The notes beneath the pieces were generated by a model. That model saw only the letters and a program-made list of their open reading frames with translations. It had not been told where the DNA came from and did no database searches. A DNA stretch of 64,000 nt, taken from assembly GCF_029360725.1 (NCBI RefSeq), contig NZ_JARKMY010000001.1, forward strand, positions 1,240,001-1,304,000, written 5' to 3'. The position numbers and the translations under genes are program-made. The first letter of the stretch is position 1; each line of letters starts with the position of its first letter. Source of the stretch: Chryseolinea sp. H1M3-3 (GTDB lineage Bacteria; Bacteroidota; Bacteroidia; Cytophagales; Cyclobacteriaceae). Below, piece by piece: positions 1 through 64,000 of this stretch.

Positions 1-402
1 TCTAACAATGCTTCTTCCACCGACACCCGTACGCGGTATTCGGAAGATGAATTAAAAGAATTTGAAGAACTGATTCACAAGAAGCTTGATAAAGCCCGTG
101 ATGAATATCGAATCTTGAAAGAAACCCTCAATCGTAATAACGATGAGGGCACAGACGCGACTTCAGGTGGAAATACAAAAGTATTGGAAGACGGCGCTGA
201 AACCGCTGAAAAAGAAAATTTAAGCCAGCTGGCAGCACGTCAGCAAAAATACATCATGAACCTTGAAAATGCGCTGGTCCGCATTAAGAATGGTACCTAT
301 GGAATATGCTCTGTCACGGGCAAACTGATCCCTAAGGAACGTCTTATCGCAGTGCCTCACACAACGCAATCTATTGAGGCGAAAATGATGCAACACGATT
401 AG
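1..402 (+). CDS. DksA/TraR-like transcription factor, 5'-truncated by window edge
   Basis: The reading frame is open from base 1, so the true start lies outside the window; the TTG at 115 is not needed. The visible part is an acidic, helical stretch (about residues 15-45 of the visible frame) followed by an Asn/Thr-rich linker and the family's C-terminal region with 'YGICSVTGKLIPKERL' and 'AVPHTTQSIEAK'. DksA/TraR proteins bind the RNA polymerase secondary channel. The usual CxxC...CxxC zinc site is reduced to a single Cys: the other three positions read Thr/Val, Ser and Lys-type residues. Similar Cys-poor versions are, from memory, common in Bacteroidota. It lies 38 bases before scpB on the same strand. 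The family call is good; the exact function is inferred. Confidence 0.8.
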   Translation, partial: SNNASSTDTRTRYSEDELKEFEELIHKKLDKARDEYRILKETLNRNNDEGTDATSGGNTKVLEDGAETAEKENLSQLAARQQKYIMNLENALVRIKNGTYGICSVTGKLIPKERLIAVPHTTQSIEAKMMQHD

Positions 403-440
403 TAACTTACTAACTGTTCGGGAAGCAAAAAACAAAAGCA

Positions 441-1043
441 TTGGACTTTTTACAAAATCATATCGAGGCCCTTATTTTCTGTTCACCTTCGCCGATACGC
501 ATCGGTGAAATCAAGGGCTGTTTGTCGGAAATGTTTAATGCCGATGTTCCTGAAGAAGACATTGTGGGTGCAATCCAACGATTGGAAGAAAAATATCAGG
601 CCGAAGAGTTTTCTTTTCAGCTATTTAAAGCAGCAGGCGGCTACCATTTTTTGACCAAACCTGCATATCAGGCAAGCATTGGAATAATGCTTAAGCAGCA
701 ATCCAAAAAGCGGCTTTCAACGTCGGCCATGGAAACACTTTCCATTATCGCGTACAAGCAGCCCATATCAAAAACCGAAATTGAAAATATTCGTGGTGTC
801 AACTGTGACTACGCCGTGCAAAAACTTCTCGACAAAGGTTTAATAGAAATCACAGGAAAAGCCGAAACCATAGGAAGGCCTATGTTATACGGGACCACTA
901 TAAAATTTATGGAATATTTCGGCATCAACGATATCGCAGAATTACCCACTCCTAAAGAGTTTGTAGCTGAGGTTAACACTATTGGCGAAAACTTGGATCA
1001 AGGCGAAAACTTAGATCAGAAGGAGACAGATGGCCAAGCGTAA
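441..1043 (+). CDS. scpB: Segregation and condensation protein B
   Basis: A 200-residue protein of the ScpB family, the winged-helix kleisin-associated subunit of the SMC-ScpA-ScpB condensin that compacts and segregates the chromosome. The N-terminus 'DFLQNHIEALIFCSPSPI' is the family start. Two winged-helix regions follow, the second around residues 93-152 with 'METLSIIAYKQPISKTEIE' and 'RGVNCDYAVQKLLDKGLI'. The C-terminal 35 residues are a poorly conserved tail with a duplicated 'GENLDQ' hexapeptide. The start is a TTG: there is no in-frame ATG before the conserved N-terminus. The gene overlaps the next one by 14 bases, which suggests translational coupling with the pseudouridine synthase. 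scpA is not in the window. Confidence 0.93.
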   Translation: MDFLQNHIEALIFCSPSPIRIGEIKGCLSEMFNADVPEEDIVGAIQRLEEKYQAEEFSFQLFKAAGGYHFLTKPAYQASIGIMLKQQSKKRLSTSAMETLSIIAYKQPISKTEIENIRGVNCDYAVQKLLDKGLIEITGKAETIGRPMLYGTTIKFMEYFGINDIAELPTPKEFVAEVNTIGENLDQGENLDQKETDGQA

Positions 1044-2364
1044 TACATCAAGACGATCTGGTTCCCGCCCAGGTTCTTCTTCAGACTCAGGTTCGTCCAA
1101 AAGACCTTTTAGCCGAAGATCAGACGGGCAATCATCCGCTAGACCCCGCAAATCATCGCCGTCAGGACGGCCACCGAGGAAGGAAGGCGATGGTGCCTTT
1201 AACTCAAGACGGAAACCTCGCACAACGTCACCCGGATCTGGCGGGAAGTTTGACTCGAAAAAGTCAGATAAAAACTTTGGGGATAAGCCACCTTACAAAA
1301 AAGCTAAAGGATTCACCTCTTCCCGTGGGGGCGAGGATCGACCGCGCAGGAAATTCGATTCAGGAGAAGCAAAAGGTGAACGGCCTTACAAGAAATTCGA
1401 TCGCAAAGATTCAAGTACCAGAGGTGAATTCCACAAAGAAGGCTCACGCTTTAAGGCAAAATCATCTTCCTCCCCTGGTTTGAGGAGAGAGAGTTCTTAC
1501 AAAAGGCCAAGTGAAGAACAAGGTGGTGATATAAAAAAAGGGGGCGGATTAAAGAAAAAAGATTTCAGAAGCGAGCCCCGAAAAAAATTGACAGGTAAGA
1601 AAGTGTCCACCTTCAGGGGCGACAGTACACAAGGCCTTGAAGCACCTGTTCAAACCGGAAAAATCAGGCTTAATAAATTCATTGCCAATAGTGGCGTTTG
1701 TTCAAGACGAGAGGCTGATGAACTAATTAAAATGGGCCTGATCTCTGTCAATGGAAAAACGATTACAGAACTCGGTTACAAAGTAAATCCCGGGGATGAG
1801 GTACGTCACGAAAGCAAAGTACTGCATGCTGAAAAGCCTGTGTACATTTTAATGAACAAACCCAAGGGCTTCCTTACAACGACCAGCGATCCCCAGGAAC
1901 GCAATACGGTAATGCATCTTATCGGAAATCACGTGAAAGAACGCTTATATCCCGTAGGACGACTCGACAGGAATACAACGGGCTTGCTTTTGCTTACCAA
2001 CGATGGTGATCTTGCTGATAAGCTCATGCACCCATCGTACAATGTAAAGAAGATCTATAAAGTTGAACTTGACAGACCCCTGACAAAAGCCGATGCGCAA
2101 ACAATTCTCGACGGTGTAAAATTGGAAGAAGGCAAAGCAATGGTGGATGACATCGCCATCATTTCTGACGACAAAAGAACGGTTGGGATAGAAATTCACA
2201 TTGGATGGAACCGAGTAGTAAGAAGAATCTTCGAAGCGTTGAACTATGAAGTAATAAAGCTTGACAGGTCGGTTTATGCTGGTTTGGATAAAAAAGATTT
2301 AGGCCGGGGTGAATGGAGATTTCTTACGAAAGAGGAGCTTGTTAGATTAAAGCATTACAAGTAA
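1030..2364 (+). CDS. RluB/RsuA-family rRNA pseudouridine synthase with long basic tail
   Basis: Residues 1-205 are a low-complexity tail rich in Arg, Lys, Ser, Gly and Pro with no fold that I recognise. An S4 RNA-binding domain follows at about 211-265 ('IRLNKFIANSGVCSRREADE'), then the pseudouridine synthase domain with 'ILMNKPKGFLTTTSD' and the catalytic loop 'GRLDRNTTGLLLLTNDGDLA' (Asp near residue 312). The family isomerises specific uridines in 23S or 16S rRNA; RluB acts on helix 89 of 23S rRNA in E. coli. At 444 residues it is roughly 200 longer than a plain RsuA/RluB, all from the tail. ATG at 1030 lies inside scpB, preceded by an AAGGAG four bases upstream, unusual here. RluB is more likely than RsuA or RluF, but target specificity cannot be read from sequence. 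Confidence 0.9.
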   Translation: MAKRNTSRRSGSRPGSSSDSGSSKRPFSRRSDGQSSARPRKSSPSGRPPRKEGDGAFNSRRKPRTTSPGSGGKFDSKKSDKNFGDKPPYKKAKGFTSSRGGEDRPRRKFDSGEAKGERPYKKFDRKDSSTRGEFHKEGSRFKAKSSSSPGLRRESSYKRPSEEQGGDIKKGGGLKKKDFRSEPRKKLTGKKVSTFRGDSTQGLEAPVQTGKIRLNKFIANSGVCSRREADELIKMGLISVNGKTITELGYKVNPGDEVRHESKVLHAEKPVYILMNKPKGFLTTTSDPQERNTVMHLIGNHVKERLYPVGRLDRNTTGLLLLTNDGDLADKLMHPSYNVKKIYKVELDRPLTKADAQTILDGVKLEEGKAMVDDIAIISDDKRTVGIEIHIGWNRVVRRIFEALNYEVIKLDRSVYAGLDKKDLGRGEWRFLTKEELVRLKHYK

Positions 2365-2377
2365 TTCATTTTTCTTA

Positions 2378-3772
2378 TCAAGCATTCTCTAACACAATTC
2401 TGAACTTGCTTCCTTTACCCAGCTCAGAATCCACAAAAATAATTCCCTTGATTTTGTTAAGGGCTTCCTTTACAATATAAAGCCCAAGCCCGGTGCCCTC
2501 CGTATCTTCGGCAGCCCTGAAAAACATGTCAAAGATTTTCGGCACATTTTCTTTAGAGATACCCCTTCCGTTGTCTTCCACACAAATTTCGACAACCTGC
2601 CGGTTTCGTTTAAACGTAACACTGATAAACGGTCGCTCCTGATCAAGGTTGTGATACTTAACGGCATTTGTAAGGAGGTTATTAAGAATAATTTTTATCT
2701 GATTGTAGTCAGACTTGAACGTATGACTAGGATGAGGCTGGTAATCTAAAAAAATGGAAGATGCCCCTTTATTAAATTTTATATCTGCCGTGGTTTCCTC
2801 AATCAGTTCCCGCAGATCCAGATCCTCAATTTTAACATCGATTTTTTTGCTTCTGGATAGGTTGAGAATATCACTGATAATTAAATCAAGTTTTTTGATT
2901 CTTTCCTCAATGATGTTCATAAATGTTCTGGCCTTTTCTTCCTGCAACTCGATTCTACCTAAATAAGTCAGACCAAGAATAGAAGCAATAGGTGTGCGTA
3001 AATCATGAGAAGTGCTTGAGAGAAAACTGTCCAGCTCTTTGTTTTCTTCATTCAGTTTTTGACGCTCATCCTCGAGGAACCACATCACCATACTCATCCC
3101 CATAAGGGAAATCAATAATAAGTCGACCGCTCCGAACAAATCCAAAACATCAACTTGAGTACCCAAAAGGTTGAGTAGTTTAATGGTGAAATAATATAAT
3201 TGGTAGACGCTGAAAATGATGAGCGAGCTGGTCAATAGTTGTTGACCAAATCCTTTCGAAAATTTCTTGTTGGTCCATACCACAATCCCAGCAACCAAAA
3301 AGCCAATGCCTGTAATAATAGCGCGACTACCGGAACTTATTAAGTAATGGAAGAAAACGCCGGAAGAACTAAATGCGATAATCGAGACAAAAGCGATAAT
3401 GATAGAGAGAAGGAGTATTAGGCTAAATCGTCGGCGAGAGAATGCCTTATCGTATATAAGCTCGTAAGTACCTCGCAGAATGAAAATGATTTGGAGAAAG
3501 CAGCAAAGCTGGGCGATAATGCTCAAAACGGTGCGTTGAAGTGAACGCTCCTCAATCAAAAAAACCATTACGATGCCAGAACTCGCCATATACAGGGCAA
3601 AGGCAATCCAACTATAGGACCAGGTGTGGAGAAACAGTCGGCGATAAAGATTACCAAAATGCCGAAAAATGAAGTAGAAGATTAGTCCAAGGATGATCTC
3701 GGACAAATAAATATAAATCAAACGTGCTGCACCTGCTGAAATGTCGGATAAATCCATTTCAATTTTTTGCAA
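2378..3772 (-). CDS. Membrane sensor histidine kinase
   Basis: A 464-residue protein. The N-terminal half (about 1-235) carries six to eight hydrophobic segments with no large periplasmic domain, so it probably senses something in or at the membrane. A short coiled coil ('DERQKLNEENKELDSFL') leads into the HisKA dimerisation domain with 'SSTSHDLRTPIAS' (phospho-acceptor His near 256). The HATPase domain shows the N box 'ILNNLLTNAVKYH', the G1 box 'VEDNGRGIS', the F box 'MFFRA' and the G2 box 'TEGTGLGLYIVKEAL', so the kinase looks intact. No response regulator gene is adjacent; the partner must be encoded elsewhere. It converges on the pseudouridine synthase gene 13 bases away. The ligand is unknown. 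Confidence 0.9.
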   Translation of the reverse strand: MQKIEMDLSDISAGAARLIYIYLSEIILGLIFYFIFRHFGNLYRRLFLHTWSYSWIAFALYMASSGIVMVFLIEERSLQRTVLSIIAQLCCFLQIIFILRGTYELIYDKAFSRRRFSLILLLSIIIAFVSIIAFSSSGVFFHYLISSGSRAIITGIGFLVAGIVVWTNKKFSKGFGQQLLTSSLIIFSVYQLYYFTIKLLNLLGTQVDVLDLFGAVDLLLISLMGMSMVMWFLEDERQKLNEENKELDSFLSSTSHDLRTPIASILGLTYLGRIELQEEKARTFMNIIEERIKKLDLIISDILNLSRSKKIDVKIEDLDLRELIEETTADIKFNKGASSIFLDYQPHPSHTFKSDYNQIKIILNNLLTNAVKYHNLDQERPFISVTFKRNRQVVEICVEDNGRGISKENVPKIFDMFFRAAEDTEGTGLGLYIVKEALNKIKGIIFVDSELGKGSKFRIVLENA

Positions 3773-3839
3773 AAATTAACATAAGGACACCAATACTGTT
3801 TGCTAAATTATCAAAATTGGTCATTGGTAGTGCTATAAA

Positions 3840-3874
3840 AATAAAAGCCTCCGTTAGTGGAGGCTGTTTTTTTA
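3840..3874 (-). terminator. Intrinsic terminator after tRNA-Phe
   Basis: A 7-bp perfect stem (agcctcc at 3846-3852, ggaggct at 3859-3865) with a 6-base loop. On the minus strand it is followed by TTTTATTTTT, directly downstream of tRNA-Phe. A T-run also follows on the plus strand (3867-3873), so it could work both ways. It separates tRNA-Phe from the histidine kinase gene on the same strand. Confidence 0.85.
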
Positions 3875-3878
3875 AAAG

Positions 3879-3951
3879 TGGTGATGGAGGGAATTGAACC
3901 CCCGACACAAGGATTTTCAGTCCTTTGCTCTACCAACTGAGCTACATCACC
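3879..3951 (-). tRNA. tRNA-Phe (GAA)
   Basis: Read on the minus strand it starts GGTGATG and ends CATCACC plus an A discriminator, giving a full 7-bp acceptor stem. The D arm has the usual AGCTCAGTTGGTAGAGC. The anticodon arm is AAGGA-CTGAAAA-TCCTT, so the anticodon is GAA (Phe). The T arm has GGGGGTTCAATTCCC. The length is 73 bases. The 3' CCA is not encoded (the sequence continues ACTTTT), so it must be added by nucleotidyltransferase. Confidence 0.97.
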
Positions 3952-3964
3952 GAAAAATGAGGCA

Positions 3965-3995
3965 CAAAAGTATGTAAATTTAGATTCCATGCAAA
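3965..3995 (-). promoter_or_regulatory. Consensus Bacteroidota promoter for tRNA-Phe
   Basis: On the minus strand TTTG (3995-3992) is followed after exactly 19 bases by TACTTTTG (3972-3965). This matches the known Bacteroidota primary sigma factor consensus, TTTG at -33 and TAnnTTTG at -7. The predicted start of transcription is near 3958, about 7 bases before the mature tRNA 5' end. Confidence 0.8.
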
Positions 3996-4112
3996 GCTAT
4001 GAGCCGATTTCTAGAATTTAATGCGGCTCTGAAAGCTTCGTGAACCAATAGATTTTCCGGATTTGTTCATTATTTCATAGGTTTATAAGTAGTAAAAAGT
4101 TTTCGAACTTTA

Positions 4113-4127
4113 TTCGCTTCAAGCGAA
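4113..4127. promoter_or_regulatory. Perfect palindrome upstream of the Fe-S genes, possible operator
   Basis: The sequence ttcgctt-c-aagcgaa is a perfect 7+1+7 palindrome, 20 bases before the ATG at 4148. It could be an operator or a short hairpin in the leader. No regulator can be assigned. The rest of 3996-4147 shows no clear gene. Confidence 0.3.
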
Positions 4128-4147
4128 GTTAGTATTTAACAGAATAT

Positions 4148-5461
4148 ATGGTTCAGCAAATAGCTTTCATCATTACATTGGGTGTCGCGGTTTATTTTAT
4201 TCGTAAAAGAATTCTATTGATCAGATCAACCATCAAGCTGGGCAAAGAAAAAATCATTAACGACAACAAATCAGCCCGTTTTAAAAACTTGCTTTTAGTT
4301 GCCTTTGGACAGAAGAAGATGTTCAAACGACCTATCCCCGCAATTCTGCACTTATTTATCTATGTAGGTTTTCTTGTCATCAATTTAGAAGTACTGGAAT
4401 TTGTAATTGACGGCCTGTTTGGGACACACCGGATCTTCGCTCCTTATTTGGGCGGGTTCTACAATGTTCTAATGAATTTATTTGAATTCCTCGCCGTCGC
4501 TGTTTTATTATCCTGCGTTTTTTTTCTGATCCGAAGAAACATTTTGAAGGTTAAACGCTTTTGGGCAACCGAGATGAATGGCTGGCCACGGTTGGATGCG
4601 AACATTATTTTATTAACTGAAATTGTGCTGATGATAGCGATTCTTACAATGAATGCTTCAGATCAGGTTTTACAAGAGAGACTGTCAGATCACTATCCGG
4701 CTACAGGTGCGCTGCTGTTTAGTTCGCTTCTCGTGCCATCTTTTCAGAGCCTTGACACCGCTACGCTGATTTTTATTGAACGTGCGGCGTGGTGGTTTCA
4801 TATTGTTGGCATTCTAGCGTTCTCCGTTTACATTACGTATTCAAAGCATCTTCACATTTTTCTGGGGTTCCCCAATACTTATTTTGCCAAGCTTGAGCCC
4901 AAAGGTCACATGGAAAATATGCCGGTGGTGACAAACGAAGTGAAGATGATGTTAGGAATTGCAGACGCCAATGCAGTCTCATCGGCAACACCTGGACGAT
5001 TTGGGGCCAAGGATGTTAACGACCTCTCCTGGAATAACTTGCTGGCAGCCTATTCGTGCACAGAATGTGGGAGATGTACGGCAGAATGCCCGGCAAATAT
5101 CACAGGCAAAAAACTTTCACCTCGAAAAATCATGATGGACACACGGGATAGGATGGAAGAAGTAGGCACAAGTCTGGCGAAAAATGGAAGCGGACTAAAC
5201 GACGGCAAAAGTTTGTTAGGGGATTATATTACCAAGGAGGAAATCAATGCCTGTACCAGCTGCAATGCTTGCGTTGAAGCATGCCCTGTTTTGATTAATC
5301 CTCTGGAAATTATTTTGGAATTGAGGCGATATGTGGCCATGGAGGAATCCGGAGCTCCTTCTGCATGGAATTCGATGTTCCAAAATATAGAGACTAACTT
5401 TGCACCGTGGAAATTTTCTCCAAGTGATCGTTTTAATTGGGCTAATGAACTAAAAAAATAA
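4148..5461 (+). CDS. Membrane-anchored dicluster Fe-S protein (HdrC/NarI-like)
   Basis: A 437-residue protein. The first 240 residues hold about five to six transmembrane segments resembling the cytochrome b-type gamma subunit of nitrate reductase. A cytosolic dicluster domain follows: 'CTECGRCTAECP' near residue 303 and 'CTSCNACVEACP' near residue 368, which would bind two 4Fe-4S clusters. The architecture is that of an electron-transfer module passing electrons between a soluble partner and the quinone pool. Its gene is 2 bases from the CCG-domain protein, so the two probably form one complex (HdrC-like plus HdrB/GlpC-like). The donor is not revealed by the neighbourhood; an ETF or lactate-type oxidase is possible. 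Confidence 0.82.
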   Translation: MVQQIAFIITLGVAVYFIRKRILLIRSTIKLGKEKIINDNKSARFKNLLLVAFGQKKMFKRPIPAILHLFIYVGFLVINLEVLEFVIDGLFGTHRIFAPYLGGFYNVLMNLFEFLAVAVLLSCVFFLIRRNILKVKRFWATEMNGWPRLDANIILLTEIVLMIAILTMNASDQVLQERLSDHYPATGALLFSSLLVPSFQSLDTATLIFIERAAWWFHIVGILAFSVYITYSKHLHIFLGFPNTYFAKLEPKGHMENMPVVTNEVKMMLGIADANAVSSATPGRFGAKDVNDLSWNNLLAAYSCTECGRCTAECPANITGKKLSPRKIMMDTRDRMEEVGTSLAKNGSGLNDGKSLLGDYITKEEINACTSCNACVEACPVLINPLEIILELRRYVAMEESGAPSAWNSMFQNIETNFAPWKFSPSDRFNWANELKK

Positions 5462-5463
5462 GC

Positions 5464-6255
5464 ATGCCAGAAGCGCCTTATCAAATTCCTACCATGGCCG
5501 AGATGAAAAGTAAGGGTGAAATACCGGAAGTACTTTTTTGGGTAGGATGTGCAGGATCGTTTGACGATCGTTATAAACGTGTGACGCTGGCATTCGTTAA
5601 AATTTTGAATGCTGCCCAAATTAGGTTTGCCGTTCTTGGAACAGAGGAGACTTGTACCGGTGATCCGGCAAGACGGGCCGGCAATGAGTTTCTATTTCAA
5701 ATGCAGGCCACGAATAACATTCAGGTGTTAAATGGCTACGGCATAAAAAAAATTGTAACGGCTTGTCCGCATTGCTTCAATACGATAAAGAACGAATATC
5801 CTGAGTTAGGCGGAAATTATGAAGTTATTCATCATTCCGCTTTTCTCCAGCAATTAATTACCGAGGGAAAAATAAAATTTACCGGAGGCGCGTTCAAAGG
5901 AAAAAAGATTACCTATCACGATTCTTGCTACCTCGGGAGAGCTAACAATATCTATGAAGCACCACGATCGGTTTTAGAAGCGTTAGATGCTGACCTGGTA
6001 GAGATGAAACGTTGCAGGACCACGGGGTTATGCTGTGGCGCCGGCGGAGCTCAGATGTTCAAAGAACCAGAAAAAGGTTTTAAAGACATTAATGTAGAAC
6101 GCACTGAGGAGGCCATTTCAACGGGGGCGACCACTATTGCAGTTGCGTGTCCATTTTGTATGACCATGATGAGTGATGGTGTAAAAAATAAAAATCGCGA
6201 GTCTGACGTCCAGGTTAAAGACCTAGCAGAACTTATTATAGAAGCCCAAGGTTAA
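5464..6255 (+). CDS. CCG-domain Fe-S protein (HdrB/GlpC/LutA-like)
   Basis: A 263-residue protein with two cysteine-rich CCG-type domains. Visible Cys motifs are 'VGCAGSFD' (near residue 28), 'ACPHCFNTI', 'HDSCYLGR', 'CCGAGGAQMF' and 'ACPFCMTMM'. In heterodisulfide reductase subunit B and relatives such motifs bind noncubane Fe-S clusters. It starts 2 bases after the membrane dicluster protein, so a shared operon and complex is very likely. Function is probably electron transfer in respiration; the substrate is not known. It is typical in length for the family. Confidence 0.82.
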   Translation: MPEAPYQIPTMAEMKSKGEIPEVLFWVGCAGSFDDRYKRVTLAFVKILNAAQIRFAVLGTEETCTGDPARRAGNEFLFQMQATNNIQVLNGYGIKKIVTACPHCFNTIKNEYPELGGNYEVIHHSAFLQQLITEGKIKFTGGAFKGKKITYHDSCYLGRANNIYEAPRSVLEALDADLVEMKRCRTTGLCCGAGGAQMFKEPEKGFKDINVERTEEAISTGATTIAVACPFCMTMMSDGVKNKNRESDVQVKDLAELIIEAQG

Positions 6256-6281
6256 TTATCCGGTCAAGAAATCATTAAATT

Positions 6282-6785
6282 ATGTTTGTCCCCTTTGAAA
6301 AAATTAATGAGCATGCCCGCATCTGGGTTTATCAGGCAAACCGTAAATTCAATTCCGACGAGTCTAACATAATTTCACAAACACTTTTAGCGTTTACAGA
6401 GAACTGGCTGGTACACGGCCAACCGATGCACGCGTCGTTTGATTTGAAGTTTAATCAGTTCATAATTTTGGCTGCCGATGACCAAGTGAGTGCTCCCAGT
6501 GGTTGCTCAATAGATGATTCGGTTAGAACGGTTAAAAAATTAGGCGCCGAATTGGGCATTGATTTCTTTGATCGAACGCTTATTGCATTCAGAAGCAACG
6601 AAGACATTTTTACCATTTCATCATCGGACTTGAAAGCAAAATTGAAAGAGGAAATGTGGAATAGGGATACTTTGGTATTCAATAATCTTGTCGGTACAAA
6701 GCGCGAACTAGTCCAATCGTGGATGGTTCCTGCAGGAACTACCTGGCTAAAACGTTATTTACCACAACAATCAGTGGTCGGGTAA
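6282..6785 (+). CDS. Conserved Bacteroidota protein of unknown function
   Basis: A 167-residue soluble protein starting 'MFVPFEKINEHARIWVYQANRKF' with a conserved-looking 'HGQPMHASFDLKFNQFIILAAD' (about 46-67) and 'SGCSIDDSVRTVKKLG' (about 73-88). I recall close relatives in many Bacteroidota that carry the label 'ABC transporter ATPase'. That label is unsupported here: there is no Walker A, signature or Walker B motif. No signal peptide or membrane segment is visible. It lies 26 bases after the Fe-S pair and may share its transcript. I do not assign a function. Confidence 0.75.
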   Translation: MFVPFEKINEHARIWVYQANRKFNSDESNIISQTLLAFTENWLVHGQPMHASFDLKFNQFIILAADDQVSAPSGCSIDDSVRTVKKLGAELGIDFFDRTLIAFRSNEDIFTISSSDLKAKLKEEMWNRDTLVFNNLVGTKRELVQSWMVPAGTTWLKRYLPQQSVVG

Positions 6786-6830
6786 GCCAGATATTTTGTA
6801 GCTTTATTACGTTATTTTATATTTTTATTT

Positions 6831-8849
6831 ATGAGGCTGAGAGTTCTCGTGTTAATCTCCTCCATTTTTTTGATGTCATGTGGCATTGAAAAGAAGGCAA
6901 ACAAAGCATTCATTTTAGGCAAGTATCAAAACTCAATTGACCTGTATAAAAAGGTCGTGAGTAAAAATGCTAACAACGGCAAGGCCAATTATTTCATTGC
7001 CGAATCTTACCGACTGAGCAATCGTCCGAAAGAAGCCGAGGCTTATTATGCAAAAGCCGGAGGCAAAGGAATTGACAAAGATTCCGTGCAGTTCTTTTAT
7101 GCACAATCTTTAAAGGCTAACGGCAAATATGCAGAGGCACGTCAGCAGTTGGATGAGATGATTAAGAGCACCAGTAACAACGCGCTGAAGGACCGCGCAC
7201 AGGCCGAGCGGAACGGATTAGCATACCTCGAGCAACTGAATGAAAAAACAAGCTACTATAGGGTAAAAAATCTTGAACTGATCAATACTCCTTCGAGTGA
7301 GTATTCTCCGGTGTTTTTAAACAACGAGTTATATTTCACCTCGTCACGCGGCAATGATAAAGTCTACGAAGCCACCGGTACCCCATTTACTGATATTTAT
7401 AAGGTAGCAAGTCGCGGAGCAATTGTTGATGTTGCCACGGTTGCCCCGTTACCTGCAGGAATTAACTCATCAAGCATTAACGACGGATGTATCACCTTTT
7501 CTCCAGACGGTAAAACCATGGTCTTTGCAAAAGGTAATTCAGGCAAAAGAAAAAGTACAGAAGACGTTGACCTCTATATCTCAAGGTTTAGAAATGGCGT
7601 ATGGTCTGACCCTATTATGATCAACATCAATGAGCCCGGTGCATGGGATTCGTCTCCGGCGTTCAGTCCTGATGGTCGTACATTATATTTTGCATCTAAC
7701 CGAAAGTCGCGGGGCAGAACTCAGATTAGTTATGGTGGTACGGATATTTACTCAGCACAAATGGATACGCGCGGAAGATTTTCCCGCGTGAGAAATCTTG
7801 GACCTGAGATTAATACACCAGGCAATGAACTTTTTCCCTACATGGCGGAAGACGCAAAATTATATTTCGCATCTGACGGACATCCTGGGTATGGCGGTTT
7901 GGATTTATTCGTAGTGAAACGTGCTAACGGAAAAACAGTCATTGAAAATCTGGCCCAGCCCGTTAATTCCTCCGGCGATGATTTTGGAATATTTTTATTC
8001 CGTCCCGATCGTGGCTTTTTAACCTCAAACCGTGAGGGCGGCAAAGGCGATGATGATATCTACACTTTCGTAAATGAAGACCCCAACCTGAAGGTTGTAA
8101 ACTACTACCTTCAAGGCATTACCTATACTCAGGATAAAGAGGGTAAGCTTCAAATTCTTCCTAACACAAGAGTTAATCTACTGGATGGCAAAGGAGAATT
8201 GATGCAAGACTACGTCACGGGAGACGACGGAAAGTTTTTGTTTCGTGTATATGACAATGAAGACTACAACCTCGTTGGGGAAACTGATGGATACTTGGTG
8301 AAACGCCAGCCCTACACGACGAAAGGCAGAGGTGTTGATCCATCGACATTGAAAGATCTGATCACCAATGTCACGTTAGATACGATACTCGTGCTTGATA
8401 AGATTGAACTCAATAAAATTTTTGCGCTCGAAAATATCTACTACAATTATAACCGGGCCGATATCCGGGAAGATGCTGCTAAAGAATTGGATAAACTGGT
8501 CCAACTCCTTATTGATAATCCCGAAATTAAGATTGAGCTAAGTTCCCACACCGACAGCGTCGATACGGACGCCTTCAACTTAAACTTATCTCAACGACGC
8601 GCCGAATCTGCCGTCAAGTATATAGTTCAAAACGGCATAGCTCCGGATCGATTGGTAGCCAAAGGGTATGGTGAGTCCAAGCCAATTGCAAGAAATACAA
8701 ATCCCGATGGTACTGATAACCCAGTCGGTAGACAGAAAAATAGACGAACAGAGTTCAAAATTCTTGAAATTGGTGTCATCCCAAAATCACTTCAAGGGGA
8801 TGAGCCCATAGACGATGAGGAGGATAAATACTTCAATGAAGGAAATTGA
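6831..8849 (+). CDS. PorE-like TPR/propeller/OmpA lipoprotein
   Basis: A 672-residue exported lipoprotein: the signal peptide ends in the lipobox 'LMSC' at Cys 17. The domains in order are TPR-like repeats (about 25-140), PD40/WD40-like propeller blades (about 150-420, with repeated 'FSPDGKTMVFA' and 'FSPDGRTLYFASN' motifs), a carboxypeptidase regulatory-like beta-sandwich (about 425-515) and an OmpA C-terminal peptidoglycan-binding domain (about 545-655, 'LSSHTDSVDTDAFNLNLSQR'). This is the architecture of PorE of the type IX secretion system, proposed to tie the machinery to peptidoglycan, but similar OmpA proteins occur in several copies in Cytophagales. Orthology to PorE is therefore only probable. 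Confidence 0.85.
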   Translation: MRLRVLVLISSIFLMSCGIEKKANKAFILGKYQNSIDLYKKVVSKNANNGKANYFIAESYRLSNRPKEAEAYYAKAGGKGIDKDSVQFFYAQSLKANGKYAEARQQLDEMIKSTSNNALKDRAQAERNGLAYLEQLNEKTSYYRVKNLELINTPSSEYSPVFLNNELYFTSSRGNDKVYEATGTPFTDIYKVASRGAIVDVATVAPLPAGINSSSINDGCITFSPDGKTMVFAKGNSGKRKSTEDVDLYISRFRNGVWSDPIMININEPGAWDSSPAFSPDGRTLYFASNRKSRGRTQISYGGTDIYSAQMDTRGRFSRVRNLGPEINTPGNELFPYMAEDAKLYFASDGHPGYGGLDLFVVKRANGKTVIENLAQPVNSSGDDFGIFLFRPDRGFLTSNREGGKGDDDIYTFVNEDPNLKVVNYYLQGITYTQDKEGKLQILPNTRVNLLDGKGELMQDYVTGDDGKFLFRVYDNEDYNLVGETDGYLVKRQPYTTKGRGVDPSTLKDLITNVTLDTILVLDKIELNKIFALENIYYNYNRADIREDAAKELDKLVQLLIDNPEIKIELSSHTDSVDTDAFNLNLSQRRAESAVKYIVQNGIAPDRLVAKGYGESKPIARNTNPDGTDNPVGRQKNRRTEFKILEIGVIPKSLQGDEPIDDEEDKYFNEGN

Positions 8850-8874
8850 TAAATCAATTAATAAGACAATAAAC

Positions 8875-8906
8875 AAAAGGCTGCCCTATACAGAGCAGCC
8901 TTTTAT
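8875..8906. terminator. Bidirectional terminator between PorE-like gene and desaturase
   Basis: A 10-bp perfect stem, aaaaggctgc (8875-8884) and gcagcctttt (8895-8904), with a 10-base loop. The T-run at 8901-8904 serves the plus strand and the A-run at 8875-8878 serves the minus strand, so it can end both converging genes. Confidence 0.85.
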
Positions 8907-8925
8907 CTGAACTTAAAGATGTTGA

Positions 8926-9702
8926 TTAGGCCGCTTTTGCCTTCTCAATATTTTCCAATTGAACTTCCTTGTGTCTTTTCAATGTAATGACTCCAATTTT
9001 ATCCAAAACTTTCATAACCAAATAAGTTGGATCGATCTCGTGCCAGCGGATTCCGCCAAAATTAGGGCGTGATCCATTTTTATGGTGATTGTTATGGTAA
9101 CTTTCTCCCATCATTAAGAAATCTACCGGAAGAAAATTCCGTGAAGTATCGCCCACTTCGAAGTTTCTGTATCCGTATTTATGCGCAAACCAGTTAATAA
9201 TTGCACCATGAATCGGGCTTAATAAAAATTGGATAGGCAATAATAACCATAACCACCACACGTCAGCGTAGACATAGTATATGGTAATGTATACACCAGC
9301 CCAGAAGATCCGTGACGGCCATGAGCGAGCGATTTTATCAAAGGCTTCCCACTGAGGCACACCTTCCGTGAAACGTTTTTCCGGGATAAGTTTTTTGTTA
9401 GCGATGTCCGAATAGATCGTTTTTGTTTTCCACATCATATTCCAAATCGTTTCGTCGTATTTAGGAGAATGTGGATCATCTTCAGTGTCAGCAAACGCAT
9501 GGTGCATGCGGTGCATAACTCCGTAGCCGTAAGGGCTTAAATAATTCGAACCTTGAAATATCCAGGTAAGCACATAAACGACCTTTTCCGTGAATTTACT
9601 CATCGTAAAAGACTTGTGCGCAGCATAGCGATGCAGAAAAAATGTCTGAAAGAATAGCGATAGATACCAGCTCGCTATGAAGAATACCAAAATTACGGTC
9701 AT
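8926..9702 (-). CDS. Fatty acid (acyl-CoA/acyl-lipid) desaturase
   Basis: A 258-residue integral membrane protein with the three histidine boxes of the di-iron desaturase family: 'HRYAAHK' (near 24), 'HRMHH' (near 64) and 'HNNHH' (near 205). Four hydrophobic segments flank them. The enzyme introduces a double bond into an acyl chain using O2 and an electron donor, adjusting membrane fluidity. At 258 residues it is shorter than the second desaturase in this window. It lies 108 bases downstream of the ECF sigma factor gene on the same strand, with a candidate ECF41-type promoter in that gap, so it is a likely target. Regiospecificity cannot be told. Confidence 0.9.
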   Translation of the reverse strand: MTVILVFFIASWYLSLFFQTFFLHRYAAHKSFTMSKFTEKVVYVLTWIFQGSNYLSPYGYGVMHRMHHAFADTEDDPHSPKYDETIWNMMWKTKTIYSDIANKKLIPEKRFTEGVPQWEAFDKIARSWPSRIFWAGVYITIYYVYADVWWLWLLLPIQFLLSPIHGAIINWFAHKYGYRNFEVGDTSRNFLPVDFLMMGESYHNNHHKNGSRPNFGGIRWHEIDPTYLVMKVLDKIGVITLKRHKEVQLENIEKAKAA

Positions 9703-9766
9703 AATTAAAATATAGGTTTAGATACTACAAAAGCGAAAAAGCCCGGAAAGGGTTCATTTAGTGTAA

Positions 9767-9792
9767 GACAGATCGAATGGAGATTTGTGACA
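9767..9792 (-). promoter_or_regulatory. Candidate ECF41-type promoter upstream of desaturase
   Basis: On the minus strand TGTCACA (9792-9786) is followed after 15 bases by TGTC (9770-9767). The ECF41 promoter that I recall is TGTCACA-N16-CGTC, so the -35 is exact and the -10 differs by one base and one base of spacing. It stands about 65 bases before the desaturase start, beside an ECF41-like sigma gene. Confidence 0.5.
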
Positions 9793-9810
9793 GATTAAGA
9801 GAAAAAAATT

Positions 9811-10431
9811 TTAAGATTTCTTAATAGAATCCGAAATACCTTCCTTTTGAAGCTCATTTACCAGTTCAACAGCGTTTCCCATATAACAGGCTTTACGAAA
9901 ACTTTCAACAAACTTTGACGTGTCAGGCAGTTCAAAATTTATTTTGGAAGTCTCCTCTGCCAACTTCTTTTTGGCTCTGCAAAAAAGTTGACGGCAATGA
10001 TCTTTCTTTTTATCCAAAGCCTCCTGAAGAGCTTCGTAGTCAAAGTCAAAAACTTCTTTCAATACGTAGACAGCCCGTTCCAAGGGTTCTAGTTTTGCTT
10101 GTAAAATTTTGTAGGCCTTGGCCATTTCCACATCAAAATCCAAATGAGCGAAGCTGGTTTCCTTAAACCTTCCAAGGAGTTCTGACAAATTGTGTTGGTT
10201 GAATAACTCTTCTTTCTTTTTTCTCAACGCATTGAGGTGATTGATGCAATTGTTCTTAACGGCCTTGATCAGGTAGGCTTTTGTATTCTCAATCTTCTGA
10301 GGCCCGAGCGTTAACCATTTCAAAAAGGTTTCCTGTACGATGTCTTCCGCATCTGCTTTACAGCGCACAAGGTTATAAGCAATGGCTTCTAACAAAGGGC
10401 GGTAGAGGATGATGGTCTTTTCGTGATTCAT
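9811..10431 (-). CDS. ECF41/SigJ-like sigma factor with truncated C-terminal extension
   Basis: A 206-residue extracytoplasmic function sigma factor. Region 2 is at about 8-75 ('RCKADAEDIVQETFLKWL'), region 4 at about 110-160 with 'LEPLERAVYVLKEVFDFDYE' and 'DHCRQLFCRAKKKL', a signature of the SigJ/ECF41 group. ECF41 proteins normally carry a full SnoaL-like domain of about 120 residues that controls activity. Here only about 35 residues follow ('SKFVESFRKACYMGNAVELV'), matching the first helix, then a stop. The DNA beyond the stop does not continue the domain in another frame that I can see. No anti-sigma gene is adjacent, which fits ECF41. The flanking desaturases are likely targets by position. 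Confidence 0.85.
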   Translation of the reverse strand: MNHEKTIILYRPLLEAIAYNLVRCKADAEDIVQETFLKWLTLGPQKIENTKAYLIKAVKNNCINHLNALRKKKEELFNQHNLSELLGRFKETSFAHLDFDVEMAKAYKILQAKLEPLERAVYVLKEVFDFDYEALQEALDKKKDHCRQLFCRAKKKLAEETSKINFELPDTSKFVESFRKACYMGNAVELVNELQKEGISDSIKKS

Positions 10432-10440
10432 AAATCAAAA

Positions 10441-10448
10441 CAAAGATA
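10441..10448 (-). promoter_or_regulatory. -7 element of the sigma factor gene
   Basis: TATCTTTG on the minus strand matches TAnnTTTG exactly. It ends 9 bases before the ATG at 10431, so the leader would be only a few bases long. I see no TTTG at the -33 position. Confidence 0.5.
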
Positions 10449-10563
10449 CGATGCATTTTATTCTATTCCTCGCACCACTCATCATCTCACCGTAAAAAAC
10501 TTTAAGTACTACCATACAATCGTTTGGCGGTGGCTAAGTTATCAAGTGTTAAGAGGGAAACCT

Positions 10564-10571
10564 TACCTTTG
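10564..10571 (+). promoter_or_regulatory. -7 element upstream of the second desaturase
   Basis: TACCTTTG fits TAnnTTTG exactly and lies 63 bases before the chosen ATG. No good -33 TTTG is seen at the proper distance. Confidence 0.4.
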
Positions 10572-10634
10572 ATTTATTTTGTGATTATTAGGTTCGGTAA
10601 TGACACTATATTTTATTTTTTTTGTTCAAGTAAT

Positions 10635-11573
10635 ATGACAAATCCAACTGTATCCCCCGAAGTAAGAAGTAAACCCATCATTGCACAGGAAATTGCCTTT
10701 GCAGGTATGCATCTTTTGCCGCTCGGGGCCTTATTTACTGGAGCAACGTGGTTTGACTGGACGATTTGCGCAGTTCTTTATGTTACACGAATGTTTTGGG
10801 TCACCGGTGGTTATCATCGCTACTTTGCTCATAAATCATACAAAACATCGCGCTGGTTTCAATTCATCATTGCCTTTATGGCACAAACAACAGCTCAAAA
10901 AGGAGCTTTGTGGTGGGCTGCCCATCACCGCCATCACCACAGACATAGCGATACCCCTGCCGATCCGCACTCAATGAAAATATATGGTTTTTGGTATTCA
11001 CACATTGGATGGATTGTAGGTCCTGATTTTAAAAAGACCGACTACAAGGTTATTGGTGACTATGCGAAATATCCTGAACTAGTCTGGCTGAACAAACATT
11101 ATCTTGTACCGCCATTCATTCTTGCGCTGGTAGTCATGGCGTTGGGCGGAATTGTGAACGGTGGAAGCATTACCATGATGTTTACTACCGCCGGCTTTTC
11201 TTCTTTATTTGTCGGTTTCTTCTTAAGTACCGTGATACTATATCATGCTACGTTTTCGATCAATTCCATTATGCACAAATTCGGAACGCAACGTTACGAA
11301 TCACATGATGAATCCAAAAATAGCATCTGGCTTGCACTATTAACACTGGGAGAGGGTTGGCACAACAATCATCACTACTATGAAGTAGCCGCTCGTCAGG
11401 GTTTTTTCTGGTGGGAGATCGATATAACTTACTATATTCTCCGAGGTTTTGCAGCGGTTGGGTTAATCTGGGACCTGAAAGAAGTTCCAAAGCACATAAA
11501 ACTTTCAAAAAACAAACAGGAAGCTGCTGCGTTACGTAAAGAGTTTGATGCGGAAAAAATTAATGCTGCGTAA
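10635..11573 (+). CDS. Acyl-CoA/acyl-lipid desaturase (delta-9 type)
   Basis: A 312-residue di-iron desaturase. The boxes are 'HRYFAHKSY', 'HHRHHHRHSD' and 'EGWHNNHHYY', with the family's four membrane segments between them. The strong 'GEGWHNNHH' box and length resemble delta-9 stearoyl-type enzymes. The ATG at 10635 is chosen; the frame extends upstream to a GTG at 10524, but that stretch reads as promoter DNA and has no family homology. A TACCTTTG -7 element at 10564-10571 lies inside that extension, which supports the later start. The gene is divergent from the ECF sigma factor gene. The two desaturases are clearly distinct proteins, not a recent duplication. Confidence 0.9.
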   Translation: MTNPTVSPEVRSKPIIAQEIAFAGMHLLPLGALFTGATWFDWTICAVLYVTRMFWVTGGYHRYFAHKSYKTSRWFQFIIAFMAQTTAQKGALWWAAHHRHHHRHSDTPADPHSMKIYGFWYSHIGWIVGPDFKKTDYKVIGDYAKYPELVWLNKHYLVPPFILALVVMALGGIVNGGSITMMFTTAGFSSLFVGFFLSTVILYHATFSINSIMHKFGTQRYESHDESKNSIWLALLTLGEGWHNNHHYYEVAARQGFFWWEIDITYYILRGFAAVGLIWDLKEVPKHIKLSKNKQEAAALRKEFDAEKINAA

Positions 11574-11657
11574 TCCCCGTATTTGCATCAGATTTTCAAA
11601 TTTTAAATAATTAGTTGTATTTGCATTTAATTTCCGGATCACCATTTCAATCAAATT

Positions 11658-12881
11658 TTGACTTTTCACGACTTTAATTTCGATAGCAGACTTGTTGATG
11701 GATTAGATTCCATGGGCATACGCACGCCGACTCCTATTCAAGAGAAGGCAATTCCAGTTATCATGCAACAAAAAGATTTAATTGCCTGTGCACAAACTGG
11801 AACAGGCAAAACAGCCACGTACCTTTTGCCAATTCTTAACAAAATCATTCACACCGAAAAGCGCCACTTAAATACGCTGATCATTGCTCCAACCCGAGAG
11901 TTAGCACAACAAATCGACCAGCAAATTGAAGGCTTTGGATATTTTCTTGGTGTTAGCTCCATTTCCATTTACGGAGGGGGCGATGGTGCAACGTGGGATC
12001 AGCAACGGAAAGCGCTGGAAGAAGGTGCGGACATCATCATAGCTACACCTGGCCGTCTCATTGCGCTGTTGGCAACTGGCAAAATAATTTTAGATCATTT
12101 AGAACACCTTGTTTTGGATGAAGCCGACCGTATGCTGGACATGGGATTTTATGATGACATTGTTAAGATTATAAATTATCTGCCTAAACAAAGACAGACG
12201 GTATTGTTTTCAGCAACAATGCCACCAAAGATCAGGACATTAGCAAATAAGATTTTAAATCAACCTGTAGAAATAAATATAGCCATTGCTAAACCTGCCG
12301 CCGGCATTTTGCAGCAGGCATATGTTGTTTACGATGAACAGAAATGGGCGCTGATAAAACATGTGTTAAAGACCTATACCTGGAACAGCGTTCTTATTTT
12401 TGCCTCCACCAAAGAGAATGTAAAAAAGCTAGATGCCGCCTTTGAACGGGCTGGGTTAGCCGCAAAAGCGTTCCATTCAGATCTTGATCAACAAGAGCGC
12501 GAACAAATTTTGCGCGCTTTTAAAAACAAACAAATAAACATGATCATCGGAACCGATGTGCTTTCGCGCGGCATCGATGTTGAGGGGATCAGTCTGGTGA
12601 TTAATTTTGATGTTCCGCCTGATCCAGAAGATTATGTTCACAGAGTTGGCCGGACTGCAAGAGCAGAAACAACAGGTACAGCAATTACTTTCATCAATGA
12701 AAAAGATCAGCGCAAATTTTTGAGCATTGAAAATTTAATTGGGGAAACTATTGAAAAACTACCTTTGCCCGCCTCTGTGGGCGAGGGGCCAGTGTACCAA
12801 CCGCAGCTTAAAAGGAAAACCAATTTCAGAAAACGAAACTCTGGAAAAACCTTTAAGAAAAATAATTCGCGAAAGAGCTAG
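11658..12881 (+). CDS. rhlE: DEAD-box RNA helicase, RhlE type
   Basis: A 407-residue ATP-dependent RNA helicase. The Q motif is 'TPTPIQEKAIP', Walker A 'AQTGTGKT' (near 46), 'PTRELA', the DEAD box 'LDEADRMLDMG' (Asp near 154), 'SATMPP', then helicase-C motifs 'RGIDVEG' and 'HRVGRTARAE'. A short basic C-terminal tail (about 375-407) is rich in Lys, Arg and Asn, as in RhlE-type helicases acting on ribosome assembly or mRNA decay. The start is a TTG at 11658, giving the family N-terminus 'MTFHDFNFD'; there is no ATG that would keep it. The 84-base gap upstream contains a 10-base direct repeat. Confidence 0.9.
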   Translation: MTFHDFNFDSRLVDGLDSMGIRTPTPIQEKAIPVIMQQKDLIACAQTGTGKTATYLLPILNKIIHTEKRHLNTLIIAPTRELAQQIDQQIEGFGYFLGVSSISIYGGGDGATWDQQRKALEEGADIIIATPGRLIALLATGKIILDHLEHLVLDEADRMLDMGFYDDIVKIINYLPKQRQTVLFSATMPPKIRTLANKILNQPVEINIAIAKPAAGILQQAYVVYDEQKWALIKHVLKTYTWNSVLIFASTKENVKKLDAAFERAGLAAKAFHSDLDQQEREQILRAFKNKQINMIIGTDVLSRGIDVEGISLVINFDVPPDPEDYVHRVGRTARAETTGTAITFINEKDQRKFLSIENLIGETIEKLPLPASVGEGPVYQPQLKRKTNFRKRNSGKTFKKNNSRKS

Positions 12882-13019
12882 TTGCGATTTGGGGAATGCT
12901 TCCACAGCACATAGTCCTGCGTTAAAAAAAACCGTACCATTTATTATAACTTGGAGATTGGTTACAATGGAAGGAAGTCAGTATATGAAAACAGCTAAAT
13001 GGAGCTAAACGGTGTAAGT

Positions 13020-15629
13020 TTATTTCTTTTTTAAAATCCCGATTACTTCGTTCAGTTTTAACAACGCTTCTACCGGGCTCACAGTATTAATATCCACTTT
13101 CCCCAATAATTCCTGAATCTCCTTAAACCGCGGATCTGCTTCAAACAGACTCATTTGAGGAGTAGGTTTAGGAACTTCTTTCATCTTCCGATCACCTTCG
13201 TTTTTATGCTTTTCCTTTTCAAGGAAATGTAAAATTTCATTTGCTCGTAAAACCACGCGGTTAGGAATTCCTGCGAGCTGTGCTACATGAATGCCGAAGC
13301 TGTGCTCGCTCCCACCTTCTTTAAGCTTGCGCATAAAAATGATCTTGTCACCCACTTCTTTCACCGACACATTGAAATTTTTGACGCGCACCAAATCTTC
13401 TTCAAGTTGATTCAATTCGTGATAATGCGTGGCAAACAATGTTTTTGGACTATAGTCTTTGTGATTATGTAAATATTCTACGATAGCCCAAGCAATAGAC
13501 ACACCGTCATAAGTACTTGTTCCCCTGCCAATCTCATCCATCAGAATCAAACTGCGATCACTCAGGTTGTTAAGAATACTGGCCGTCTCAGTCATTTCTA
13601 CCATGAATGTTGATTCACCGCGCGATAAGTTATCGGACGCGCCAACCCGGGTAAATACCTTATCAACAATACCTACTGTCGCAGCCTCGGCCGGAACAAA
13701 ACTTCCCATCTGCGCCATCAAAACAATCAACGCGGTTTGACGCAACAGCGCTGACTTACCTGCCATGTTCGGGCCAGTGATCACCAGTATTTGCTGTTTG
13801 GTGCTGTCTAAAAAAATATCATTCGGCACGTAAGTTTCTCCGACCGGCAATTGCTTTTCAATAACAGGGTGACGTCCCGATTTAATATCAAGGACAAGGG
13901 AATCATCGATAGAAGGTCTAGCGTAACGGTTGGCCTGTGCTACGCGCGCAAAAGACAACAAACAATCCAACTGTGCAAGTACACGTGCGTTCTGTTGAAT
14001 TTGCGGAATAAAATCAGTAGCATGATGAACAAGCGCATTGAATATCCTTTGCTCAATAACCACGAGTTTGTCTTCTGCATTTAATATCTTTTCCTCATAA
14101 ACTTTTAACTCCTCCGTGATGTATCGTTCACCATTTACCAATGTCTGTTTCCGAATCCAGTCGGAAGGAACCTTTTCTTTGTTAGCATTACTTACTTCCA
14201 GGTAATAACCAAAAACCTTGTTATAAGAAATTTTGAGTGAGTTAATAGACGTGCGTTCTATTTCCCTTTTCTGAATTTGAATCAGGTAATCTTTTCCAGA
14301 GAAAGCAATCTTTCGTAGTTCGTCTAATTCAGCGTCAATGCCATCCTTAATTAAGTTGCCTTGATTAACCATAATGGAAACATCTTCACGAAGCTCCTGC
14401 TCAATTTTCTCTACCAGAAATTCACAAAGATGAAGTTGATCCGCTAATTTTTTGAGTTCGGCAGACTGATGCACTCTTAACGCTTGTTGAATTGGTTGAA
14501 TGCAGCGCAATGATTTTTTGAGTTGCAGCATCTCCCTGGGATTGATACGGTTGACCGCTACTTTTGAAATCAGTCTCTCCAGATCAGCAATTTGTTTTAA
14601 TGGCTCTAATATTTTATCCGCTAAAACCCGATCTTTAAAAAACGTATCTACCATGAACAACCGTTCTTCTATAGCAGACTTTTCCTTTAGTGGAAGGATC
14701 ATCCATTTTCTCAACTGCCGTGAGCCCATAGGGGTTACGGTACAGTCAAGAACATCAATTAAAGGAACACCACCATCATTGTAAGAATGGACGATCTCCA
14801 GATTTCGGATTGTAAACTTATCGAGCCAAACGAATTTGTCTTCGTCAATACGTGAGATCGATGAAATATGAGAAGTATCTTTATGTTCGGTATCCTCCAG
14901 ATAATGAAGCACCGCACCTGCGGCGATTATTGCTTCACCGAGTTCGTCAATACCAAACCCTTTAAGCGATGCTGTCTTAAATTGATTGATTAATTTTTCG
15001 TAAGCGTAGTCATATCCGTAAACCCACTCATCTAAGGCGAAGGTGCTGTAGTCGTCACCGAACAGCACTTCAAAATGTCCGCGAGTTTGTTTGCCAAAAA
15101 TAATTTCAGACGGTGCAAAACCCTGGATTAATTTCAGCACATAATTTTCGCTGCCCTGGGCAACATAAAATTCACCAGTTGATACATCAAGAAACGACAC
15201 TCCAAATGTGTTCTTCCCCATAAAAACGGAGGCGAGAAAGTTGTTCTGTTTTCTTTCAAGAACGTTATCGTTGAAAGAGAGTCCTGGAGTGACCAACTCC
15301 GTTACTCCTCTTTTCACAATCCCTTTAACAAATCGCGGATCCTCCAGCTGATCACATATGGCAACGCGGTGACCTGCTCTTACCAATTTCGGAAGGTAAT
15401 TGTCTAATGCATGGTGAGGGAATCCAGCCAATTCAATTTCTGAAGCTGAACCGCTACCCCTTTTAGTAAGTACGATATCGAGAACCTTGGCAGCAGTAAT
15501 AGCATCTTGCCCGAAGGTTTCATAAAAATCACCTACCCGAAATAATAACAACGCACCTGGGTACTTTGCTTTGATGGCATTGTATTGCTTCATCAATGGT
15601 GTTTCAACGGCCGATTTCACTTCACTCAT
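13020..15629 (-). CDS. mutS: DNA mismatch repair ATPase MutS
   Basis: An approximately 869-residue MutS1. The mismatch-binding domain contains 'LLFRVGDFYETFG' with the Phe-x-Glu wedge. The lever and clamp domains occupy about 250-560. The ATPase shows Walker A 'GPNMAGKSALLRQ' (near 617), 'STFMVEMTE', Walker B 'LILMDEIGRGTSTYDG' and 'LFATHYHEL'. The C-terminus has the short beta-clamp/tetramer region ending 'VIGILKKK'. The ATG at 15629 is preferred over a TTG three codons upstream because a consensus -7 element abuts it. MutL is not in the window. It converges on rhlE with 138 bases between, in which I see no clear terminator or gene. Confidence 0.96.
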   Translation of the reverse strand: MSEVKSAVETPLMKQYNAIKAKYPGALLLFRVGDFYETFGQDAITAAKVLDIVLTKRGSGSASEIELAGFPHHALDNYLPKLVRAGHRVAICDQLEDPRFVKGIVKRGVTELVTPGLSFNDNVLERKQNNFLASVFMGKNTFGVSFLDVSTGEFYVAQGSENYVLKLIQGFAPSEIIFGKQTRGHFEVLFGDDYSTFALDEWVYGYDYAYEKLINQFKTASLKGFGIDELGEAIIAAGAVLHYLEDTEHKDTSHISSISRIDEDKFVWLDKFTIRNLEIVHSYNDGGVPLIDVLDCTVTPMGSRQLRKWMILPLKEKSAIEERLFMVDTFFKDRVLADKILEPLKQIADLERLISKVAVNRINPREMLQLKKSLRCIQPIQQALRVHQSAELKKLADQLHLCEFLVEKIEQELREDVSIMVNQGNLIKDGIDAELDELRKIAFSGKDYLIQIQKREIERTSINSLKISYNKVFGYYLEVSNANKEKVPSDWIRKQTLVNGERYITEELKVYEEKILNAEDKLVVIEQRIFNALVHHATDFIPQIQQNARVLAQLDCLLSFARVAQANRYARPSIDDSLVLDIKSGRHPVIEKQLPVGETYVPNDIFLDSTKQQILVITGPNMAGKSALLRQTALIVLMAQMGSFVPAEAATVGIVDKVFTRVGASDNLSRGESTFMVEMTETASILNNLSDRSLILMDEIGRGTSTYDGVSIAWAIVEYLHNHKDYSPKTLFATHYHELNQLEEDLVRVKNFNVSVKEVGDKIIFMRKLKEGGSEHSFGIHVAQLAGIPNRVVLRANEILHFLEKEKHKNEGDRKMKEVPKPTPQMSLFEADPRFKEIQELLGKVDINTVSPVEALLKLNEVIGILKKK

Positions 15630-15635
15630 AGTGAG

Positions 15636-15643
15636 CAAATATA
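15636..15643 (-). promoter_or_regulatory. -7 element abutting mutS start
   Basis: TATATTTG on the minus strand is an exact TAnnTTTG match ending 6 bases before the ATG at 15629. Transcription would start at or within a base or two of the ATG, giving a leaderless or nearly leaderless mRNA. No -33 TTTG is visible. Confidence 0.5.
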
Positions 15644-15753
15644 AAAAAGTCGTGGGAGCAGTTTATCGTTAGAAATTAAAAGTTATTCCAGCATTACTCC
15701 TTGGGCAGCAGGTCATCAAGTCTATTATTTGTAATGCGAGACGATAAATTGCA

Positions 15754-16419
15754 TTAATTGGATTTCTCACAGACAATTAGCCACATTGTATCACCTTTTT
15801 CTTTAAGTCGATCCACAAATGATTCGTCCTTCAAAAGAATTTTAAACCCTGCCTTTTTTAAATCTTCTATGGCATAGTCTATTCCCAGTTCATGTTTTCT
15901 TTCTTGATCTTCCCGCGAAAATTTTCTTCTTTCTTCTGCTATCGGTTCACAGAGTACAAGTTTGCCTTTGGTTTTCAAAGTGGCCTTAATAGCCTGAAGA
16001 ATTTCCTGGTGTGCGTCCATTTCATGATATGTATCTACAATTAGCACTGCATCCAAAGCTAGCGTTGGAAGGCGCGGATTGTTTTCCGCGCCAAGGATTA
16101 CATTAACATTATTAATTTTGCGTTCTTCAAGGTGTTTTTTAAGTTTTTCAGTTTTGTCGCGGCTCACATCGACAGCGTATACCCTGCCCTCGTCACCAAC
16201 AACGGTTGATAATTTTATTGTAAAATAGCCTTCATGACAACCTACGTCGGCGACTTTACTTCCTATTCCGACACCTAATTTTTTAATTATTTCATCCGCG
16301 CGCTGCCACGTGTCCCGTTGCTTCCAGGCGCTTTCTTTGTAGACATCCTTCCAGGCGTCTTGCGCAAATGCGCCCACCGAGGAAAAAATGAGCAACAACA
16401 GCAAAAGGTAATATTTCAT
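15754..16419 (-). CDS. Exported class I SAM-dependent methyltransferase
   Basis: A 221-residue protein with a Rossmann-fold methyltransferase domain: motif I 'VADVGCHEGYFTIKL' (about 57-71), 'VYAVDVSRDKTEKL', and 'DAVLIVDTYHEMDAHQEIL' as the post-II region. The N-terminus is a clear Sec signal peptide, 'MKYYLLLLLLIFSSVGAFAQ', with cleavage expected after Ala-Phe-Ala. Export of a SAM-dependent enzyme is odd because SAM is cytoplasmic. It could be an anchored protein facing the cytoplasm, or one that no longer methylates. Similar signal-bearing versions occur in Cytophagales as far as I recall. The substrate is unknown. Between it and mutS (15644-15753) I see nothing. Confidence 0.8.
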   Translation of the reverse strand: MKYYLLLLLLIFSSVGAFAQDAWKDVYKESAWKQRDTWQRADEIIKKLGVGIGSKVADVGCHEGYFTIKLSTVVGDEGRVYAVDVSRDKTEKLKKHLEERKINNVNVILGAENNPRLPTLALDAVLIVDTYHEMDAHQEILQAIKATLKTKGKLVLCEPIAEERRKFSREDQERKHELGIDYAIEDLKKAGFKILLKDESFVDRLKEKGDTMWLIVCEKSN

Positions 16420-16565
16420 AATCTTTCTTTAATGCATTTTAATGCGTTCGGGATTTCAGAATAAAGTTTGAAGTTAATTTCTGCTTACGTAATACAAAAG
16501 TTTATGCTGTTTAGTCACCCTACACGTTTATTTTTGCCCTTTAAACAGTCAATAGCTGATAACTG

Positions 16566-17102
16566 ATGAAAAAGCTCAAACTGGAAGAACTTGGCCGGAT
16601 ATCGGTCGAACAGTTCAAAGCATCCGAAAAAATTCCAGTCTGTATTGTATTGGACAATATCAGAAGCCTTCATAATGTAGGTTCGGCTTTTCGAACAGCC
16701 GATGCTTTTAGGATTGAAAAAATTTTTTTGACAGGCATAACCGGGATTCCCCCGCATCGTGAAATTCAAAAAACAGCACTAGGAGCCACAGAATCTGTCC
16801 CGTGGGAATACAGTGAACGACCGTCTGATATAGTAAAACGCCTAAAGGATGCGGGATATACGATTATAGTTGTTGAGCAGACTACCGAAAGCATTCCCCT
16901 TCAAAAATTTGAGCCTTCCAAAAATTCGAAGTATTGTCTTGTTTTTGGCAATGAAGTGAATGGTGTCAGCGAAGATGTGATTGAGTTCGGCGATACCGCA
17001 TTGGAAATCCCGCAAGAGGGCACAAAACATTCTTTGAACATATCCGTCTGCCTGGGGATTGTAGTGTGGGAATTATTCAGGAAAGCTATTCTTACTGTTT
17101 GA
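16566..17102 (+). CDS. TrmH/SpoU-family RNA methyltransferase
   Basis: A 178-residue SPOUT (knotted) RNA 2'-O-methyltransferase. Motif 1 is 'LDNIRSLHNVGSAFRTAD' (about 28-45), motif 2 'CLVFGNEVNGVSEDVI' (about 119-134) and motif 3 'LEIPQEGTKHSLNISVCLGI' (about 140-159), the last forming the trefoil-knot SAM pocket. It is a minimal version without an extra RNA-binding domain. The family methylates tRNA position 18 or rRNA riboses; the target here is undetermined. It is preceded by 146 bases without an obvious gene and is followed 85 bases later by purM. Confidence 0.88.
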   Translation: MKKLKLEELGRISVEQFKASEKIPVCIVLDNIRSLHNVGSAFRTADAFRIEKIFLTGITGIPPHREIQKTALGATESVPWEYSERPSDIVKRLKDAGYTIIVVEQTTESIPLQKFEPSKNSKYCLVFGNEVNGVSEDVIEFGDTALEIPQEGTKHSLNISVCLGIVVWELFRKAILTV

Positions 17103-17187
17103 GCCTTTTACGACACCTTAAAAATATTTTGAAGCTCCTACTGCCCTTTAGTCAATCAATCTTAATTTGCGGCTTGATTGATTTACT

Positions 17188-18357
17188 TTGAACTCTGATC
17201 GTTATTCACAACGCGGCGTTTCCGCTTCCAAAGAGGATGTTCATCAAGCTATAAGCAAGCTTGACAAGGGATTATTTCCTAAGGCATTCTGTAAAATTGT
17301 TCCTGACTATCTGGGTAATGACGAAGATTATTGTACCGTAATGCATGCTGATGGTGCTGGTACAAAATCATCGCTTGCATACATCTATTGGAAAGAAACC
17401 GGCGACATTTCCGTATGGAAAGGAATCGCGCAAGATGCCATCATCATGAACATAGATGATTTGCTTTGCGTCGGTGCCACCAATAACATCCTGCTCTCAT
17501 CAACAATTGGCCGCAATAAAAATCTTATTCCAGGTGAAGTTGTATCTGCCATTATTAACGGAACTGAAGAAGTGCTCGAAATGCTGAGGAAATATGGTCT
17601 CGGCATTCTCAGTACCGGCGGCGAGACAGCTGACCTCGGTGATCTGGTGAGAACCATTATTGTAGATAGCACGGTCGTGAGCCGTATGAAACGCAGAGAT
17701 GTTATTGACAACAGTCGCATTAAAGGTGGTGATGTTATTGTTGGGTTAGCTTCCGATGGCAAAGCTTCTTACGAGGATGAATACAATGGTGGCATGGGAA
17801 GTAACGGTTTAACGTCAGCACGCCACGACGTTTTTCACAACACATATGCTTCAAAGTACCCGGAGTCTTACGATATGAATATTTCCGCGGATCTAGTTTA
17901 CAGCGGGAGCTACAAACTAACGGATAGGGTAGTGGATGTACCGGTAAACGCCGGTAAACTTGTGTTATCGCCGACAAGAACCTACGCTCCAATCATTATT
18001 GAAGTTCTGAAAAATCTTCGTCCACAAATTCATGGGATGATACATTGCAGTGGAGGAGCGCAAACGAAAGTGCTGCATTTCATCGACAACGTTCATGTCA
18101 TTAAAGACAATCTTTTCGATACACCCCCACTTTTCAAAATGATTCAAGAGGAGAGCAAAACGGATTGGAAGGAGATGTATAAAGTTTTTAACATGGGACA
18201 TCGAATGGAGCTGTATATGGATAGCAAGCATTCGCAGGAAGTGATTGAAATTTCAAAAAGTTTTGGCGTCGATGCGAAGGTAATTGGACGCGTTGAACAT
18301 TCGTCTGAGAAAGGGCTTACACTCATCGGTAAGCACGGAAAATTCACTTATGCTTAA
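17188..18357 (+). CDS. purM: Phosphoribosylformylglycinamidine cyclo-ligase (AIR synthase)
   Basis: A 389-residue PurM-family enzyme of de novo purine synthesis (FGAM + ATP to AIR). The N-terminus 'SDRYSQRGVSASKEDVHQAI' and 'MHADGAGTKSSLAY' (ATP-binding region) are recognisable, followed by 'QDAIIMNIDDLLCVGA' and 'LSTGGETADLGDLVRTIIVD', the hallmarks of the AIRS fold. The sequence is of the divergent Bacteroidota PurM type rather than the E. coli type. The start is a TTG at 17188: the frame has no suitable ATG before the conserved residues. An alternative within the AIRS superfamily (SelD, ThiL, HypE) is unlikely because their signature motifs are absent. Confidence 0.88.
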   Translation: MNSDRYSQRGVSASKEDVHQAISKLDKGLFPKAFCKIVPDYLGNDEDYCTVMHADGAGTKSSLAYIYWKETGDISVWKGIAQDAIIMNIDDLLCVGATNNILLSSTIGRNKNLIPGEVVSAIINGTEEVLEMLRKYGLGILSTGGETADLGDLVRTIIVDSTVVSRMKRRDVIDNSRIKGGDVIVGLASDGKASYEDEYNGGMGSNGLTSARHDVFHNTYASKYPESYDMNISADLVYSGSYKLTDRVVDVPVNAGKLVLSPTRTYAPIIIEVLKNLRPQIHGMIHCSGGAQTKVLHFIDNVHVIKDNLFDTPPLFKMIQEESKTDWKEMYKVFNMGHRMELYMDSKHSQEVIEISKSFGVDAKVIGRVEHSSEKGLTLIGKHGKFTYA

Positions 18358-18381
18358 GCACCTGACCGCTTTACCTTCCCC

Positions 18382-19518
18382 CTATTTCAAGAGCTCTCTC
18401 GAAATTACCATTTTTTGAATTTCAGTCGTCCCTTCGTAGATCTGCGTAATCTTCGCGTCGCGCATCATTCGCTCTACATGGAACTCCTTAACATATCCAT
18501 AGCCACCGTGAATCTGTACCGCCTCCGTTGTAACATCCTGCGCAATTTGTGATGCGTAAAGTTTTGCCATGGCGGCGGCTTTAACAAAATCCTGTTTTTG
18601 ATCTTTTTGCCACGCTGCCTGATGGACAAGCAACCGCGCCGCATCTATTTTAGTAGCCATATCTGCTAATTTAAATTGAATGGCCTGATGCTCCGACAGA
18701 TTTTTTCCGAATGCCTTTCTTTCCTTGGAATATTTAAGCGCCAATTCGTACGCACCGGCCGCGATACCTAGCGCCTGCGAGGCAATCCCGATACGACCTC
18801 CGTTTAAAGTGCTCATCGCGAAAGTAAATCCAAAGCCTTCGTCGCCTATTCGATTTGCCTTAGGGATTTTCACGTCCGTAAACATCAGTGAATGTGTATC
18901 TGATCCCCGAATGCCCATTTTATCTTCTTTCTTTCCGACAACAAATCCAGGCATGCCTTTTTCTACAATCAAAGCGTTTATACCCTTGTGTCTTTTAGCC
19001 GGGTCCGTCTGCGCGATAACAAGGTATACGTTTGCCGTACTGCCATTGGTAATCCAGTTTTTTGTACCATTCAAAAGATAATAGTCACCTTTGTCCTCCG
19101 CAGTAGTTCGCTGGCTTGTGGCATCAGATCCTGCTTCCGGTTCTGACAAGCAAAATGCCCCAATGCCTTTTTGCGCAAGCGGTTTTAAATACTTTTCCTT
19201 TTGTTCGTTGTTACCATATTTTTCCAAGCCCCAACATACCAATGAGTTATTAACCGACATGCATACCGACGCGGAAGCATCCACCTTAGAAATTTCTTCC
19301 ATTGCCAGCACATAAGAAATCGTATCCATACCACCGCCGTTGTATTTTGGATCGACCATCATTCCCATGAACCCCAATTCCGCCATTTTTTTAATTTCCT
19401 CTGTCGGAAATTTTTGGTTTGTGTCCCGATCAATTACTCCAGGAAGCAATTCAGTTTGTGCGAAATTTCGCGCGGCTTGCTGTACGGCCAGATGTTCCTC
19501 GGTGAGTTGAAAATTCAT
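18382..19518 (-). CDS. Acyl-CoA dehydrogenase
   Basis: A 378-residue FAD enzyme of the short/medium-chain acyl-CoA dehydrogenase family, catalysing the first step of beta-oxidation or branched-chain acyl-CoA breakdown. Motifs: 'CLSEPEAGSDA' (about 127-137), 'LNGTKNWITNG' and the C-terminal 'YGYVKEFHVERMMRDAKIT' followed by 'IYEGTTEIQ', in which the Glu is the usual catalytic base of the short-chain/butyryl group. Full length, no fusion. The neighbouring genes are not fatty-acid genes; an intrinsic terminator separates it from the metallopeptidase gene upstream. Chain-length preference cannot be assigned. Confidence 0.93.
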   Translation of the reverse strand: MNFQLTEEHLAVQQAARNFAQTELLPGVIDRDTNQKFPTEEIKKMAELGFMGMMVDPKYNGGGMDTISYVLAMEEISKVDASASVCMSVNNSLVCWGLEKYGNNEQKEKYLKPLAQKGIGAFCLSEPEAGSDATSQRTTAEDKGDYYLLNGTKNWITNGSTANVYLVIAQTDPAKRHKGINALIVEKGMPGFVVGKKEDKMGIRGSDTHSLMFTDVKIPKANRIGDEGFGFTFAMSTLNGGRIGIASQALGIAAGAYELALKYSKERKAFGKNLSEHQAIQFKLADMATKIDAARLLVHQAAWQKDQKQDFVKAAAMAKLYASQIAQDVTTEAVQIHGGYGYVKEFHVERMMRDAKITQIYEGTTEIQKMVISRELLK

Positions 19519-19550
19519 AAGTTTTTGAATGAAAATATGCTATTAACAAA

Positions 19551-19582
19551 AAGGCCTAAGCGAAATACTTAGGCCTTTAAAT
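19551..19582 (-). terminator. Terminator after metallopeptidase gene
   Basis: A 10-bp perfect stem, aaggcctaag (19551-19560) and cttaggcctt (19568-19577), with a 7-base loop. On the minus strand TTTTTGTT follows, placing it between the metallopeptidase and acyl-CoA dehydrogenase genes. It may also act weakly on the plus strand. Confidence 0.85.
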
Positions 19583-19611
19583 TAATGATTTATAAATCTT
19601 ATTCAGTGCGT

Positions 19612-20313
19612 TTATTCATCCTTTGAACCAAGGAACAGCATTACATAATAAAATAATGTTGTCAGTGCACCAATAGCCGCAACCACATAGGTCATCGCTG
19701 CCCATTTCAACGAATCTTTGGCCATGCCATACTCAGCAGTATTGACGATGCCTCGGGATTGCACCCAGGCCAATGCTCGTTTGCTGGCGTCAAATTCAAC
19801 CGGTAATGTAATCAATGCAAACAGTGCAAAAACACCGTAACAAGCTATGATTACGAGCAGTGCGGTTTGCCAAGGTATTAAACTCTGTGCGAAGAACGCA
19901 CCAAACATCATAATCATGAATAGAAAGTTAATCACCTTCGCACTAACGTTTTGAATAGGCACTAGCGCAGACCGCAATTCCAGCATACTATAGGCTTTTG
20001 CATGTTGAACCGCATGTCCACATTCGTGCGCGGCTACCGCTGTTGCTGCCGCATTTCTGCCGTGATAAACGGCTTCACTAAGATTTACAGTTTTTGTTGC
20101 CGGATTATAGTGGTCACTCAATTCATCACCTTGCACACTCGTTACTTGAACATCGTGAATTCCGTTATCGGCAAGCATCAATCGCGCAATATCAGCACCT
20201 GTTAAGTCCCTCGATAGATGAACTTGCGAGTATTCTTGAAATTTGCTTTTTAGCCTGGAACTCACCCACCAACCAATTGCCATGAAAAAAAGACCAATAA
20301 TTAAAGCTCCCAT
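19612..20313 (-). CDS. Membrane zinc metallopeptidase (YugP family)
   Basis: A 233-residue protein of the YugP-type neutral zinc metallopeptidases. The zinc motif is 'HECGHAVQH' (about 97-105), an HExxH site. Transmembrane segments are at about 3-18, 120-143, 146-168 and 205-228. 'GITDVQVTS'-like and 'DHYNPATKTVNLSEAVYHGR' blocks are typical of the family. The physiological substrate is not established. The frame has an ATG start at the expected family N-terminus ('MGALIIGLFFMAIGWW'). It is likely monocistronic, ending at the terminator just downstream. Confidence 0.87.
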   Translation of the reverse strand: MGALIIGLFFMAIGWWVSSRLKSKFQEYSQVHLSRDLTGADIARLMLADNGIHDVQVTSVQGDELSDHYNPATKTVNLSEAVYHGRNAAATAVAAHECGHAVQHAKAYSMLELRSALVPIQNVSAKVINFLFMIMMFGAFFAQSLIPWQTALLVIIACYGVFALFALITLPVEFDASKRALAWVQSRGIVNTAEYGMAKDSLKWAAMTYVVAAIGALTTLFYYVMLFLGSKDE

Positions 20314-20467
20314 ATTTCGTTTTTAGTTTTTAAACATCTTTGTGAAGATGAGAAGAATCAAGCTTTACGCCAAATTCAGATCTCTGACAAAAAGACATTC
20401 AAATAACGCTCCGGTTAAAAATTCCGTTCAGAAAACACGCAATCCAGCGTTAAATCATTTACTTTTT

Positions 20468-22828
20468 CTAGAGCTTGACAGAAACCATCGCCAGGAAATT
20501 TAATCCCGCCTGTGGATAGAAATATGGCGTACCGTCATACCCATAGCCGTTGGAAGAATATTCCACATCAAGCAGGTTATTTACCAGAAAACCAAATTCA
20601 ATTTCTTTGATTCCTTTTGGGTGAATCTGGTAGGTTAGTCTGATGTCATTGATGAAATAATCATCCAGTGTAACGCGTTCATCTTGTGTGTTATCAAGAT
20701 ATTGTTTGCCAACATATTTGCTAAGCAAGGAAGCCTGAAAATTCGTGAACGGTTTCCAATTAAACTGACTGCCAGCAATCCAGGCGGGAGAAAGAATAAT
20801 CGTGGTGTTTCTGTTTATTGCATTGTTATTTTCATCAAACAGTGTGTAGTCCTTATTCTTGTTGACACTCCAGGTAGCGTTGACGTTCCAACTTATTTTC
20901 TCCGTAAAATTTATCAATGCCGAAAGCTCAATACCCATTCTGTAACTTCTGCCAACATTAGCCCTGATAGGAGAGCCCACATCATTTAATTCACCAGTCA
21001 GTACAAGTTGATTGGTATAATTCATCAAATAATAATTTGCCTCAACACCGAATTTTGAGGTTGTTTTTCTCCATCCTAATTCAAGGTTTCCGAGTCGTTC
21101 ACTTTTAGGTTTTTCGAGACCGTCGAGGTAATCCGTACGATTCGGTTCCCGGTTGGCAATCGCATACGAAGCGTAAAGTGTACTGTTTCCGGAAAGGGAA
21201 TAACTCAATCCAACTTTCGGATTGAAAAAATCGAACTCATCCTTAATTGCATACAAGCTTTGATCATTATCAACTCCTGCCGTTTCATAGTTAACTGCAC
21301 GGTATTGCAAGTCTACATAGGAAGTCAATACATCTGTTAACGAATAATTCCATTTTGCGTAAACATTAAAATCGGTTTTTTGCGATTCTCCATCGTAATA
21401 AACATGACGAAGTGGTGCATTAATCGCAACCTCGGCCCACAGGATCTCTCCAAAATGCCGGGCATTATCATATTTGCTTGCAGCCCCGCCAATAGTCAAG
21501 TTCGTTTTTCCCTTTGTATAATTGGCAGAAAAAGTTGTTCCATAGTAGTCGTTATCGAGCCATCTTCTAACAACTACATCACTCGATTCAATTGTTGAGT
21601 TGCCAATGGTGACATCAGGCAATCCAAGATTTGCAAATGATTCGTCCTGTTTATATTGTTCAAAATAGCCCTTTCCATCTGTATAATGAAAAGAAATATT
21701 TCCATTCCAGTAGGCCGAGAGTTGCTGAGAGATATGCAGTTGATAGTGATCCTGCCGATAGTCATCTACTTCTCGATCATAAAAGCGAATGATGTTACAG
21801 TCATCATCATAAATTGCTCCTGAATAATTAAAACGTCGGTCTTGCTCCATGGTAGCCTGATCAACGCCATACCATGCCTGATAGGTTTGTTCATGGCCTC
21901 CAAACATTATAGCTTTTATAATCGTCTTATCACCATAATAACCTCCGCTGAGATAGTATGAATTAAGATCCGATGTGGCCCTTCGCAGATAACCATCAGA
22001 TGTTATTTTTGAAACTCTCGCGTCGAACGACCAGCGATCTTTAATAAGACCCGTGCCACCTTTAAAAGTATAACGTTGAGAATTGAAGGATCCAAATGAT
22101 GCAATGCCCTCTGCATAGGCCTCTCTGGAAAGCACATCAGTTTGAACACTTACCGTGGCTCCAAAAGCTCCTGCCCCGTTTGTAGAAGTCCCTACACCCC
22201 GTTGCACCTGAATACTCTGTATAGACGAAGCCAGATCTGGCGTATTCACCCAGAACACACCCTGTGACTCGCTATCATTCAAAGCAATACCATTAATGGT
22301 TACATTAATTCGTGATGCATCGCTTCCGCGTATACGCAGTCCGGTATATCCAATTCCTGCACCAGCGTCTGAAGTAGTTACCATCGAGGGACTCCAGTTG
22401 AGTAACATGGGAATATCCTGCCCGAAATTCTGCTTTTGGATGGCTTCTTTATTGATGTAAGAAAAGGTGGTAGGAGTCTTTTCATTGGCGCGGGTAGCAT
22501 ATACAACTACTTCTTCGGTCACGGTTGAAGAACTCTCCATTCTGATATCCAGGTCTACATCACGATCCAGCGTTACCGACTTCGTTGTCGGCAGGTAGCC
22601 AAGAAAGCGAACGACAACGGTGTAATTACCCGTCGGCACGTCTTTGACAACAAATTTTCCCAGATCATTGGTTACTGCCGAATGATCAGTGTTTTGAATT
22701 TGCACCGTGGCTCCGGCCAATACTTCATTTCTTTGCACGTCCCGAACAGTTCCGGTAATAGCATACTTTTGCGCAAGCGCGCCTGTTGTCCACAGCATGG
22801 CTGCGGCAACAACAATTGATTTGAACAT
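20468..22828 (-). CDS. TonB-dependent outer-membrane receptor, probably for thiamine compounds
   Basis: A 786-residue outer-membrane receptor. A signal peptide (1-19, ending 'GALAQ') is followed by a carboxypeptidase regulatory-like domain (about 22-110), a plug domain (about 115-230, with 'GLRIRGSDASRINVTINGI' and 'VQRGVGTSTNGAGAFG') and a 22-strand-type barrel ending near 'LNFLAMVSVKL'. The leader holds a TPP riboswitch, so the substrate is likely thiamine or a precursor; TPP-controlled receptors of this kind were predicted for Bacteroidota (Omr1-type). No periplasmic or inner-membrane thiamine transporter and no thi gene is next to it, and no SusD partner is present, so it is a lone TonB receptor. 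Confidence 0.9.
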   Translation of the reverse strand: MFKSIVVAAAMLWTTGALAQKYAITGTVRDVQRNEVLAGATVQIQNTDHSAVTNDLGKFVVKDVPTGNYTVVVRFLGYLPTTKSVTLDRDVDLDIRMESSSTVTEEVVVYATRANEKTPTTFSYINKEAIQKQNFGQDIPMLLNWSPSMVTTSDAGAGIGYTGLRIRGSDASRINVTINGIALNDSESQGVFWVNTPDLASSIQSIQVQRGVGTSTNGAGAFGATVSVQTDVLSREAYAEGIASFGSFNSQRYTFKGGTGLIKDRWSFDARVSKITSDGYLRRATSDLNSYYLSGGYYGDKTIIKAIMFGGHEQTYQAWYGVDQATMEQDRRFNYSGAIYDDDCNIIRFYDREVDDYRQDHYQLHISQQLSAYWNGNISFHYTDGKGYFEQYKQDESFANLGLPDVTIGNSTIESSDVVVRRWLDNDYYGTTFSANYTKGKTNLTIGGAASKYDNARHFGEILWAEVAINAPLRHVYYDGESQKTDFNVYAKWNYSLTDVLTSYVDLQYRAVNYETAGVDNDQSLYAIKDEFDFFNPKVGLSYSLSGNSTLYASYAIANREPNRTDYLDGLEKPKSERLGNLELGWRKTTSKFGVEANYYLMNYTNQLVLTGELNDVGSPIRANVGRSYRMGIELSALINFTEKISWNVNATWSVNKNKDYTLFDENNNAINRNTTIILSPAWIAGSQFNWKPFTNFQASLLSKYVGKQYLDNTQDERVTLDDYFINDIRLTYQIHPKGIKEIEFGFLVNNLLDVEYSSNGYGYDGTPYFYPQAGLNFLAMVSVKL

Positions 22829-22865
22829 TTGATTTTAATGGTTTAAACCTGCAGCGCACAGGGGA

Positions 22866-22970
22866 ATGCACCTGCTTACGTTTAACCTTGCCTTCCCTTC
22901 GGCCGCATTACCGGCATCAGGTTCTTTGGGTATAATCTCAGCCCGTTGTTTTATGGCACCCCTTGTCTTT
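22866..22970 (-). ncRNA. TPP riboswitch (THI element)
   Basis: Read on the minus strand: GGGGTGCC (22964-22957 area), then GGCTGAGATTATACCC, AAGAACCTGATG, CCGGTAATGCGG and AAGGGAA in the canonical order and spacing. CTGAGA and ACCTGAT are the pyrimidine-binding and P4/P5 core elements. I could not find a strong P1 closing stem. Between it and the start codon at 22828 lies a partly self-complementary stretch with GGTTAAAC and GTTTAAACC ends, a possible expression platform without a T-run, so control may be translational. Confidence 0.92.
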
Positions 22971-22978
22971 TGGACGCA

Positions 22979-23011
22979 CAAAGTTATACCTGCATTTTTT
23001 ACATTGACAAG
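22979..23011 (-). promoter_or_regulatory. Promoter of the riboswitch-receptor transcript
   Basis: On the minus strand TAACTTTG (22986-22979) fits TAnnTTTG exactly, with CTTG (23011-23008) 21 bases upstream as a -33 element. The predicted start near 22972 is just before the riboswitch, so the leader is about 144 bases. Confidence 0.6.
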
Positions 23012-23108
23012 TTTTTTAGGTAGTTTTTCAAAAAGTGTTTAAAGGAAGTGGATTTGTTGACCCGAATCAGGGAATTTTAACACTTTAGACTTAATTCAAT
23101 ATCACTAC

Positions 23109-23603
23109 ATGTACAAGGCCATTGTCAATTCCAAAAATCTTGAAATCATAAATCGTGATCAAAAATTACTCATCAGCGGCTCGCCTCTGGAATGGGACAT
23201 CTTAAAAATATCGGAGAGGTACTTTCACATTTTGATAAACCATAAAAGCTACCGTGCGGAAGTTGTAAGCGCACAACCCGCCACCAAATCGTTCGTCTTG
23301 AAAATCAATGGAAACGTGTATTCTGTAGAACTGAAAGACAAATTTGATTTATTGCTGGATAAAATGGGTATGGCCAATGGGCTGGCAGGTAAAGCTAATA
23401 ATGTGAAGGCACCAATGCCTGGATTGATCATTGATCTGCGTGTGAAGGAAGGAGACATAGTGATGCCTGGCGATGCACTTTTGATTCTTGAAGCTATGAA
23501 AATGGAAAATATGATTAAAGCTTCGACGCAAAGCATTGTTAAAACAGTGAGGGTAAAGAAAGGTGACAGCGTAGAAAAAAATCAGGTATTGATTGAGTTC
23601 TAA
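23109..23603 (+). CDS. Biotin carboxyl carrier domain protein
   Basis: A 164-residue protein. The C-terminal half is a biotinyl/lipoyl-attachment domain (about 95-164) with 'VKAPMPGLIIDLRVKEGD' and the biotinylation motif 'LEAMKMENMI' (Lys near 130). Such small carriers serve acyl-CoA carboxylases (acetyl-, propionyl- or methylmalonyl-CoA decarboxylase type). The N-terminal 90 residues form a beta-rich part seen in the Bacteroidota versions. The carboxylase subunits are not nearby. It is followed by pyrH after 93 bases and is probably transcribed alone or with pyrH-frr. Confidence 0.88.
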   Translation: MYKAIVNSKNLEIINRDQKLLISGSPLEWDILKISERYFHILINHKSYRAEVVSAQPATKSFVLKINGNVYSVELKDKFDLLLDKMGMANGLAGKANNVKAPMPGLIIDLRVKEGDIVMPGDALLILEAMKMENMIKASTQSIVKTVRVKKGDSVEKNQVLIEF

Positions 23604-23696
23604 TGCATGCAGCCTTAAGTGCTTTCAACTTTTGGCAAAATCGTTTTTTAAACCTTGCTCCTTTCTGAATATATTGCGCCATCAAAAAAATTGTAA

Positions 23697-24404
23697 ATGA
23701 AATATAAACGCATCTTACTTAAACTTAGCGGAGAGGCTCTTCAGGGATCATCTAAAAGTACGAACATCGACCCTGCAGTTCTGGAGCAATATTGTGCAGA
23801 AATAAAACTGGTAAAAGATGCAGGTATTGAATTAGCAATTGTCATTGGAGGAGGAAATATTTTCCGAGGTGGTCAGGCTGAAGCATTGGGTATAGACCGT
23901 GTTCAGGGAGATTATATGGGAATGTTGGCCACTGTTATTAATGCAATGGCATTGCAAAGTTCGTTGGAACGCCACGGTATGTACACCCGCTTGATGGCAG
24001 GTATCAAAATGGAGCAGGTTTGCGAGCCCTTTATCCGCCGACGAGCTATCCGTCACCTTGAAAAAGGACGAATTGTTATTTTCGGAGCGGGTATTGGTAA
24101 TCCTTATTTCACAACAGATTCGACAGCAAGTTTGCGTGCAGTAGAATTACAAGCAGATGTTGTATTAAAAGGAACTCGTGTAGATGGTGTATACACCAAA
24201 GATCCCGAGAAGTTTCCGGACGCTGTACGGTACACCAAATTATCTTTTCAAGAAGCATATGAAAAGAATTTAAATATTATGGACATGACCGCTTTCACGC
24301 TGTGCATGGAAAACAAACTTCCCATTATCGTATTCGATATGAATAAGAAAGGCAACCTGCTCAAAGTTGTGCAAGGTGAAGAAGCCGGAACATTAATTAG
24401 TTAG
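23697..24404 (+). CDS. pyrH: UMP kinase
   Basis: A 235-residue UMP kinase of the amino-acid kinase fold (UMP + ATP to UDP + ADP). Characteristic elements are '[14 protein letters not shown]' at the N-terminus, '[11 protein letters not shown]', '[17 protein letters not shown]' and '[20 protein letters not shown]'. Full length. It is followed 52 bases later by frr, the widely conserved pyrH-frr order, and the two are very probably co-transcribed. Confidence 0.97.
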
Positions 24405-24456
24405 TTTCAATAAAGTCATTCCTTTATCACGCACTACATATTTAATTAAGCATGTT

Positions 24457-25011
24457 ATGGACGAGATTGAGTTATATCTTGATGATGCAAAAGCTCAAAT
24501 GAACAAAGCGCTGTCGCACGTTGGTCAAGAACTAAGTAAAATTCGGGCCGGCAAAGCGAACCCAACTATGCTGGATGGAATTTTTGTCTCTTATTATGGA
24601 ACGAACACACCCTTGAATCAAGTGTCATCACTGACCACTCCAGATGCACGTACAATATTTATTAAACCGTGGGAAAAAGGTATGATTCCGGAGATTGAAA
24701 AAGCAATTCTAACGGCCAATCTCGGATTGAATCCTCAAAATGACGGTCAGCAGGTAATTATTAACATCCCAATGTTAACGGAAGAAAGACGGAAACAACT
24801 TGTAAAACAAGTTGGGCAGGAGTGCGAACACGGCAAGATAAGTGTGCGAACAGTCCGTAAAGAAACAAATGAAGAACTGAAAAAAATCAAAGGTGTATCC
24901 GAAGACGACGTGAAAAATGCTGAAGAACGTGTTCAGGAAATGACCAACGATTTCATCGCGAGAATTGATGCGCTAATGAAGAAGAAAGAAAGTGAAATCA
25001 TGACGATTTAA
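24457..25011 (+). CDS. frr: Ribosome recycling factor
   Basis: A 184-residue RRF, which splits the post-termination ribosome together with EF-G. It has the long three-helix bundle with 'LSKIRAGKANPTMLDGIFVS', 'YYGTNTPLNQVSSLTTPDART' spread over the hinge region and 'IPMLTEERRKQLVKQV'. Full length, ATG start. The stop codon lies inside a 15-bp perfect inverted repeat shared with the end of the opposing RNase G gene. Confidence 0.97.
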   Translation: MDEIELYLDDAKAQMNKALSHVGQELSKIRAGKANPTMLDGIFVSYYGTNTPLNQVSSLTTPDARTIFIKPWEKGMIPEIEKAILTANLGLNPQNDGQQVIINIPMLTEERRKQLVKQVGQECEHGKISVRTVRKETNEELKKIKGVSEDDVKNAEERVQEMTNDFIARIDALMKKKESEIMTI

Positions 25012-25028
25012 TGGTCATGATTTCACTT
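24990..25028. terminator. 15-bp convergent hairpin spanning frr and RNase G 3' ends
   Basis: aagtgaaatcatgac (24990-25004) is perfectly complementary to gtcatgatttcactt (25014-25028), with a 9-base loop containing the frr stop codon. On the minus strand a T/C-rich stretch follows, fitting termination of the RNase G transcript; on the plus strand there is no T-run. It probably stabilises or ends both transcripts. Confidence 0.65.
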
Positions 25029-26581
25029 CATGTCAACTGAATTTCCTCGCCTTCCTTGTTCAAAAATTTATACTCGATTATCGCCATCGAGGTGTCTTTA
25101 ACAAGGCTAACCCAGCGTTTATATTTAAAGTACCAGCGCATCCGTTGTGAGATAAGACCCTGAGTAAAATAAGCATGCAAATAGGGATGAACTGCTAACA
25201 CCAAATTCCGTTCGTTTTGTTTGACTAAAAGGTGTTCGATATTTTTTTCAATTAAATCGGATACAAGAATCGATGCAGTAATTTTACCAGTACCGTTACA
25301 CGTTGGACATACCTCCTTCGTAGCGATATTCATCTGAGGTCGAACGCGTTCACGTGTGATTTGCATCAATCCAAACTTGGAAAGCGGAAGTACGGTTGAT
25401 TTTGCTTTATCATCCGCCATCTCATCTTTCATAATCTTGTAGATGAGTTTTTTATTGTCCGGATTCTTCATGTCAATGAAGTCTACGACAATAATTCCAC
25501 CCATGTCTCGCAAACGCAACTGGCGAGCAATTTCTTTTGCAGCTTCCATATTTACCGAAAGCGCCGTAGTCTCCTGATTCTCTTCGCGATTGGATTTATT
25601 ACCGCTATTGACATCAATTACGTGAAGGGCTTCGGTATGCTCAATGATGAGATAACCGCCAGCCCTTAAACTGACTGTCTGCCCAAAAGCGGATTTAATT
25701 TGTCTTTCGATACCATAATGCTCAAAAATTTTGGCCTTACCGGTATAGAGTTTTACGATCTTTTCTTTGTCGGGAGCGATGTTTCGAATGAAAGTTTTGA
25801 CATCTTCGTACATCTTCTTATCGTCAACATGGACATTGTCGAACGATTCATTAAGCATGTCACGTAACAGGGAAGATGTCTTGTCTAATTCACCAATAAT
25901 TTTGTCGCGAGGGTTCGCGGCGACGAGCCTGGTCATTCCCTCCTCCCACGTTTTCACCATGGAGCGCAGGTCACGGTCAAGTTCTGCAACCTCCTTACCC
26001 TCTGCTACTGTACGAATAATTACCCCGAAGTTTTCCGGTTTAATCGATTGAATGAGCCGAAGTAGTCGCTTCCGCTCCTCACTGCTGGTAATTTTTTTTG
26101 ATACGCTTACCGCACTGGAAAATGGTACCAATACCAGATATCGCCCAGCCAGGGCTAACTCGCAGGATAATCGTGGCCCTTTCGTTGAAATTGGTTCTTT
26201 GACAATTTGCACTGGTAATACCTGGTTCTTTGACAATTGCTGGGTGATTTTCCCATGCTTGTCAATGTCCGGTTCACCATTGAATTTGTCTAGTTTACCG
26301 CCATTAATCTTTTTGGCTCGAACAAGTTTTGTAAACTTTTGAAGTGAACTAAACTGGGGCCCAAGATCGAGGTAATGAAGAAAAGCATCTTTGTCGTAAC
26401 CAACATCAATAAATGCTGCATTAAGGCCCGGAACAACTTTTTTTACTGTACCCAGGTAAATATCCCCTACAGTAAACTTGGTGCCTTCTTCTTCATTATG
26501 AAATTCAACAAGCGTCTTATCTTTAAGAAGGGCTATACGACATCCGTCCTGAGTGGCACTAATAATTAGTTCGTTACTCAA
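25028..26581 (-). CDS. rng: Ribonuclease G/E family endoribonuclease
   Basis: A 517-residue RNase G-like enzyme that cuts single-stranded RNA in rRNA maturation and mRNA decay. It starts 'MSNELIISATQDGCRIALL'. The S1 domain is at about 37-130 ('GDIYLGTVKKVVPGLNAAFI'). The DNase I-like catalytic part has 'LHVIDVNSGNKS' and 'GGIIVVDFIDMKN' with the two metal-binding Asp residues. The zinc-link 'CPTCNGTGKI' is near 425. There is no long RNase E-type degradosome tail, so RNase G is the better name. The gene is the last of the minus-strand cluster HU, TPR protein, COX24-like and rng. Confidence 0.93.
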   Translation of the reverse strand: MSNELIISATQDGCRIALLKDKTLVEFHNEEEGTKFTVGDIYLGTVKKVVPGLNAAFIDVGYDKDAFLHYLDLGPQFSSLQKFTKLVRAKKINGGKLDKFNGEPDIDKHGKITQQLSKNQVLPVQIVKEPISTKGPRLSCELALAGRYLVLVPFSSAVSVSKKITSSEERKRLLRLIQSIKPENFGVIIRTVAEGKEVAELDRDLRSMVKTWEEGMTRLVAANPRDKIIGELDKTSSLLRDMLNESFDNVHVDDKKMYEDVKTFIRNIAPDKEKIVKLYTGKAKIFEHYGIERQIKSAFGQTVSLRAGGYLIIEHTEALHVIDVNSGNKSNREENQETTALSVNMEAAKEIARQLRLRDMGGIIVVDFIDMKNPDNKKLIYKIMKDEMADDKAKSTVLPLSKFGLMQITRERVRPQMNIATKEVCPTCNGTGKITASILVSDLIEKNIEHLLVKQNERNLVLAVHPYLHAYFTQGLISQRMRWYFKYKRWVSLVKDTSMAIIEYKFLNKEGEEIQLT

Positions 26582-26615
26582 AACTTAAAAAATTTGTTTA
26601 ATGATGTAAGTATAG

Positions 26616-26654
26616 GCTGGAACATTTCCAGCTTATAGCCGGTAAACCGGCTAT
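26616..26654 (-). other. Two tandem hairpins between the COX24-like gene and rng
   Basis: The first is gctggaa-cat-ttccagc (26616-26632, 7 bp). The second is atagccgg-taaa-ccggctat (26635-26654, 8 bp), which contains the stop codon of the mini-gene. Neither has a T-run. They sit in the 36-75 bases upstream of the RNase G start and could be processing, attenuation or autoregulatory structures. Confidence 0.5.
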
Positions 26655-26740
26655 TTCTTCTTATGCCTGTTTTTTCTCAGACGCTTTTTACGCTTGTGCG
26701 TGGCCATTTTGTGTTTCTTCCTTTTCTTTCCACTAGGCAT
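26651..26740 (-). CDS. COX24/AURKAIP1-domain mini-protein (29 residues)
   Basis: An uninterrupted 29-codon frame starting ATG at 26740: 'MPSGKKRKKHKMATHKRKKR' then 'LRKNRHKKK' and TAG at 26651. More than half the residues are Lys, Arg or His. It matches from memory the short Bacteroidota proteins labelled AURKAIP1/COX24 domain, related to the C-terminus of mitochondrial ribosomal protein mS38. A ribosomal role is therefore likely. It sits 13 bases after the TPR protein gene and 69 bases before rng in one transcript. It is too short for ordinary gene callers, so the call rests on motif recognition and position. Confidence 0.85.
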   Translation of the reverse strand: MPSGKKRKKHKMATHKRKKRLRKNRHKKK

Positions 26741-26753
26741 AGTAATGTGTTAA

Positions 26754-27572
26754 TTATTTTAAATCCTTCAGATACGAATCTACCGTTGCTTGCACAGCAG
26801 GATCGTTATCCATTTGTTTTACTTTTTCAAACTGTTGTTTCGCTCTTGCCTTTTCACCCGTATTCATCAATGCAATGCCCAGCAATAGTTGCGCTTGTGC
26901 ATGATCCGGATTAATTTTTATCAACTCCTCCAATCTTTCAATAGCCCTCTCATGCTGACCGGATTGAATTGATAGCATTCCCATATTAAGGAGTGCAGCT
27001 TCATTTTTTGGATCATCAGCCAGAACTTCTCTCAACATCGTAACACCTTGCATAGGGTTTGACGAAACATAAGTCATTGCCAATTTCGTTTTCACATCCA
27101 GATTTTTAGGATTCACATCCAATACCTTTTTGAAAAATGCACGCGCCTTTTCTGCCAGCTCATTTTGCTTGGCCTGATCTAGTGCGAAGGTATAAGCCTG
27201 GTAATATTGATCACCTGCCTTGATCCAACTTTCAGTCGTATTAAAGAACTTCGAAGCCTCCTCGGCGAACCATGCAGCGCTGTCAAATTTGCTCGCGCGC
27301 TGATACAGGTTTGCTAAAGAGTCGGCAAAGATAGCATTTTTTTCTTTCGGCAAGCGTCCATCCATCTGGACCCTCAACTGGCTGATGGCATTTTGAATTT
27401 CGGGTGATACTTCAGTATGCATCTCTTCTGTAGTCTGACCCGGCGAAGGGGCAGGACCATTCCCGTTTTCTGATATTTCTGCTTCGTTATTTACTACAAC
27501 TTTTGGCAACAGGAATATCAGCCAGATTACGATAGCACTACCAACAACTAACAGAATACGAGTTTTGAGCAT
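26754..27572 (-). CDS. Membrane-anchored TPR protein
   Basis: A 272-residue protein with one N-terminal transmembrane segment (about 5-24, 'ILLVVGSAIVIWLIFLLPKV'), a Pro/Gly-rich linker and TPR-like helical repeats over about 95-270 ('AALLNMGMLSIQSGQHERAI', 'AQLLLGIALMNTGEKARAK'). TPR repeats mediate protein contacts; the partner is unknown. It is located between HU and the COX24-like gene, an arrangement I recall as conserved in Cytophagales. The gene begins 49 bases after HU ends. Confidence 0.85.
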   Translation of the reverse strand: MLKTRILLVVGSAIVIWLIFLLPKVVVNNEAEISENGNGPAPSPGQTTEEMHTEVSPEIQNAISQLRVQMDGRLPKEKNAIFADSLANLYQRASKFDSAAWFAEEASKFFNTTESWIKAGDQYYQAYTFALDQAKQNELAEKARAFFKKVLDVNPKNLDVKTKLAMTYVSSNPMQGVTMLREVLADDPKNEAALLNMGMLSIQSGQHERAIERLEELIKINPDHAQAQLLLGIALMNTGEKARAKQQFEKVKQMDNDPAVQATVDSYLKDLK

Positions 27573-27621
27573 TATTTACGTGCTACACGATGGGTGTGGA
27601 GATTATAAGATTGTTATTAAT

Positions 27622-27936
27622 TCAGTTTGGAGATTTTTCTTCCAGTTGCTTTACCTTGTCGCTGTTTTTAATCTTGTTTACAAAAATCTTTGCGGGTTTA
27701 AAGCTTGGTACAAAATGCTCGTCAATAACTAAAGCGGTATTACGTGAAATGTTCCGGGCAATTTTTTTCTTGCGTTTCTTGTTGATGAAACTCCCAAAAC
27801 CACGAATGTAAATGTTATTCCCATTGGACATGGAACTCTTTACAACGCTAAAAAAAGCTTCTACTGATGCCGTTACATCAGCTTTGTCAACCCCAGTCTT
27901 TTCTGCGATTTCGTTAATAATGTCTGCTTTGGTCAC
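27622..27936 (-). CDS. HU/IHF-family DNA-binding protein
   Basis: A 104-residue nucleoid protein. It has the family start 'MTKADIINEIAEKTGVDKAD', the 'IYIRGFGSFINKKRKKKIAR' arm region with the flexible beta-hairpin, and 'VPSFKPAKIFVNKI' at the C-terminus. HU/IHF proteins bend and compact DNA. It lies head to head with mutY and begins the minus-strand operon running to RNase G. Whether it is HU- or IHF-like in specificity cannot be decided; Bacteroidota often carry several copies. Confidence 0.93.
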   Translation of the reverse strand: MTKADIINEIAEKTGVDKADVTASVEAFFSVVKSSMSNGNNIYIRGFGSFINKKRKKKIARNISRNTALVIDEHFVPSFKPAKIFVNKIKNSDKVKQLEEKSPN

Positions 27937-27981
27937 TGTGTTATATTTTTAGTCTAGTACGTTTGAAAATTTACGGGAGGG

Positions 27982-27989
27982 CAAATTTA
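27982..27989 (-). promoter_or_regulatory. -7 element of the HU-TPR-rng transcript
   Basis: TAAATTTG on the minus strand matches TAnnTTTG. TTTT stands 19 bases upstream instead of TTTG. The leader would be roughly 40 bases before the HU ATG. Confidence 0.45.
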
Positions 27990-28043
27990 AATGCCGACTT
28001 CAGAATTAAAAATGAATATTGAAAAAATCTGATACTCAGGAGG

Positions 28044-29111
28044 ATGGACAACCGATATTTCTCTGATAAAGTCGTTGAATGGTATAAAAGTAACAAGCGC
28101 GACCTTCCTTGGCGGGATACCCAAGATCCTTATAAAGTCTGGTTGTCAGAAATTATTTTGCAACAGACAAGGGTAAACCAGGGAATGCCTTACTACTTAA
28201 AGTTTGTCGAACGGTTTCCTACCGTGCAGGAATTGGCTGCCGCCACCGAGCAGGAGGTACTTCGGTTGTGGCAGGGATTAGGATATTATACCCGTGCCCG
28301 AAATCTGCACAAGTGTGCTAAAGTTGTGGTGGCGTCTTATGGAGGCGTCTTCCCTAACACTTTTGAAACACTTTTGAAACTCCCCGGGATTGGAGAATAT
28401 ACGGCGGCTGCCATTGCATCGTTTTCCTTCAAAGAGCCGGTGGCCGTTGTAGATGGGAATGTCTTTCGAGTATTGTCTCGGGTATTTGGTATTGAAGACG
28501 AAATAAATAGTCCAGAGGGAAGAAAAATTTTTACCACGCTGGCGAACAGCCTTATCAGCAAAAAGTATCCTGATTTTCACAATCAGGCGATCATGGAGTT
28601 CGGGGCTTTACATTGTGTGCCGAAAAATCCCTTCTGCAGCAGTTGTAGTTTTCTTCAGTCGTGTTTTGCGGCAAAACACAACTTACAATCAGCATTGCCC
28701 AGAAAAATCAAGTTGAAGTCTGCTCGAAGGAGGTATTTCTACTATATCGTGTTTCAAAAAGGAAAATCTTTAATGATGAAGCGACGGGCCGATAAAGATA
28801 TTTGGGAAGGTTTATTTGATTTCCAATTGATTGAAAAGCTTAGGTCTATAAAGCCTGAGAAAATACTATCTGAATTTCAGCAGGCTTATAGAAAGCCTGT
28901 TGAGATTGAAGAGGTTGAAATTTCGCGTGATTACCGGCATGTGCTGAGCCATCAAGTTATCAATGCCAAGTTTATCATTATAAAGCTTCGAAAGTCTCCG
29001 CCAATCAAGGATAAAAATTTAAAATTCTATACTTTCGAAAAAATATACGACTTGCCAAAGCCTGTGCTGATTACCCGCTTTTTATCAGACTATAAAAACT
29101 TTTATAGTTGA
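28044..29111 (+). CDS. mutY: A/G-specific adenine glycosylase MutY
   Basis: A 355-residue DNA glycosylase removing adenine opposite 8-oxoguanine. The start 'RDLPWRDTQDPYKVWLSEII' and 'LQQTRV' are typical, the helix-hairpin-helix is 'LPGIGEYTAAAIASF' (about 113-127) with the catalytic Asp in 'AVVDGNVFRVLSRVFG', and the 4Fe-4S cluster loop is C-x6-C-x2-C-x5-C ('HCVPKNPFCSSCSFLQSC', about 190-207). A NUDIX-like C-terminal domain follows from about 230. It is the first gene of mutY-ssb-gldE-gldD. An AGGAGG lies directly against the ATG with no spacing, so it is probably not a working ribosome site. Confidence 0.95.
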   Translation: MDNRYFSDKVVEWYKSNKRDLPWRDTQDPYKVWLSEIILQQTRVNQGMPYYLKFVERFPTVQELAAATEQEVLRLWQGLGYYTRARNLHKCAKVVVASYGGVFPNTFETLLKLPGIGEYTAAAIASFSFKEPVAVVDGNVFRVLSRVFGIEDEINSPEGRKIFTTLANSLISKKYPDFHNQAIMEFGALHCVPKNPFCSSCSFLQSCFAAKHNLQSALPRKIKLKSARRRYFYYIVFQKGKSLMMKRRADKDIWEGLFDFQLIEKLRSIKPEKILSEFQQAYRKPVEIEEVEISRDYRHVLSHQVINAKFIIIKLRKSPPIKDKNLKFYTFEKIYDLPKPVLITRFLSDYKNFYS

Positions 29112-29166
29112 TTGGAGAATGGTACTTTTACCAAGTCGTTATGTATCACTTTAAACAATTATTAGT

Positions 29167-29607
29167 ATGTCAGGAGTAAATAAAGTTATTCTGGTAGGCC
29201 GCTTAGGCAAAGATCCAGAAGTTAGAAATCTCGAAAACGGTGCAACCGTCGCCAATTTTACCGTGGCCACATCGGAAAGTTACAAGGACAAAACAACCGG
29301 CGAAAAAAAGGAAATCACAGAATGGCACAATGTTGTCACTTGGAGAAGTCTTGCTGAAATTGTACAGAAGTATCTTCACAAAGGCGACATGGTCTATATA
29401 GAAGGCAAGTTGAGAACCCGGTCATGGGAGAAGGAGGGTGTGACCCGCTATACCACAGAAATAATTGCTGATAATATGACCATGCTTTCCTCAAAAGGAA
29501 GCGGCAGCAGTGCAAGCTCAGGCTATAGCTCAGCGGAATCAAGTTCTGCCGACAGCTATCGTGCTCATGCACCAGTTGATAATAGTACAGACGATTTACC
29601 GTTCTGA
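29167..29607 (+). CDS. ssb: Single-stranded DNA-binding protein
   Basis: A 146-residue SSB with an OB fold (1-110: '[20 protein letters not shown]', '[20 protein letters not shown]', '[19 protein letters not shown]'), a Ser/Ala-rich flexible linker and the acidic C-terminal tip 'STDDLPF' that recruits partner proteins. It protects ssDNA in replication and repair. It follows mutY by 55 bases and precedes gldE by 22, so it is part of the repair/gliding cluster. Confidence 0.97.
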
Positions 29608-29629
29608 TGTTTCATCAAATAACCCCTGA

Positions 29630-30676
29630 GTGAAAGAGCCTCCCAGTTATTCCTTACTGTTAAGTATCTTTTCAGATCAGGGGTTATTCTATATTTTAAG
29701 TATTGGCGGAATAGCCTTTCTGCTACTCCTTTCCTCCATTGTGTCTGCTTCAGAAGCAGCATATTTTTCATTCACCTCCCATCATCTGGATAGGTTCAAA
29801 GCCAACGTTGATAAACGCAATAATTTAATAGCCGAACTGCTTGGACGGCCGCGTCTGTTGCTGGTGTCCTTTATAGTTCTAAATACTTTTGTCGACGTAA
29901 GTATCATCACCATTTCCACGTCTTTGGTGTGGGAAATTGCGAGCACCTTAAAATCAAAAGTGGAAGTAATTCTTTTAGCGCTATTCCTGTGCATTGTTGC
30001 AATTGCTGTTGTTGGTGAAATTATTCCCAGAATTTACGGTGTAAAAAACAACATTCGGGTAGCACAACGGACTGTCTATGCCTGGAGGGTGTGGATTCAA
30101 GTGTTAAGACCTTTTTCGGTTTTTATTATAAAAACCGGACAGCTCCTGGAAAAAAAAATGGACAAAAGCGGTATTCAATCAGGAGCCAGCGCATTAAGTC
30201 ATGCGTTAGAACTAGCCGCAGAAAATACGCTGGAGTCTGGTGGCGATACACTTTTCCTTAGGAGACTAGTGAACTTCGGCACGTTAACCGTGAAAGAAGT
30301 TATGAGACCAAGACATCAAATCTCCGCAATTAAAACAGAAATGAATTTTCAGGAATTGATAAATTATATAAGTAAAACCGGGTTTGCCCGAATTCCTGTT
30401 TACCGGAAAAGCATTGACAACATTGTTGGCGTTTTATATCCAAAAGACCTACTACCTTTTATTGAGGAAAAACATTACCCTTGGCAAAACTTAATCCGGC
30501 CTGGTTTCTTTGTGAATGAATCGATGAGAATTAGCTCTCTCTTGAAAGACTTCCAGGAAAAGCATGTCCACATGGCGATAGCCCTCAATGTTTCGCTAAA
30601 CACCGTAGGCTTGATAACATTGGAAGATATCGTTCAGGAAATCATGGGCAACGTAAAAGAACATGAGATAAAATAG
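29630..30676 (+). CDS. gldE: Gliding motility-associated CNNM/HlyC-like protein GldE
   Basis: A 348-residue membrane protein with DUF21/CNNM-type transmembrane segments (about 20-160, including the conserved 'SASEAAYFS' helix) and a pair of CBS domains (about 210-335, 'VKEVMRPRHQISAI', 'IARIPVYRKSIDNIVGV'-like). In Flavobacterium johnsoniae gldE is linked to gldD and supports gliding and type IX secretion. The order mutY-ssb-gldE-gldD is well known in this phylum. The start is a GTG at 29630, 22 bases after ssb. The C-terminal CorC/HlyC transporter-associated domain is absent or very short compared with CorC-type relatives. Confidence in GldE rests mainly on synteny. Confidence 0.88.
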   Translation: MKEPPSYSLLLSIFSDQGLFYILSIGGIAFLLLLSSIVSASEAAYFSFTSHHLDRFKANVDKRNNLIAELLGRPRLLLVSFIVLNTFVDVSIITISTSLVWEIASTLKSKVEVILLALFLCIVAIAVVGEIIPRIYGVKNNIRVAQRTVYAWRVWIQVLRPFSVFIIKTGQLLEKKMDKSGIQSGASALSHALELAAENTLESGGDTLFLRRLVNFGTLTVKEVMRPRHQISAIKTEMNFQELINYISKTGFARIPVYRKSIDNIVGVLYPKDLLPFIEEKHYPWQNLIRPGFFVNESMRISSLLKDFQEKHVHMAIALNVSLNTVGLITLEDIVQEIMGNVKEHEIK

Positions 30677-30739
30677 TATTTAGGGTAATCCAATAAAGAA
30701 ATTCAAAACGAGGAGTTACTTTTGTTTGTGCCCAGTAAA

Positions 30740-31360
30740 ATGAATTTGCCTCAGAAAAATATTTTTACTAATCTGTTAAAAAGGAAAGATTTAATCTTTT
30801 TAGGAATAGGGCTCTGCTTAATCTTTACTTCATGCCAACAAGATTATTCGCCGAAGCCGTTAGGTTATAACCGGTTAAACTTGCCTGTACCTTCCTATCA
30901 ATCACTTCCGGATTCCTTGCCTTATACCTTTGAATATTCGGTGCACGCAAAATTACTCGATGACACTTCAGCCATCAGTGAAAGGTTTTGGATTGAGATT
31001 TATTATCCCGGAATTAAATCCAATGTTCATATCACGTATAAATCTATTCCTAGCAAAACAGTATTAAAAGAATTTTTAGATGATGCTTATACGCTTACTT
31101 CAAAGCATCAAATCAAGGCCTATGCTATCAATGAAGTGATTACAAAAACACCACATGGAAAAACTGCAGTTATAGCTGAGTTGGAAGGTGAAGTGCCCAG
31201 TCAGTTTCAGTTTACAGTTACGGATTCCGCAAAAAACTTTTTACGTGGCGCCCTTTATTTCAATACAAAAGTGGCAAACGATTCACTTGCACCTGCCATT
31301 GAGTATATGAAGAAAGATATCATGCATATGATAAACACATTGGAGTGGAAAACAAATTAA
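30740..31360 (+). CDS. gldD: Gliding motility lipoprotein GldD
   Basis: A roughly 206-residue lipoprotein: the hydrophobic signal '[15 protein letters not shown]' ends in a lipobox, and the mature part begins '[20 protein letters not shown]', which is the GldD signature. GldD is needed for gliding motility and for secretion through the type IX system in Flavobacterium, with an unknown biochemical role. The ATG at 30740 is preferred; an upstream TTG at 30722 would add six residues. It comes 63 bases after gldE. Confidence 0.9.
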
Positions 31361-31378
31361 TCATCATGCTCTTTTAAG

Positions 31379-32284
31379 ATGAAGCTCCAGCATTTCAAAT
31401 TGTATTTGGTTGGAGTGCTGCTTTGTGGCTGTCAGGGGTGGAATGGAGATGCCGACAAAATATATGAAAGCGGCAACTTTAAGCAATATTGGTATTCCGG
31501 AAAAGCAGAAATCAATTCTTATTCCTTAGATCAGTCCAGATACGGTGAGCAACGAAGTGGAAAGGCTGTCTTAATTTTTGTTACCGAAGATTTTTCCAAA
31601 AAGAAACACGTAAAATTGGATGATCCTTCTGAATCTGAAAGTGACAAAGTCAGCATTTTAAAATTAAATTTTACAAAAAATTTCTTAACTGGCATCTATC
31701 CGTACTCAATGATGCAATCGGTATTTACTCCCGTCAATCGCGAAGAATATCCGCACTCGCTCAAGTCGGTAATGTCTGCGCAGGAATGGTGCGGTCAAGT
31801 TTTTACACAAATGAATCTCAGGGGAAATCAGTTTGATGTAAAATCATTTTCATATTTTGAAAAAGAAGGAGATGCTAATTTCTCCTTAAAAAAAATGTTA
31901 ATAGAAGATGAAATCTGGAACCTGATCCGTCTTGACCACACAGAGCTACCAACAGGCGAGATCGATATAATTCCGGGACTATTTTTTTCGCGTCTGAATC
32001 ATGTCGACTTAAAGGCTCAACAAGCAGAGGCTTCGAAAGGCGAATCCAATAATTTGATAACTTATTCGATCTCGCTACCCGAGCAGCAGCGTAAACTCTC
32101 CATTCAATTTGAAAAGAACTTTCCCTACAAAATTTTAGGATGGACCGAAGAATTTGTAGAGCGCGGCAAAACCCAATACACCAAGGCATCTCTCGATAAG
32201 ACATTAGTCACCGATTATTGGACCAAGAATAAAAATGAATTTCAATATTTGAGAGATTCGCTTAATTTGTCGTCGCCTCAGTAG
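31379..32284 (+). CDS. Conserved lipoprotein of unknown function after gldD
   Basis: A 301-residue protein with an N-terminal signal and probable lipobox at 'LLCGC'. Conserved-looking blocks are 'QYWYSGKAEINSYSLDQSRY' (about 35-54), 'GKAVLIFVTEDFSKKKHVKL' and 'MSAQEWCGQVFTQMN'. I recall relatives in Bacteroidota annotated as 'septum formation inhibitor Maf'; that name is not supported, as the Maf fold and motifs are absent. It starts 18 bases after gldD and probably belongs to the same transcript. I do not assign a function, but a cell-envelope role is likely from the signal and neighbours. Confidence 0.78.
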   Translation: MKLQHFKLYLVGVLLCGCQGWNGDADKIYESGNFKQYWYSGKAEINSYSLDQSRYGEQRSGKAVLIFVTEDFSKKKHVKLDDPSESESDKVSILKLNFTKNFLTGIYPYSMMQSVFTPVNREEYPHSLKSVMSAQEWCGQVFTQMNLRGNQFDVKSFSYFEKEGDANFSLKKMLIEDEIWNLIRLDHTELPTGEIDIIPGLFFSRLNHVDLKAQQAEASKGESNNLITYSISLPEQQRKLSIQFEKNFPYKILGWTEEFVERGKTQYTKASLDKTLVTDYWTKNKNEFQYLRDSLNLSSPQ

Positions 32285-32345
32285 ATTTTAAACTTTAGCA
32301 GATATGCATTGTTCTGCCTAGATCAATAAACCTTAATTTGCTTCT

Positions 32346-33704
32346 ATGATAAAAGAATATATTTTAAACAACAAAGATCGATTTTTATCCGAGCTTTTCG
32401 AATGGCTTAGAATTCCGTCTATCAGTGCTGACAAAAAGTATAAAAATGATGTTCGAAAAGCCGCTGAGTTTTTAGCCGACAAATTAAAAACTGCGGGAGC
32501 CGATAAAGTGGAAATCTGCGAAACTGCGGGAAACCCGATTGTATATGGTGAGAAAATTATAGATGCGTCCTTTCCAACGGTGTTGGTATACGGTCATTAT
32601 GATGTGCAGCCCGCGGACCCTCTTGAACTTTGGACATCGCCTCCTTTCGAGCCTGTTATAAAAGATGAAAAAATTTATGCGCGTGGTTCATGTGACGACA
32701 AAGGCCAGGCTTACATGCATGTTAAGGCCTTTGAGGCGATGACCAAACTTAATCTTCTCACATGCAACATCAAGTTCATGATAGAAGGTGAGGAAGAAGT
32801 GGGTTCGGACAACCTGGGAATTTTTGTTACTAACAATAAGCAAAAATTACGAGCAGATGTGATTTTGATTTCGGATACTGCAATGATTTCATTGGAAAAC
32901 CCTTCAATAACGACGGGGTTAAGAGGATTAAGTTACGTCGAGGTAGAAGTTAAAGGCCCTAATCGCGACCTGCACTCAGGTGTATATGGCGGGGCCGTTG
33001 CAAATCCCATAAATGTTCTTTGCTCCATGATAGCCTCGTTGCATGATAAAGATGGCCGAGTAACGATACCAGGCTTTTACGATAAAGTCGCAGAACTAAA
33101 TGTATCTGAACGTACTGCTATCAATAAGGCTCCGTTTGACCTGACCGCTTATAAGGAAGAGCTTGGCATCAAAGATATTAAAGGAGAAAAAAATTATAGT
33201 ACACTTGAGCGCACAGGTATACGGCCAACATTGGATGCAAATGGAATTTGGGGAGGATACATAGGCGAAGGGGCTAAAACAGTATTGCCTTCAAAAGCTT
33301 CTGCAAAGATTTCAATGCGGCTTGTTCCCAATCAGGTTAGTAGCGAAATTACGGAGCTGTTCACAAAGCATTTCGCTTCTATAGCGCCTGATTATGTAAC
33401 TGTCAAGGTCAGCCCTCTGCATGGTGGCGAGCCCGCCGTAACACCAACCGATTCAAGTTCTTATAAAGCAGCCAGCAAAGCGTTCGAAGAAGTTTTTGGA
33501 AAGACTCCCATCCCCATGCGCGATGGTGGAAGCATCCCCATTGTCGCATTATTTAAAAAAGAACTTAATCTTGATACCGTTCTCATGGGTTTTGGTTTTG
33601 ACACGGACGCAATCCATTCGCCCAATGAACATTTTGGTGTAAAGAACTTCACCTTAGGTATCGAAACCATTATTTGTTTTTACAAACATTTCGGCAAGAA
33701 GTAG
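32346..33704 (+). CDS. M20-family dipeptidase
   Basis: A 452-residue zinc metallopeptidase of the M20 family (carnosinase/CNDP-like). Zinc-site motifs: 'VLVYGHYDVQPADP' (about 79-92), 'ARGSCDDKGQAYMHVKAFEA' (about 117-136) and 'MIEGEEEVGSDNLG' (about 151-164), with the two metals bridged by the Asp of SCDDKG. The dimerisation domain follows with 'TTGLRGLSYVEVEVKGPNRD'. No signal peptide, so cytosolic, hydrolysing dipeptides. A TTAATTTG element ends 5 bases before the ATG at 32346. Confidence 0.92.
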   Translation: MIKEYILNNKDRFLSELFEWLRIPSISADKKYKNDVRKAAEFLADKLKTAGADKVEICETAGNPIVYGEKIIDASFPTVLVYGHYDVQPADPLELWTSPPFEPVIKDEKIYARGSCDDKGQAYMHVKAFEAMTKLNLLTCNIKFMIEGEEEVGSDNLGIFVTNNKQKLRADVILISDTAMISLENPSITTGLRGLSYVEVEVKGPNRDLHSGVYGGAVANPINVLCSMIASLHDKDGRVTIPGFYDKVAELNVSERTAINKAPFDLTAYKEELGIKDIKGEKNYSTLERTGIRPTLDANGIWGGYIGEGAKTVLPSKASAKISMRLVPNQVSSEITELFTKHFASIAPDYVTVKVSPLHGGEPAVTPTDSSSYKAASKAFEEVFGKTPIPMRDGGSIPIVALFKKELNLDTVLMGFGFDTDAIHSPNEHFGVKNFTLGIETIICFYKHFGKK

Positions 33705-33719
33705 TTTTTCCGACGTCTA

Positions 33720-34781
33720 TTAAAACAAATTTAAGTTGCCGCCTTTTCTAAATTTAGTTAAATCTAATGGTGGCATGGATCTATCTGCAAAGTACTTTTT
33801 CTTTGATGTACTGAACAACTGGTGAACCGCTTCAGCATAGTTACCTGCTCCCGTCATTCGTCTTCCAAATGTTGAGTCGTTTACTTGTCCCCCATGGACA
33901 GCACTGATCTGATTCCATACCTTATCAAATCTATCAGGAAAATTTTTCCTTAGCCAATCTTCGAAGATTTTCCCAATGCTGCCATTTAACCTAACCATAG
34001 TCATGCCGGCACCGAGCGCGCCGTGATCGGCTGCAGCTTTGAGTACGGCAGGAATTTCATGATGGTTTAACCCAGGAACAATTGGAGCATTCATGATTCC
34101 GACCGGTATGCCGGCTTTGGCAAGCGTCTCCACTGTTAGCAATCTTTTTTTAGCACTTGCCGTCCGTGGTTCCATGGCCCTGCGCAGGTCTTCATTTAAA
34201 GTGGTTATCGATATATGAATTTGGACAAGATTATCTTTAGCAAGATCGGACAGGATATCAATATCTCTTGTTACCAGACTGTTTTTTGAGATCATACCAA
34301 CGGGGTGCCTATACTTTGCAAACACCATGAGCAATTTGCGGGTTATCTCTAGCTTTCTTTCAAGTGGCTGGTAACAATCGGTATTGCCTGAAACCATGAT
34401 TGGTGTTGCATGCCAGTCAGGATGCATTAAGAATTTTTCTAACAATGCAGGGGCATTTTCCTTTACCACGATCTTACTTTCAAAGTCTAAACCTGCACTA
34501 AACCCCCAGTATTCATGCGTATTTCTGGCGTAACAATAAATACATCCATGCTCACATCCCTGATACGGATTTAGGGAATACATTCCTGCCAAGTCAGGAC
34601 TCTCAACCTTATTTACAATTTTTTTAGCGTTTTCATAAAATACCTGCGTCGTAGGCGCCGAAAGCAACGGTTCATCAAGTCCTTCAATGTGATCAGTAAC
34701 GTATTGTGCTTTTAAGAACTTGTTTTCGGTTTTAATTTGCGCTCCTCTTCCTTTGAAATAATCCACTTTCTCCTCTTCCAT
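33720..34781 (-). CDS. PA0069-family radical SAM protein (SplB-like)
   Basis: A 353-residue radical SAM protein. The 4Fe-4S motif is C-x3-C-x2-C in 'GCEHGCIYCYARNTHEYWG' (about 74-92); the following 'HEYWG' is characteristic of the PA0069 group related to spore photoproduct lyase. Other conserved parts are 'ESKIVVKENAPALLEKFL' and 'GMISKNSLVTRDIDIL', the latter placing SAM. The reaction is not known. No DNA-repair or spore gene is adjacent. Its start faces the PLP deaminase gene, with a palindrome in the 98-base gap. Confidence 0.88.
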   Translation of the reverse strand: MEEEKVDYFKGRGAQIKTENKFLKAQYVTDHIEGLDEPLLSAPTTQVFYENAKKIVNKVESPDLAGMYSLNPYQGCEHGCIYCYARNTHEYWGFSAGLDFESKIVVKENAPALLEKFLMHPDWHATPIMVSGNTDCYQPLERKLEITRKLLMVFAKYRHPVGMISKNSLVTRDIDILSDLAKDNLVQIHISITTLNEDLRRAMEPRTASAKKRLLTVETLAKAGIPVGIMNAPIVPGLNHHEIPAVLKAAADHGALGAGMTMVRLNGSIGKIFEDWLRKNFPDRFDKVWNQISAVHGGQVNDSTFGRRMTGAGNYAEAVHQLFSTSKKKYFADRSMPPLDLTKFRKGGNLNLF

Positions 34782-34799
34782 AAACTAATATTTTTAGTT

Positions 34800-34824
34800 G
34801 AAACACTAACAATATTAGTGTTTC
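34800..34824. promoter_or_regulatory. Palindrome in the divergent promoter region, possible operator
   Basis: gaaacacta (34800-34808) is the exact complement of tagtgtttc (34816-34824) with a 7-base centre that itself pairs at its ends. It lies between two divergent starts (34781 and 34880), a typical place for an operator. The regulator is unknown. Confidence 0.35.
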
Positions 34825-34879
34825 TGATTTGCTTGGGCAATTTTTTCAGGAAAATATTTACTTTTAAATCGAGAATATA

Positions 34880-35758
34880 ATGTTACACTATCGAGACACT
34901 CCAGTTCAGAAAATTCACGATGAAGTACTCGAAAGAGCGCAAGTAAGCCTGCTCATTAAGAGAGAAGATTTGAATCATCCTTATGTTTCTGGAAACAAAT
35001 GGTGGAAATTAAAATACAATATTAAAGATGCAGTAGATAACAATTTTAAGACGTTAGTCACATTTGGGGGTGCCTATTCGAATCATATTTTTGCAACTGC
35101 AGCGGCGGCATCAGAAGTAAATCTTAAAAGTGTTGGAATAATCCGTGGCGAGCGGACTTTGCCGTTAAATCCTACACTCTCGTTTGCTGAGCAGAAAGGC
35201 ATGAAGCTATACTTCATACCACGGGAAGCCTACCGGGAAAAAAAGATACCAGAACGACTTCTTGACGAATTGGAGGATCCATATGTTATTCCCGAAGGAG
35301 GGTCAAACTTGTGGGCAGTAAAAGGGGTTAGGGATTTCGCCGACACACTCAAGTGTGAATACGATTACCTTTGCTGCCCGGTTGGTACTGGTGGAACACT
35401 GGCGGGACTTATTGAGCAAGTGAACGTGAGAAAAATTATTTTAGGATTTCCTGTTTTAAAGCAAGCTGACTTTTTAATAAACGAAATATTGAATCTTAGT
35501 AAGAAAAGTAAAGATGCAACCAACTGGCGCTTAATGTACGACTATCATTTTGGAGGGTATGCCAAAACGACGTCACAGCTTTTAGAGTTTATTGAGCGTT
35601 TTAAACTTCTTCACAACATTCCACTCGAATTTGTATATACCGCCAAGATGATGATGGGAGTTTATGATCTGATCGGGAAAAATTTCTTTAAACCAGGTTC
35701 TACTATTTTGGCTATTCACACTGGCGGACTTCAATTACAGAATGGCAGCCCGGAGTAG
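34880..35758 (+). CDS. PLP-dependent deaminase/D-cysteine desulfhydrase family enzyme
   Basis: A 292-residue fold-type II PLP enzyme. 'LIKREDLNHPYVSGNKWWKL' (about 26-45) carries the PLP-binding Lys in 'GNKWWKLK', followed by 'FGGAYSNHIFATAAAASE'; the Gly-rich phosphate loop is 'CPVGTGGTLAGLIE' (about 171-184). The family includes ACC deaminase and D-cysteine desulfhydrase. The residues that distinguish the activities cannot be judged with confidence, so the substrate is left open. At 292 residues it is a little shorter than the enteric D-cysteine desulfhydrase (about 328). Confidence 0.85.
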   Translation: MLHYRDTPVQKIHDEVLERAQVSLLIKREDLNHPYVSGNKWWKLKYNIKDAVDNNFKTLVTFGGAYSNHIFATAAAASEVNLKSVGIIRGERTLPLNPTLSFAEQKGMKLYFIPREAYREKKIPERLLDELEDPYVIPEGGSNLWAVKGVRDFADTLKCEYDYLCCPVGTGGTLAGLIEQVNVRKIILGFPVLKQADFLINEILNLSKKSKDATNWRLMYDYHFGGYAKTTSQLLEFIERFKLLHNIPLEFVYTAKMMMGVYDLIGKNFFKPGSTILAIHTGGLQLQNGSPE

Positions 35759-35765
35759 TAGGATT

Positions 35766-36365
35766 TTATTTTCTGAGTGTTTCTTTGCTTCCCATCAATT
35801 GAAAATCCTGAAACACTTCCCAAACTGCACCCGAATGTTTCAGCAACGCAATTTTATCGGCAAGGAAAGCTGCCTGATAGTTTTTTTCTGCAAATTCTTC
35901 CCAAGCTTTTTGATAATTGGGTTTCTTAAGATCTCTAAATGCCAGGGTTAAGTGAGGATGAAAAGGTTGTTCTTTATAATTTGCATTGAAGAGGTTTAGC
36001 TGCCTTTTGAAATACCGTTCAAGATTCTTTTGCAAACTTTCAAGTTCAGGAGTTATTTCAACATTGATAAAAATCACGCGCGGAGGAAAAGATGAAAAGC
36101 CATTCAGCTTAATCGTAACAGGTAGGTTTTCGCGGGCAAACTTTGCCAAATGTGACGCGAGTTCATCCTCATTTTTCTCAACCCATTTAAAAGGCATATG
36201 GAGCGTAATGTGAGGGGGCGAATTCAAAGAAGCCTTACTATTATACTTCGTCTTGAAATATACCTTTTGTTCGAACGCCTCCTCATAAATGGGTGAGGGG
36301 GGTACGATAGCAATGAAGTATTGCTTTTCTACCTTATCTTTTTTTGATGCCTTTCCCACATTCAT
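35766..36365 (-). CDS. 2'-5' RNA ligase/phosphodiesterase family protein (LigT-like)
   Basis: An approximately 199-residue 2H phosphoesterase-fold protein. The two His-x-Thr-type motifs are 'PPHITLHMPF' (HIT) and 'HPHLTLAF' (HLT), forming the active site that acts on 2',5' or cyclic phosphates in RNA. The ATG at 36365 is preferred to a TTG eight codons upstream (36389) because the upstream stretch resembles a promoter (TTACCTTTATTAA). It converges with the PLP deaminase gene at 7 bases distance. The biological substrate is unknown, as for most LigT-like proteins. Confidence 0.82.
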   Translation of the reverse strand: MNVGKASKKDKVEKQYFIAIVPPSPIYEEAFEQKVYFKTKYNSKASLNSPPHITLHMPFKWVEKNEDELASHLAKFARENLPVTIKLNGFSSFPPRVIFINVEITPELESLQKNLERYFKRQLNLFNANYKEQPFHPHLTLAFRDLKKPNYQKAWEEFAEKNYQAAFLADKIALLKHSGAVWEVFQDFQLMGSKETLRK

Positions 36366-36465
36366 ATTTAATAAAGGTAAGGTTAACAAATCATCTTATT
36401 ACCATTAAATCGATGTTTATGGTCCCTTCACTTAATTTTACGATTCATTTTCGTTTATCCTTTCC

Positions 36466-36473
36466 TATTTTTA
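36466..36473 (+). promoter_or_regulatory. Possible -7 element upstream of fumC
   Basis: TATTTTTA differs from TAnnTTTG in the last base, 19 bases before the ATG. A TTTTCG is near -33. Weak evidence. Confidence 0.3.
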
Positions 36474-36492
36474 TGCCACAAATTAAAGAAAC

Positions 36493-37890
36493 ATGACTTA
36501 TCGCATTGAGAAAGACACCATGGGTGAAGTTAAGGTACCAGCCGATAAATATTGGGGTGCTCAAACCGAACGATCACGCAACAATTTTAAAATTGGTCCG
36601 GAAGCCAGCATGCCGAAGGAAATAATATATGCGTTCGCGTACCTTAAAAAAGCTGCGGCGCAGGCAAATCATGAGTTGGGTGTTTTGCCAGCCGACAAAA
36701 AACTACTGATTGAAAAAACGTGCGATGAAATTTTAACTGGAAAACTGGACGGCGAATTTCCATTGGTAATTTGGCAAACAGGGTCTGGCACCCAAAGTAA
36801 CATGAACGTGAATGAGGTCATTGCGTATCGTGCTCACGTCTTGCAAGGGGGGAAACTAGATGATGAAAAAAAGATTCTGCATCCTAATGATGACGTAAAT
36901 AAATCACAATCATCCAATGATACATTTCCGACCGCGATGCACATTGCGGCCTACAAGCAAGTGATTGAAATCACGTTGCCTGGGATGAAGAAATTAAGGG
37001 ATACGCTCGCACAGAAATCTGCATCTTTCAAGAATATTGTTAAAACAGGCAGAACACATTTCATGGATGCTACACCGCTTACCCTGGGCCAAGCATTTTC
37101 AGGATTTGTTCAACAATTAGATCAAAGCATGCGGGCAATAAAAAACGCTTTGGAAGTTGTTCGCGAACTCGCGCTCGGTGGAACTGCAGTCGGCACCGGA
37201 CTTAATGCGCCTAAAGGTTACGATGTACTGGTGGCCAAAAAGATTGCTGAACTTACCGGTTATCCCTTCATCACAGCACCCAATAAATTTGAAGCATTGT
37301 CGGCTCACGATGCCATGGTAGAACTTTCCGGTGCACTCAAACGATCTGCTGTTTCGTTGATGAAAATTGCCAATGACATTCGTATGTTAAGCTCCGGACC
37401 CCGATGTGGTATCGGTGAAATAATCATCCCCGATAATGAGCCAGGATCGTCTATCATGCCCGGAAAGGTTAACCCTACTCAGCCTGAAGCGCTCACGATG
37501 GTGTGTGCTCAAATCATCGGTAATGATGTAGCCGTGTCAATCGGCGGCGCGACTGGCCACTTTGAATTAAACGTTTTCAAGCCCCTCATCGCCTATAATG
37601 TTCTTCAATCATCCAGATTGCTTGGAGACGCATGTGTATCCTTCACGGAAAAATGTGCAGAAGGTATCGAACCAAATCATGAAGTGATTAAGAAGCATTT
37701 GGAAAATTCTTTGATGTTGGTAACGGCATTGAATACCCATATCGGTTATGAGAATGCTGCAAAAATTGCTAAGACTGCGCACAAGGAAAATAAGACTTTA
37801 AGAGAAGTTGCTGTTGAGCTTGGTTTATTAACGTCCGAACAGTTTGACGCATGGGTTAAGCCGGAGAAGATGGTAGGTAATCTCGACTAG
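36493..37890 (+). CDS. fumC: Fumarate hydratase, class II
   Basis: A 465-residue fumarase of the iron-independent class II type (fumarate + H2O to malate), TCA cycle. Signature '[19 protein letters not shown]' (about 317-335) with the serine of the catalytic loop; '[12 protein letters not shown]' and '[15 protein letters not shown]' (about 186-200) are the other conserved regions. Full length, ATG start. The neighbourhood gives no operon link. Aspartase is related in fold, but the length and motifs match FumC best. Confidence 0.96.
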
Positions 37891-37920
37891 TTGAGCATAT
37901 TAATAAAATTTGTACCTTTA
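37891..37920 (+). promoter_or_regulatory. Promoter upstream of the SPOR-like gene
   Basis: TTGA (37891-37894) is followed after 18 bases by TACCTTTA (37913-37920), near the TTTG-N19-TAnnTTTG consensus with one mismatch in each element. The start of transcription would be about 19 bases before the ATG at 37945, so the -33 lies just after the fumC stop. Confidence 0.55.
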
Positions 37921-37944
37921 ATTTAAATTTTTTAACCTACCAGA

Positions 37945-38580
37945 ATGAAAAAAAGTATCATCGTATTCTTCTGCTTAGCGTTGATCGTTGCGTCGACGCA
38001 AAGCTTTGCTCAGCTTTCCAAAAAAGAGAAGAAAGAGTGGAAGAAAAAAGCTAAGGAGTATGCCAAGAACCCTGCAAACCTAAAACAACTCGAGGAAGAT
38101 AAGCAGGCTGCCGATAATAACGTGTCGACGTTGAATCAAAAAATGACGCAGATGCAGTCTTCCATTAGCGAAAAGGATTCGAAAATCGCGGAACTTGAAG
38201 ACCAGCTTTCTCAAGTTCGTGGACAATTAACCGCAGCAAATGCAGAACTAACTTCTCTTAAAGAAAACCCTTCAAACTCTATGGATTTTTCTAAGGGAGT
38301 TGTTTTTAAAGTTCAGATCGGCGCATTTAAAAATAAGAATCTTGCAAAGTACTTCGAGAATAATCCAAACTTTGGTGGTGAAGCAAAAGACAAAGAACCT
38401 CAAAAGTTGACGATAGGCGTATTTCGTGACTATTGGGAGGCTGATACTTTTAAGAAGTACATGCGGGAAATGGGTGTTAAAGACGCTTGGATCGTTCCAT
38501 ATCAGGATGGGCAACGCGTAGAAATTAAAGATGTACTAGAGGGAGTAGTGGGCGATAAACCCGCTCCTGAGTCAAAATAA
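37945..38580 (+). CDS. Exported coiled-coil protein with SPOR-like C-terminus
   Basis: A 211-residue protein with a Sec signal peptide (1-23, ending 'STQSFAQ'). About residues 30-115 are charged coiled coil ('EDKQAADNNVSTLNQKMTQM'), and about 118-200 form a SPOR-like fold with 'VFKVQIGAFKNKNLAKYF' and 'LTIGVFRDYWEADTFKKYMR'. SPOR domains bind denuded peptidoglycan glycans, so a periplasmic cell-wall role is inferred. I have seen the label 'ezrin/radixin/moesin' on such proteins, which only reflects the coiled coil. It has its own promoter and a strong terminator and so is probably monocistronic. Confidence 0.8.
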   Translation: MKKSIIVFFCLALIVASTQSFAQLSKKEKKEWKKKAKEYAKNPANLKQLEEDKQAADNNVSTLNQKMTQMQSSISEKDSKIAELEDQLSQVRGQLTAANAELTSLKENPSNSMDFSKGVVFKVQIGAFKNKNLAKYFENNPNFGGEAKDKEPQKLTIGVFRDYWEADTFKKYMREMGVKDAWIVPYQDGQRVEIKDVLEGVVGDKPAPESK

Positions 38581-38600
38581 ATTTGAAAATTTCTGTTTTT

Positions 38601-38634
38601 ATAAAGCAGTGCGCGAGTGCTGCTTTATTTTTTT
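38601..38634 (+). terminator. Terminator after the SPOR-like gene
   Basis: ataaagcag (38601-38609) pairs with ctgctttat (38620-38628), 9 bp, followed by a T-run to 38634. The loop of 10 bases extends the stem a little (tgc/gtg). Confidence 0.85.
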
Positions 38635-38700
38635 ATAAATGGCACGCAGGTTGTGTTAACTTTATTTTCATAACATTATTATACAGGCTTGTTTGTAAGG

Positions 38701-39483
38701 ATGACCAATTTCAAAGTTCTTCTTTTGCTGTTACTTTTATCCCATCCATTATGGGCACAGGTTAGAGTGAGTAAGTTGGTTATCAAATCCAAGGAGACTT
38801 ACGTTTTAGATCAATCGGATATTTTGGTAGCCGATACGTTGGTGATGATGGATTCATCCCGTCTTGTGTTGAACAAACTGAAAACCGATAACTTCATTCG
38901 AACTAAAGTCACGATAATAGGCAACTTTTGTACGATTGATGGCAAAGGCGTTGCAGGTAAACCCGGACGCCAGGGAAGAAGTGGATTATCTTACAATGCG
39001 CCTTGTCGTGACGGATTACCTGGCGGGCCGGGAACAAGAGGATTGGATGGAAGACCGGGGGTAAATCTTTTTCTGTATCTTGAAAAGGTTACTATAAGAG
39101 GTCCACTTATTATTGACCTTTCAGGCGGGGATGGAGGTCAAGGTGGCCCTGGAGGAAGTGGTGGCGGAGGAAGTCCAGGTACTCTGCACTGCAATGGAGG
39201 AAAAGGTGGAAATGGAGGTGATGGTGCTCCAGGTGGAAATGGAGCCGCCGGGGGAAACTTGGTATTATCGAGTCCGAAGATCAAATTACTTGAGCCCGCC
39301 ATTGGAACTAAAATAGTGATTAGAATAAGTGGAGGAAACCCTGGTGAAGGTGGCCGCGCTGGCTATCATGGTGGTGCTGGTCTAGGCCCTCGTGGTAAAA
39401 ATGGTAAGAATGGTGAACCTGGGGCGGAAGGAAAAAGTGGAAGCACCGGAGTTGAAGGCACTTTAAAATTTGAATCCAACTAA
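38701..39483 (+). CDS. Exported glycine-rich collagen-like protein
   Basis: A 260-residue protein. The ATG at 38701 gives a typical signal peptide, 'MTNFKVLLLLLLLSHPLWAQ'; the upstream TTG is not needed. The first 80 mature residues are beta-rich ('VSKLVIKSKETYVLDQSDIL'). From about residue 90 to the end the sequence is dominated by Gly-x-x repeats ('GKPGRQGRSG', 'GGDGGQGGPGGSGGGGSP', 'GRAGYHGGAGLGPRGKNGK'), collagen-like but not strictly periodic. It probably folds as a surface or matrix protein. Similar N-termini occur in Bacteroidota proteins ending in such tracts. There is no sorting domain (no CTD of type IX). It overlaps nothing but ends 4 bases before recJ. Confidence 0.8.
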   Translation: MTNFKVLLLLLLLSHPLWAQVRVSKLVIKSKETYVLDQSDILVADTLVMMDSSRLVLNKLKTDNFIRTKVTIIGNFCTIDGKGVAGKPGRQGRSGLSYNAPCRDGLPGGPGTRGLDGRPGVNLFLYLEKVTIRGPLIIDLSGGDGGQGGPGGSGGGGSPGTLHCNGGKGGNGGDGAPGGNGAAGGNLVLSSPKIKLLEPAIGTKIVIRISGGNPGEGGRAGYHGGAGLGPRGKNGKNGEPGAEGKSGSTGVEGTLKFESN

Positions 39484-39487
39484 CGGC

Positions 39488-41188
39488 ATGAATAAACGAT
39501 GGGTAATAAAGGAACTCCCTGAGAAAACTCAGATAGAATTGCTATCTCAGGCCATCAACATAAATTCTTATCTCGCTGCCATTCTAATTCAGCGGGGCAC
39601 GGCTGATTTTGAAAGTGCTCGAAATTATTTTCGGCCATCCTTGAAAGAATTGCATAACCCCTTTCTCATGAAGGGTATGGAGAAAGCAGTGACGCGTTTA
39701 AAAAAAGCAATCGACTCAAAAGAAAAAATTCTTATATACGGTGATTATGATGTGGATGGAACGACGTCGGTAGCACTCGTGTACAGTTATTTAAGCAAGT
39801 TCTACCCACATTGTGAAGTGTATGTTCCCGACCGGTATGCAGAAGGTTACGGGATATCACTTGCAGGTGTTGAGTACGCCGAACAACAAAACTTTACGTT
39901 GGTTATAGCCTTGGATTGTGGTATTAAATCATCCGAACTTGTAGACTTAGCCACACTTAAAGGAATCGATTTTATAATTTGCGATCATCACCTTCCTGGA
40001 GATGACATACCCAACGCAGTGGCTGTATTGGACCCCAAACAAGAAACTTGTGATTACCCTTATTCTGAATTGAGTGGATGCGGGCTGGGATTTAAGTTTA
40101 TGCAAGGGTTCGCTCAAAAGCATCGTTTTGAACACGAGTTATACGAATACCTAGATTTGGTAGCCGTCAGCATCGCTTCAGACATTGTTCCCATCACTGG
40201 TGAAAATCGCATCCTTACTTATTTCGGACTTCGGCAATTGAATGAAAATCCTCGCCCGGGGTTAAAAGCTTTGAAAGAAATTTCCGGAATAAAAGGTGAC
40301 CTCGATGTTTCAGGAATTGTATTTACACTTGGTCCCCGTATCAATGCTGCCGGCCGGGTTGCGCATGCACGAGGTGCTGTGGAGCTTCTAGTATCTCAGA
40401 CAGAGGAAGAAGCCAATTCACTCGCTGAAAGACTAAACTTGAAAAATGAAATTCGAAAGCAGTTTGATTCCGATATAACTGTTGAAGCACTTGCAATGAT
40501 TGAGAGTAATGAAATTCTTCGCAGTGCTAAGTCAACTGTTCTCTTTAAGAACACCTGGCATAAGGGAGTGATTGGTATCGTCGCAGCACGGTGTGTCGAA
40601 AAGTATTATCGTCCAACGGTTATCTTAACTGAGTCAAACAACAAAATCACCGGATCCGCCCGAAGTGTAAGTGGTTTTGATTTATACAGCGCAATTTTAG
40701 AGTGCAGCGATTTATTAGAAAAATTTGGAGGTCATAAATACGCAGCTGGACTTACACTGGATGCCACTAACCTGGAGCTTTTTCAGCAAAAATTTGAACA
40801 GGTTGTATCATCCACTATCACCGAGGCTATGCTGACACCTGTCGTTGAAATTGATATGCCAATATATTTTGATGTGATCACGCCGAAATTTGTAAATATC
40901 CTTAAACAAATGGCGCCGTTTGGTCCGGGAAATCCAAGGCCGTTATTTGAAGCTTCGAATGTTTATGTCTTCAACTCGCTTTCCAGTTTCAAAGACAAGC
41001 ATGTTCGGTTTTTAGCGAAGCAAAGTAATAATGAAAATGTGTTCCAGGTAGTTGGCTTTGACATGGCAGAACATTACGACAGTTTAGCGCGTGGAGATGA
41101 TTTTAAAATGGCCTTCACGATAGAAGAAAATACTTTTAATGGTTCGACGAGTGTTCAACTAAGAATTAAAGACATCAAATTTTCCTGA
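39488..41188 (+). CDS. recJ: Single-stranded-DNA exonuclease RecJ
   Basis: An approximately 566-residue 5'-3' ssDNA exonuclease. DHH motifs: '[20 protein letters not shown]' (about 77-96), '[11 protein letters not shown]' and '[12 protein letters not shown]' (about 160-171), followed by the DHHA1 domain with '[20 protein letters not shown]' and '[14 protein letters not shown]', and a C-terminal OB-like part. RecJ acts in recombination and mismatch repair. The ATG at 39488 is preferred; the frame extends to a TTG at 39470 inside the previous gene. It is 2 bases before lptB and co-transcribed with it. Confidence 0.94.
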
Positions 41189-41190
41189 CG

Positions 41191-41970
41191 ATGATTTTGC
41201 GCGCGGAGCATTTAATGAAGAAATATAAAACCCGAACAGTGGTAAATGACGTTTCCGTTGAGGTGAGACAAGGCGAAATTGTTGGTCTATTAGGTCCAAA
41301 TGGCGCAGGGAAAACAACATCTTTCTATATGATCGTTGGCCTCATCAAACCAAATGAAGGCCGCATTTTTCTGGATGATGAGGAAATAACGCCGTTACCG
41401 ATGTATCAACGTGCACGGAAAGGATTAGGATATTTAGCTCAGGAGGCATCTGTTTTTCGAAAACTTACGGTTGAAGAAAATATCATGTCAGTATTGGAAA
41501 TGCGCTCATTTACCAAGCAACAGCGCAAGGAGAAAGTAGACATGCTGGTTGAAGAATTCAGTCTTCAAAAAGTGCGGAAGAACTTAGGGATGTCTTTGTC
41601 TGGAGGTGAAAGACGAAGAACGGAAATCGCCCGCGCCTTAGCCGTTGATCCGAATTTTGTTTTGCTCGATGAACCCTTTGCAGGAGTGGATCCTATTGCT
41701 GTCGAAGAAATTCAATCGATCGTCTCACGTCTCAAAAGAAAAAACATCGGCATATTGATAACCGATCACAATGTTGATGAAACTCTCTCCATCACAGATA
41801 GGGCATATCTGATGGTAGACGGAAAGTTATTTAAGGCAGGTACTGCAGAAGAACTTGCCAGCGATCCGCAAGTAAGAAAAGTTTATCTGGGACAAAATTT
41901 CGAATTGCGAAGATCAAAAGTTGCTCAGCAGGCCAATGACAGTTGGTCCGATCCTTCAGAAGCAATTTAA
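41191..41970 (+). CDS. lptB: LPS export ABC transporter ATPase LptB
   Basis: A 259-residue ABC ATPase driving lipopolysaccharide transport from the inner membrane. Walker A '[13 protein letters not shown]' (about 37-49), Q-loop region '[19 protein letters not shown]', signature '[15 protein letters not shown]' (about 140-154), Walker B '[16 protein letters not shown]' and H-loop '[12 protein letters not shown]'. The LptB-specific '[12 protein letters not shown]' is present. The C-terminal 15 residues are variable. It follows recJ at 2 bases; lptF, lptG, lptC are not in the window. Confidence 0.94.
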
Positions 41971-42016
41971 TTTTAATACCCGCACTTTATTAGGCTGCTA
42001 AATCATAACAGTTTAT

Positions 42017-42024
42017 TATTTTTG
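42017..42024 (+). promoter_or_regulatory. -7 element upstream of the GH3-type gene
   Basis: TATTTTTG matches TAnnTTTG exactly, 19 bases before the ATG at 42043. The -33 position has no TTTG (it reads TTATTAGG). Confidence 0.45.
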
Positions 42025-42042
42025 AAGTTAACGTAAGCTATT

Positions 42043-43566
42043 ATGGGCCTGATTAATTCAATTTTGACATGGGTGATGAAAAAGCGCATCCATCAAATTG
42101 AACTGTTCATAAAGTACCCTCACGAAGTCCAGGAAGAACTGTTTAAAAAACTAATTCAAACTGCTAAAAATACTGAATTTGGAAAGCAGTATGATTTCTC
42201 TTCGATTACCACCTACGAGCAGTACAGGGAACGTGTTCCCATTCACACGTACGAAGAAACATTTCCATACATAGATCGCTTGATGAAAGGCGAACAAAAT
42301 ATTCTCTGGCCTTCCGAAATAAAATGGTTTTCAAAATCGTCAGGAACAACTAATGCCCGCAGTAAATTTATTCCAGTCTCCCAGGAAGCGTTAGAAGATT
42401 GTCACTTTAAAGGGGGGAAAGATCTGCTCTCCATTTATGTAAACAACTTTCCTGATACAAAACTTTTTGATGGTAAAGGTCTAGCGGTTGGCGGCAGTCA
42501 TCAAATGAACGAATTCGATCCGTCGGCATCTTCATACTACGGCGATGTATCTGCAGTTATCATGCAAAACCTGCCGCCCTGGGCTCAATTCATAAGAACG
42601 CCGAGTTTGGAAACAGCTTTGATGGGGAACTGGGAAGAAAAGATTGAAAAATTAGCACAAGAAACAATTAAAGAAAATGTAACGAACATCGCCGGAGTTC
42701 CAACCTGGACTGTGTTGCTTATTCAACGCGTGACGGATATGGCGATGAAAAAAAACATTCTCGAAGTCTGGCCAAATCTTGAAGTGTTCTTTCATGGTGC
42801 TGTTGCATTTGCGCCTTATCGAATGCTCTTCAAATCTCTTATTCCATCCGATAAGATGCAGTACTGGGAAACTTATAATGCCAGTGAAGGTTTTTTTGGT
42901 ATACAGGACCAGAAAGACACAGAAGATCTTCTGCTCATGCTCGACTACGGAATATTTTATGAATTTATTCCCATGGAAGAATTAGAAAAAGAGAATCCAA
43001 AAGCTATACCGTTAAGTGAAGTTGAATTGGATAAAAATTACGCGTTATTAATCTCTACAAATTCTGGATTGTGGCGATACAACATTGGAGATACTGTTAA
43101 GTTCACATCAAAATATCCCTACCGGATAAAAATCTCCGGAAGAACCAAGCACTTCATGAACGCCTTCGGTGAAGAAGTGATTGTTGAAAATGCAGAAGCA
43201 GCCATAACGAAAGCCTGTGAAATGACAGGGGCCGTGATCGATAACTTTACCGCCGCACCAATTTATTTGAAGGAAGGGAAACAGGGTCGCCACGAATGGA
43301 TCATCGAATTTAAAGTACCTCCAATTGATCAGGAAGAGTTTACAAGGATACTTGATCAAACGTTACGCGAAATCAATTCCGATTATGATGCAAAGCGTGC
43401 TCAGAATTTAGCACTGATTGCGCCAAAAGTCCATAGCGCAGGCGAAGGAACATTTTATAACTGGATGAAACGTCGCGGAAAGCTGGGCGGTCAAAATAAA
43501 GTACCTCGCCTGGCAAATTCCCGCGAATATGTAGATGATATCTTAAAGATGATGGAGGAGGTTTAA
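42043..43566 (+). CDS. GH3-type acyl-adenylate-forming enzyme
   Basis: A 507-residue protein of the GH3 family, members of the ANL adenylating superfamily that join acyl groups (jasmonate, indole-acetate, benzoates in plants) to amino acids. Visible ANL-like parts are 'WFSKSSGTTNARSKFIPVS' (about 98-116, P-loop-like 'SSGTT'), 'YWETYNASEGFFGIQD' (about 279-294) and 'RYNIGDTVKFTSKYPYRIKI' (about 345-364, 'GD' ribose-binding). The bacterial substrate is not known. The gene follows lptB by 72 bases and has its own -7 element. Confidence in the family is high, in the function low. Confidence 0.88.
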   Translation: MGLINSILTWVMKKRIHQIELFIKYPHEVQEELFKKLIQTAKNTEFGKQYDFSSITTYEQYRERVPIHTYEETFPYIDRLMKGEQNILWPSEIKWFSKSSGTTNARSKFIPVSQEALEDCHFKGGKDLLSIYVNNFPDTKLFDGKGLAVGGSHQMNEFDPSASSYYGDVSAVIMQNLPPWAQFIRTPSLETALMGNWEEKIEKLAQETIKENVTNIAGVPTWTVLLIQRVTDMAMKKNILEVWPNLEVFFHGAVAFAPYRMLFKSLIPSDKMQYWETYNASEGFFGIQDQKDTEDLLLMLDYGIFYEFIPMEELEKENPKAIPLSEVELDKNYALLISTNSGLWRYNIGDTVKFTSKYPYRIKISGRTKHFMNAFGEEVIVENAEAAITKACEMTGAVIDNFTAAPIYLKEGKQGRHEWIIEFKVPPIDQEEFTRILDQTLREINSDYDAKRAQNLALIAPKVHSAGEGTFYNWMKRRGKLGGQNKVPRLANSREYVDDILKMMEEV

Positions 43567-43569
43567 CCT

Positions 43570-44181
43570 TTACCAATCGCTTCTGATACTTCGTAACCAG
43601 GATACCAGACTCCAACGCGTCGACTGTTCAGCAATAGTTCCAATTTCCGCTGCGCGATTAACTTTTTCTACTGTGTAAAAAGCAGTGGGAAGAATCTTTT
43701 TCAGCGTTAATAGCAGTTGCTCGAGGTCCTCACGCTCTAATACAGTAAAAACAAGATTTTCATGCCCATCAGGACCTTCCGCATTCACATGCGTGTATCT
43801 ATGCCGTTTAGAATTAAGGTAACCAAGTAGCTCATTAATTCCTTTTCTTGTAATAATTCGCACAATTACTTTTCCGTAGGCGATGCGTTCTTCGATAATC
43901 ATTCCCACGAAAATACCGGTTGCAAAACCCGCGGGATATGCTACATAACATATCCAATTATCCAAGTGCTCAAAGATTTGACGAATTGCCATGAGCCAAA
44001 TAAAAGATTCAAAAAAACCTAAAAGCGTAGCTGTAAAACGACGACCACCCAAAACATAAATAATCCGGATCGTATTGATAGATACATCCCCAATGCGCGC
44101 AATAAATATGAGCAACGGCAATAAAATGTAACTAAACACATTTGGTGATATGCCAAGTGTTTCAGTAAAAAAATTCTCCAT
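43570..44181 (-). CDS. UPF0316/DUF2179 membrane protein
   Basis: A 203-residue protein with three or four transmembrane segments in the first 100 residues ('ILLPLLIFIARIGDVSINTI', 'AYPAGFATGIFVGMIIEERI') and a cytosolic DUF2179-like C-terminal domain (about 110-180, 'VIVRIITRKGINELLGYLNS', 'AFYTVEKVNRA'). UPF0316 proteins occur widely; some DUF2179 proteins bind nucleotides but the role here is unknown. It converges with the GH3 gene and lies 23 bases after radA on the same strand. Confidence 0.8.
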   Translation of the reverse strand: MENFFTETLGISPNVFSYILLPLLIFIARIGDVSINTIRIIYVLGGRRFTATLLGFFESFIWLMAIRQIFEHLDNWICYVAYPAGFATGIFVGMIIEERIAYGKVIVRIITRKGINELLGYLNSKRHRYTHVNAEGPDGHENLVFTVLEREDLEQLLLTLKKILPTAFYTVEKVNRAAEIGTIAEQSTRWSLVSWLRSIRSDW

Positions 44182-44204
44182 AATCTACTTTTCCTAAATG
44201 TTTT

Positions 44205-45578
44205 TTATCCAAACAAGTCCTGAAACACATCATTCAATTGCCCAAATGATTTGACACCTATTTTAAACTTTTTAAAATCAACGGATTTATGGCTGTATTT
44301 AGAAATATAAATTTCCTGAAAGCCTAACTTCTCAGCTTCGGAAATTCTAAGATCAATTTTATTCACAGCCCTCAGCTCTCCACCGAGACCTATTTCTGCG
44401 GCAAAGCAAATTTTATCGGATATAGAAATCTCTTCCATAGAAGAAATAATAGAAATGCATGCTGCCAAGTCAATGGCTGGGTCTTCTACCCGAATACCTC
44501 CGGCAATATTTAAAAAAACATCCTGCATACCCATTTTGAATCCACAACGCTTTTCAAGTACAGCAAGCAACATATTCAACCGCTTATGATCAAACCCTGT
44601 GGGCGTGCGTTGTGGAGTTCCAAATGACGCGGGGCTAACAAGGGATTGAATTTCTATTAGCAATGGCCTGTTCCCTTCTAGTGTGGTTCCAATAGTTACT
44701 CCGCTGATTGGTCCGTCCTTTTGCGAGATCAGTATTTCCGACGGATTCGAAACTTCACGCAACCCTGTGCCTACCATTTCATAGATTCCAATTTCAGACG
44801 TTGATCCAAATCGATTTTTTGTTGTGCGCAAAATACGATAGGATAAATGCCGGTCTCCCTCAAATTGAAGCACTGTGTCAACCATGTGTTCCAATACTTT
44901 CGGGCCAGCCAGCAAGCCATCTTTGGTGATATGTCCAATTAAGAAGACTGGCGTCTCTGTCTCCTTTGCAAATTTCATTAGTTCTGCGGTACACTGCCTA
45001 ACCTGCCCGATGCTTCCAGGCGCAGAGTCAAGCTGATTGGATTGTAAAGTCTGTATGGAATCAATTATCACTATCGCAGGCTGAATTTCCTCGATCGCTA
45101 AAAAAACATTTTTTGTATTTGTTTCCGTAAGGATGTAAAAGTTTTGAGACGTGTTTCCCAATCGCTCTGCCCGCATCTTTATTTGTTGCTCGCTTTCTTC
45201 ACCAGATACATACAGCACGCGATGAGACTTTAACTGTAGGCCTACCTGCAGCATTAGGGTTGATTTGCCGATGCCTGGTTCACCGCCCACTAATACCAAC
45301 GATCCTGGCACAATTCCTCCCCCTAATACGCGATTTAATTCGTCATCGGTAGAAGATAACCTTACCTCCTCGGTTGTTTTTATTTCCTGAAGAGTTCTCG
45401 CTTTGAGAGTTCTCGATCTTGAAGATTCCTGGCGCCATTCATTTCTATTGCTTTCTTCCTTCACCAAAAGTTCCTCCACAAAAGTATTCCAGGCACTACA
45501 TGATGGACATTTTCCTAACCATTTTGCAGACTCATACCCGCAGGATTGACAAAAAAATGATGTTTTCGATTTGGCCAA
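44205..45578 (-). CDS. radA: DNA repair protein RadA
   Basis: An approximately 457-residue RadA/Sms. An N-terminal zinc ribbon 'FFCQSCGYESAKWLGKCPSC' (C-x2-C...C-x2-C) is followed by a RecA-like ATPase with Walker A 'GEPGIGKSTLMLQ', the RadA-specific 'KNRFGSTSEIGIYEM' and a Lon-like C-terminal domain ('GGIRVEDPAIDLAACISIIS', 'EIGLGGELRAVNKIDLRISE'). It promotes branch migration in recombination. The start TTG at 45578 gives the family N-terminus 'LAKSKTSFFCQSCG'; the frame extends to another TTG at 45656, which would add 26 unsupported residues. Confidence 0.94.
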   Translation of the reverse strand: MAKSKTSFFCQSCGYESAKWLGKCPSCSAWNTFVEELLVKEESNRNEWRQESSRSRTLKARTLQEIKTTEEVRLSSTDDELNRVLGGGIVPGSLVLVGGEPGIGKSTLMLQVGLQLKSHRVLYVSGEESEQQIKMRAERLGNTSQNFYILTETNTKNVFLAIEEIQPAIVIIDSIQTLQSNQLDSAPGSIGQVRQCTAELMKFAKETETPVFLIGHITKDGLLAGPKVLEHMVDTVLQFEGDRHLSYRILRTTKNRFGSTSEIGIYEMVGTGLREVSNPSEILISQKDGPISGVTIGTTLEGNRPLLIEIQSLVSPASFGTPQRTPTGFDHKRLNMLLAVLEKRCGFKMGMQDVFLNIAGGIRVEDPAIDLAACISIISSMEEISISDKICFAAEIGLGGELRAVNKIDLRISEAEKLGFQEIYISKYSHKSVDFKKFKIGVKSFGQLNDVFQDLFG

Positions 45579-45685
45579 GTTTTTTTCGATTAATGGTTTG
45601 GTTACTATAATCTTACAAAGGAGATAAAGTTGCACGATTTTTTTATAACTTTTCAATTACCAAACCTTAAACCTTAACCAGTTGT

Positions 45686-47626
45686 ATGAAATCAACATTT
45701 CTAGTGACATTAGTATGTCTCAGTATGAACTTTGCCTCCGCTCAAAAATCCCCTATTAAATATGGCGTAATTCCTCTCGAAGATTTAAAAATGGTTGTTT
45801 ACGATAAGGATTCATCTGCGTCTGCCGTTATCTTAACCGACTATGGAGAAGCGTATATTTCAGTCACCTCAGCATCTGCAAAGTTAAATTTCGAACGACA
45901 TGTCCGGATTAAAATTTTAACAAAGGATGGTTTAGAGTGGGCTAACGCGGCAATTCCTTTATATCATGCCAATTCCAGTGAGGAAAAAGTATATAGGCTG
46001 AGAGCATCCACTTATAATTTAGAAAATGGCAAGTTAGTGGAATCTGAAATGTCCAAGGATGCTGTTTTCAAAGAAAAGTTTAATCGTTATATAAATCTGC
46101 AAAAATTCACATTGCCAAACGTAAAAGAGGGTTCGGTCATTGAATATACTTATACCGTTTCTTCAGACTATCTTGCAAATTTTCCCAATTGGCAGTTTCA
46201 GTATGAAATACCAGTACGATGGAGCGAATATTGGGGCATGTTCCCTGATTTTTTCATTTTTGAAAAATACATGCAAGGCTACATTGCCCCTACTTCTTAT
46301 GAAGTAAAAAATAAGACAGCTGCAAACTTCAATACCCAGGCGCATCACTGGATTTCTAAAGATGTCCCCGCTTTTAAGTCTGAACCCTTTATGACAAGTG
46401 AAGATGACTATGTGTCGAAAATTAATCTGGCACTATCGCATATTAATTTTCCGGGACAACCTGTACAGGAAATAATGGGAACTTGGTCTAAACTTAATAG
46501 CAGATTACTTGAAAGTGAAAGCTTTGGTAAGGCCATAACCGGCTCGGGATTCTTAAAGAAGAAAGCGGAGGAAGTGACAAGTGGCATAACCGATCCTCTT
46601 CAAAAGGTCACAGCAATATTTAATTATGTACAAAAAAATTTGGAATGGGACGGTACGAAGGATACGTATGTGGACAATCTCAAAAAAGTGGTGGAGGACA
46701 AAAAAGGAACTGCCGCCGACATCAACATTATTTTAGCATCAATGCTTGAGAAAATAGATGTCGCGTTTGACATGGTTTTAATAAGCACACGTGATCACGG
46801 ATTTATTCGCCAGCAATACCCTATGGAAAAGCAATTTAATTATGTCATATGCATGGTGAAAATTGGCGACAAAAATTTCTTTCTCGACGCAACGGAGAAA
46901 TACCTTCCTATGGGGATTTTACCGGAACGTTGCTTGAATGGGGAAGGCCTAGTTATTTCTAAAAACAATCACGGTTGGATAGCTATCGATGCAAAAGCGA
47001 AGGCTCGTACACATATAAATTCGGAACTTTCGCTCAACGAAAATGGAGAATTAAAAGGAAAGGTAAATTACACATGCGATGGATATGATGCTTTTAGGCT
47101 TCGTGCGGATTATCATAAAAAGGGTGAAGCCGATTTTGTGAAAGAGTTTCTTGCAGACAAGAACTGGGAAATAGCAAAAAGCGAATTTCAACATGTCAAT
47201 GAAATTGACCAAACTATCAAACAAACACACGAGTTCACAATAAATGAATACGGCACCTTGGCTGGCAATGTGATTTACCTAAATCCATTTGTGACAGGCC
47301 AAACAAAAGAAAACATCTTCAAATTACCGACCCGAGAGTATCCAGTCGATTTCGGGAGCGCTATTGAAAAAACTTATTTATCAAGAATTGCAATTCCTGA
47401 AGGATTTACTGTTGACGAACTACCGAAACCAAGGGTTATTATTCTTCCCAATAATTCAGGAAAGTATACCTACAACATTACCCAAATGGGCAATCAATTA
47501 AATGTTGTAAGCATTATGCAAATAAATAAAAGCCTTTTCATTCAAGACGAATATCCTTACCTACGGGAATTTTATAATCAAATTGTTGCCAAGCAGGCAG
47601 AACAAATTGTATTGAAGAAAAAATAA
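45686..47626 (+). CDS. DUF3857 transglutaminase-like protein with degraded catalytic site
   Basis: A 646-residue exported protein (signal peptide 1-19, ending 'SASAQ'-like 'FASAQ'). The N-terminal DUF3857 domain (about 60-230, 'EGSVIEYTYTVSSDYLANFP') precedes a transglutaminase-like fold (about 270-430). In this copy the catalytic Cys is replaced (G-T-A-A at 341-344; Ala 343) and the catalytic His by Tyr 386 ('FNYVICMV'), while the Asp remains (Asp 401, 'FFLDATE'). It is therefore probably non-enzymatic. A third beta-rich region follows to the C-terminus. It is the first of a pair with the next gene, 6 bases apart. Function is unknown. Confidence 0.87.
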   Translation: MKSTFLVTLVCLSMNFASAQKSPIKYGVIPLEDLKMVVYDKDSSASAVILTDYGEAYISVTSASAKLNFERHVRIKILTKDGLEWANAAIPLYHANSSEEKVYRLRASTYNLENGKLVESEMSKDAVFKEKFNRYINLQKFTLPNVKEGSVIEYTYTVSSDYLANFPNWQFQYEIPVRWSEYWGMFPDFFIFEKYMQGYIAPTSYEVKNKTAANFNTQAHHWISKDVPAFKSEPFMTSEDDYVSKINLALSHINFPGQPVQEIMGTWSKLNSRLLESESFGKAITGSGFLKKKAEEVTSGITDPLQKVTAIFNYVQKNLEWDGTKDTYVDNLKKVVEDKKGTAADINIILASMLEKIDVAFDMVLISTRDHGFIRQQYPMEKQFNYVICMVKIGDKNFFLDATEKYLPMGILPERCLNGEGLVISKNNHGWIAIDAKAKARTHINSELSLNENGELKGKVNYTCDGYDAFRLRADYHKKGEADFVKEFLADKNWEIAKSEFQHVNEIDQTIKQTHEFTINEYGTLAGNVIYLNPFVTGQTKENIFKLPTREYPVDFGSAIEKTYLSRIAIPEGFTVDELPKPRVIILPNNSGKYTYNITQMGNQLNVVSIMQINKSLFIQDEYPYLREFYNQIVAKQAEQIVLKKK

Positions 47627-47632
47627 GATGTT

Positions 47633-49543
47633 ATGCGAAAGTGTATTCTTCTGTTAATCGTCCTTCTGGTAGTCTTACATACAAATGCCAAGGAAGATCC
47701 ACGTTATCCCGTTTCCGAAATACCTGAAGACATGAAAACAGGTATGTATGCCGTTATCCGCGAGCAGGAAATAATGTTTGAAATAAATTCCGAGAAGAAT
47801 GCAACTACGTATGGCCGCTTAGTTATAACCATACTCAATGCAAACGCATTATCGTATGCAAAGAAAATTTTATTTTATGATAAATTTAATATTATCAAAT
47901 ATTTTAAGGGAACAGTATACGATGCAGACGGAAAAGTAATCAATAAGTTAAAAGCTTCTGAAGTATATGACCAAAGCGTTTTTGATGGATTTACCTTGTA
48001 TAGTGATAACCGATTAAAAAAAGCTGACCTTTCCCAAGGTAGTTATCCCTACACTATAGAATTCGAGTATCAAACGGAACACAAGGCGCTGCTGTATGTT
48101 CCTGATTTCGATTTATATGAAGATGATGAAATATCGATTCAAAAATCCAAATATACACTCGTATACCCACCTGCCTTAAAGCCTCGCTATGTTTTATTTA
48201 AAATTCCCGAACCAAAGGTCAGTAACAACAACAACAAAGAGGTTCTTGAATGGGATTTTAAAAACATTAAACCTGACAAGTTTGAAAAGCTAAGTCCTGA
48301 TTTTGATCGTATAATCCCAAACATTTCCGTCGCACCAAATGCATTCGAGTTTGATAAATATGCCGGACGCATGGATACTTGGGACAACGTTGCCAAGTGG
48401 ATCATCTTATTAAACAAGGATCGAAACATTTTGCCGGAGCAGACAAAAAAACATATCCAGAATCTGACTAAGAATGCAAAGACAACTGAAGAAAAAGTAA
48501 AGATTCTTTATGAATACCTTCAGTCCAAGACGAGGTATGTGGGTATTCAATTGGGTATTGGCGGCTACCAACCTTTTGAAGCATCGGTCGTCGACCAAAC
48601 CGGGTATGGCGACTGCAAAGCCCTTTCTAATTATATGGTTAGCATGTTACGTGAAGTGGGTGTTAAAGCTAACTACACGCTTATACGAGCTGGGGCAAAT
48701 GAGCCGGGGATGAATATCGCTTTCCCAAGTTTACAGTTTAATCATGTTGTTGTAGCAGTTCCAAACCAGGCGGATACGATATGGCTCGAGTGTACAAGCC
48801 AAACTAATCCCTTTGGCTACGCGGGAGATTTCACCGGGGATCGTTACGCACTAATGATTACCGATGATGGAGGCAGAATTGTCAAAACGCCAAGTTATGA
48901 TGCGAATGACAATACACAGACCCGCACGGCCGACGTCTATGTGTCGCTTAGTGGAGATGCAAAAGCAAAAGTAAAAACAACGTACCGCGGGCTTCAATAT
49001 GAAAATAACGACCTTAATTCCATTCTTAATGACCAATATGACGACCAGAAAAAGTGGCTGCAAAAAAATGTAAAGATTCCAGCTTTTGATATTGACAAGT
49101 TTAGCATGATTAATAATAAGGACATCATCCCGTCGGCAATTGTAAATACCGATTTAATATTAAAACGTTTTGCAACAATCAGTGGTAAACGAATTTTCCT
49201 GACGCCAAACCTGATGAATAAATCTTCGTTTATTCCAGAAAAATTAGAGGTTCGAAAAACAAATGTCGTGATGCGTAAACCCTTTACACATCTTGATACA
49301 ATCCGATACCATCTTCCAGAAGGCATCTACCCTGAATTTTTACCGGAAGCCACGACAATGAAATCGCAATTCGGAGAGTATGAAACGATTTACCAATTAG
49401 ATCAGGGAAGTTTGGTTTATATTAGAAAACTTAAAATAAACAAAGGAGAATATCCTGCAGATGCTTATAAAGATTTTTCAGAATTTTTTAAGAATATAAA
49501 CAAGGCAGACAATACTAAAATAGTTTTTCTTAGCAAAACCTAG
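47633..49543 (+). CDS. DUF3857 transglutaminase-like protein with Cys/His retained
   Basis: A 636-residue exported protein with signal peptide ('MRKCILLLIVLLVVLHTNAK'). It has the same architecture as the preceding gene: DUF3857 (about 45-215), then a transglutaminase-like domain with Cys 328 ('GYGDCKALSNYM'), His 371 ('LQFNHVVVAVP') and Glu 386 ('IWLECTS') at the position of the usual Asp. The His and Cys suggest that this copy may be active. It is the second half of a tandem pair, likely co-transcribed and perhaps forming a complex. The substrate is unknown. Its stop lies 1 base from the stop of the opposing SDR gene. Confidence 0.87.
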   Translation: MRKCILLLIVLLVVLHTNAKEDPRYPVSEIPEDMKTGMYAVIREQEIMFEINSEKNATTYGRLVITILNANALSYAKKILFYDKFNIIKYFKGTVYDADGKVINKLKASEVYDQSVFDGFTLYSDNRLKKADLSQGSYPYTIEFEYQTEHKALLYVPDFDLYEDDEISIQKSKYTLVYPPALKPRYVLFKIPEPKVSNNNNKEVLEWDFKNIKPDKFEKLSPDFDRIIPNISVAPNAFEFDKYAGRMDTWDNVAKWIILLNKDRNILPEQTKKHIQNLTKNAKTTEEKVKILYEYLQSKTRYVGIQLGIGGYQPFEASVVDQTGYGDCKALSNYMVSMLREVGVKANYTLIRAGANEPGMNIAFPSLQFNHVVVAVPNQADTIWLECTSQTNPFGYAGDFTGDRYALMITDDGGRIVKTPSYDANDNTQTRTADVYVSLSGDAKAKVKTTYRGLQYENNDLNSILNDQYDDQKKWLQKNVKIPAFDIDKFSMINNKDIIPSAIVNTDLILKRFATISGKRIFLTPNLMNKSSFIPEKLEVRKTNVVMRKPFTHLDTIRYHLPEGIYPEFLPEATTMKSQFGEYETIYQLDQGSLVYIRKLKINKGEYPADAYKDFSEFFKNINKADNTKIVFLSKT

Positions 49544-49544
49544 G

Positions 49545-50351
49545 TTAGGAGATTGGTGCATTAGCTTCCCTAGCCATTACGTTGTATACCAACCTGTCCG
49601 CCAAACCTGGCAGCCACTTATTAAGGAATACAGCAAATTTTCCCTGTGTAGTTAGAATAATGGAACGCCTTCGGTTTACAGTAGCCTTATAGATGTGACG
49701 CGCGCAAACTTCTGCAGACATCATTTCTTCCTCTTTTCTCGGGGATTCCCCTTGCATTGTACCGTCTTTTGTAAGAGACCGTTTTCGAATATTCGATGCG
49801 GTGAATCCGGGGCATGCCGTCAATACATGAACATCACGTTTTAGGTATTCGGTACGGAGCACTTCTAAAAATCCATTTAGGGCAAACTTGGATGCAGAAT
49901 AGCCGGCTCGGCCAGGCAAACCGCGATATCCAGCAATAGAAGAAATTCCAATGACGGAGCCTTTGTTCTTGATGATCTCTGGTAAGCAATACTTTGTCGC
50001 ATAGAGTGCCCCAAAGAAATTTATGTCCATAACTTTTTTTATCACACTAAGATCCACCTCCTCAAACAACGCCCGCATCGAAATTCCTGCATTGTTAATA
50101 AGTATATCGATGGTACCAAATTTCTTAATTGCCTCTTCAGCCATCAGTCGATTGTCATGTTCATCACTCACATCGGCAACAAAACCTGCCGCGGTAATAC
50201 CCTTTGTTTTCAACTCCTCAACCGTGGACTGTAGTTGTTCTTTATTGCGTCCTGTGATTAAGATTTTCGATCCATGAGAACCAAATTCTTTTGCCAGCGC
50301 TTTGCCAATGCCTGACGATCCACCTGTTATGATCACAACTTTATCTCTCAT
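49545..50351 (-). CDS. Short-chain dehydrogenase/reductase
   Basis: A 268-residue SDR with the classical Rossmann fold: 'IITGGSSGIGKALAKEF' (Gly-rich NAD(P) site, about 6-22), 'NNAGISMRA' (about 86-94), and the catalytic 'YSASKFALNGF' with Tyr/Lys (about 153-163) and 'GISSIAGYRGLPG' carrying the Ser. It may act on an unknown alcohol or ketone. The C-terminal region has a 'FAVFLNKWLPGLADRLVYNV' hydrophobic part as in the 11-beta-HSD-like SDRs. It is divergent from the acyltransferase gene across 50 bases. No substrate can be inferred. Confidence 0.87.
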   Translation of the reverse strand: MRDKVVIITGGSSGIGKALAKEFGSHGSKILITGRNKEQLQSTVEELKTKGITAAGFVADVSDEHDNRLMAEEAIKKFGTIDILINNAGISMRALFEEVDLSVIKKVMDINFFGALYATKYCLPEIIKNKGSVIGISSIAGYRGLPGRAGYSASKFALNGFLEVLRTEYLKRDVHVLTACPGFTASNIRKRSLTKDGTMQGESPRKEEEMMSAEVCARHIYKATVNRRRSIILTTQGKFAVFLNKWLPGLADRLVYNVMAREANAPIS

Positions 50352-50401
50352 ACGCTAAAAGTAATTATACTTGTTTAACTTGCTTGTTGAAGGTTAAATA
50401 A

Positions 50402-51274
50402 ATGTTTGCATTAAAACTTTTGTCAAGGCTGCCTTTTGCTGTGCTCTATGTAATTTCCGATTTCCTGTTTTTTGTTAGTTATCGCCTCGTCAAATACCGC
50501 CGAAAATTAGTTTGGAAAAATTTAAAAAATTCATTCCCTAATAAAAGCGACTCTGAATTAAGGAAAATTGAAAAAATTTTCTATAAAAATCTTTGTGATT
50601 ATGGTGTGGAAACGATAAAGCTCCTTACGATATCAAAAGAAGAACTGGGTAGAAGGGTAAAGTTTGTAAATCCTGAACTCTCGATAAAGTATCTTAGTCG
50701 CGGTCAATCCCTTTTGAATTTAGCTTCACATCAATTCAATTGGGAATGGTTGCTCGTCGCCGGATCCTTTGTCCTTCCCGGTCAAATGGATTTCGTCTAC
50801 CAGCCGGTGAACAACAAGTTCTTTGACGAATTCACACGGATATGCCGAACCAGGTTTGGTGCCCATGGGATCAAAAGAGATTCCGTAGCTAGAGAAATAA
50901 TTAGAAGGAAAAATATTGTAAGAAATATTGCCATTGTCGGCGATCAATATCCCGGGTGGGGACATGATAAGCGATATGCTGCAACGTTTCTTCACCAGCC
51001 AACGGTCTTTTTCAGTGGCCCCAATCAACTCGCCCAGTTAACACAATATCCGGTACTTTATTATGCTATGCGTAAGGTGAAAAGAGGTTATTACGAGACA
51101 AAAATTGTTGAACTTTCATTACCTCCCTATGAAAAGGAAAATGCGGATGTATTAAAAAATTACATCCGGGAAGTTGAGCGGGTTATTCACAACGATCCGG
51201 CTGGATGGCTTTGGTCTCATAACCGATGGAAAACCAGACACCTTAAAGAAAACCAACTGGCCGCTCAACCCTAA
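50402..51274 (+). CDS. Lipid A/lysophospholipid-type acyltransferase (LpxL/HtrB family)
   Basis: A 290-residue inner-membrane acyltransferase. One N-terminal hydrophobic segment (about 5-28) is followed by the family core with H-x4-E in 'LASHQFNWEWLLVAG' (about 104-118), and a second block 'NIAIVGDQYPGWGHDKRYAA' (about 179-198). Such enzymes add secondary acyl chains to lipid A. The gene has no LPS neighbours except lptB much further left. LpxL, LpxM and LpxP cannot be told apart. It ends overlapping the SNF2 gene by 4 bases (convergent). Confidence 0.87.
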   Translation: MFALKLLSRLPFAVLYVISDFLFFVSYRLVKYRRKLVWKNLKNSFPNKSDSELRKIEKIFYKNLCDYGVETIKLLTISKEELGRRVKFVNPELSIKYLSRGQSLLNLASHQFNWEWLLVAGSFVLPGQMDFVYQPVNNKFFDEFTRICRTRFGAHGIKRDSVAREIIRRKNIVRNIAIVGDQYPGWGHDKRYAATFLHQPTVFFSGPNQLAQLTQYPVLYYAMRKVKRGYYETKIVELSLPPYEKENADVLKNYIREVERVIHNDPAGWLWSHNRWKTRHLKENQLAAQP

Positions 51275-54213
51275 AGAAGAATTTGGCTAATATCATCGCG
51301 GGTAAGTTGCTTCATGAAACTTTCTTCGGTTGTAATTAACTCCGTTGTAAGTTTGAGCTTTCGCTGCTGAAGCGTAAGTATTTTTTCTTCGACTGAATTC
51401 CGTGTGATAAATTTATAAGTAAACACTTTTCTTTTTTGACCGATTCGGTGGGCGCGATCTACCGCTTGCGCCTCTACAGCCGGGTTCCACCATGGATCTA
51501 AAATAAAAACATAATCAGCCTCGGTAAGGTTTAATCCCAATCCGCCAGCCTTAATAGAAATGAGGAATACCTTTAAGTTTGCGTCTTTGTTAAATCGATC
51601 AACTTGTTCTTTCCTATCGGTACTTGCACCGTCCAGGTAAGCAAAATCAATCTTGTGATTTTTTAAATATTGACGAACCAACTCCAGGTGTTTTACAAAT
51701 TGACTGAATATTAAAACTTTATGTCCTTCTGCTATGGCATTCTCTAACATACAAGTAATGTCTTCCAGTTTTCCAGAATCGCCGGCGTAACCTTGTTCCA
51801 CCATCTTTGGATGATTCGCCAACTGACGAAGTTTTGTAAGGCCTTCCAGGATCATAAACCTGCTGTTGCCCAAACCTTCCTGGTCAATCAACTTAAAAAT
51901 CTTTTCTCGGTAGTGCGCTTTAACTTCTTCGTAACGTTTTTCTTGTTCCGTGGTCATGGAACAATATTGAATGTTCTCTACTTTCTCCGGAAGCTCTGTT
52001 GCAACTTGTGATTTGTGTCGCCTTAGTATAAAAGGTTTAATTACGGCATGTAATTTCCTGGAACGTGATTCATCATTCTTTTTCTCGATCGGATATTGAA
52101 ATTCGTTTCTAAAATAGGTTTGGGTTCCTAAAATACCTGGATTAATAAATGACATCTGAGACCATAAGTCCATCGTCGTGTTTTCAATTGGTGTTCCCGT
52201 CAGCACAAGCTTGTGCCTGGATTTCAATTCACGTACGGCTTTGGCAATATTCGACGTTGGATTTTTAATAACCTGCGATTCATCAAGAATGATATAGTTA
52301 AAATAAAATTGCTGAAGCAACTCTACGTCTAAGCGCGTAATGCCATAGGATGTGAGAACCAAGTCATAATTCTCAAATCGTTTTATATCTTTATTTCTAA
52401 GCGTTCCGGTATAATTTAAGATCCGTAACTCGGGTGTGAATTTATTTGCTTCCATTTCCCAGTTATAAATCAGGGAAGTTGGCATTATCAACAATGACGT
52501 ACCTACGCCGGCATCTTTTTCAGCTTGCAGCATCGTCAGGGTTTGAACAGTTTTTCCAAGACCCATATCATCTGCGAGACACCCACCGAGTCGATATTCA
52601 TTCAAAAATCTTAGCCAGTTATAACCAGCACGTTGATATGGACGTAATTCGCCTTTGAAACTTGGGGGTAATGGATAATTTTTAATTCCACTAAAAGAAT
52701 TCAATGATCGCAGCTTTTCGCTGAGATGTACCTTTGCCAAGTTACCTTCCTCCAGTTCCTTCACCAAATTAAGGTGGTGTTTTCGCAGAACAGGTTTTTC
52801 ATGTTCTCCATCGGTTTCGCTAAGCGCGAACAAGTCGGCGTATTTTGTAAGCCATGCTTCCGGTATAATGGCAATCTCTCCGTTGGGTAGTTTGAACTCC
52901 ACCTTTTTTCGCATGATTAACTTACGAAGCTCTTTAAAAGGAATTTCAAATTCTCCAAACCGGATTTTGGCATGAATATCGAACCAATCGATGTTTTCTT
53001 TGACTTCAACTTCAATGACTGCTTTACCTACAAAGTATTTTTTGTCTCTGCTTTCAGGCTGGCTAACCTCGAAGCCAAAATTTAAAAGATTTACCCGATT
53101 TTCATTAAGCCAGGAAAAAGCCTCAGATTTAGGAATAGCAATGCGAAATCCTTTCATTGGTAAACCCAGCTTTTGTAGCGTGTGGAGAAAATTCTTCTCC
53201 TCCTCTATTCGGCGCGTGATACGATGAAAAACATAACCGTCTCCTTGCTTTTCGAGCGTAACACTTACGGGCCCGATATTGTCTCCGCGAAAGCGATGTT
53301 TGCCATACTTAAAGGAAAGATCAAATACAATTTTTCCTGCTTCATCACTGTGATCTTCACTAACAGGTTTATCATCAAAAAGTGAAATTGGAGAAGAACT
53401 TTGTGCTGTATGCAATTCCGAAAGTGTTAGAACGGGATGCGGATCGTATGTGCTTTTGTTGATCTCAAATCCTCGAGCGTCAACATCATCAAACGATGCA
53501 ATTAAAGGAGCAACAAAACGGTTGTAGTACGTTTCCTCAACGTTCTTTGGAATAACGACATATTTCTTGGTAAAAAATGGAATCAGCTTTTTGCCGTCAA
53601 CATGTTTCTCAAATCCGTAAAGCTTTCCGTTCAGTACCATCCACGCTGGATTTTTGCAAACGAGGTATGCAGAAGTGTTGGGTAAATCGATTTTCTTTCC
53701 TTGATAAAAAATGGTAGGGTAGTAGTTGGTATGTTCTGCCGTACGCATAAAATGAAATTGGATCGTTGCTCTCTTGTCCAATACTTCGATTTTACGCCAC
53801 GTCGGTTCGCCATCGTTTCCCATCTCAAAAAGAATTTTGCCTTTAAGCTTATCAAGAACTTTAGCGCGACGCCTTTCCATGTAGTCTTCGATCTGCTCTT
53901 GAATTAATTCGTTACCCTTTGTTTTATCATAGGTCTTCGAAAAAAACTCTTCCGGCTTCATGAATTTTGCCGAAAACTTTTTGACAATAGATTCCTGGGC
54001 CATCGAATCCATGATTTCAATCAACTCGAAATCGCGGTCATCGAGACCTTTCGAGAATTCCCTGGCATTCTTTGGTGAAATATTTTGATGTTGATAGGTG
54101 AGTTTGCCCTTCTCATCTAAGTGGACAATGTAGGATTCAAACACGAATCCCAGGTATTCGTGTTGATACAGCGAATATATGATTTGAAACGGCTGTGACG
54201 CAGAGACTTTCAT
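51271..54213 (-). CDS. SNF2-family DEAD/DEAH-type helicase
   Basis: A 980-residue SWI2/SNF2 ATPase. Residues 1-510 are a large N-terminal region with beta-rich parts, without catalytic motifs that I recognise, and similar to the uncharacterised N-termini of bacterial SNF2 proteins. The ATPase begins at about 520: 'LRPYQRAGYNWLRFLNEYRL', Walker A 'LADDMGLGKTVQTLTML' (about 547), motif II 'ILDESQVIKNP' (DESQ near 643, in place of DEAH/DEAQ), 'LTGTPIENTTMDLWSQMSFI', and the C-terminal lobe (about 790-950) with 'QAVDRAHRIGQKRKVFTY' (motif VI). The role of such proteins in bacteria is not clear. Confidence 0.9.
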   Translation of the reverse strand: MKVSASQPFQIIYSLYQHEYLGFVFESYIVHLDEKGKLTYQHQNISPKNAREFSKGLDDRDFELIEIMDSMAQESIVKKFSAKFMKPEEFFSKTYDKTKGNELIQEQIEDYMERRRAKVLDKLKGKILFEMGNDGEPTWRKIEVLDKRATIQFHFMRTAEHTNYYPTIFYQGKKIDLPNTSAYLVCKNPAWMVLNGKLYGFEKHVDGKKLIPFFTKKYVVIPKNVEETYYNRFVAPLIASFDDVDARGFEINKSTYDPHPVLTLSELHTAQSSSPISLFDDKPVSEDHSDEAGKIVFDLSFKYGKHRFRGDNIGPVSVTLEKQGDGYVFHRITRRIEEEKNFLHTLQKLGLPMKGFRIAIPKSEAFSWLNENRVNLLNFGFEVSQPESRDKKYFVGKAVIEVEVKENIDWFDIHAKIRFGEFEIPFKELRKLIMRKKVEFKLPNGEIAIIPEAWLTKYADLFALSETDGEHEKPVLRKHHLNLVKELEEGNLAKVHLSEKLRSLNSFSGIKNYPLPPSFKGELRPYQRAGYNWLRFLNEYRLGGCLADDMGLGKTVQTLTMLQAEKDAGVGTSLLIMPTSLIYNWEMEANKFTPELRILNYTGTLRNKDIKRFENYDLVLTSYGITRLDVELLQQFYFNYIILDESQVIKNPTSNIAKAVRELKSRHKLVLTGTPIENTTMDLWSQMSFINPGILGTQTYFRNEFQYPIEKKNDESRSRKLHAVIKPFILRRHKSQVATELPEKVENIQYCSMTTEQEKRYEEVKAHYREKIFKLIDQEGLGNSRFMILEGLTKLRQLANHPKMVEQGYAGDSGKLEDITCMLENAIAEGHKVLIFSQFVKHLELVRQYLKNHKIDFAYLDGASTDRKEQVDRFNKDANLKVFLISIKAGGLGLNLTEADYVFILDPWWNPAVEAQAVDRAHRIGQKRKVFTYKFITRNSVEEKILTLQQRKLKLTTELITTEESFMKQLTRDDISQILL

Positions 54214-54307
54214 CTAAAAACAACGTTTTGATGATTCAGGAAACTTGAAAATTAGAGATAATCCATCAAAAATGGATGGTTTTCTTTGAATAATTGGTAC
54301 ACCAACC

Positions 54308-55534
54308 TTACAAATTTTGTACAGAGACAAATCGTGACGCTAATGTCGCTGGTCTGGAGGAGATTGCAATTGTCACGGCGCTCATGGCAATGAACACATA
54401 AATAAAGTCGACAACTGCCAATTTAACGGGATAACCATCGACTACAGACGAGTCCATTCCCATGGATATCAAACTAAAATGCTGCTGCAGTAGCACAATG
54501 CCAGCACCGAGCAATAAACCGAAACAGGTTCCAATTGCTGCTATAAGCAGCCCCTCCGTTACAAATACTCTCTTTAATAATGCGCTATCGGCGCCCATCG
54601 AGGCAAGAATGGTAATGTCTCTCTTTTTATCCAGTGCTAACATCATCAGGTTAAAATATATGTTAATTGAACCTATTACCAACAATAGCACCGCAGCGAT
54701 TGAAGCAAATAACTTTTCCAGCTTTAATACCCGATAGACATCCTGATGTTGTTCTTCGGAATTAAGCACATTAAAGGCGTCGCCTAAAGCACTTTGTATT
54801 TGTTTTTCTACTGACATTATACTTGCCCCGGGAGCGATTTTAACCTCTAGCGAAGTGCGTTTGTCTCCATAATTCAAAAGATCTTTGGCGAATTCGAGCG
54901 GCACAATAACATAATTTTCATCAAAATTCTGGATGATGGCAAAAACTCCACCGGGCGAAATTCCTTTTTGCGTATACAATTTGGAAGGGTCAAGCACGCC
55001 ACTTTTAACATTCTTTACATAGTAAAGTTGTAACATGTGAAAGTCTTCCTCCAGCGATATAGAAAGCGTATTTCGTACACCATACCCAATTAACGCCTTC
55101 GCTACTCCATTTTTTGTAAGCGCTAATTCGCCTTCTACAATACTCTCTTTTGGAATCCGTTTCTGATCTATGAAGTTATTGCTTACACCCTTTACGGTTA
55201 CTACTTGATTTGCATTGTTGTACCTGGCATACGCATAATCTTCGATCACCTCAGTCACCACCCCCACACCCGGGATGCCTTCAATTTTTTTCAACAACGC
55301 GGGGCTTACTGGAAAAGATTTCCCTTTGACAGGCTCAATTTTAACCTCTGGATCAAAAGAATTATTTAATGAATGAATCAGGTCGCCAAGGCCGTTGAAT
55401 ATTGAAAGAACGATAATGATTGCAGCTGTAATGATGCTTACGGCAACAACAGATATAATCGAAATTACATTAATAAAATTCTTTTTCCGCTTGGATACCA
55501 GATACCGCTGAGCTATAAAGAGGGGGAGATTCAA
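54308..55534 (-). CDS. FtsX-like ABC transporter permease (LolC/LolE type)
   Basis: A 408-residue membrane protein with the LolC/E topology: a first segment at about 22-45 ('FINVISIISVVAVSIITAAI'), a large periplasmic domain (about 55-265), then three segments at about 275-400 ('IAAVLLLVIGSINIYFNLMM', 'LLIAAIGTCFGLLLGAGIVL', 'LAVVDFIYVFIAMSAVTIAI'). The N-terminal 'MNLPLFIAQRYLVSKRKKNF' is the known start of this family. It would extract lipoproteins from the inner membrane for outer-membrane sorting, but the ATPase (LolD) gene is not adjacent. It follows rbfA by 11 bases. Confidence 0.9.
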   Translation of the reverse strand: MNLPLFIAQRYLVSKRKKNFINVISIISVVAVSIITAAIIIVLSIFNGLGDLIHSLNNSFDPEVKIEPVKGKSFPVSPALLKKIEGIPGVGVVTEVIEDYAYARYNNANQVVTVKGVSNNFIDQKRIPKESIVEGELALTKNGVAKALIGYGVRNTLSISLEEDFHMLQLYYVKNVKSGVLDPSKLYTQKGISPGGVFAIIQNFDENYVIVPLEFAKDLLNYGDKRTSLEVKIAPGASIMSVEKQIQSALGDAFNVLNSEEQHQDVYRVLKLEKLFASIAAVLLLVIGSINIYFNLMMLALDKKRDITILASMGADSALLKRVFVTEGLLIAAIGTCFGLLLGAGIVLLQQHFSLISMGMDSSVVDGYPVKLAVVDFIYVFIAMSAVTIAISSRPATLASRFVSVQNL

Positions 55535-55545
55535 GGCAGTTCTAT

Positions 55546-55917
55546 TTATTCTCCTTTGGGAGCAGGTGGGATGTTTAAGTTCTTAATCAGTTCGTCTAAA
55601 CGGCTTGCTGTCTCCTCCACTTCGTCTTTGATAAAAATCAGTTCGGGAATAATACGCACTTGTTTGCCAATCTTATTCCCAAGCGCTTTTCGTATTTCGC
55701 CTTTGCGCGAATTTATATTTTCAAGAACTCTTTCTTTATCCTTGACGAGCAACATACTTAAATACACCTTCGCCACACTGAGGTCCGGACTCATCCGGAC
55801 ATCTGCAATAGAGATAAACGCATTTTCCAATATTCCTCTTTTATCACGAAGGAATATATCACTCAGTTCCTTTTGAACCAGCTTAGAATATTTCTGCTGT
55901 CTTGTCGATTCTCCCAT
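55546..55917 (-). CDS. rbfA: Ribosome-binding factor A
   Basis: An approximately 123-residue KH-fold RbfA, a 30S maturation factor. The family sequence 'RQQKYSKLVQKELSDIFLRD' and 'DVRMSPDLSVAKVYLSMLLV' (KH core) is clear, with the conserved 'RKALGNKIGKQVRIIPEL'. The ATG at 55917 is preferred over a GTG at 55923. It is the first gene of a two-gene unit with the FtsX-like permease, an arrangement common in Bacteroidota. Confidence 0.95.
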   Translation of the reverse strand: MGESTRQQKYSKLVQKELSDIFLRDKRGILENAFISIADVRMSPDLSVAKVYLSMLLVKDKERVLENINSRKGEIRKALGNKIGKQVRIIPELIFIKDEVEETASRLDELIKNLNIPPAPKGE

Positions 55918-56009
55918 AGTCACAAATATCTTGCATCATTTAACAATTACCAATGAACCATTGGCAATTATAAAAACCTAGTCTAATTTGCGTTCAAAGC
56001 TATTTTTCT

Positions 56010-57407
56010 TTGTTACGATACTTTCGCATTAACGATCCATATCGGCTACTAGGTCTGCTGGTCATCCTTATTATTATCTATATACCATTTTTTATAGATA
56101 TGCCTGAAATGACTGTATCTGAACTTAAAAGTCTAGTTATAGGTGAAAAAGTTCACGAAGGAAACGGATTGTACACAGAGCTGGTTGACTTCACAGGTCC
56201 GTTGGCAGCCTGGTTTAATGGGTTTTTTGATCTGGTTTTCGGGCAATCTATTTTTGCGAGGCGCATTTTTGCTTTTATCGTATTATTCTTTCAGGCTGGC
56301 TTCATTGGGATCATATTTGCCGATAAAAAGGCATTCTCAGAGAATACCTATATACCATCATTGTTATATGCCATCTTGTTTTTCTTTTCATTTGATACCT
56401 TATCGCTTACCCCAGAGCTTCTGGGCATGGGTTTTATCTTACTTGCCCTGAATAATCTTTTCAAAGAAATTGAATTCCGAGAACAGCGCAACGAGTCCAT
56501 TTTTAATCTTGGTTTATACATCAGCATTGCTTCACTTTTTTCATTTTCACTCTTCATATATCTGCCAGGAGCGCTGTTGATTCTGATAATTTTTACCAGA
56601 CATCCTGCCCGGAAATACTTTTTATTGATTTGTGGTTTTCTTATTCCCCATCTCTTATTGATGAGTATTTTTTATCTAGGGGATTCGTTCTGGACGATGT
56701 GGGACTACTATTACCTTCCTAATCTCAGCATGAAGGGCATGCGATACATATCCACAACGAGTTTATGGTGGTTAGGTGCTATACCACTTCTCTTTTTGTT
56801 CATATCCTTATTCATGCTTAACCGTGAAGCACGGTTAACAAAGTATCAGACGCAGTTGGTACAGAGCATGTTTTTCTGGATGATCTTCTCATTTTTGCAT
56901 CTCTTTTTTGCAAAGGACATTCGTCCGCAAAGTTTCATAACATTGCTTCCGAGCTTAAGTTTCTTTTTAACACATTCTATCCTGGTGATTCATAAAAAGA
57001 AATTTGCTGAGATTGGAGTTTGGATTTTGCTTCTCACAACGGTGTGCATAAGCTATATGGCACGGTACAACGTATTGCCTGTAGATTACAGTAAGTTGAT
57101 AGTAAGAGACGAAAAGCTAACGGTGCCAGCCAAGCGGATTTTAGTATTAGATGAGGGTGTTAACTTATATAAAAATTATCAGTCAGCGTCACCGTTTTTC
57201 AATTGGGAATTATCTGAACGAATTTTTTCAGCACCAGCTTATTATGAAAATGTCATCAAGGTGTATCAAGGTATCAAAAACGATCCTCCCGATGTAATAC
57301 GCGATAGAGACGATAAATTAAAACCCTTTCTCGATCGTATTCCCGAACTCAAAAAACTGTACGCGAGACAAGGAATTTTCTACATAAAGAAAACCGCTAG
57401 CAACTGA
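56010..57407 (+). CDS. Polytopic membrane protein (DUF6427-like)
   Basis: A 465-residue protein with about ten transmembrane segments from residue 13 to 350 ('LLGLLVILIIIYIPFFIDMP', 'IFAFIVLFFQAGFIGIIFAD', 'FSFLHLFFAKDIRPQSFITL'), followed by a soluble C-terminal part of about 110 residues. The layout recalls glycosyltransferase-type or DUF6427 proteins of Cytophagales, but no catalytic motif is clear. The start is TTG at 56010: there is no ATG in a suitable place and the first residues 'LRYFRINDPYRLLG' are plausible. It runs opposite to rpiB with an 11-base overlap at the 3' ends. Function is unknown. Confidence 0.72.
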   Translation: MLRYFRINDPYRLLGLLVILIIIYIPFFIDMPEMTVSELKSLVIGEKVHEGNGLYTELVDFTGPLAAWFNGFFDLVFGQSIFARRIFAFIVLFFQAGFIGIIFADKKAFSENTYIPSLLYAILFFFSFDTLSLTPELLGMGFILLALNNLFKEIEFREQRNESIFNLGLYISIASLFSFSLFIYLPGALLILIIFTRHPARKYFLLICGFLIPHLLLMSIFYLGDSFWTMWDYYYLPNLSMKGMRYISTTSLWWLGAIPLLFLFISLFMLNREARLTKYQTQLVQSMFFWMIFSFLHLFFAKDIRPQSFITLLPSLSFFLTHSILVIHKKKFAEIGVWILLLTTVCISYMARYNVLPVDYSKLIVRDEKLTVPAKRILVLDEGVNLYKNYQSASPFFNWELSERIFSAPAYYENVIKVYQGIKNDPPDVIRDRDDKLKPFLDRIPELKKLYARQGIFYIKKTASN

Positions 57408-57822
57408 TCTTATTTACGCGGATGGAGTGACGGCCTCCTTCAAATTCAGTTTTAATAAATTTCTCGACGATTTTTTCAGCTAACGCAAAATCAATAAATC
57501 GAGCTGGTATACACAGTACGTTTGCATCGTTATGTTTTCGTGCAAGTAACGCCAGGTCTTCGTTCCAACAAATTGCCGCACGGATGCCTTGGTGCTTGTT
57601 TGCCGTAATCGCGACGCCATTGGCACTCCCGCAAACCAGAATTCCTAACTCGAATTCTTTGTTCTCTACCGCAGCAGAAACCGGGTGAGCAAAGTCAGGA
57701 TAATCGGCAGATGCTTCGCTGTAGGTACCGAAATCCTTTATATCATATTCTTTTCCCAACAGCTTCTTTAATTTCTCCTTGTATTCAAATCCTGCATGGT
57801 CACTTCCAATTGCTAGTTTCAT
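57397..57822 (-). CDS. rpiB: Ribose-5-phosphate isomerase B
   Basis: A 141-residue RpiB/LacAB-fold enzyme interconverting ribose 5-phosphate and ribulose 5-phosphate. 'LAIGSDHAGFEYKEKLKKLL' at the start, 'ILVCGSANGVAITANKHQGI' (Cys and Asn/Ser of the active site) and 'NDANVLCIPARFIDFALA' are characteristic. The ATG at 57822 is chosen; a TTG three codons earlier is possible. It is upstream of the membrane protein's end, overlapping it by 11 bases. It is transcribed away from tatC's promoter region, on the same strand as tatC and glyA. Confidence 0.95.
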   Translation of the reverse strand: MKLAIGSDHAGFEYKEKLKKLLGKEYDIKDFGTYSEASADYPDFAHPVSAAVENKEFELGILVCGSANGVAITANKHQGIRAAICWNEDLALLARKHNDANVLCIPARFIDFALAEKIVEKFIKTEFEGGRHSIRVNKISC

Positions 57823-57881
57823 GGTGGTCAAAGTTCAGGTGGATGAAATATGAGTTGGAGTCTCTCCTGTAAAAGTAAATA

Positions 57882-58742
57882 TCACGAAGGAGATATGTTT
57901 TGCTCCTTTAATAATTCCTCAGCTTCTTCGCGCGCCTTACGTTTTGCTACCGATGCTGAGATTATCACACTTATCTCAAAAAGCAGGTACAAAGGAATTG
58001 TAATCAACATTTGACTTAGCAAATCAGGTGGTGTTACAATTGCTGCTACAACCAAGATAATGACGAAGGAATGCTTCCTGTATTTCCGCAAAAACTCAGG
58101 TGTAACTATTCCTATTTTAGTTAAGAAATAAATGACTACAGGCAATTGAAAAAGTAAGCCTGAACCCAAGACCAGCATAACGACCGTTGAGACGTATGAT
58201 GTAATGTCAAATTCGTTTACAATCATATCGCTGATGCTATAGTTTGCCAGAAAATAAATCATCCATGGGGCGATGATATAATAACCAAAAGCAACCCCAG
58301 AGAAAAACAAAAAAGAAATTGAACCAACGGCTCCCCTGGAGTATTTCCGCTCGTTCACTTGGAGGCCGGGTTTTATGAATCGCCAAAACTCCCAAACGAC
58401 ATACGGAAATGCGATGACCAAGCCGAGGATAAAGGATGACATAATATGCATGGTAAACTGACCTGTCATATTACGACTCTGAACTTTGAAGGGGATTTCC
58501 TGTACACATAGGGCGTCCGAACCAATAAGATTTCCGAGTTTACAAATCCATTTGAAGGTTGGGAAATCTACTCTAGCGGGCGCAAAAATTATGTTTTCAA
58601 AAACCCAGGGCGCCATTATAAAGGCGGCAATCGTAAATACAATTACGGCGACTAAAGCTCTGACAACATGCCACCGTAACTCCTCGAGGTGTTCGAGGAA
58701 ACTCATCTCCTTTTCTCCGCTTTCTTCCTGATCTAATGGCAT
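57882..58742 (-). CDS. tatC: Sec-independent translocase subunit TatC
   Basis: A 286-residue TatC, the twin-arginine signal receptor of the Tat export system. 'EMSFLEHLEELRWHVVRALV' is the family N-terminal signature (Arg and Glu in cytosolic loop 1), followed by six transmembrane segments (for instance 'FILGLVIAFPYVVWEFWRFI', 'SISFLFFSGVAFGYYIIAPW', 'HSFVIILVVAAIVTPPDLLS'). A larger-than-usual periplasmic first loop (about 48-95) contains two Cys ('WICKLGNLIGSDALC'), perhaps a disulphide. tatA/B are not in the window. It is 60 bases from rpiB and 53 from glyA, all on the minus strand. Confidence 0.94.
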   Translation of the reverse strand: MPLDQEESGEKEMSFLEHLEELRWHVVRALVAVIVFTIAAFIMAPWVFENIIFAPARVDFPTFKWICKLGNLIGSDALCVQEIPFKVQSRNMTGQFTMHIMSSFILGLVIAFPYVVWEFWRFIKPGLQVNERKYSRGAVGSISFLFFSGVAFGYYIIAPWMIYFLANYSISDMIVNEFDITSYVSTVVMLVLGSGLLFQLPVVIYFLTKIGIVTPEFLRKYRKHSFVIILVVAAIVTPPDLLSQMLITIPLYLLFEISVIISASVAKRKAREEAEELLKEQNISPS

Positions 58743-58794
58743 AATATAAGGTCGCTCTCCACTTGGCTGTGAGCGTTGTTACAATTGTTGAATT

Positions 58795-60063
58795 TTAATA
58801 TAAGGGAAACTTCTGCATGAATCGATTAACCTTCTTCTTGACCGACTTCAGGTGTTTTACATCACTAGGTTTTTGTAATGCTTCGTCGATAAGATCAACA
58901 ATTTTAAGAACATCTTTCTCTTTTAATCCTCGAGTGGTTATAGCTGGTGTTCCTATGCGCATGCCTGATGTGACCATAGGCGATTGTGTATCAAACGGAA
59001 CCATATTCTTGTTAATGGTAATATCCGCCTGGATTAATCCTTCTTCAGCCTGTTTTCCTGTTAGATTCTTTGAACGAAGGTCAATTAGCATCAGGTGGTT
59101 ATCGGTTCCGCCAGAAATGATTTTGTATCCTTTATCCAGGAAGGCGGTAGCCATTGCCTTTGCATTTTTAGAAACCTGCACGATGTACTCCATGTATTCA
59201 TCAGAAAGCGCCTCATGAAAGGAAACTGCTTTGGCTGCAATCACGTGTTCGAGTGGTCCACCCTGTGTACCGGGAAATACGCCGGAGTCAAGGATCGAAG
59301 TAATCTTTCGAAGTTCACCTTTTGGAGTTTTCAAGCCCCAAGGATTATCAAAATTCTTCCCCACCATAATCATCCCTCCACGCGGTCCGCGCAGGGTTTT
59401 GTGTGTTGTCGTAGTTACGATATGGCAATACTCCATAGGATCGCTTAGCAGTCCACGCGCAATCAATCCTGCCGGGTGAGCGATGTCTGCCAGTAATAAC
59501 GCACCAACGCTATCTGCAGCTTCTCTGAGTTTTTTATAATCCCAATCACGACTGTAAGCGGAAGCCCCACAAATAATCATCTTTGGTTTCTCACGTTCTG
59601 CAATTTTTATAACCTTATCGAAATCAATGGTTCCAGTTTCTTCTTCCACACCATAGAACGACGGCTGATAAAGTTTACCCGAAAAATTTACGGGCGAACC
59701 ATGGGTTAAATGACCACCATGTGACAGATCAAACCCCAAAATTTTATCTCCCGGCTTCAAACATGCCAACATTACGGATGCGTTTGCCTGAGCTCCGGAA
59801 TGAGGTTGAACATTTGCCCATTCTGCTCCAAAAAGTTCTTTTGCTCTATCGATTGCAAGTTGCTCCACCTCGTCAACGACCTCGCATCCTCCATAATATC
59901 GCTTCCCAGGCAGGCCTTCAGCATACTTATTAGTGAGTACCGAACCTTGGGCCTTCATTACTTGAAGGGACGTAAAGTTTTCGGAAGCAATTAGTTCAAT
60001 TCCACCTTCCTGACGTTGTTTTTCTTTTTCGATGAGATCAAAAATGGCTTTATCGCGTTTCAT
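58795..60063 (-). CDS. glyA: Serine hydroxymethyltransferase
   Basis: A 422-residue PLP enzyme interconverting serine and glycine with tetrahydrofolate. '[20 protein letters not shown]' (about 24-43), '[20 protein letters not shown]', and the PLP Lys in '[15 protein letters not shown]' (about 226-240) are diagnostic. Full length, ATG at 60063. A consensus TATTTTTG element lies 31 bases upstream. Confidence 0.97.
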
Positions 60064-60093
60064 TTTTTATGGATGAGGTTTAAAAAGAAGGGG

Positions 60094-60101
60094 CAAAAAT
60101 A
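60094..60101 (-). promoter_or_regulatory. -7 element of glyA
   Basis: TATTTTTG on the minus strand is an exact TAnnTTTG. The leader would be about 24 bases. No -33 TTTG is visible at 19-21 bases. Confidence 0.5.
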
Positions 60102-60192
60102 AGAGAGTGATATGAGATGGCATAATAACAGATTGAAAAAGAACAGCTATTCCAAAACATAAGCGATTTGTGAAATTTCGGTTCTTGGACAA

Positions 60193-61971
60193 TTATGCTT
60201 GTTGTTTTTGAATCCATCGGTTTACAATGTTCTCCAAAACATCCAATGGAAGGCACCCATATTTCAACACTTCGTCATGAAAAAGCGCCAGGTTAAATTT
60301 ATTTCCCAGGGCGCTTTCCGCCTTCTTCCTCAACTCCAGGATTTTCAGTTGACCAATTTTATAGGAAAGGGCCTGAGCAGGAATTGCCATGTACCGTTCG
60401 ATTTCCGCAGTGGCATTCTGATCGTCAATGGCTTCATTATCTTTCATGTATTGAATAGCTTGTTCGCGGGTCCATCCTTTCGCATGAAGTCCCACATCAA
60501 CCACCAATCGAATTGCCCTGTGTATTTCATCTCCCAAATTGCCAAAATATTGATATGGGTCGGTATACAATCCCAGTTCCTTACCAAGTGATTCTGTATA
60601 GAGCGCCCAGCCCTCGCCATATGCTCCGTACCACAAAAACCTTCTGAATTTCGGAAGCTCCTCATTTTCATATTGCAATGCAATCTGGTAGTGGTGGCCT
60701 GGTATTGCTTCGTGAAGAAATAACGTCTCCATTCCGGTATAATTAAATGTTGATGCATTTAAAATCGGAACATAAAAAATTCCTGGTCGTGAGCCATCAG
60801 GTGTTCCTGGATTATATTCTGCACTGCTGGATGCCGCACGAAAAGCTTCTGTTTGGCGAACTTCAAATCCGGTTTTGGGAACCATATTAAACAGTTTTTT
60901 TAATTGTGGTTCCATTTTTTTATGGATTGCATTGAATCCTGCAATTACATCTTCGGGCGTCTTGTAAGGCGTAAACTTTTTGCTGCTATTTACATGTTCG
61001 AAAAAAGCTTTTAGGTTGCCTTTAAAACCCACAGCCGTTTTTATTTTTTCCATTTCCTGACGGATACGTGTCACCTCGCTTTGACCAATTTGAAATATGT
61101 CATCTGCCGAAAGATTGGTGGTAGTCCAAAAATTTATGAGATGCTGATAGTGCTCATTCCCCTTAGGAATATCGGAGAATCCGGCCGTTGTTCTCGTCTT
61201 TGGTATATATTCATCTCGTAGAAAATCGTGCAGTTTTTCGTAGCTGGGAACGATCTTATTTTTAATGGCATCCGCGTATGCCTGTGTGATCCTGTCCTTT
61301 TCAGGTGAGGGAATAGCATCAGGCATATTTTTTATCGGTTCCCAGAAAATACTTTTTTTCACATCCTCCACCATCATGTCTTTGGCTTGCGGTAGGACAC
61401 GTTCCATCAATACCTTCGGAAAAGTGTAGCCCATCGACAAGCCTTTCCTCATATTGACAATCGCCGTATCCACCCAGATCGCGAATCCATCTATACGAGC
61501 CAAAAAATTGTCATATTCTTTGACAGTCTTAAACGGTTGATAACTTTTACCACTTCCAATTTGCGGTATGGTAAGGGTCATTCCCCAAAATTGATGCACG
61601 GGCATGTAATGGTCGTTAAATTCCAGCGACCGCAAATTCACTTCCATTTCGCGCTTGAAAATATCATAACTCACCTGTTCTTGTTCCGAAAGGGAATCTC
61701 GATGATACGTGCTGAGCTCAGAATGAAATTTGGAATAGAAATTTTTGATATCAGTTCGGAAACCCTGGCTTATATCGTTCGGCAGTAAATGATTATAGCG
61801 GTTGTCACCAATTTGTGTTGCCTCTAATGGAAAGAACTTGAGTCGTTCTTCATAATATGTATCCAGCAAATCATTAAATGGTTTTTTCATTTCAGAGATT
61901 TTTTTATCCTCTTTTGGATTACACCCTGCCAATACAAGTACAAGAAACAGTAAGTAATAAAAGTTATACAT
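60193..61971 (-). CDS. DUF885 lipoprotein, probable metallopeptidase
   Basis: A 592-residue exported lipoprotein; the lipobox is 'LVLAGC' with Cys near residue 17. The DUF885 core occupies the rest, with a zinc-peptidase-like 'FLHEAIPGHHYQIALQYENE' (His-Glu...His-His, about 420-440) and a downstream 'YGEGWALYTESLGKELGLYT' providing the third ligand. Members are thought to be peptidases of the M32-like gluzincin type; substrates are unknown. It is upstream of nothing obvious; the TPM genes precede it on the same strand by 18 bases, so it may be co-transcribed with them. Confidence 0.85.
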   Translation of the reverse strand: MYNFYYLLFLVLVLAGCNPKEDKKISEMKKPFNDLLDTYYEERLKFFPLEATQIGDNRYNHLLPNDISQGFRTDIKNFYSKFHSELSTYHRDSLSEQEQVSYDIFKREMEVNLRSLEFNDHYMPVHQFWGMTLTIPQIGSGKSYQPFKTVKEYDNFLARIDGFAIWVDTAIVNMRKGLSMGYTFPKVLMERVLPQAKDMMVEDVKKSIFWEPIKNMPDAIPSPEKDRITQAYADAIKNKIVPSYEKLHDFLRDEYIPKTRTTAGFSDIPKGNEHYQHLINFWTTTNLSADDIFQIGQSEVTRIRQEMEKIKTAVGFKGNLKAFFEHVNSSKKFTPYKTPEDVIAGFNAIHKKMEPQLKKLFNMVPKTGFEVRQTEAFRAASSSAEYNPGTPDGSRPGIFYVPILNASTFNYTGMETLFLHEAIPGHHYQIALQYENEELPKFRRFLWYGAYGEGWALYTESLGKELGLYTDPYQYFGNLGDEIHRAIRLVVDVGLHAKGWTREQAIQYMKDNEAIDDQNATAEIERYMAIPAQALSYKIGQLKILELRKKAESALGNKFNLALFHDEVLKYGCLPLDVLENIVNRWIQKQQA

Positions 61972-61989
61972 ATGATGTGAATGATTTAA

Positions 61990-62916
61990 TTACCATGAAC
62001 CACTACTGCCGCCGCCACCGAAACTTCCACCTCCGCCAGAAAATCCTCCTGATGATCTGCCCCCACCCGATGACCATCCGGAGCCTGACGACCACCCTCT
62101 GCCACCTTGCGATTTTGCGGTAGCCATCTTCTTCGCCATTTTTTTCCCCCAATCGCTTCGGTTCAGCATTAGTTTTAATATCGGAAATCCGATAACGTAT
62201 GCTATCAAGACGGACACACCCGTAGCCGTTCCCAATACCACCATTGGGAAAGCTGCATAAAAAGGAATTAGAAAGGCGTATAAAAACCATCCACCACAAC
62301 CCGGAATAAACAGACCGAGGAACGTAAATACACCAAGAATTCCAAATACAAAGACGCTGATAAGAATGCGTGCTGGCCAGCCTAATTCAGCTGCATCGTC
62401 ATCGCCTGCCTGGTATTCTCCTCCAATAGCCCGGGTTATTCCTGTTATTGCCGCCAACACACCTTCGTCATATTTATTTTGCCGAAACTTCGGCGCTATT
62501 TCATTGCGAATGATCCTGCTGCTAAGTGCATCGGTTAATACTCCTTCCAACCCTTCTCCCACTTCGATGCGCATTTTATGATCGTCGATCGCAATGAGCA
62601 AAAGAACGCCGTTGTCTTTATTTTCGTCACCGAGTTTCCATTTCTCTGCTACACGGAGGGAGAATTCCTCGATAACTTCTCCTTCAAGCGAAGGAATAAT
62701 GAGTATCGCTATTTGGTTTGTTGTTGAATCTTCATAAGCGATAAGTTGCTTTTCGAGTTTATCTACCGTTTGTTGAGAAAGAATATGCGCTTCATCATGC
62801 ACGTGCAATCCCCAGAGTTCTGGAATTGCCCGTTGCGCTTGCACAGAAACGGTCGAAGAAATTGTCAACAGGACCAATAACGAATAGGCAAGCCGTTGTA
62901 TATTGATTTCTGACAT
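61990..62916 (-). CDS. TPM-domain protein with Gly/Ser-rich tail (second copy)
   Basis: An approximately 308-residue exported protein. Taking the ATG at 62916 gives a signal peptide ('LAYSLLVLLTISSTVSVQAQ'); the frame extends to 62964. A TPM domain (about 30-175) has 'VHDEAHILSQQTVDKLEKQL' and 'WKLGDENKDNGVLLLIAIDD', two transmembrane segments follow (about 200-260), and the tail is Gly/Ser-rich, ending 'GGGSSGSW'. Homologues are linked to membrane repair in Bacteroides (BA14k/Psb32-like TPM proteins), but the function is not defined. It is paralogous to the next gene, 62979-63722, with the same C-terminal motif. Confidence 0.83.
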   Translation of the reverse strand: MSEINIQRLAYSLLVLLTISSTVSVQAQRAIPELWGLHVHDEAHILSQQTVDKLEKQLIAYEDSTTNQIAILIIPSLEGEVIEEFSLRVAEKWKLGDENKDNGVLLLIAIDDHKMRIEVGEGLEGVLTDALSSRIIRNEIAPKFRQNKYDEGVLAAITGITRAIGGEYQAGDDDAAELGWPARILISVFVFGILGVFTFLGLFIPGCGGWFLYAFLIPFYAAFPMVVLGTATGVSVLIAYVIGFPILKLMLNRSDWGKKMAKKMATAKSQGGRGWSSGSGWSSGGGRSSGGFSGGGGSFGGGGSSGSW

Positions 62917-62978
62917 AACAAAAGAAAACATCCTGCTGATAAACGGATAAATTTTAAAATACATTTTACTTCATTAAG

Positions 62979-63722
62979 TTACCACGATCCGCTGGAGCCT
63001 CCTCCACCGAAACCGCCGCCACCTCCAAAACTTCCTCCAAAACCACCCCCTGATCCAGATCCCCAGGAACCACCACCCATTCCGCCTACCGGTCCAATCC
63101 ATCCGCGGCCCGATGACCAATGACCACCTCCGCCTCCACCTCGTCGGCTTCGTGAGGTGATGATGATTATAATAATAATGATAATAATAGTTAGCCAGGG
63201 CGACTTTTTAGAGTTTCGTTTTTTTACAACTGGCTCTTCGTTTACATACTCACCTCTTATCGCCTGAATAATGGCCATTACACCTGCTTCAACCCCGCCC
63301 TCATAATCGCCATTTCGAAAGCGTGGTGCAATTTCATTTCGAATGATTCGGCTAGCGATCGCATCCGTCAGCGCACCTTCTAATCCATAACCTGTTTCAA
63401 TCCTCATTTTGCGATCATTCACTGAAATTAAAAGCAAGACACCATTATCTTTATCGCTTTTGCCCAATTTCCACGCTTCAGCTACACGCAAAGAATACTC
63501 TTCCAGTGCATTGCCGTCCAACGAAGGGATAATAAGAATAGCAATTTGATTGGAAGTTGAATCACGTTCCGCCTGAAGTATTCTCTCAAGGCGGGAGGTG
63601 CGCTGTACAGATAAGATATCGGCCTCATCATGGACCCAATAACCTCCATGATCAGGTATGGCCGGCTGGCTATAAACTATCCTTGCAAAAAGAAGTATAA
63701 GCGATATAAGTGTAATTCTCAT
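62979..63722 (-). CDS. TPM-domain protein with Ile-run and Gly-rich tail (first copy)
   Basis: A 247-residue exported protein (signal peptide ending 'FARIVYSQ'). The TPM domain (about 25-165) contains 'WVHDEADILSVQRTSRLERI' and 'WKLGKSDKDNGVLLLISVND', the same blocks as in the paralogue downstream. The next segment is a transmembrane helix made of ten Ile codons in a row, then a 'SRSRR' stop-transfer and a Gly-rich tail ending 'GGGSSGSW'. It lies 62 bases upstream of the paralogue (15 from the longest reading of it), on the same strand, and 51 bases after the partial TPM-type gene at the right edge, so an operon is likely. Confidence 0.84.
   Translation of the reverse strand: MRITLISLILLFARIVYSQPAIPDHGGYWVHDEADILSVQRTSRLERILQAERDSTSNQIAILIIPSLDGNALEEYSLRVAEAWKLGKSDKDNGVLLLISVNDRKMRIETGYGLEGALTDAIASRIIRNEIAPRFRNGDYEGGVEAGVMAIIQAIRGEYVNEEPVVKKRNSKKSPWLTIIIIIIIIIITSRSRRGGGGGGHWSSGRGWIGPVGGMGGGSWGSGSGGGFGGSFGGGGGFGGGGSSGSW
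63159..63188 (-). repeat. Run of ten Ile codons (ATT/ATC/ATA)
   Basis: Ten consecutive isoleucine codons inside the TPM gene, forming a low-complexity trinucleotide-like tract. It encodes the middle of the single transmembrane helix. Slippage could change the helix length. Confidence 0.85.
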
Positions 63723-63773
63723 GCCATAAGCCCATTAGCAAGATCAGTATCAACTGCTGTGAGGCAAATATTT

Positions 63774-64000
63774 TTAAAACCGAAGATTGTCATGTAATTC
63801 ATTGGTGTCGTCATCCGTTTTCTTAAATCCTTTTTCCAATAATAATTTTCCGCACTGTTGAATACCATCCTCCATCGCCTCGACTATCTTTCCACGTCGA
63901 ATGTTGTTGATAATATCTTGAACTATTTGATCCCATTGTGCTTGCGCTACCACTTGGCTTATCCCCTTATCGGCCATGATAATAACTTCATGTTCAAAAA
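63774..64000 (-). CDS. TPM-domain family protein, truncated by right edge
   Basis: The frame is open to base 64000 on the minus strand, so its N-terminus is outside the window. The visible 75 residues read 'FEHEVIIMADKGISQVVAQA' and 'WDQIVQDIINNIRRGKIVEA', typical of the C-terminal half of the cytosolic or membrane-bound TPM proteins found next to LemA. The ATG at 63977 is internal. In Bacteroidota this gene usually follows lemA; that would be just off the window. Its gene begins an apparent operon with the two TPM proteins. Confidence 0.75.
   Translation of the reverse strand, partial: FEHEVIIMADKGISQVVAQAQWDQIVQDIINNIRRGKIVEAMEDGIQQCGKLLLEKGFKKTDDDTNELHDNLRF

Follow-up and report, generated by a model that had tools for sequence, protein, structure and literature searches.

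DesK/DesR and DesT/FabR are known bacterial desaturase regulators, and they act as a two-component system or as repressors. The system described here would have the same output, membrane unsaturation, set instead by a dedicated alternative sigma factor. The closest described sigma factors are those of the ECF41 group (Ecf41Bli, Ecf41Rsp and SigJ; model TIGR02957), which are defined by a SnoaL-like extension of about 100 residues with three motifs. According to the available part of PMC3426412, Ecf41Bli cut at 204 is about 20-fold more active and Ecf41Rsp cut at 206 about 120-fold, and both proteins are inactive when the whole extension is removed; the -10 element of the B. licheniformis ECF41 promoter is reported there as TGTT. 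The part of PMC8999054 available to us describes the extension as inhibitory through contact with the linker motif, with part of it seemingly required for activity. Among the titles and abstracts listed by our literature search, none describes a short sigma factor paired with a desaturase, and an earlier mention in the ECF41/42 or ECF re-classification papers may exist.

The DNA analyzed here, which we call the window, is a 64,000-nucleotide stretch of the genome of Chryseolinea sp. H1M3-3. Its minus strand encodes a 206-aa ECF sigma factor (9811-10431) with Sigma70_r2 and Sigma70_r4_2 domains, which domain and profile searches, motifs and a tree assign to an ECF41-derived clade lacking the SnoaL domain. 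The next gene on the same strand encodes a 258-aa membrane fatty-acid desaturase (8926-9702; PF00487 by domain search) whose sequence is distantly related to that of stearoyl-CoA desaturase 1 (E 7.6e-6). A second PF00487 desaturase (10635-11573, plus strand) flanks the sigma gene on its far side and is divergent; no exact TGTCACA precedes this second desaturase. The direct neighbors of the sigma gene in the window are these two desaturases and no anti-sigma gene adjoins it, a trait shared with the ECF41 group. Two flanking desaturases are often seen at such loci: in genomes G167 and G352 the gene after the sigma gene is a second desaturase of the same appearance, and at locus L035 one lies upstream.

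A gap of 108 bases (9703-9810) separates the stop codon of the sigma gene from the ATG of the desaturase at 9702. The preliminary description had placed an exact TGTCACA -35 element and a near-match -10 element in this gap on the correct strand, and all of this is present: read from the letters of the window, a bipartite site TGTCACA-N15-TGTC spans the minus strand from 9792 to 9767, with the -35 element at 9786-9792 and, 15 bases past it, the -10 element TGTC, followed by TTAC, at 9767-9770. The desaturase ATG lies 90 bases downstream of the start of TGTCACA. The site agrees with the ECF41 promoter, TGTCACA-N(16+/-1)-CGTC, differing in a spacer that is mostly 15 and in a -10 of TGTC instead of CGTC. 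The window shows no enrichment of TGTCACA (3 observed on both strands, 6.6 expected), and scaling that expectation by hand to the 108-base gap gives about 0.01, so that the chance of below 1% quoted earlier for the 7-mer was about right. Allowing up to two mismatches, the bipartite site has 5 matches in the window against 13.3 expected, and the single exact one is that at 9792-9767. A genome search for TGTCACA-N15/16-YGTC, which the preliminary description had proposed, found the exact N15 form once in 6.88 Mb, in the desaturase gap, with 5 matches for a reversed-pattern control. The N16 form has two matches (control, 5), none at the desaturase gap; both (L176 and L177) lie in or over ORFs, with no evident relation.

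Comparison of the gap among relatives, on which the preliminary description had staked its claim, found the site conserved. A first set of 39 genomes, including Chryseolinea sp. H1M3-3, held a close short sigma factor in 18. At 14 of these 18 loci a co-directional desaturase lies within the fetched flank, and TGTCACA is present in all 14 gaps, with TGTC 15-16 bases past it except in two gaps that have GGTC or GATC instead. TGTCACA is the sole 7-mer common to the 14 gaps, and it is also found in nine of nine when one gap per genus is taken. We then widened the set by a desaturase search and by a sigma search over 390 genomes of the order. In a recount from the DNA, with start codons guessed by script, exact TGTCACA precedes the desaturase in 47 of the 49 short-sigma genomes with a readable upstream region, these genomes sharing ancestry and not being independent. 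The two exceptions are G267, which has TGTAACA, and G409, the Saprospiraceae genome of locus L043, which has a short sigma factor and a 60%-identical desaturase and no site. Two genomes were left out of the 49: G010, the fiftieth genome read in the recount, whose gap is interrupted by the end of a contig (with TGTCACA visible where the sigma contig stops), and G023, which has a short sigma factor and in which no desaturase was found at E 1e-20. Other sigma targets are possible in G023 and at L043. Loci L034 and L046 were not added to the 47, their sites being identical to the ones in G252 and G052.

The same pattern appears at named sigma loci, of which 80 were kept from at least 270 found (11 short, 69 long). 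Sigma factor, desaturase and site occur together at 9 of the 11 short loci kept; at L037 (genome G410) the desaturase is on another contig with the site present, and L043 is the exception already given. By the same search pattern, none of the 69 long loci kept has a desaturase beside it in the fetched flanks.

Sigma gene and desaturase are unlinked in 13 of the 47 genomes, and there too the desaturase has kept its site, which argues against a gap merely inherited along with its neighbors. These are G015, G029, G167, G352 and nine f19 genomes, seven of them from one genus; G410, G141 and G233 are not counted here, linkage in them not being established. At five fetched g69 loci the gene after the sigma gene is GAPDH-like by eye. 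In genomes without a short sigma factor, TGTCACA occurs upstream of 1 of 24 desaturase genes (13 + 11), with no -10 partner there; this contrast is not one between orthologues, because the desaturases of sigma-lacking genomes form a more distant subfamily (at most 61% identity). Since the genomes also have common ancestry, a Fisher value calculated for the contrast is not to be taken as a probability.

Given this distribution, we consider it highly probable that the desaturase promoter is TGTCACA/TGTC, read by polymerase carrying the adjacent SnoaL-less sigma factor, and that membrane unsaturation is set in this way. The preliminary description had proposed that the sigma factor controls the desaturase, and the proposal gains support from the site in 47 of 49 genomes, from the 13 unlinked ones and from 18 of 19 genomes without a full-length ECF41 match. 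The conservation strongly suggests recognition of the site by the short sigma factor. By analogy with the published truncations of other ECF41 proteins, the sigma factor would be active without a SnoaL-type off switch, and from the enzyme family of its target we infer a role in membrane fluidity. The proposed mechanism would begin with transcription of the short sigma gene by the housekeeping polymerase, an autoregulatory site being absent. The short sigma factor, free of the SnoaL off switch, would then drive the desaturase from TGTCACA-N15-TGTC and, with this membrane fatty-acid desaturase as essentially its one gene, would set membrane unsaturation. For the input, control by synthesis or stability of the sigma factor would be the simplest guess. 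The locus thus offers a concrete candidate target for an ECF41-type sub-clade of which our literature search found no description, and it would connect the desaturation of membrane lipids in Cytophagales with an alternative sigma factor.

The preliminary description had also called the sigma factor ECF41-like. This stands in so far as the NCBIfam models that fit it best, SigX4/TIGR02957 and SigJ, are both of ECF41 type; it does not extend to the curated model as a whole, since the match to TIGR02957 scores 149.3 bits, below the cut-off of 323.25, and covers only positions 6-192 of a profile of 281. In this phylum such a cut-off is a strict one, because none of the 20 genomes searched reaches it, including the two full-length paralogues of Chryseolinea sp. 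H1M3-3 (228 and 193 bits). The 206-aa protein lacks most of the three-motif extension of about 100 residues. A WLPEP-like linker motif, sought with a relaxed pattern, is found in 0 of 12 short proteins and 69 of 71 long ones, and DGGG in 0 of 12 short and 63 of 71 long, the short ones stopping just ahead of where DGGG would be; the short sigma factor likewise has no SnoaL body and no NPDK end. The preliminary description had missed the loss of the SnoaL body and of WLPEP. As had been claimed, the target also departs from those usual for ECF41, being a PF00487 desaturase and not a COE-type neighbor gene (carboxymuconolactone decarboxylase, oxidoreductase or epimerase). Because the SnoaL extension, WLPEP, a COE neighbor and a score at the curated cut-off were each looked for and are lacking, the short sigma system is not to be classed as a canonical ECF41 member. 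An AlphaFold model of the sigma factor has low global confidence (pTM 0.40) and is usable as an ECF fold only; its best Foldseek matches are ECF sigma factors, with TM-scores near 0.3.

The short form belongs to a lineage. A scan of the 390 genomes of the order gave 37 short matches (frames 200-248, at least 184 bits) and 34 long ones (frames 279-346, at most 167 bits). In a quick tree with 27 long ECF41 proteins and 4 other ECFs, 21 short proteins form one group (SH-aLRT 99), and the short sigmas group with the long ECF41 proteins against the other ECFs (SH-aLRT 98, with warnings about long outgroup branches). The short clade would therefore sit among the ECF41 types, either nested within the long forms or sister to them. 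A pseudogene or frameshift as the origin of the short form was considered and rejected: each of the 18 close relatives has the short protein, as do 11 of the 80 named loci kept (of at least 270) and 37 of the 71 order-scan matches, and the short proteins form one clade.

The C-terminal tail of the sigma factor (approximately residues 164-206; 9814-9942, minus strand) shows homology with the proximal portion of the extension of ECF41 proteins and stops before the place of DGGG. We compared 45 distinct tails, drawn from 54 located in 59 entries, with a model of 71 long extensions; 29 of the 45 score at least 8 bits, and 0 of 900 shuffled tails do. Given this homology, the SnoaL domain was therefore probably cut away, not never gained. 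DGGG starts at residue 205 in two Bacillaceae relatives with a plausible start codon, the start of a third being ambiguous, and the short proteins thus seem to end naturally where the laboratory cut was made, Ecf41Bli itself lying outside the alignment. The end point of the short sigmas is thus similar to that of the laboratory-truncated Ecf41Bli(204) and Ecf41Rsp(206), as these are described in the available part of PMC3426412. Unlike the laboratory truncations, the short sigmas are natural and clade-wide and have also lost the linker motif. Both contact partners named in the part of PMC8999054 available to us, the linker motif and the SnoaL body, are missing together in the short clade and the proximal part is kept, which makes the clade a natural experiment on the roles of the SnoaL domain and the WLPEP linker.

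Our best reading is that these proteins are a single clade of SnoaL-less, ECF41-derived sigma factors in Cytophagales and kin, dedicated to the desaturase. Beyond this, we tentatively suggest, as a proposition that may about as easily fail as hold, that the clade is naturally hyperactive: evolution would have repeated the laboratory cut, removed the linker contact site and kept the spacing mostly at 15, insulated from N16 and N17 paralogue sites, turning a signal-gated sigma factor into a dedicated driver of a single desaturation gene with control shifted to sigma abundance. It is also possible, if somewhat doubtful, that the sigma factor controls the desaturase and is itself restrained, be it by a partner encoded elsewhere, by a SnoaL-like protein that has been split off or by a ligand that binds the tail. 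This is a variant of sigma control of the desaturase, and its probability overlaps with that of the parent reading. The retained tail, homologous to part of the ECF41 extension, would suit such a partner, and many ECF sigma factors are held by anti-sigma factors according to the available part of PMC3426412. However, visual inspection of the flanks of the short sigma genes, about 1.5 kb in length, revealed no gene for an anti-sigma factor or a SnoaL-like protein, and the inhibitory contact partners indicated in the available part of PMC8999054 are those that the short clade has lost.

The available part of PMC9723704 gives TAnnTTTG as the primary-sigma box for Flavobacterium. A match to this box, TATCTTTG, lies at 10441-10448 on the minus strand, 10-17 bases before the sigma ATG, with no TGTCACA there. 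Of 18 short-sigma genes, several with guessed starts, 8 have TAnnTTTG in the 60 bases before them, as against a fraction of 0.024 of 60-base stretches drawn at random from the window; these stretches are mostly coding and hence give a low estimate of the background. TGTCACA is found before 0 of the same 18 genes, a further difference from the ECF41 group. Together, the box before 8 of 18, TGTCACA before 0 of 18 and the box in 0 of 14 desaturase gaps suggest expression of the sigma gene by the housekeeping polymerase, which we propose with moderate to weak confidence, and a sigma factor without autoregulation on which desaturase expression depends.

To describe the site itself we compared 50 distinct sites, selected for TGTCACA, so that the seven -35 columns are fixed by choice. 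Beyond the -35 element, conservation extends to positions 8-9, where A is found in 43 and 45 of the 50 sites, and to positions 24-28, which read GTCTT (41 to 45 of 50); no base exceeds 27 of 50 at spacer positions 10-21. Among the 47 genomes, the tetramer at N15 is TGTC in 29, GGTC or AGTC in 6 more, GATC in one (G008) and TATT in one (G221). The remaining 10 have TTGT, CTGT, TGGT or AGGT at N15, where an element of TGT or GGT type is displaced downstream by one base, so that the -10 is deviant in 12 of 47 in total. In the f19 genomes (L215-L222), where sigma factor and desaturase are unlinked, the -10 shifts to a TGTTTTA- or GGTTTTA-like form one base later, which suggests co-drift of sigma factor and promoter.

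These features bear on a different account of the motif, namely that it is a transcription-factor site and that the housekeeping sigma factor transcribes the desaturase. Housekeeping promoters of Bacteroidota are easily missed, and the finding of TAnnTTTG in 0 of 14 desaturase gaps is weak evidence at such gap length. But the element is bipartite with near-fixed spacing, it is no palindrome, its presence follows that of the sigma factor, and it matches the experimentally known ECF41 promoter as given in the available part of PMC3426412. We regard a transcription-factor site as very unlikely.

The regulon appears to be small and nearly single-site. In 16 genomes the pattern TGTCACA-N15-KGTCT has 23 matches, 12 of them at the target desaturase. 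There is no genome-wide enrichment of the motif in these 16 genomes, the 11 matches away from the desaturase not outnumbering the 13 of a reversed-pattern control. Nine of these 11 matches fall within an ORF of at least 150 aa on one strand. A wider scan of the 390 genomes found a looser pattern in 69. Among the 30 loci listed from that scan, the target desaturase is downstream at 14, and one carries a full-length ECF41 with DGGG followed by a gene that is CMD-like by eye. A single-target regulon is not universal, because genome G196 (L259/L264) has a second exact site elsewhere in the genome, 48 bases before another PF00487 desaturase. Of 30 homologues of this second desaturase, 5 were unreadable; among the 25 read, at least 4 of them from an internal Met, the exact site precedes one and is lacking before 24. 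The second site in G196 is an apparent recent, lineage-specific gain to the regulon, again of a desaturase.

One could also suppose that the site is the promoter of a full-length ECF41 paralogue encoded elsewhere, with the short sigma factor a bystander or decoy. The genome of Chryseolinea sp. H1M3-3 does hold two full-length paralogues, with WLPEP or WLPVP, and a related site at the gene after each. The paralogue in contig C2 (L174, 3212-5115) has TGTCACA-N17-TGTC, counted by hand, upstream both of its own gene and of one encoding a flavodoxin fold. Next at this locus comes a small protein which, judged by eye, looks like a free-standing SnoaL/NTF2-like domain. Behind the paralogue in contig C7 (L175, 3078-4525) comes a CMD gene preceded by TGTCACG-N16-TGTC (also counted by hand), a classic ECF41 pair with a variant -35. 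Neither site has the N15 spacing of the desaturase promoter, and the N15, N17 and N16 spacings may insulate the three sigma systems of this genome from one another. Moreover, in a TIGR02957 search of 20 short-sigma genomes, full-length ECF41 proteins were found in Chryseolinea sp. H1M3-3 alone; the other 19 have nothing above 80 bits beside the short sigma factor, and 18 of those 19 keep exact TGTCACA. Weaker matches to the model end before profile position 175, are ordinary ECF sigma factors, and occur also in 7 of 14 control genomes. With no match in 19 of 20 genomes, we rejected a full-length ECF41 as the reader of the desaturase site; its probability is slighter still than that of a transcription-factor site. 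A chance match, for which one could cite the roughly 6.6 occurrences of TGTCACA expected per window, has a negligible probability and is ruled out by an exact 7-mer that is invariant, in 47 of 49 genomes, within otherwise divergent gaps.

Beyond the target desaturase and convergent to it, the plus strand of the window encodes a 672-aa protein with TPR, PD40 and OmpA domains (6831-8849), which we take to resemble type IX secretion envelope proteins.
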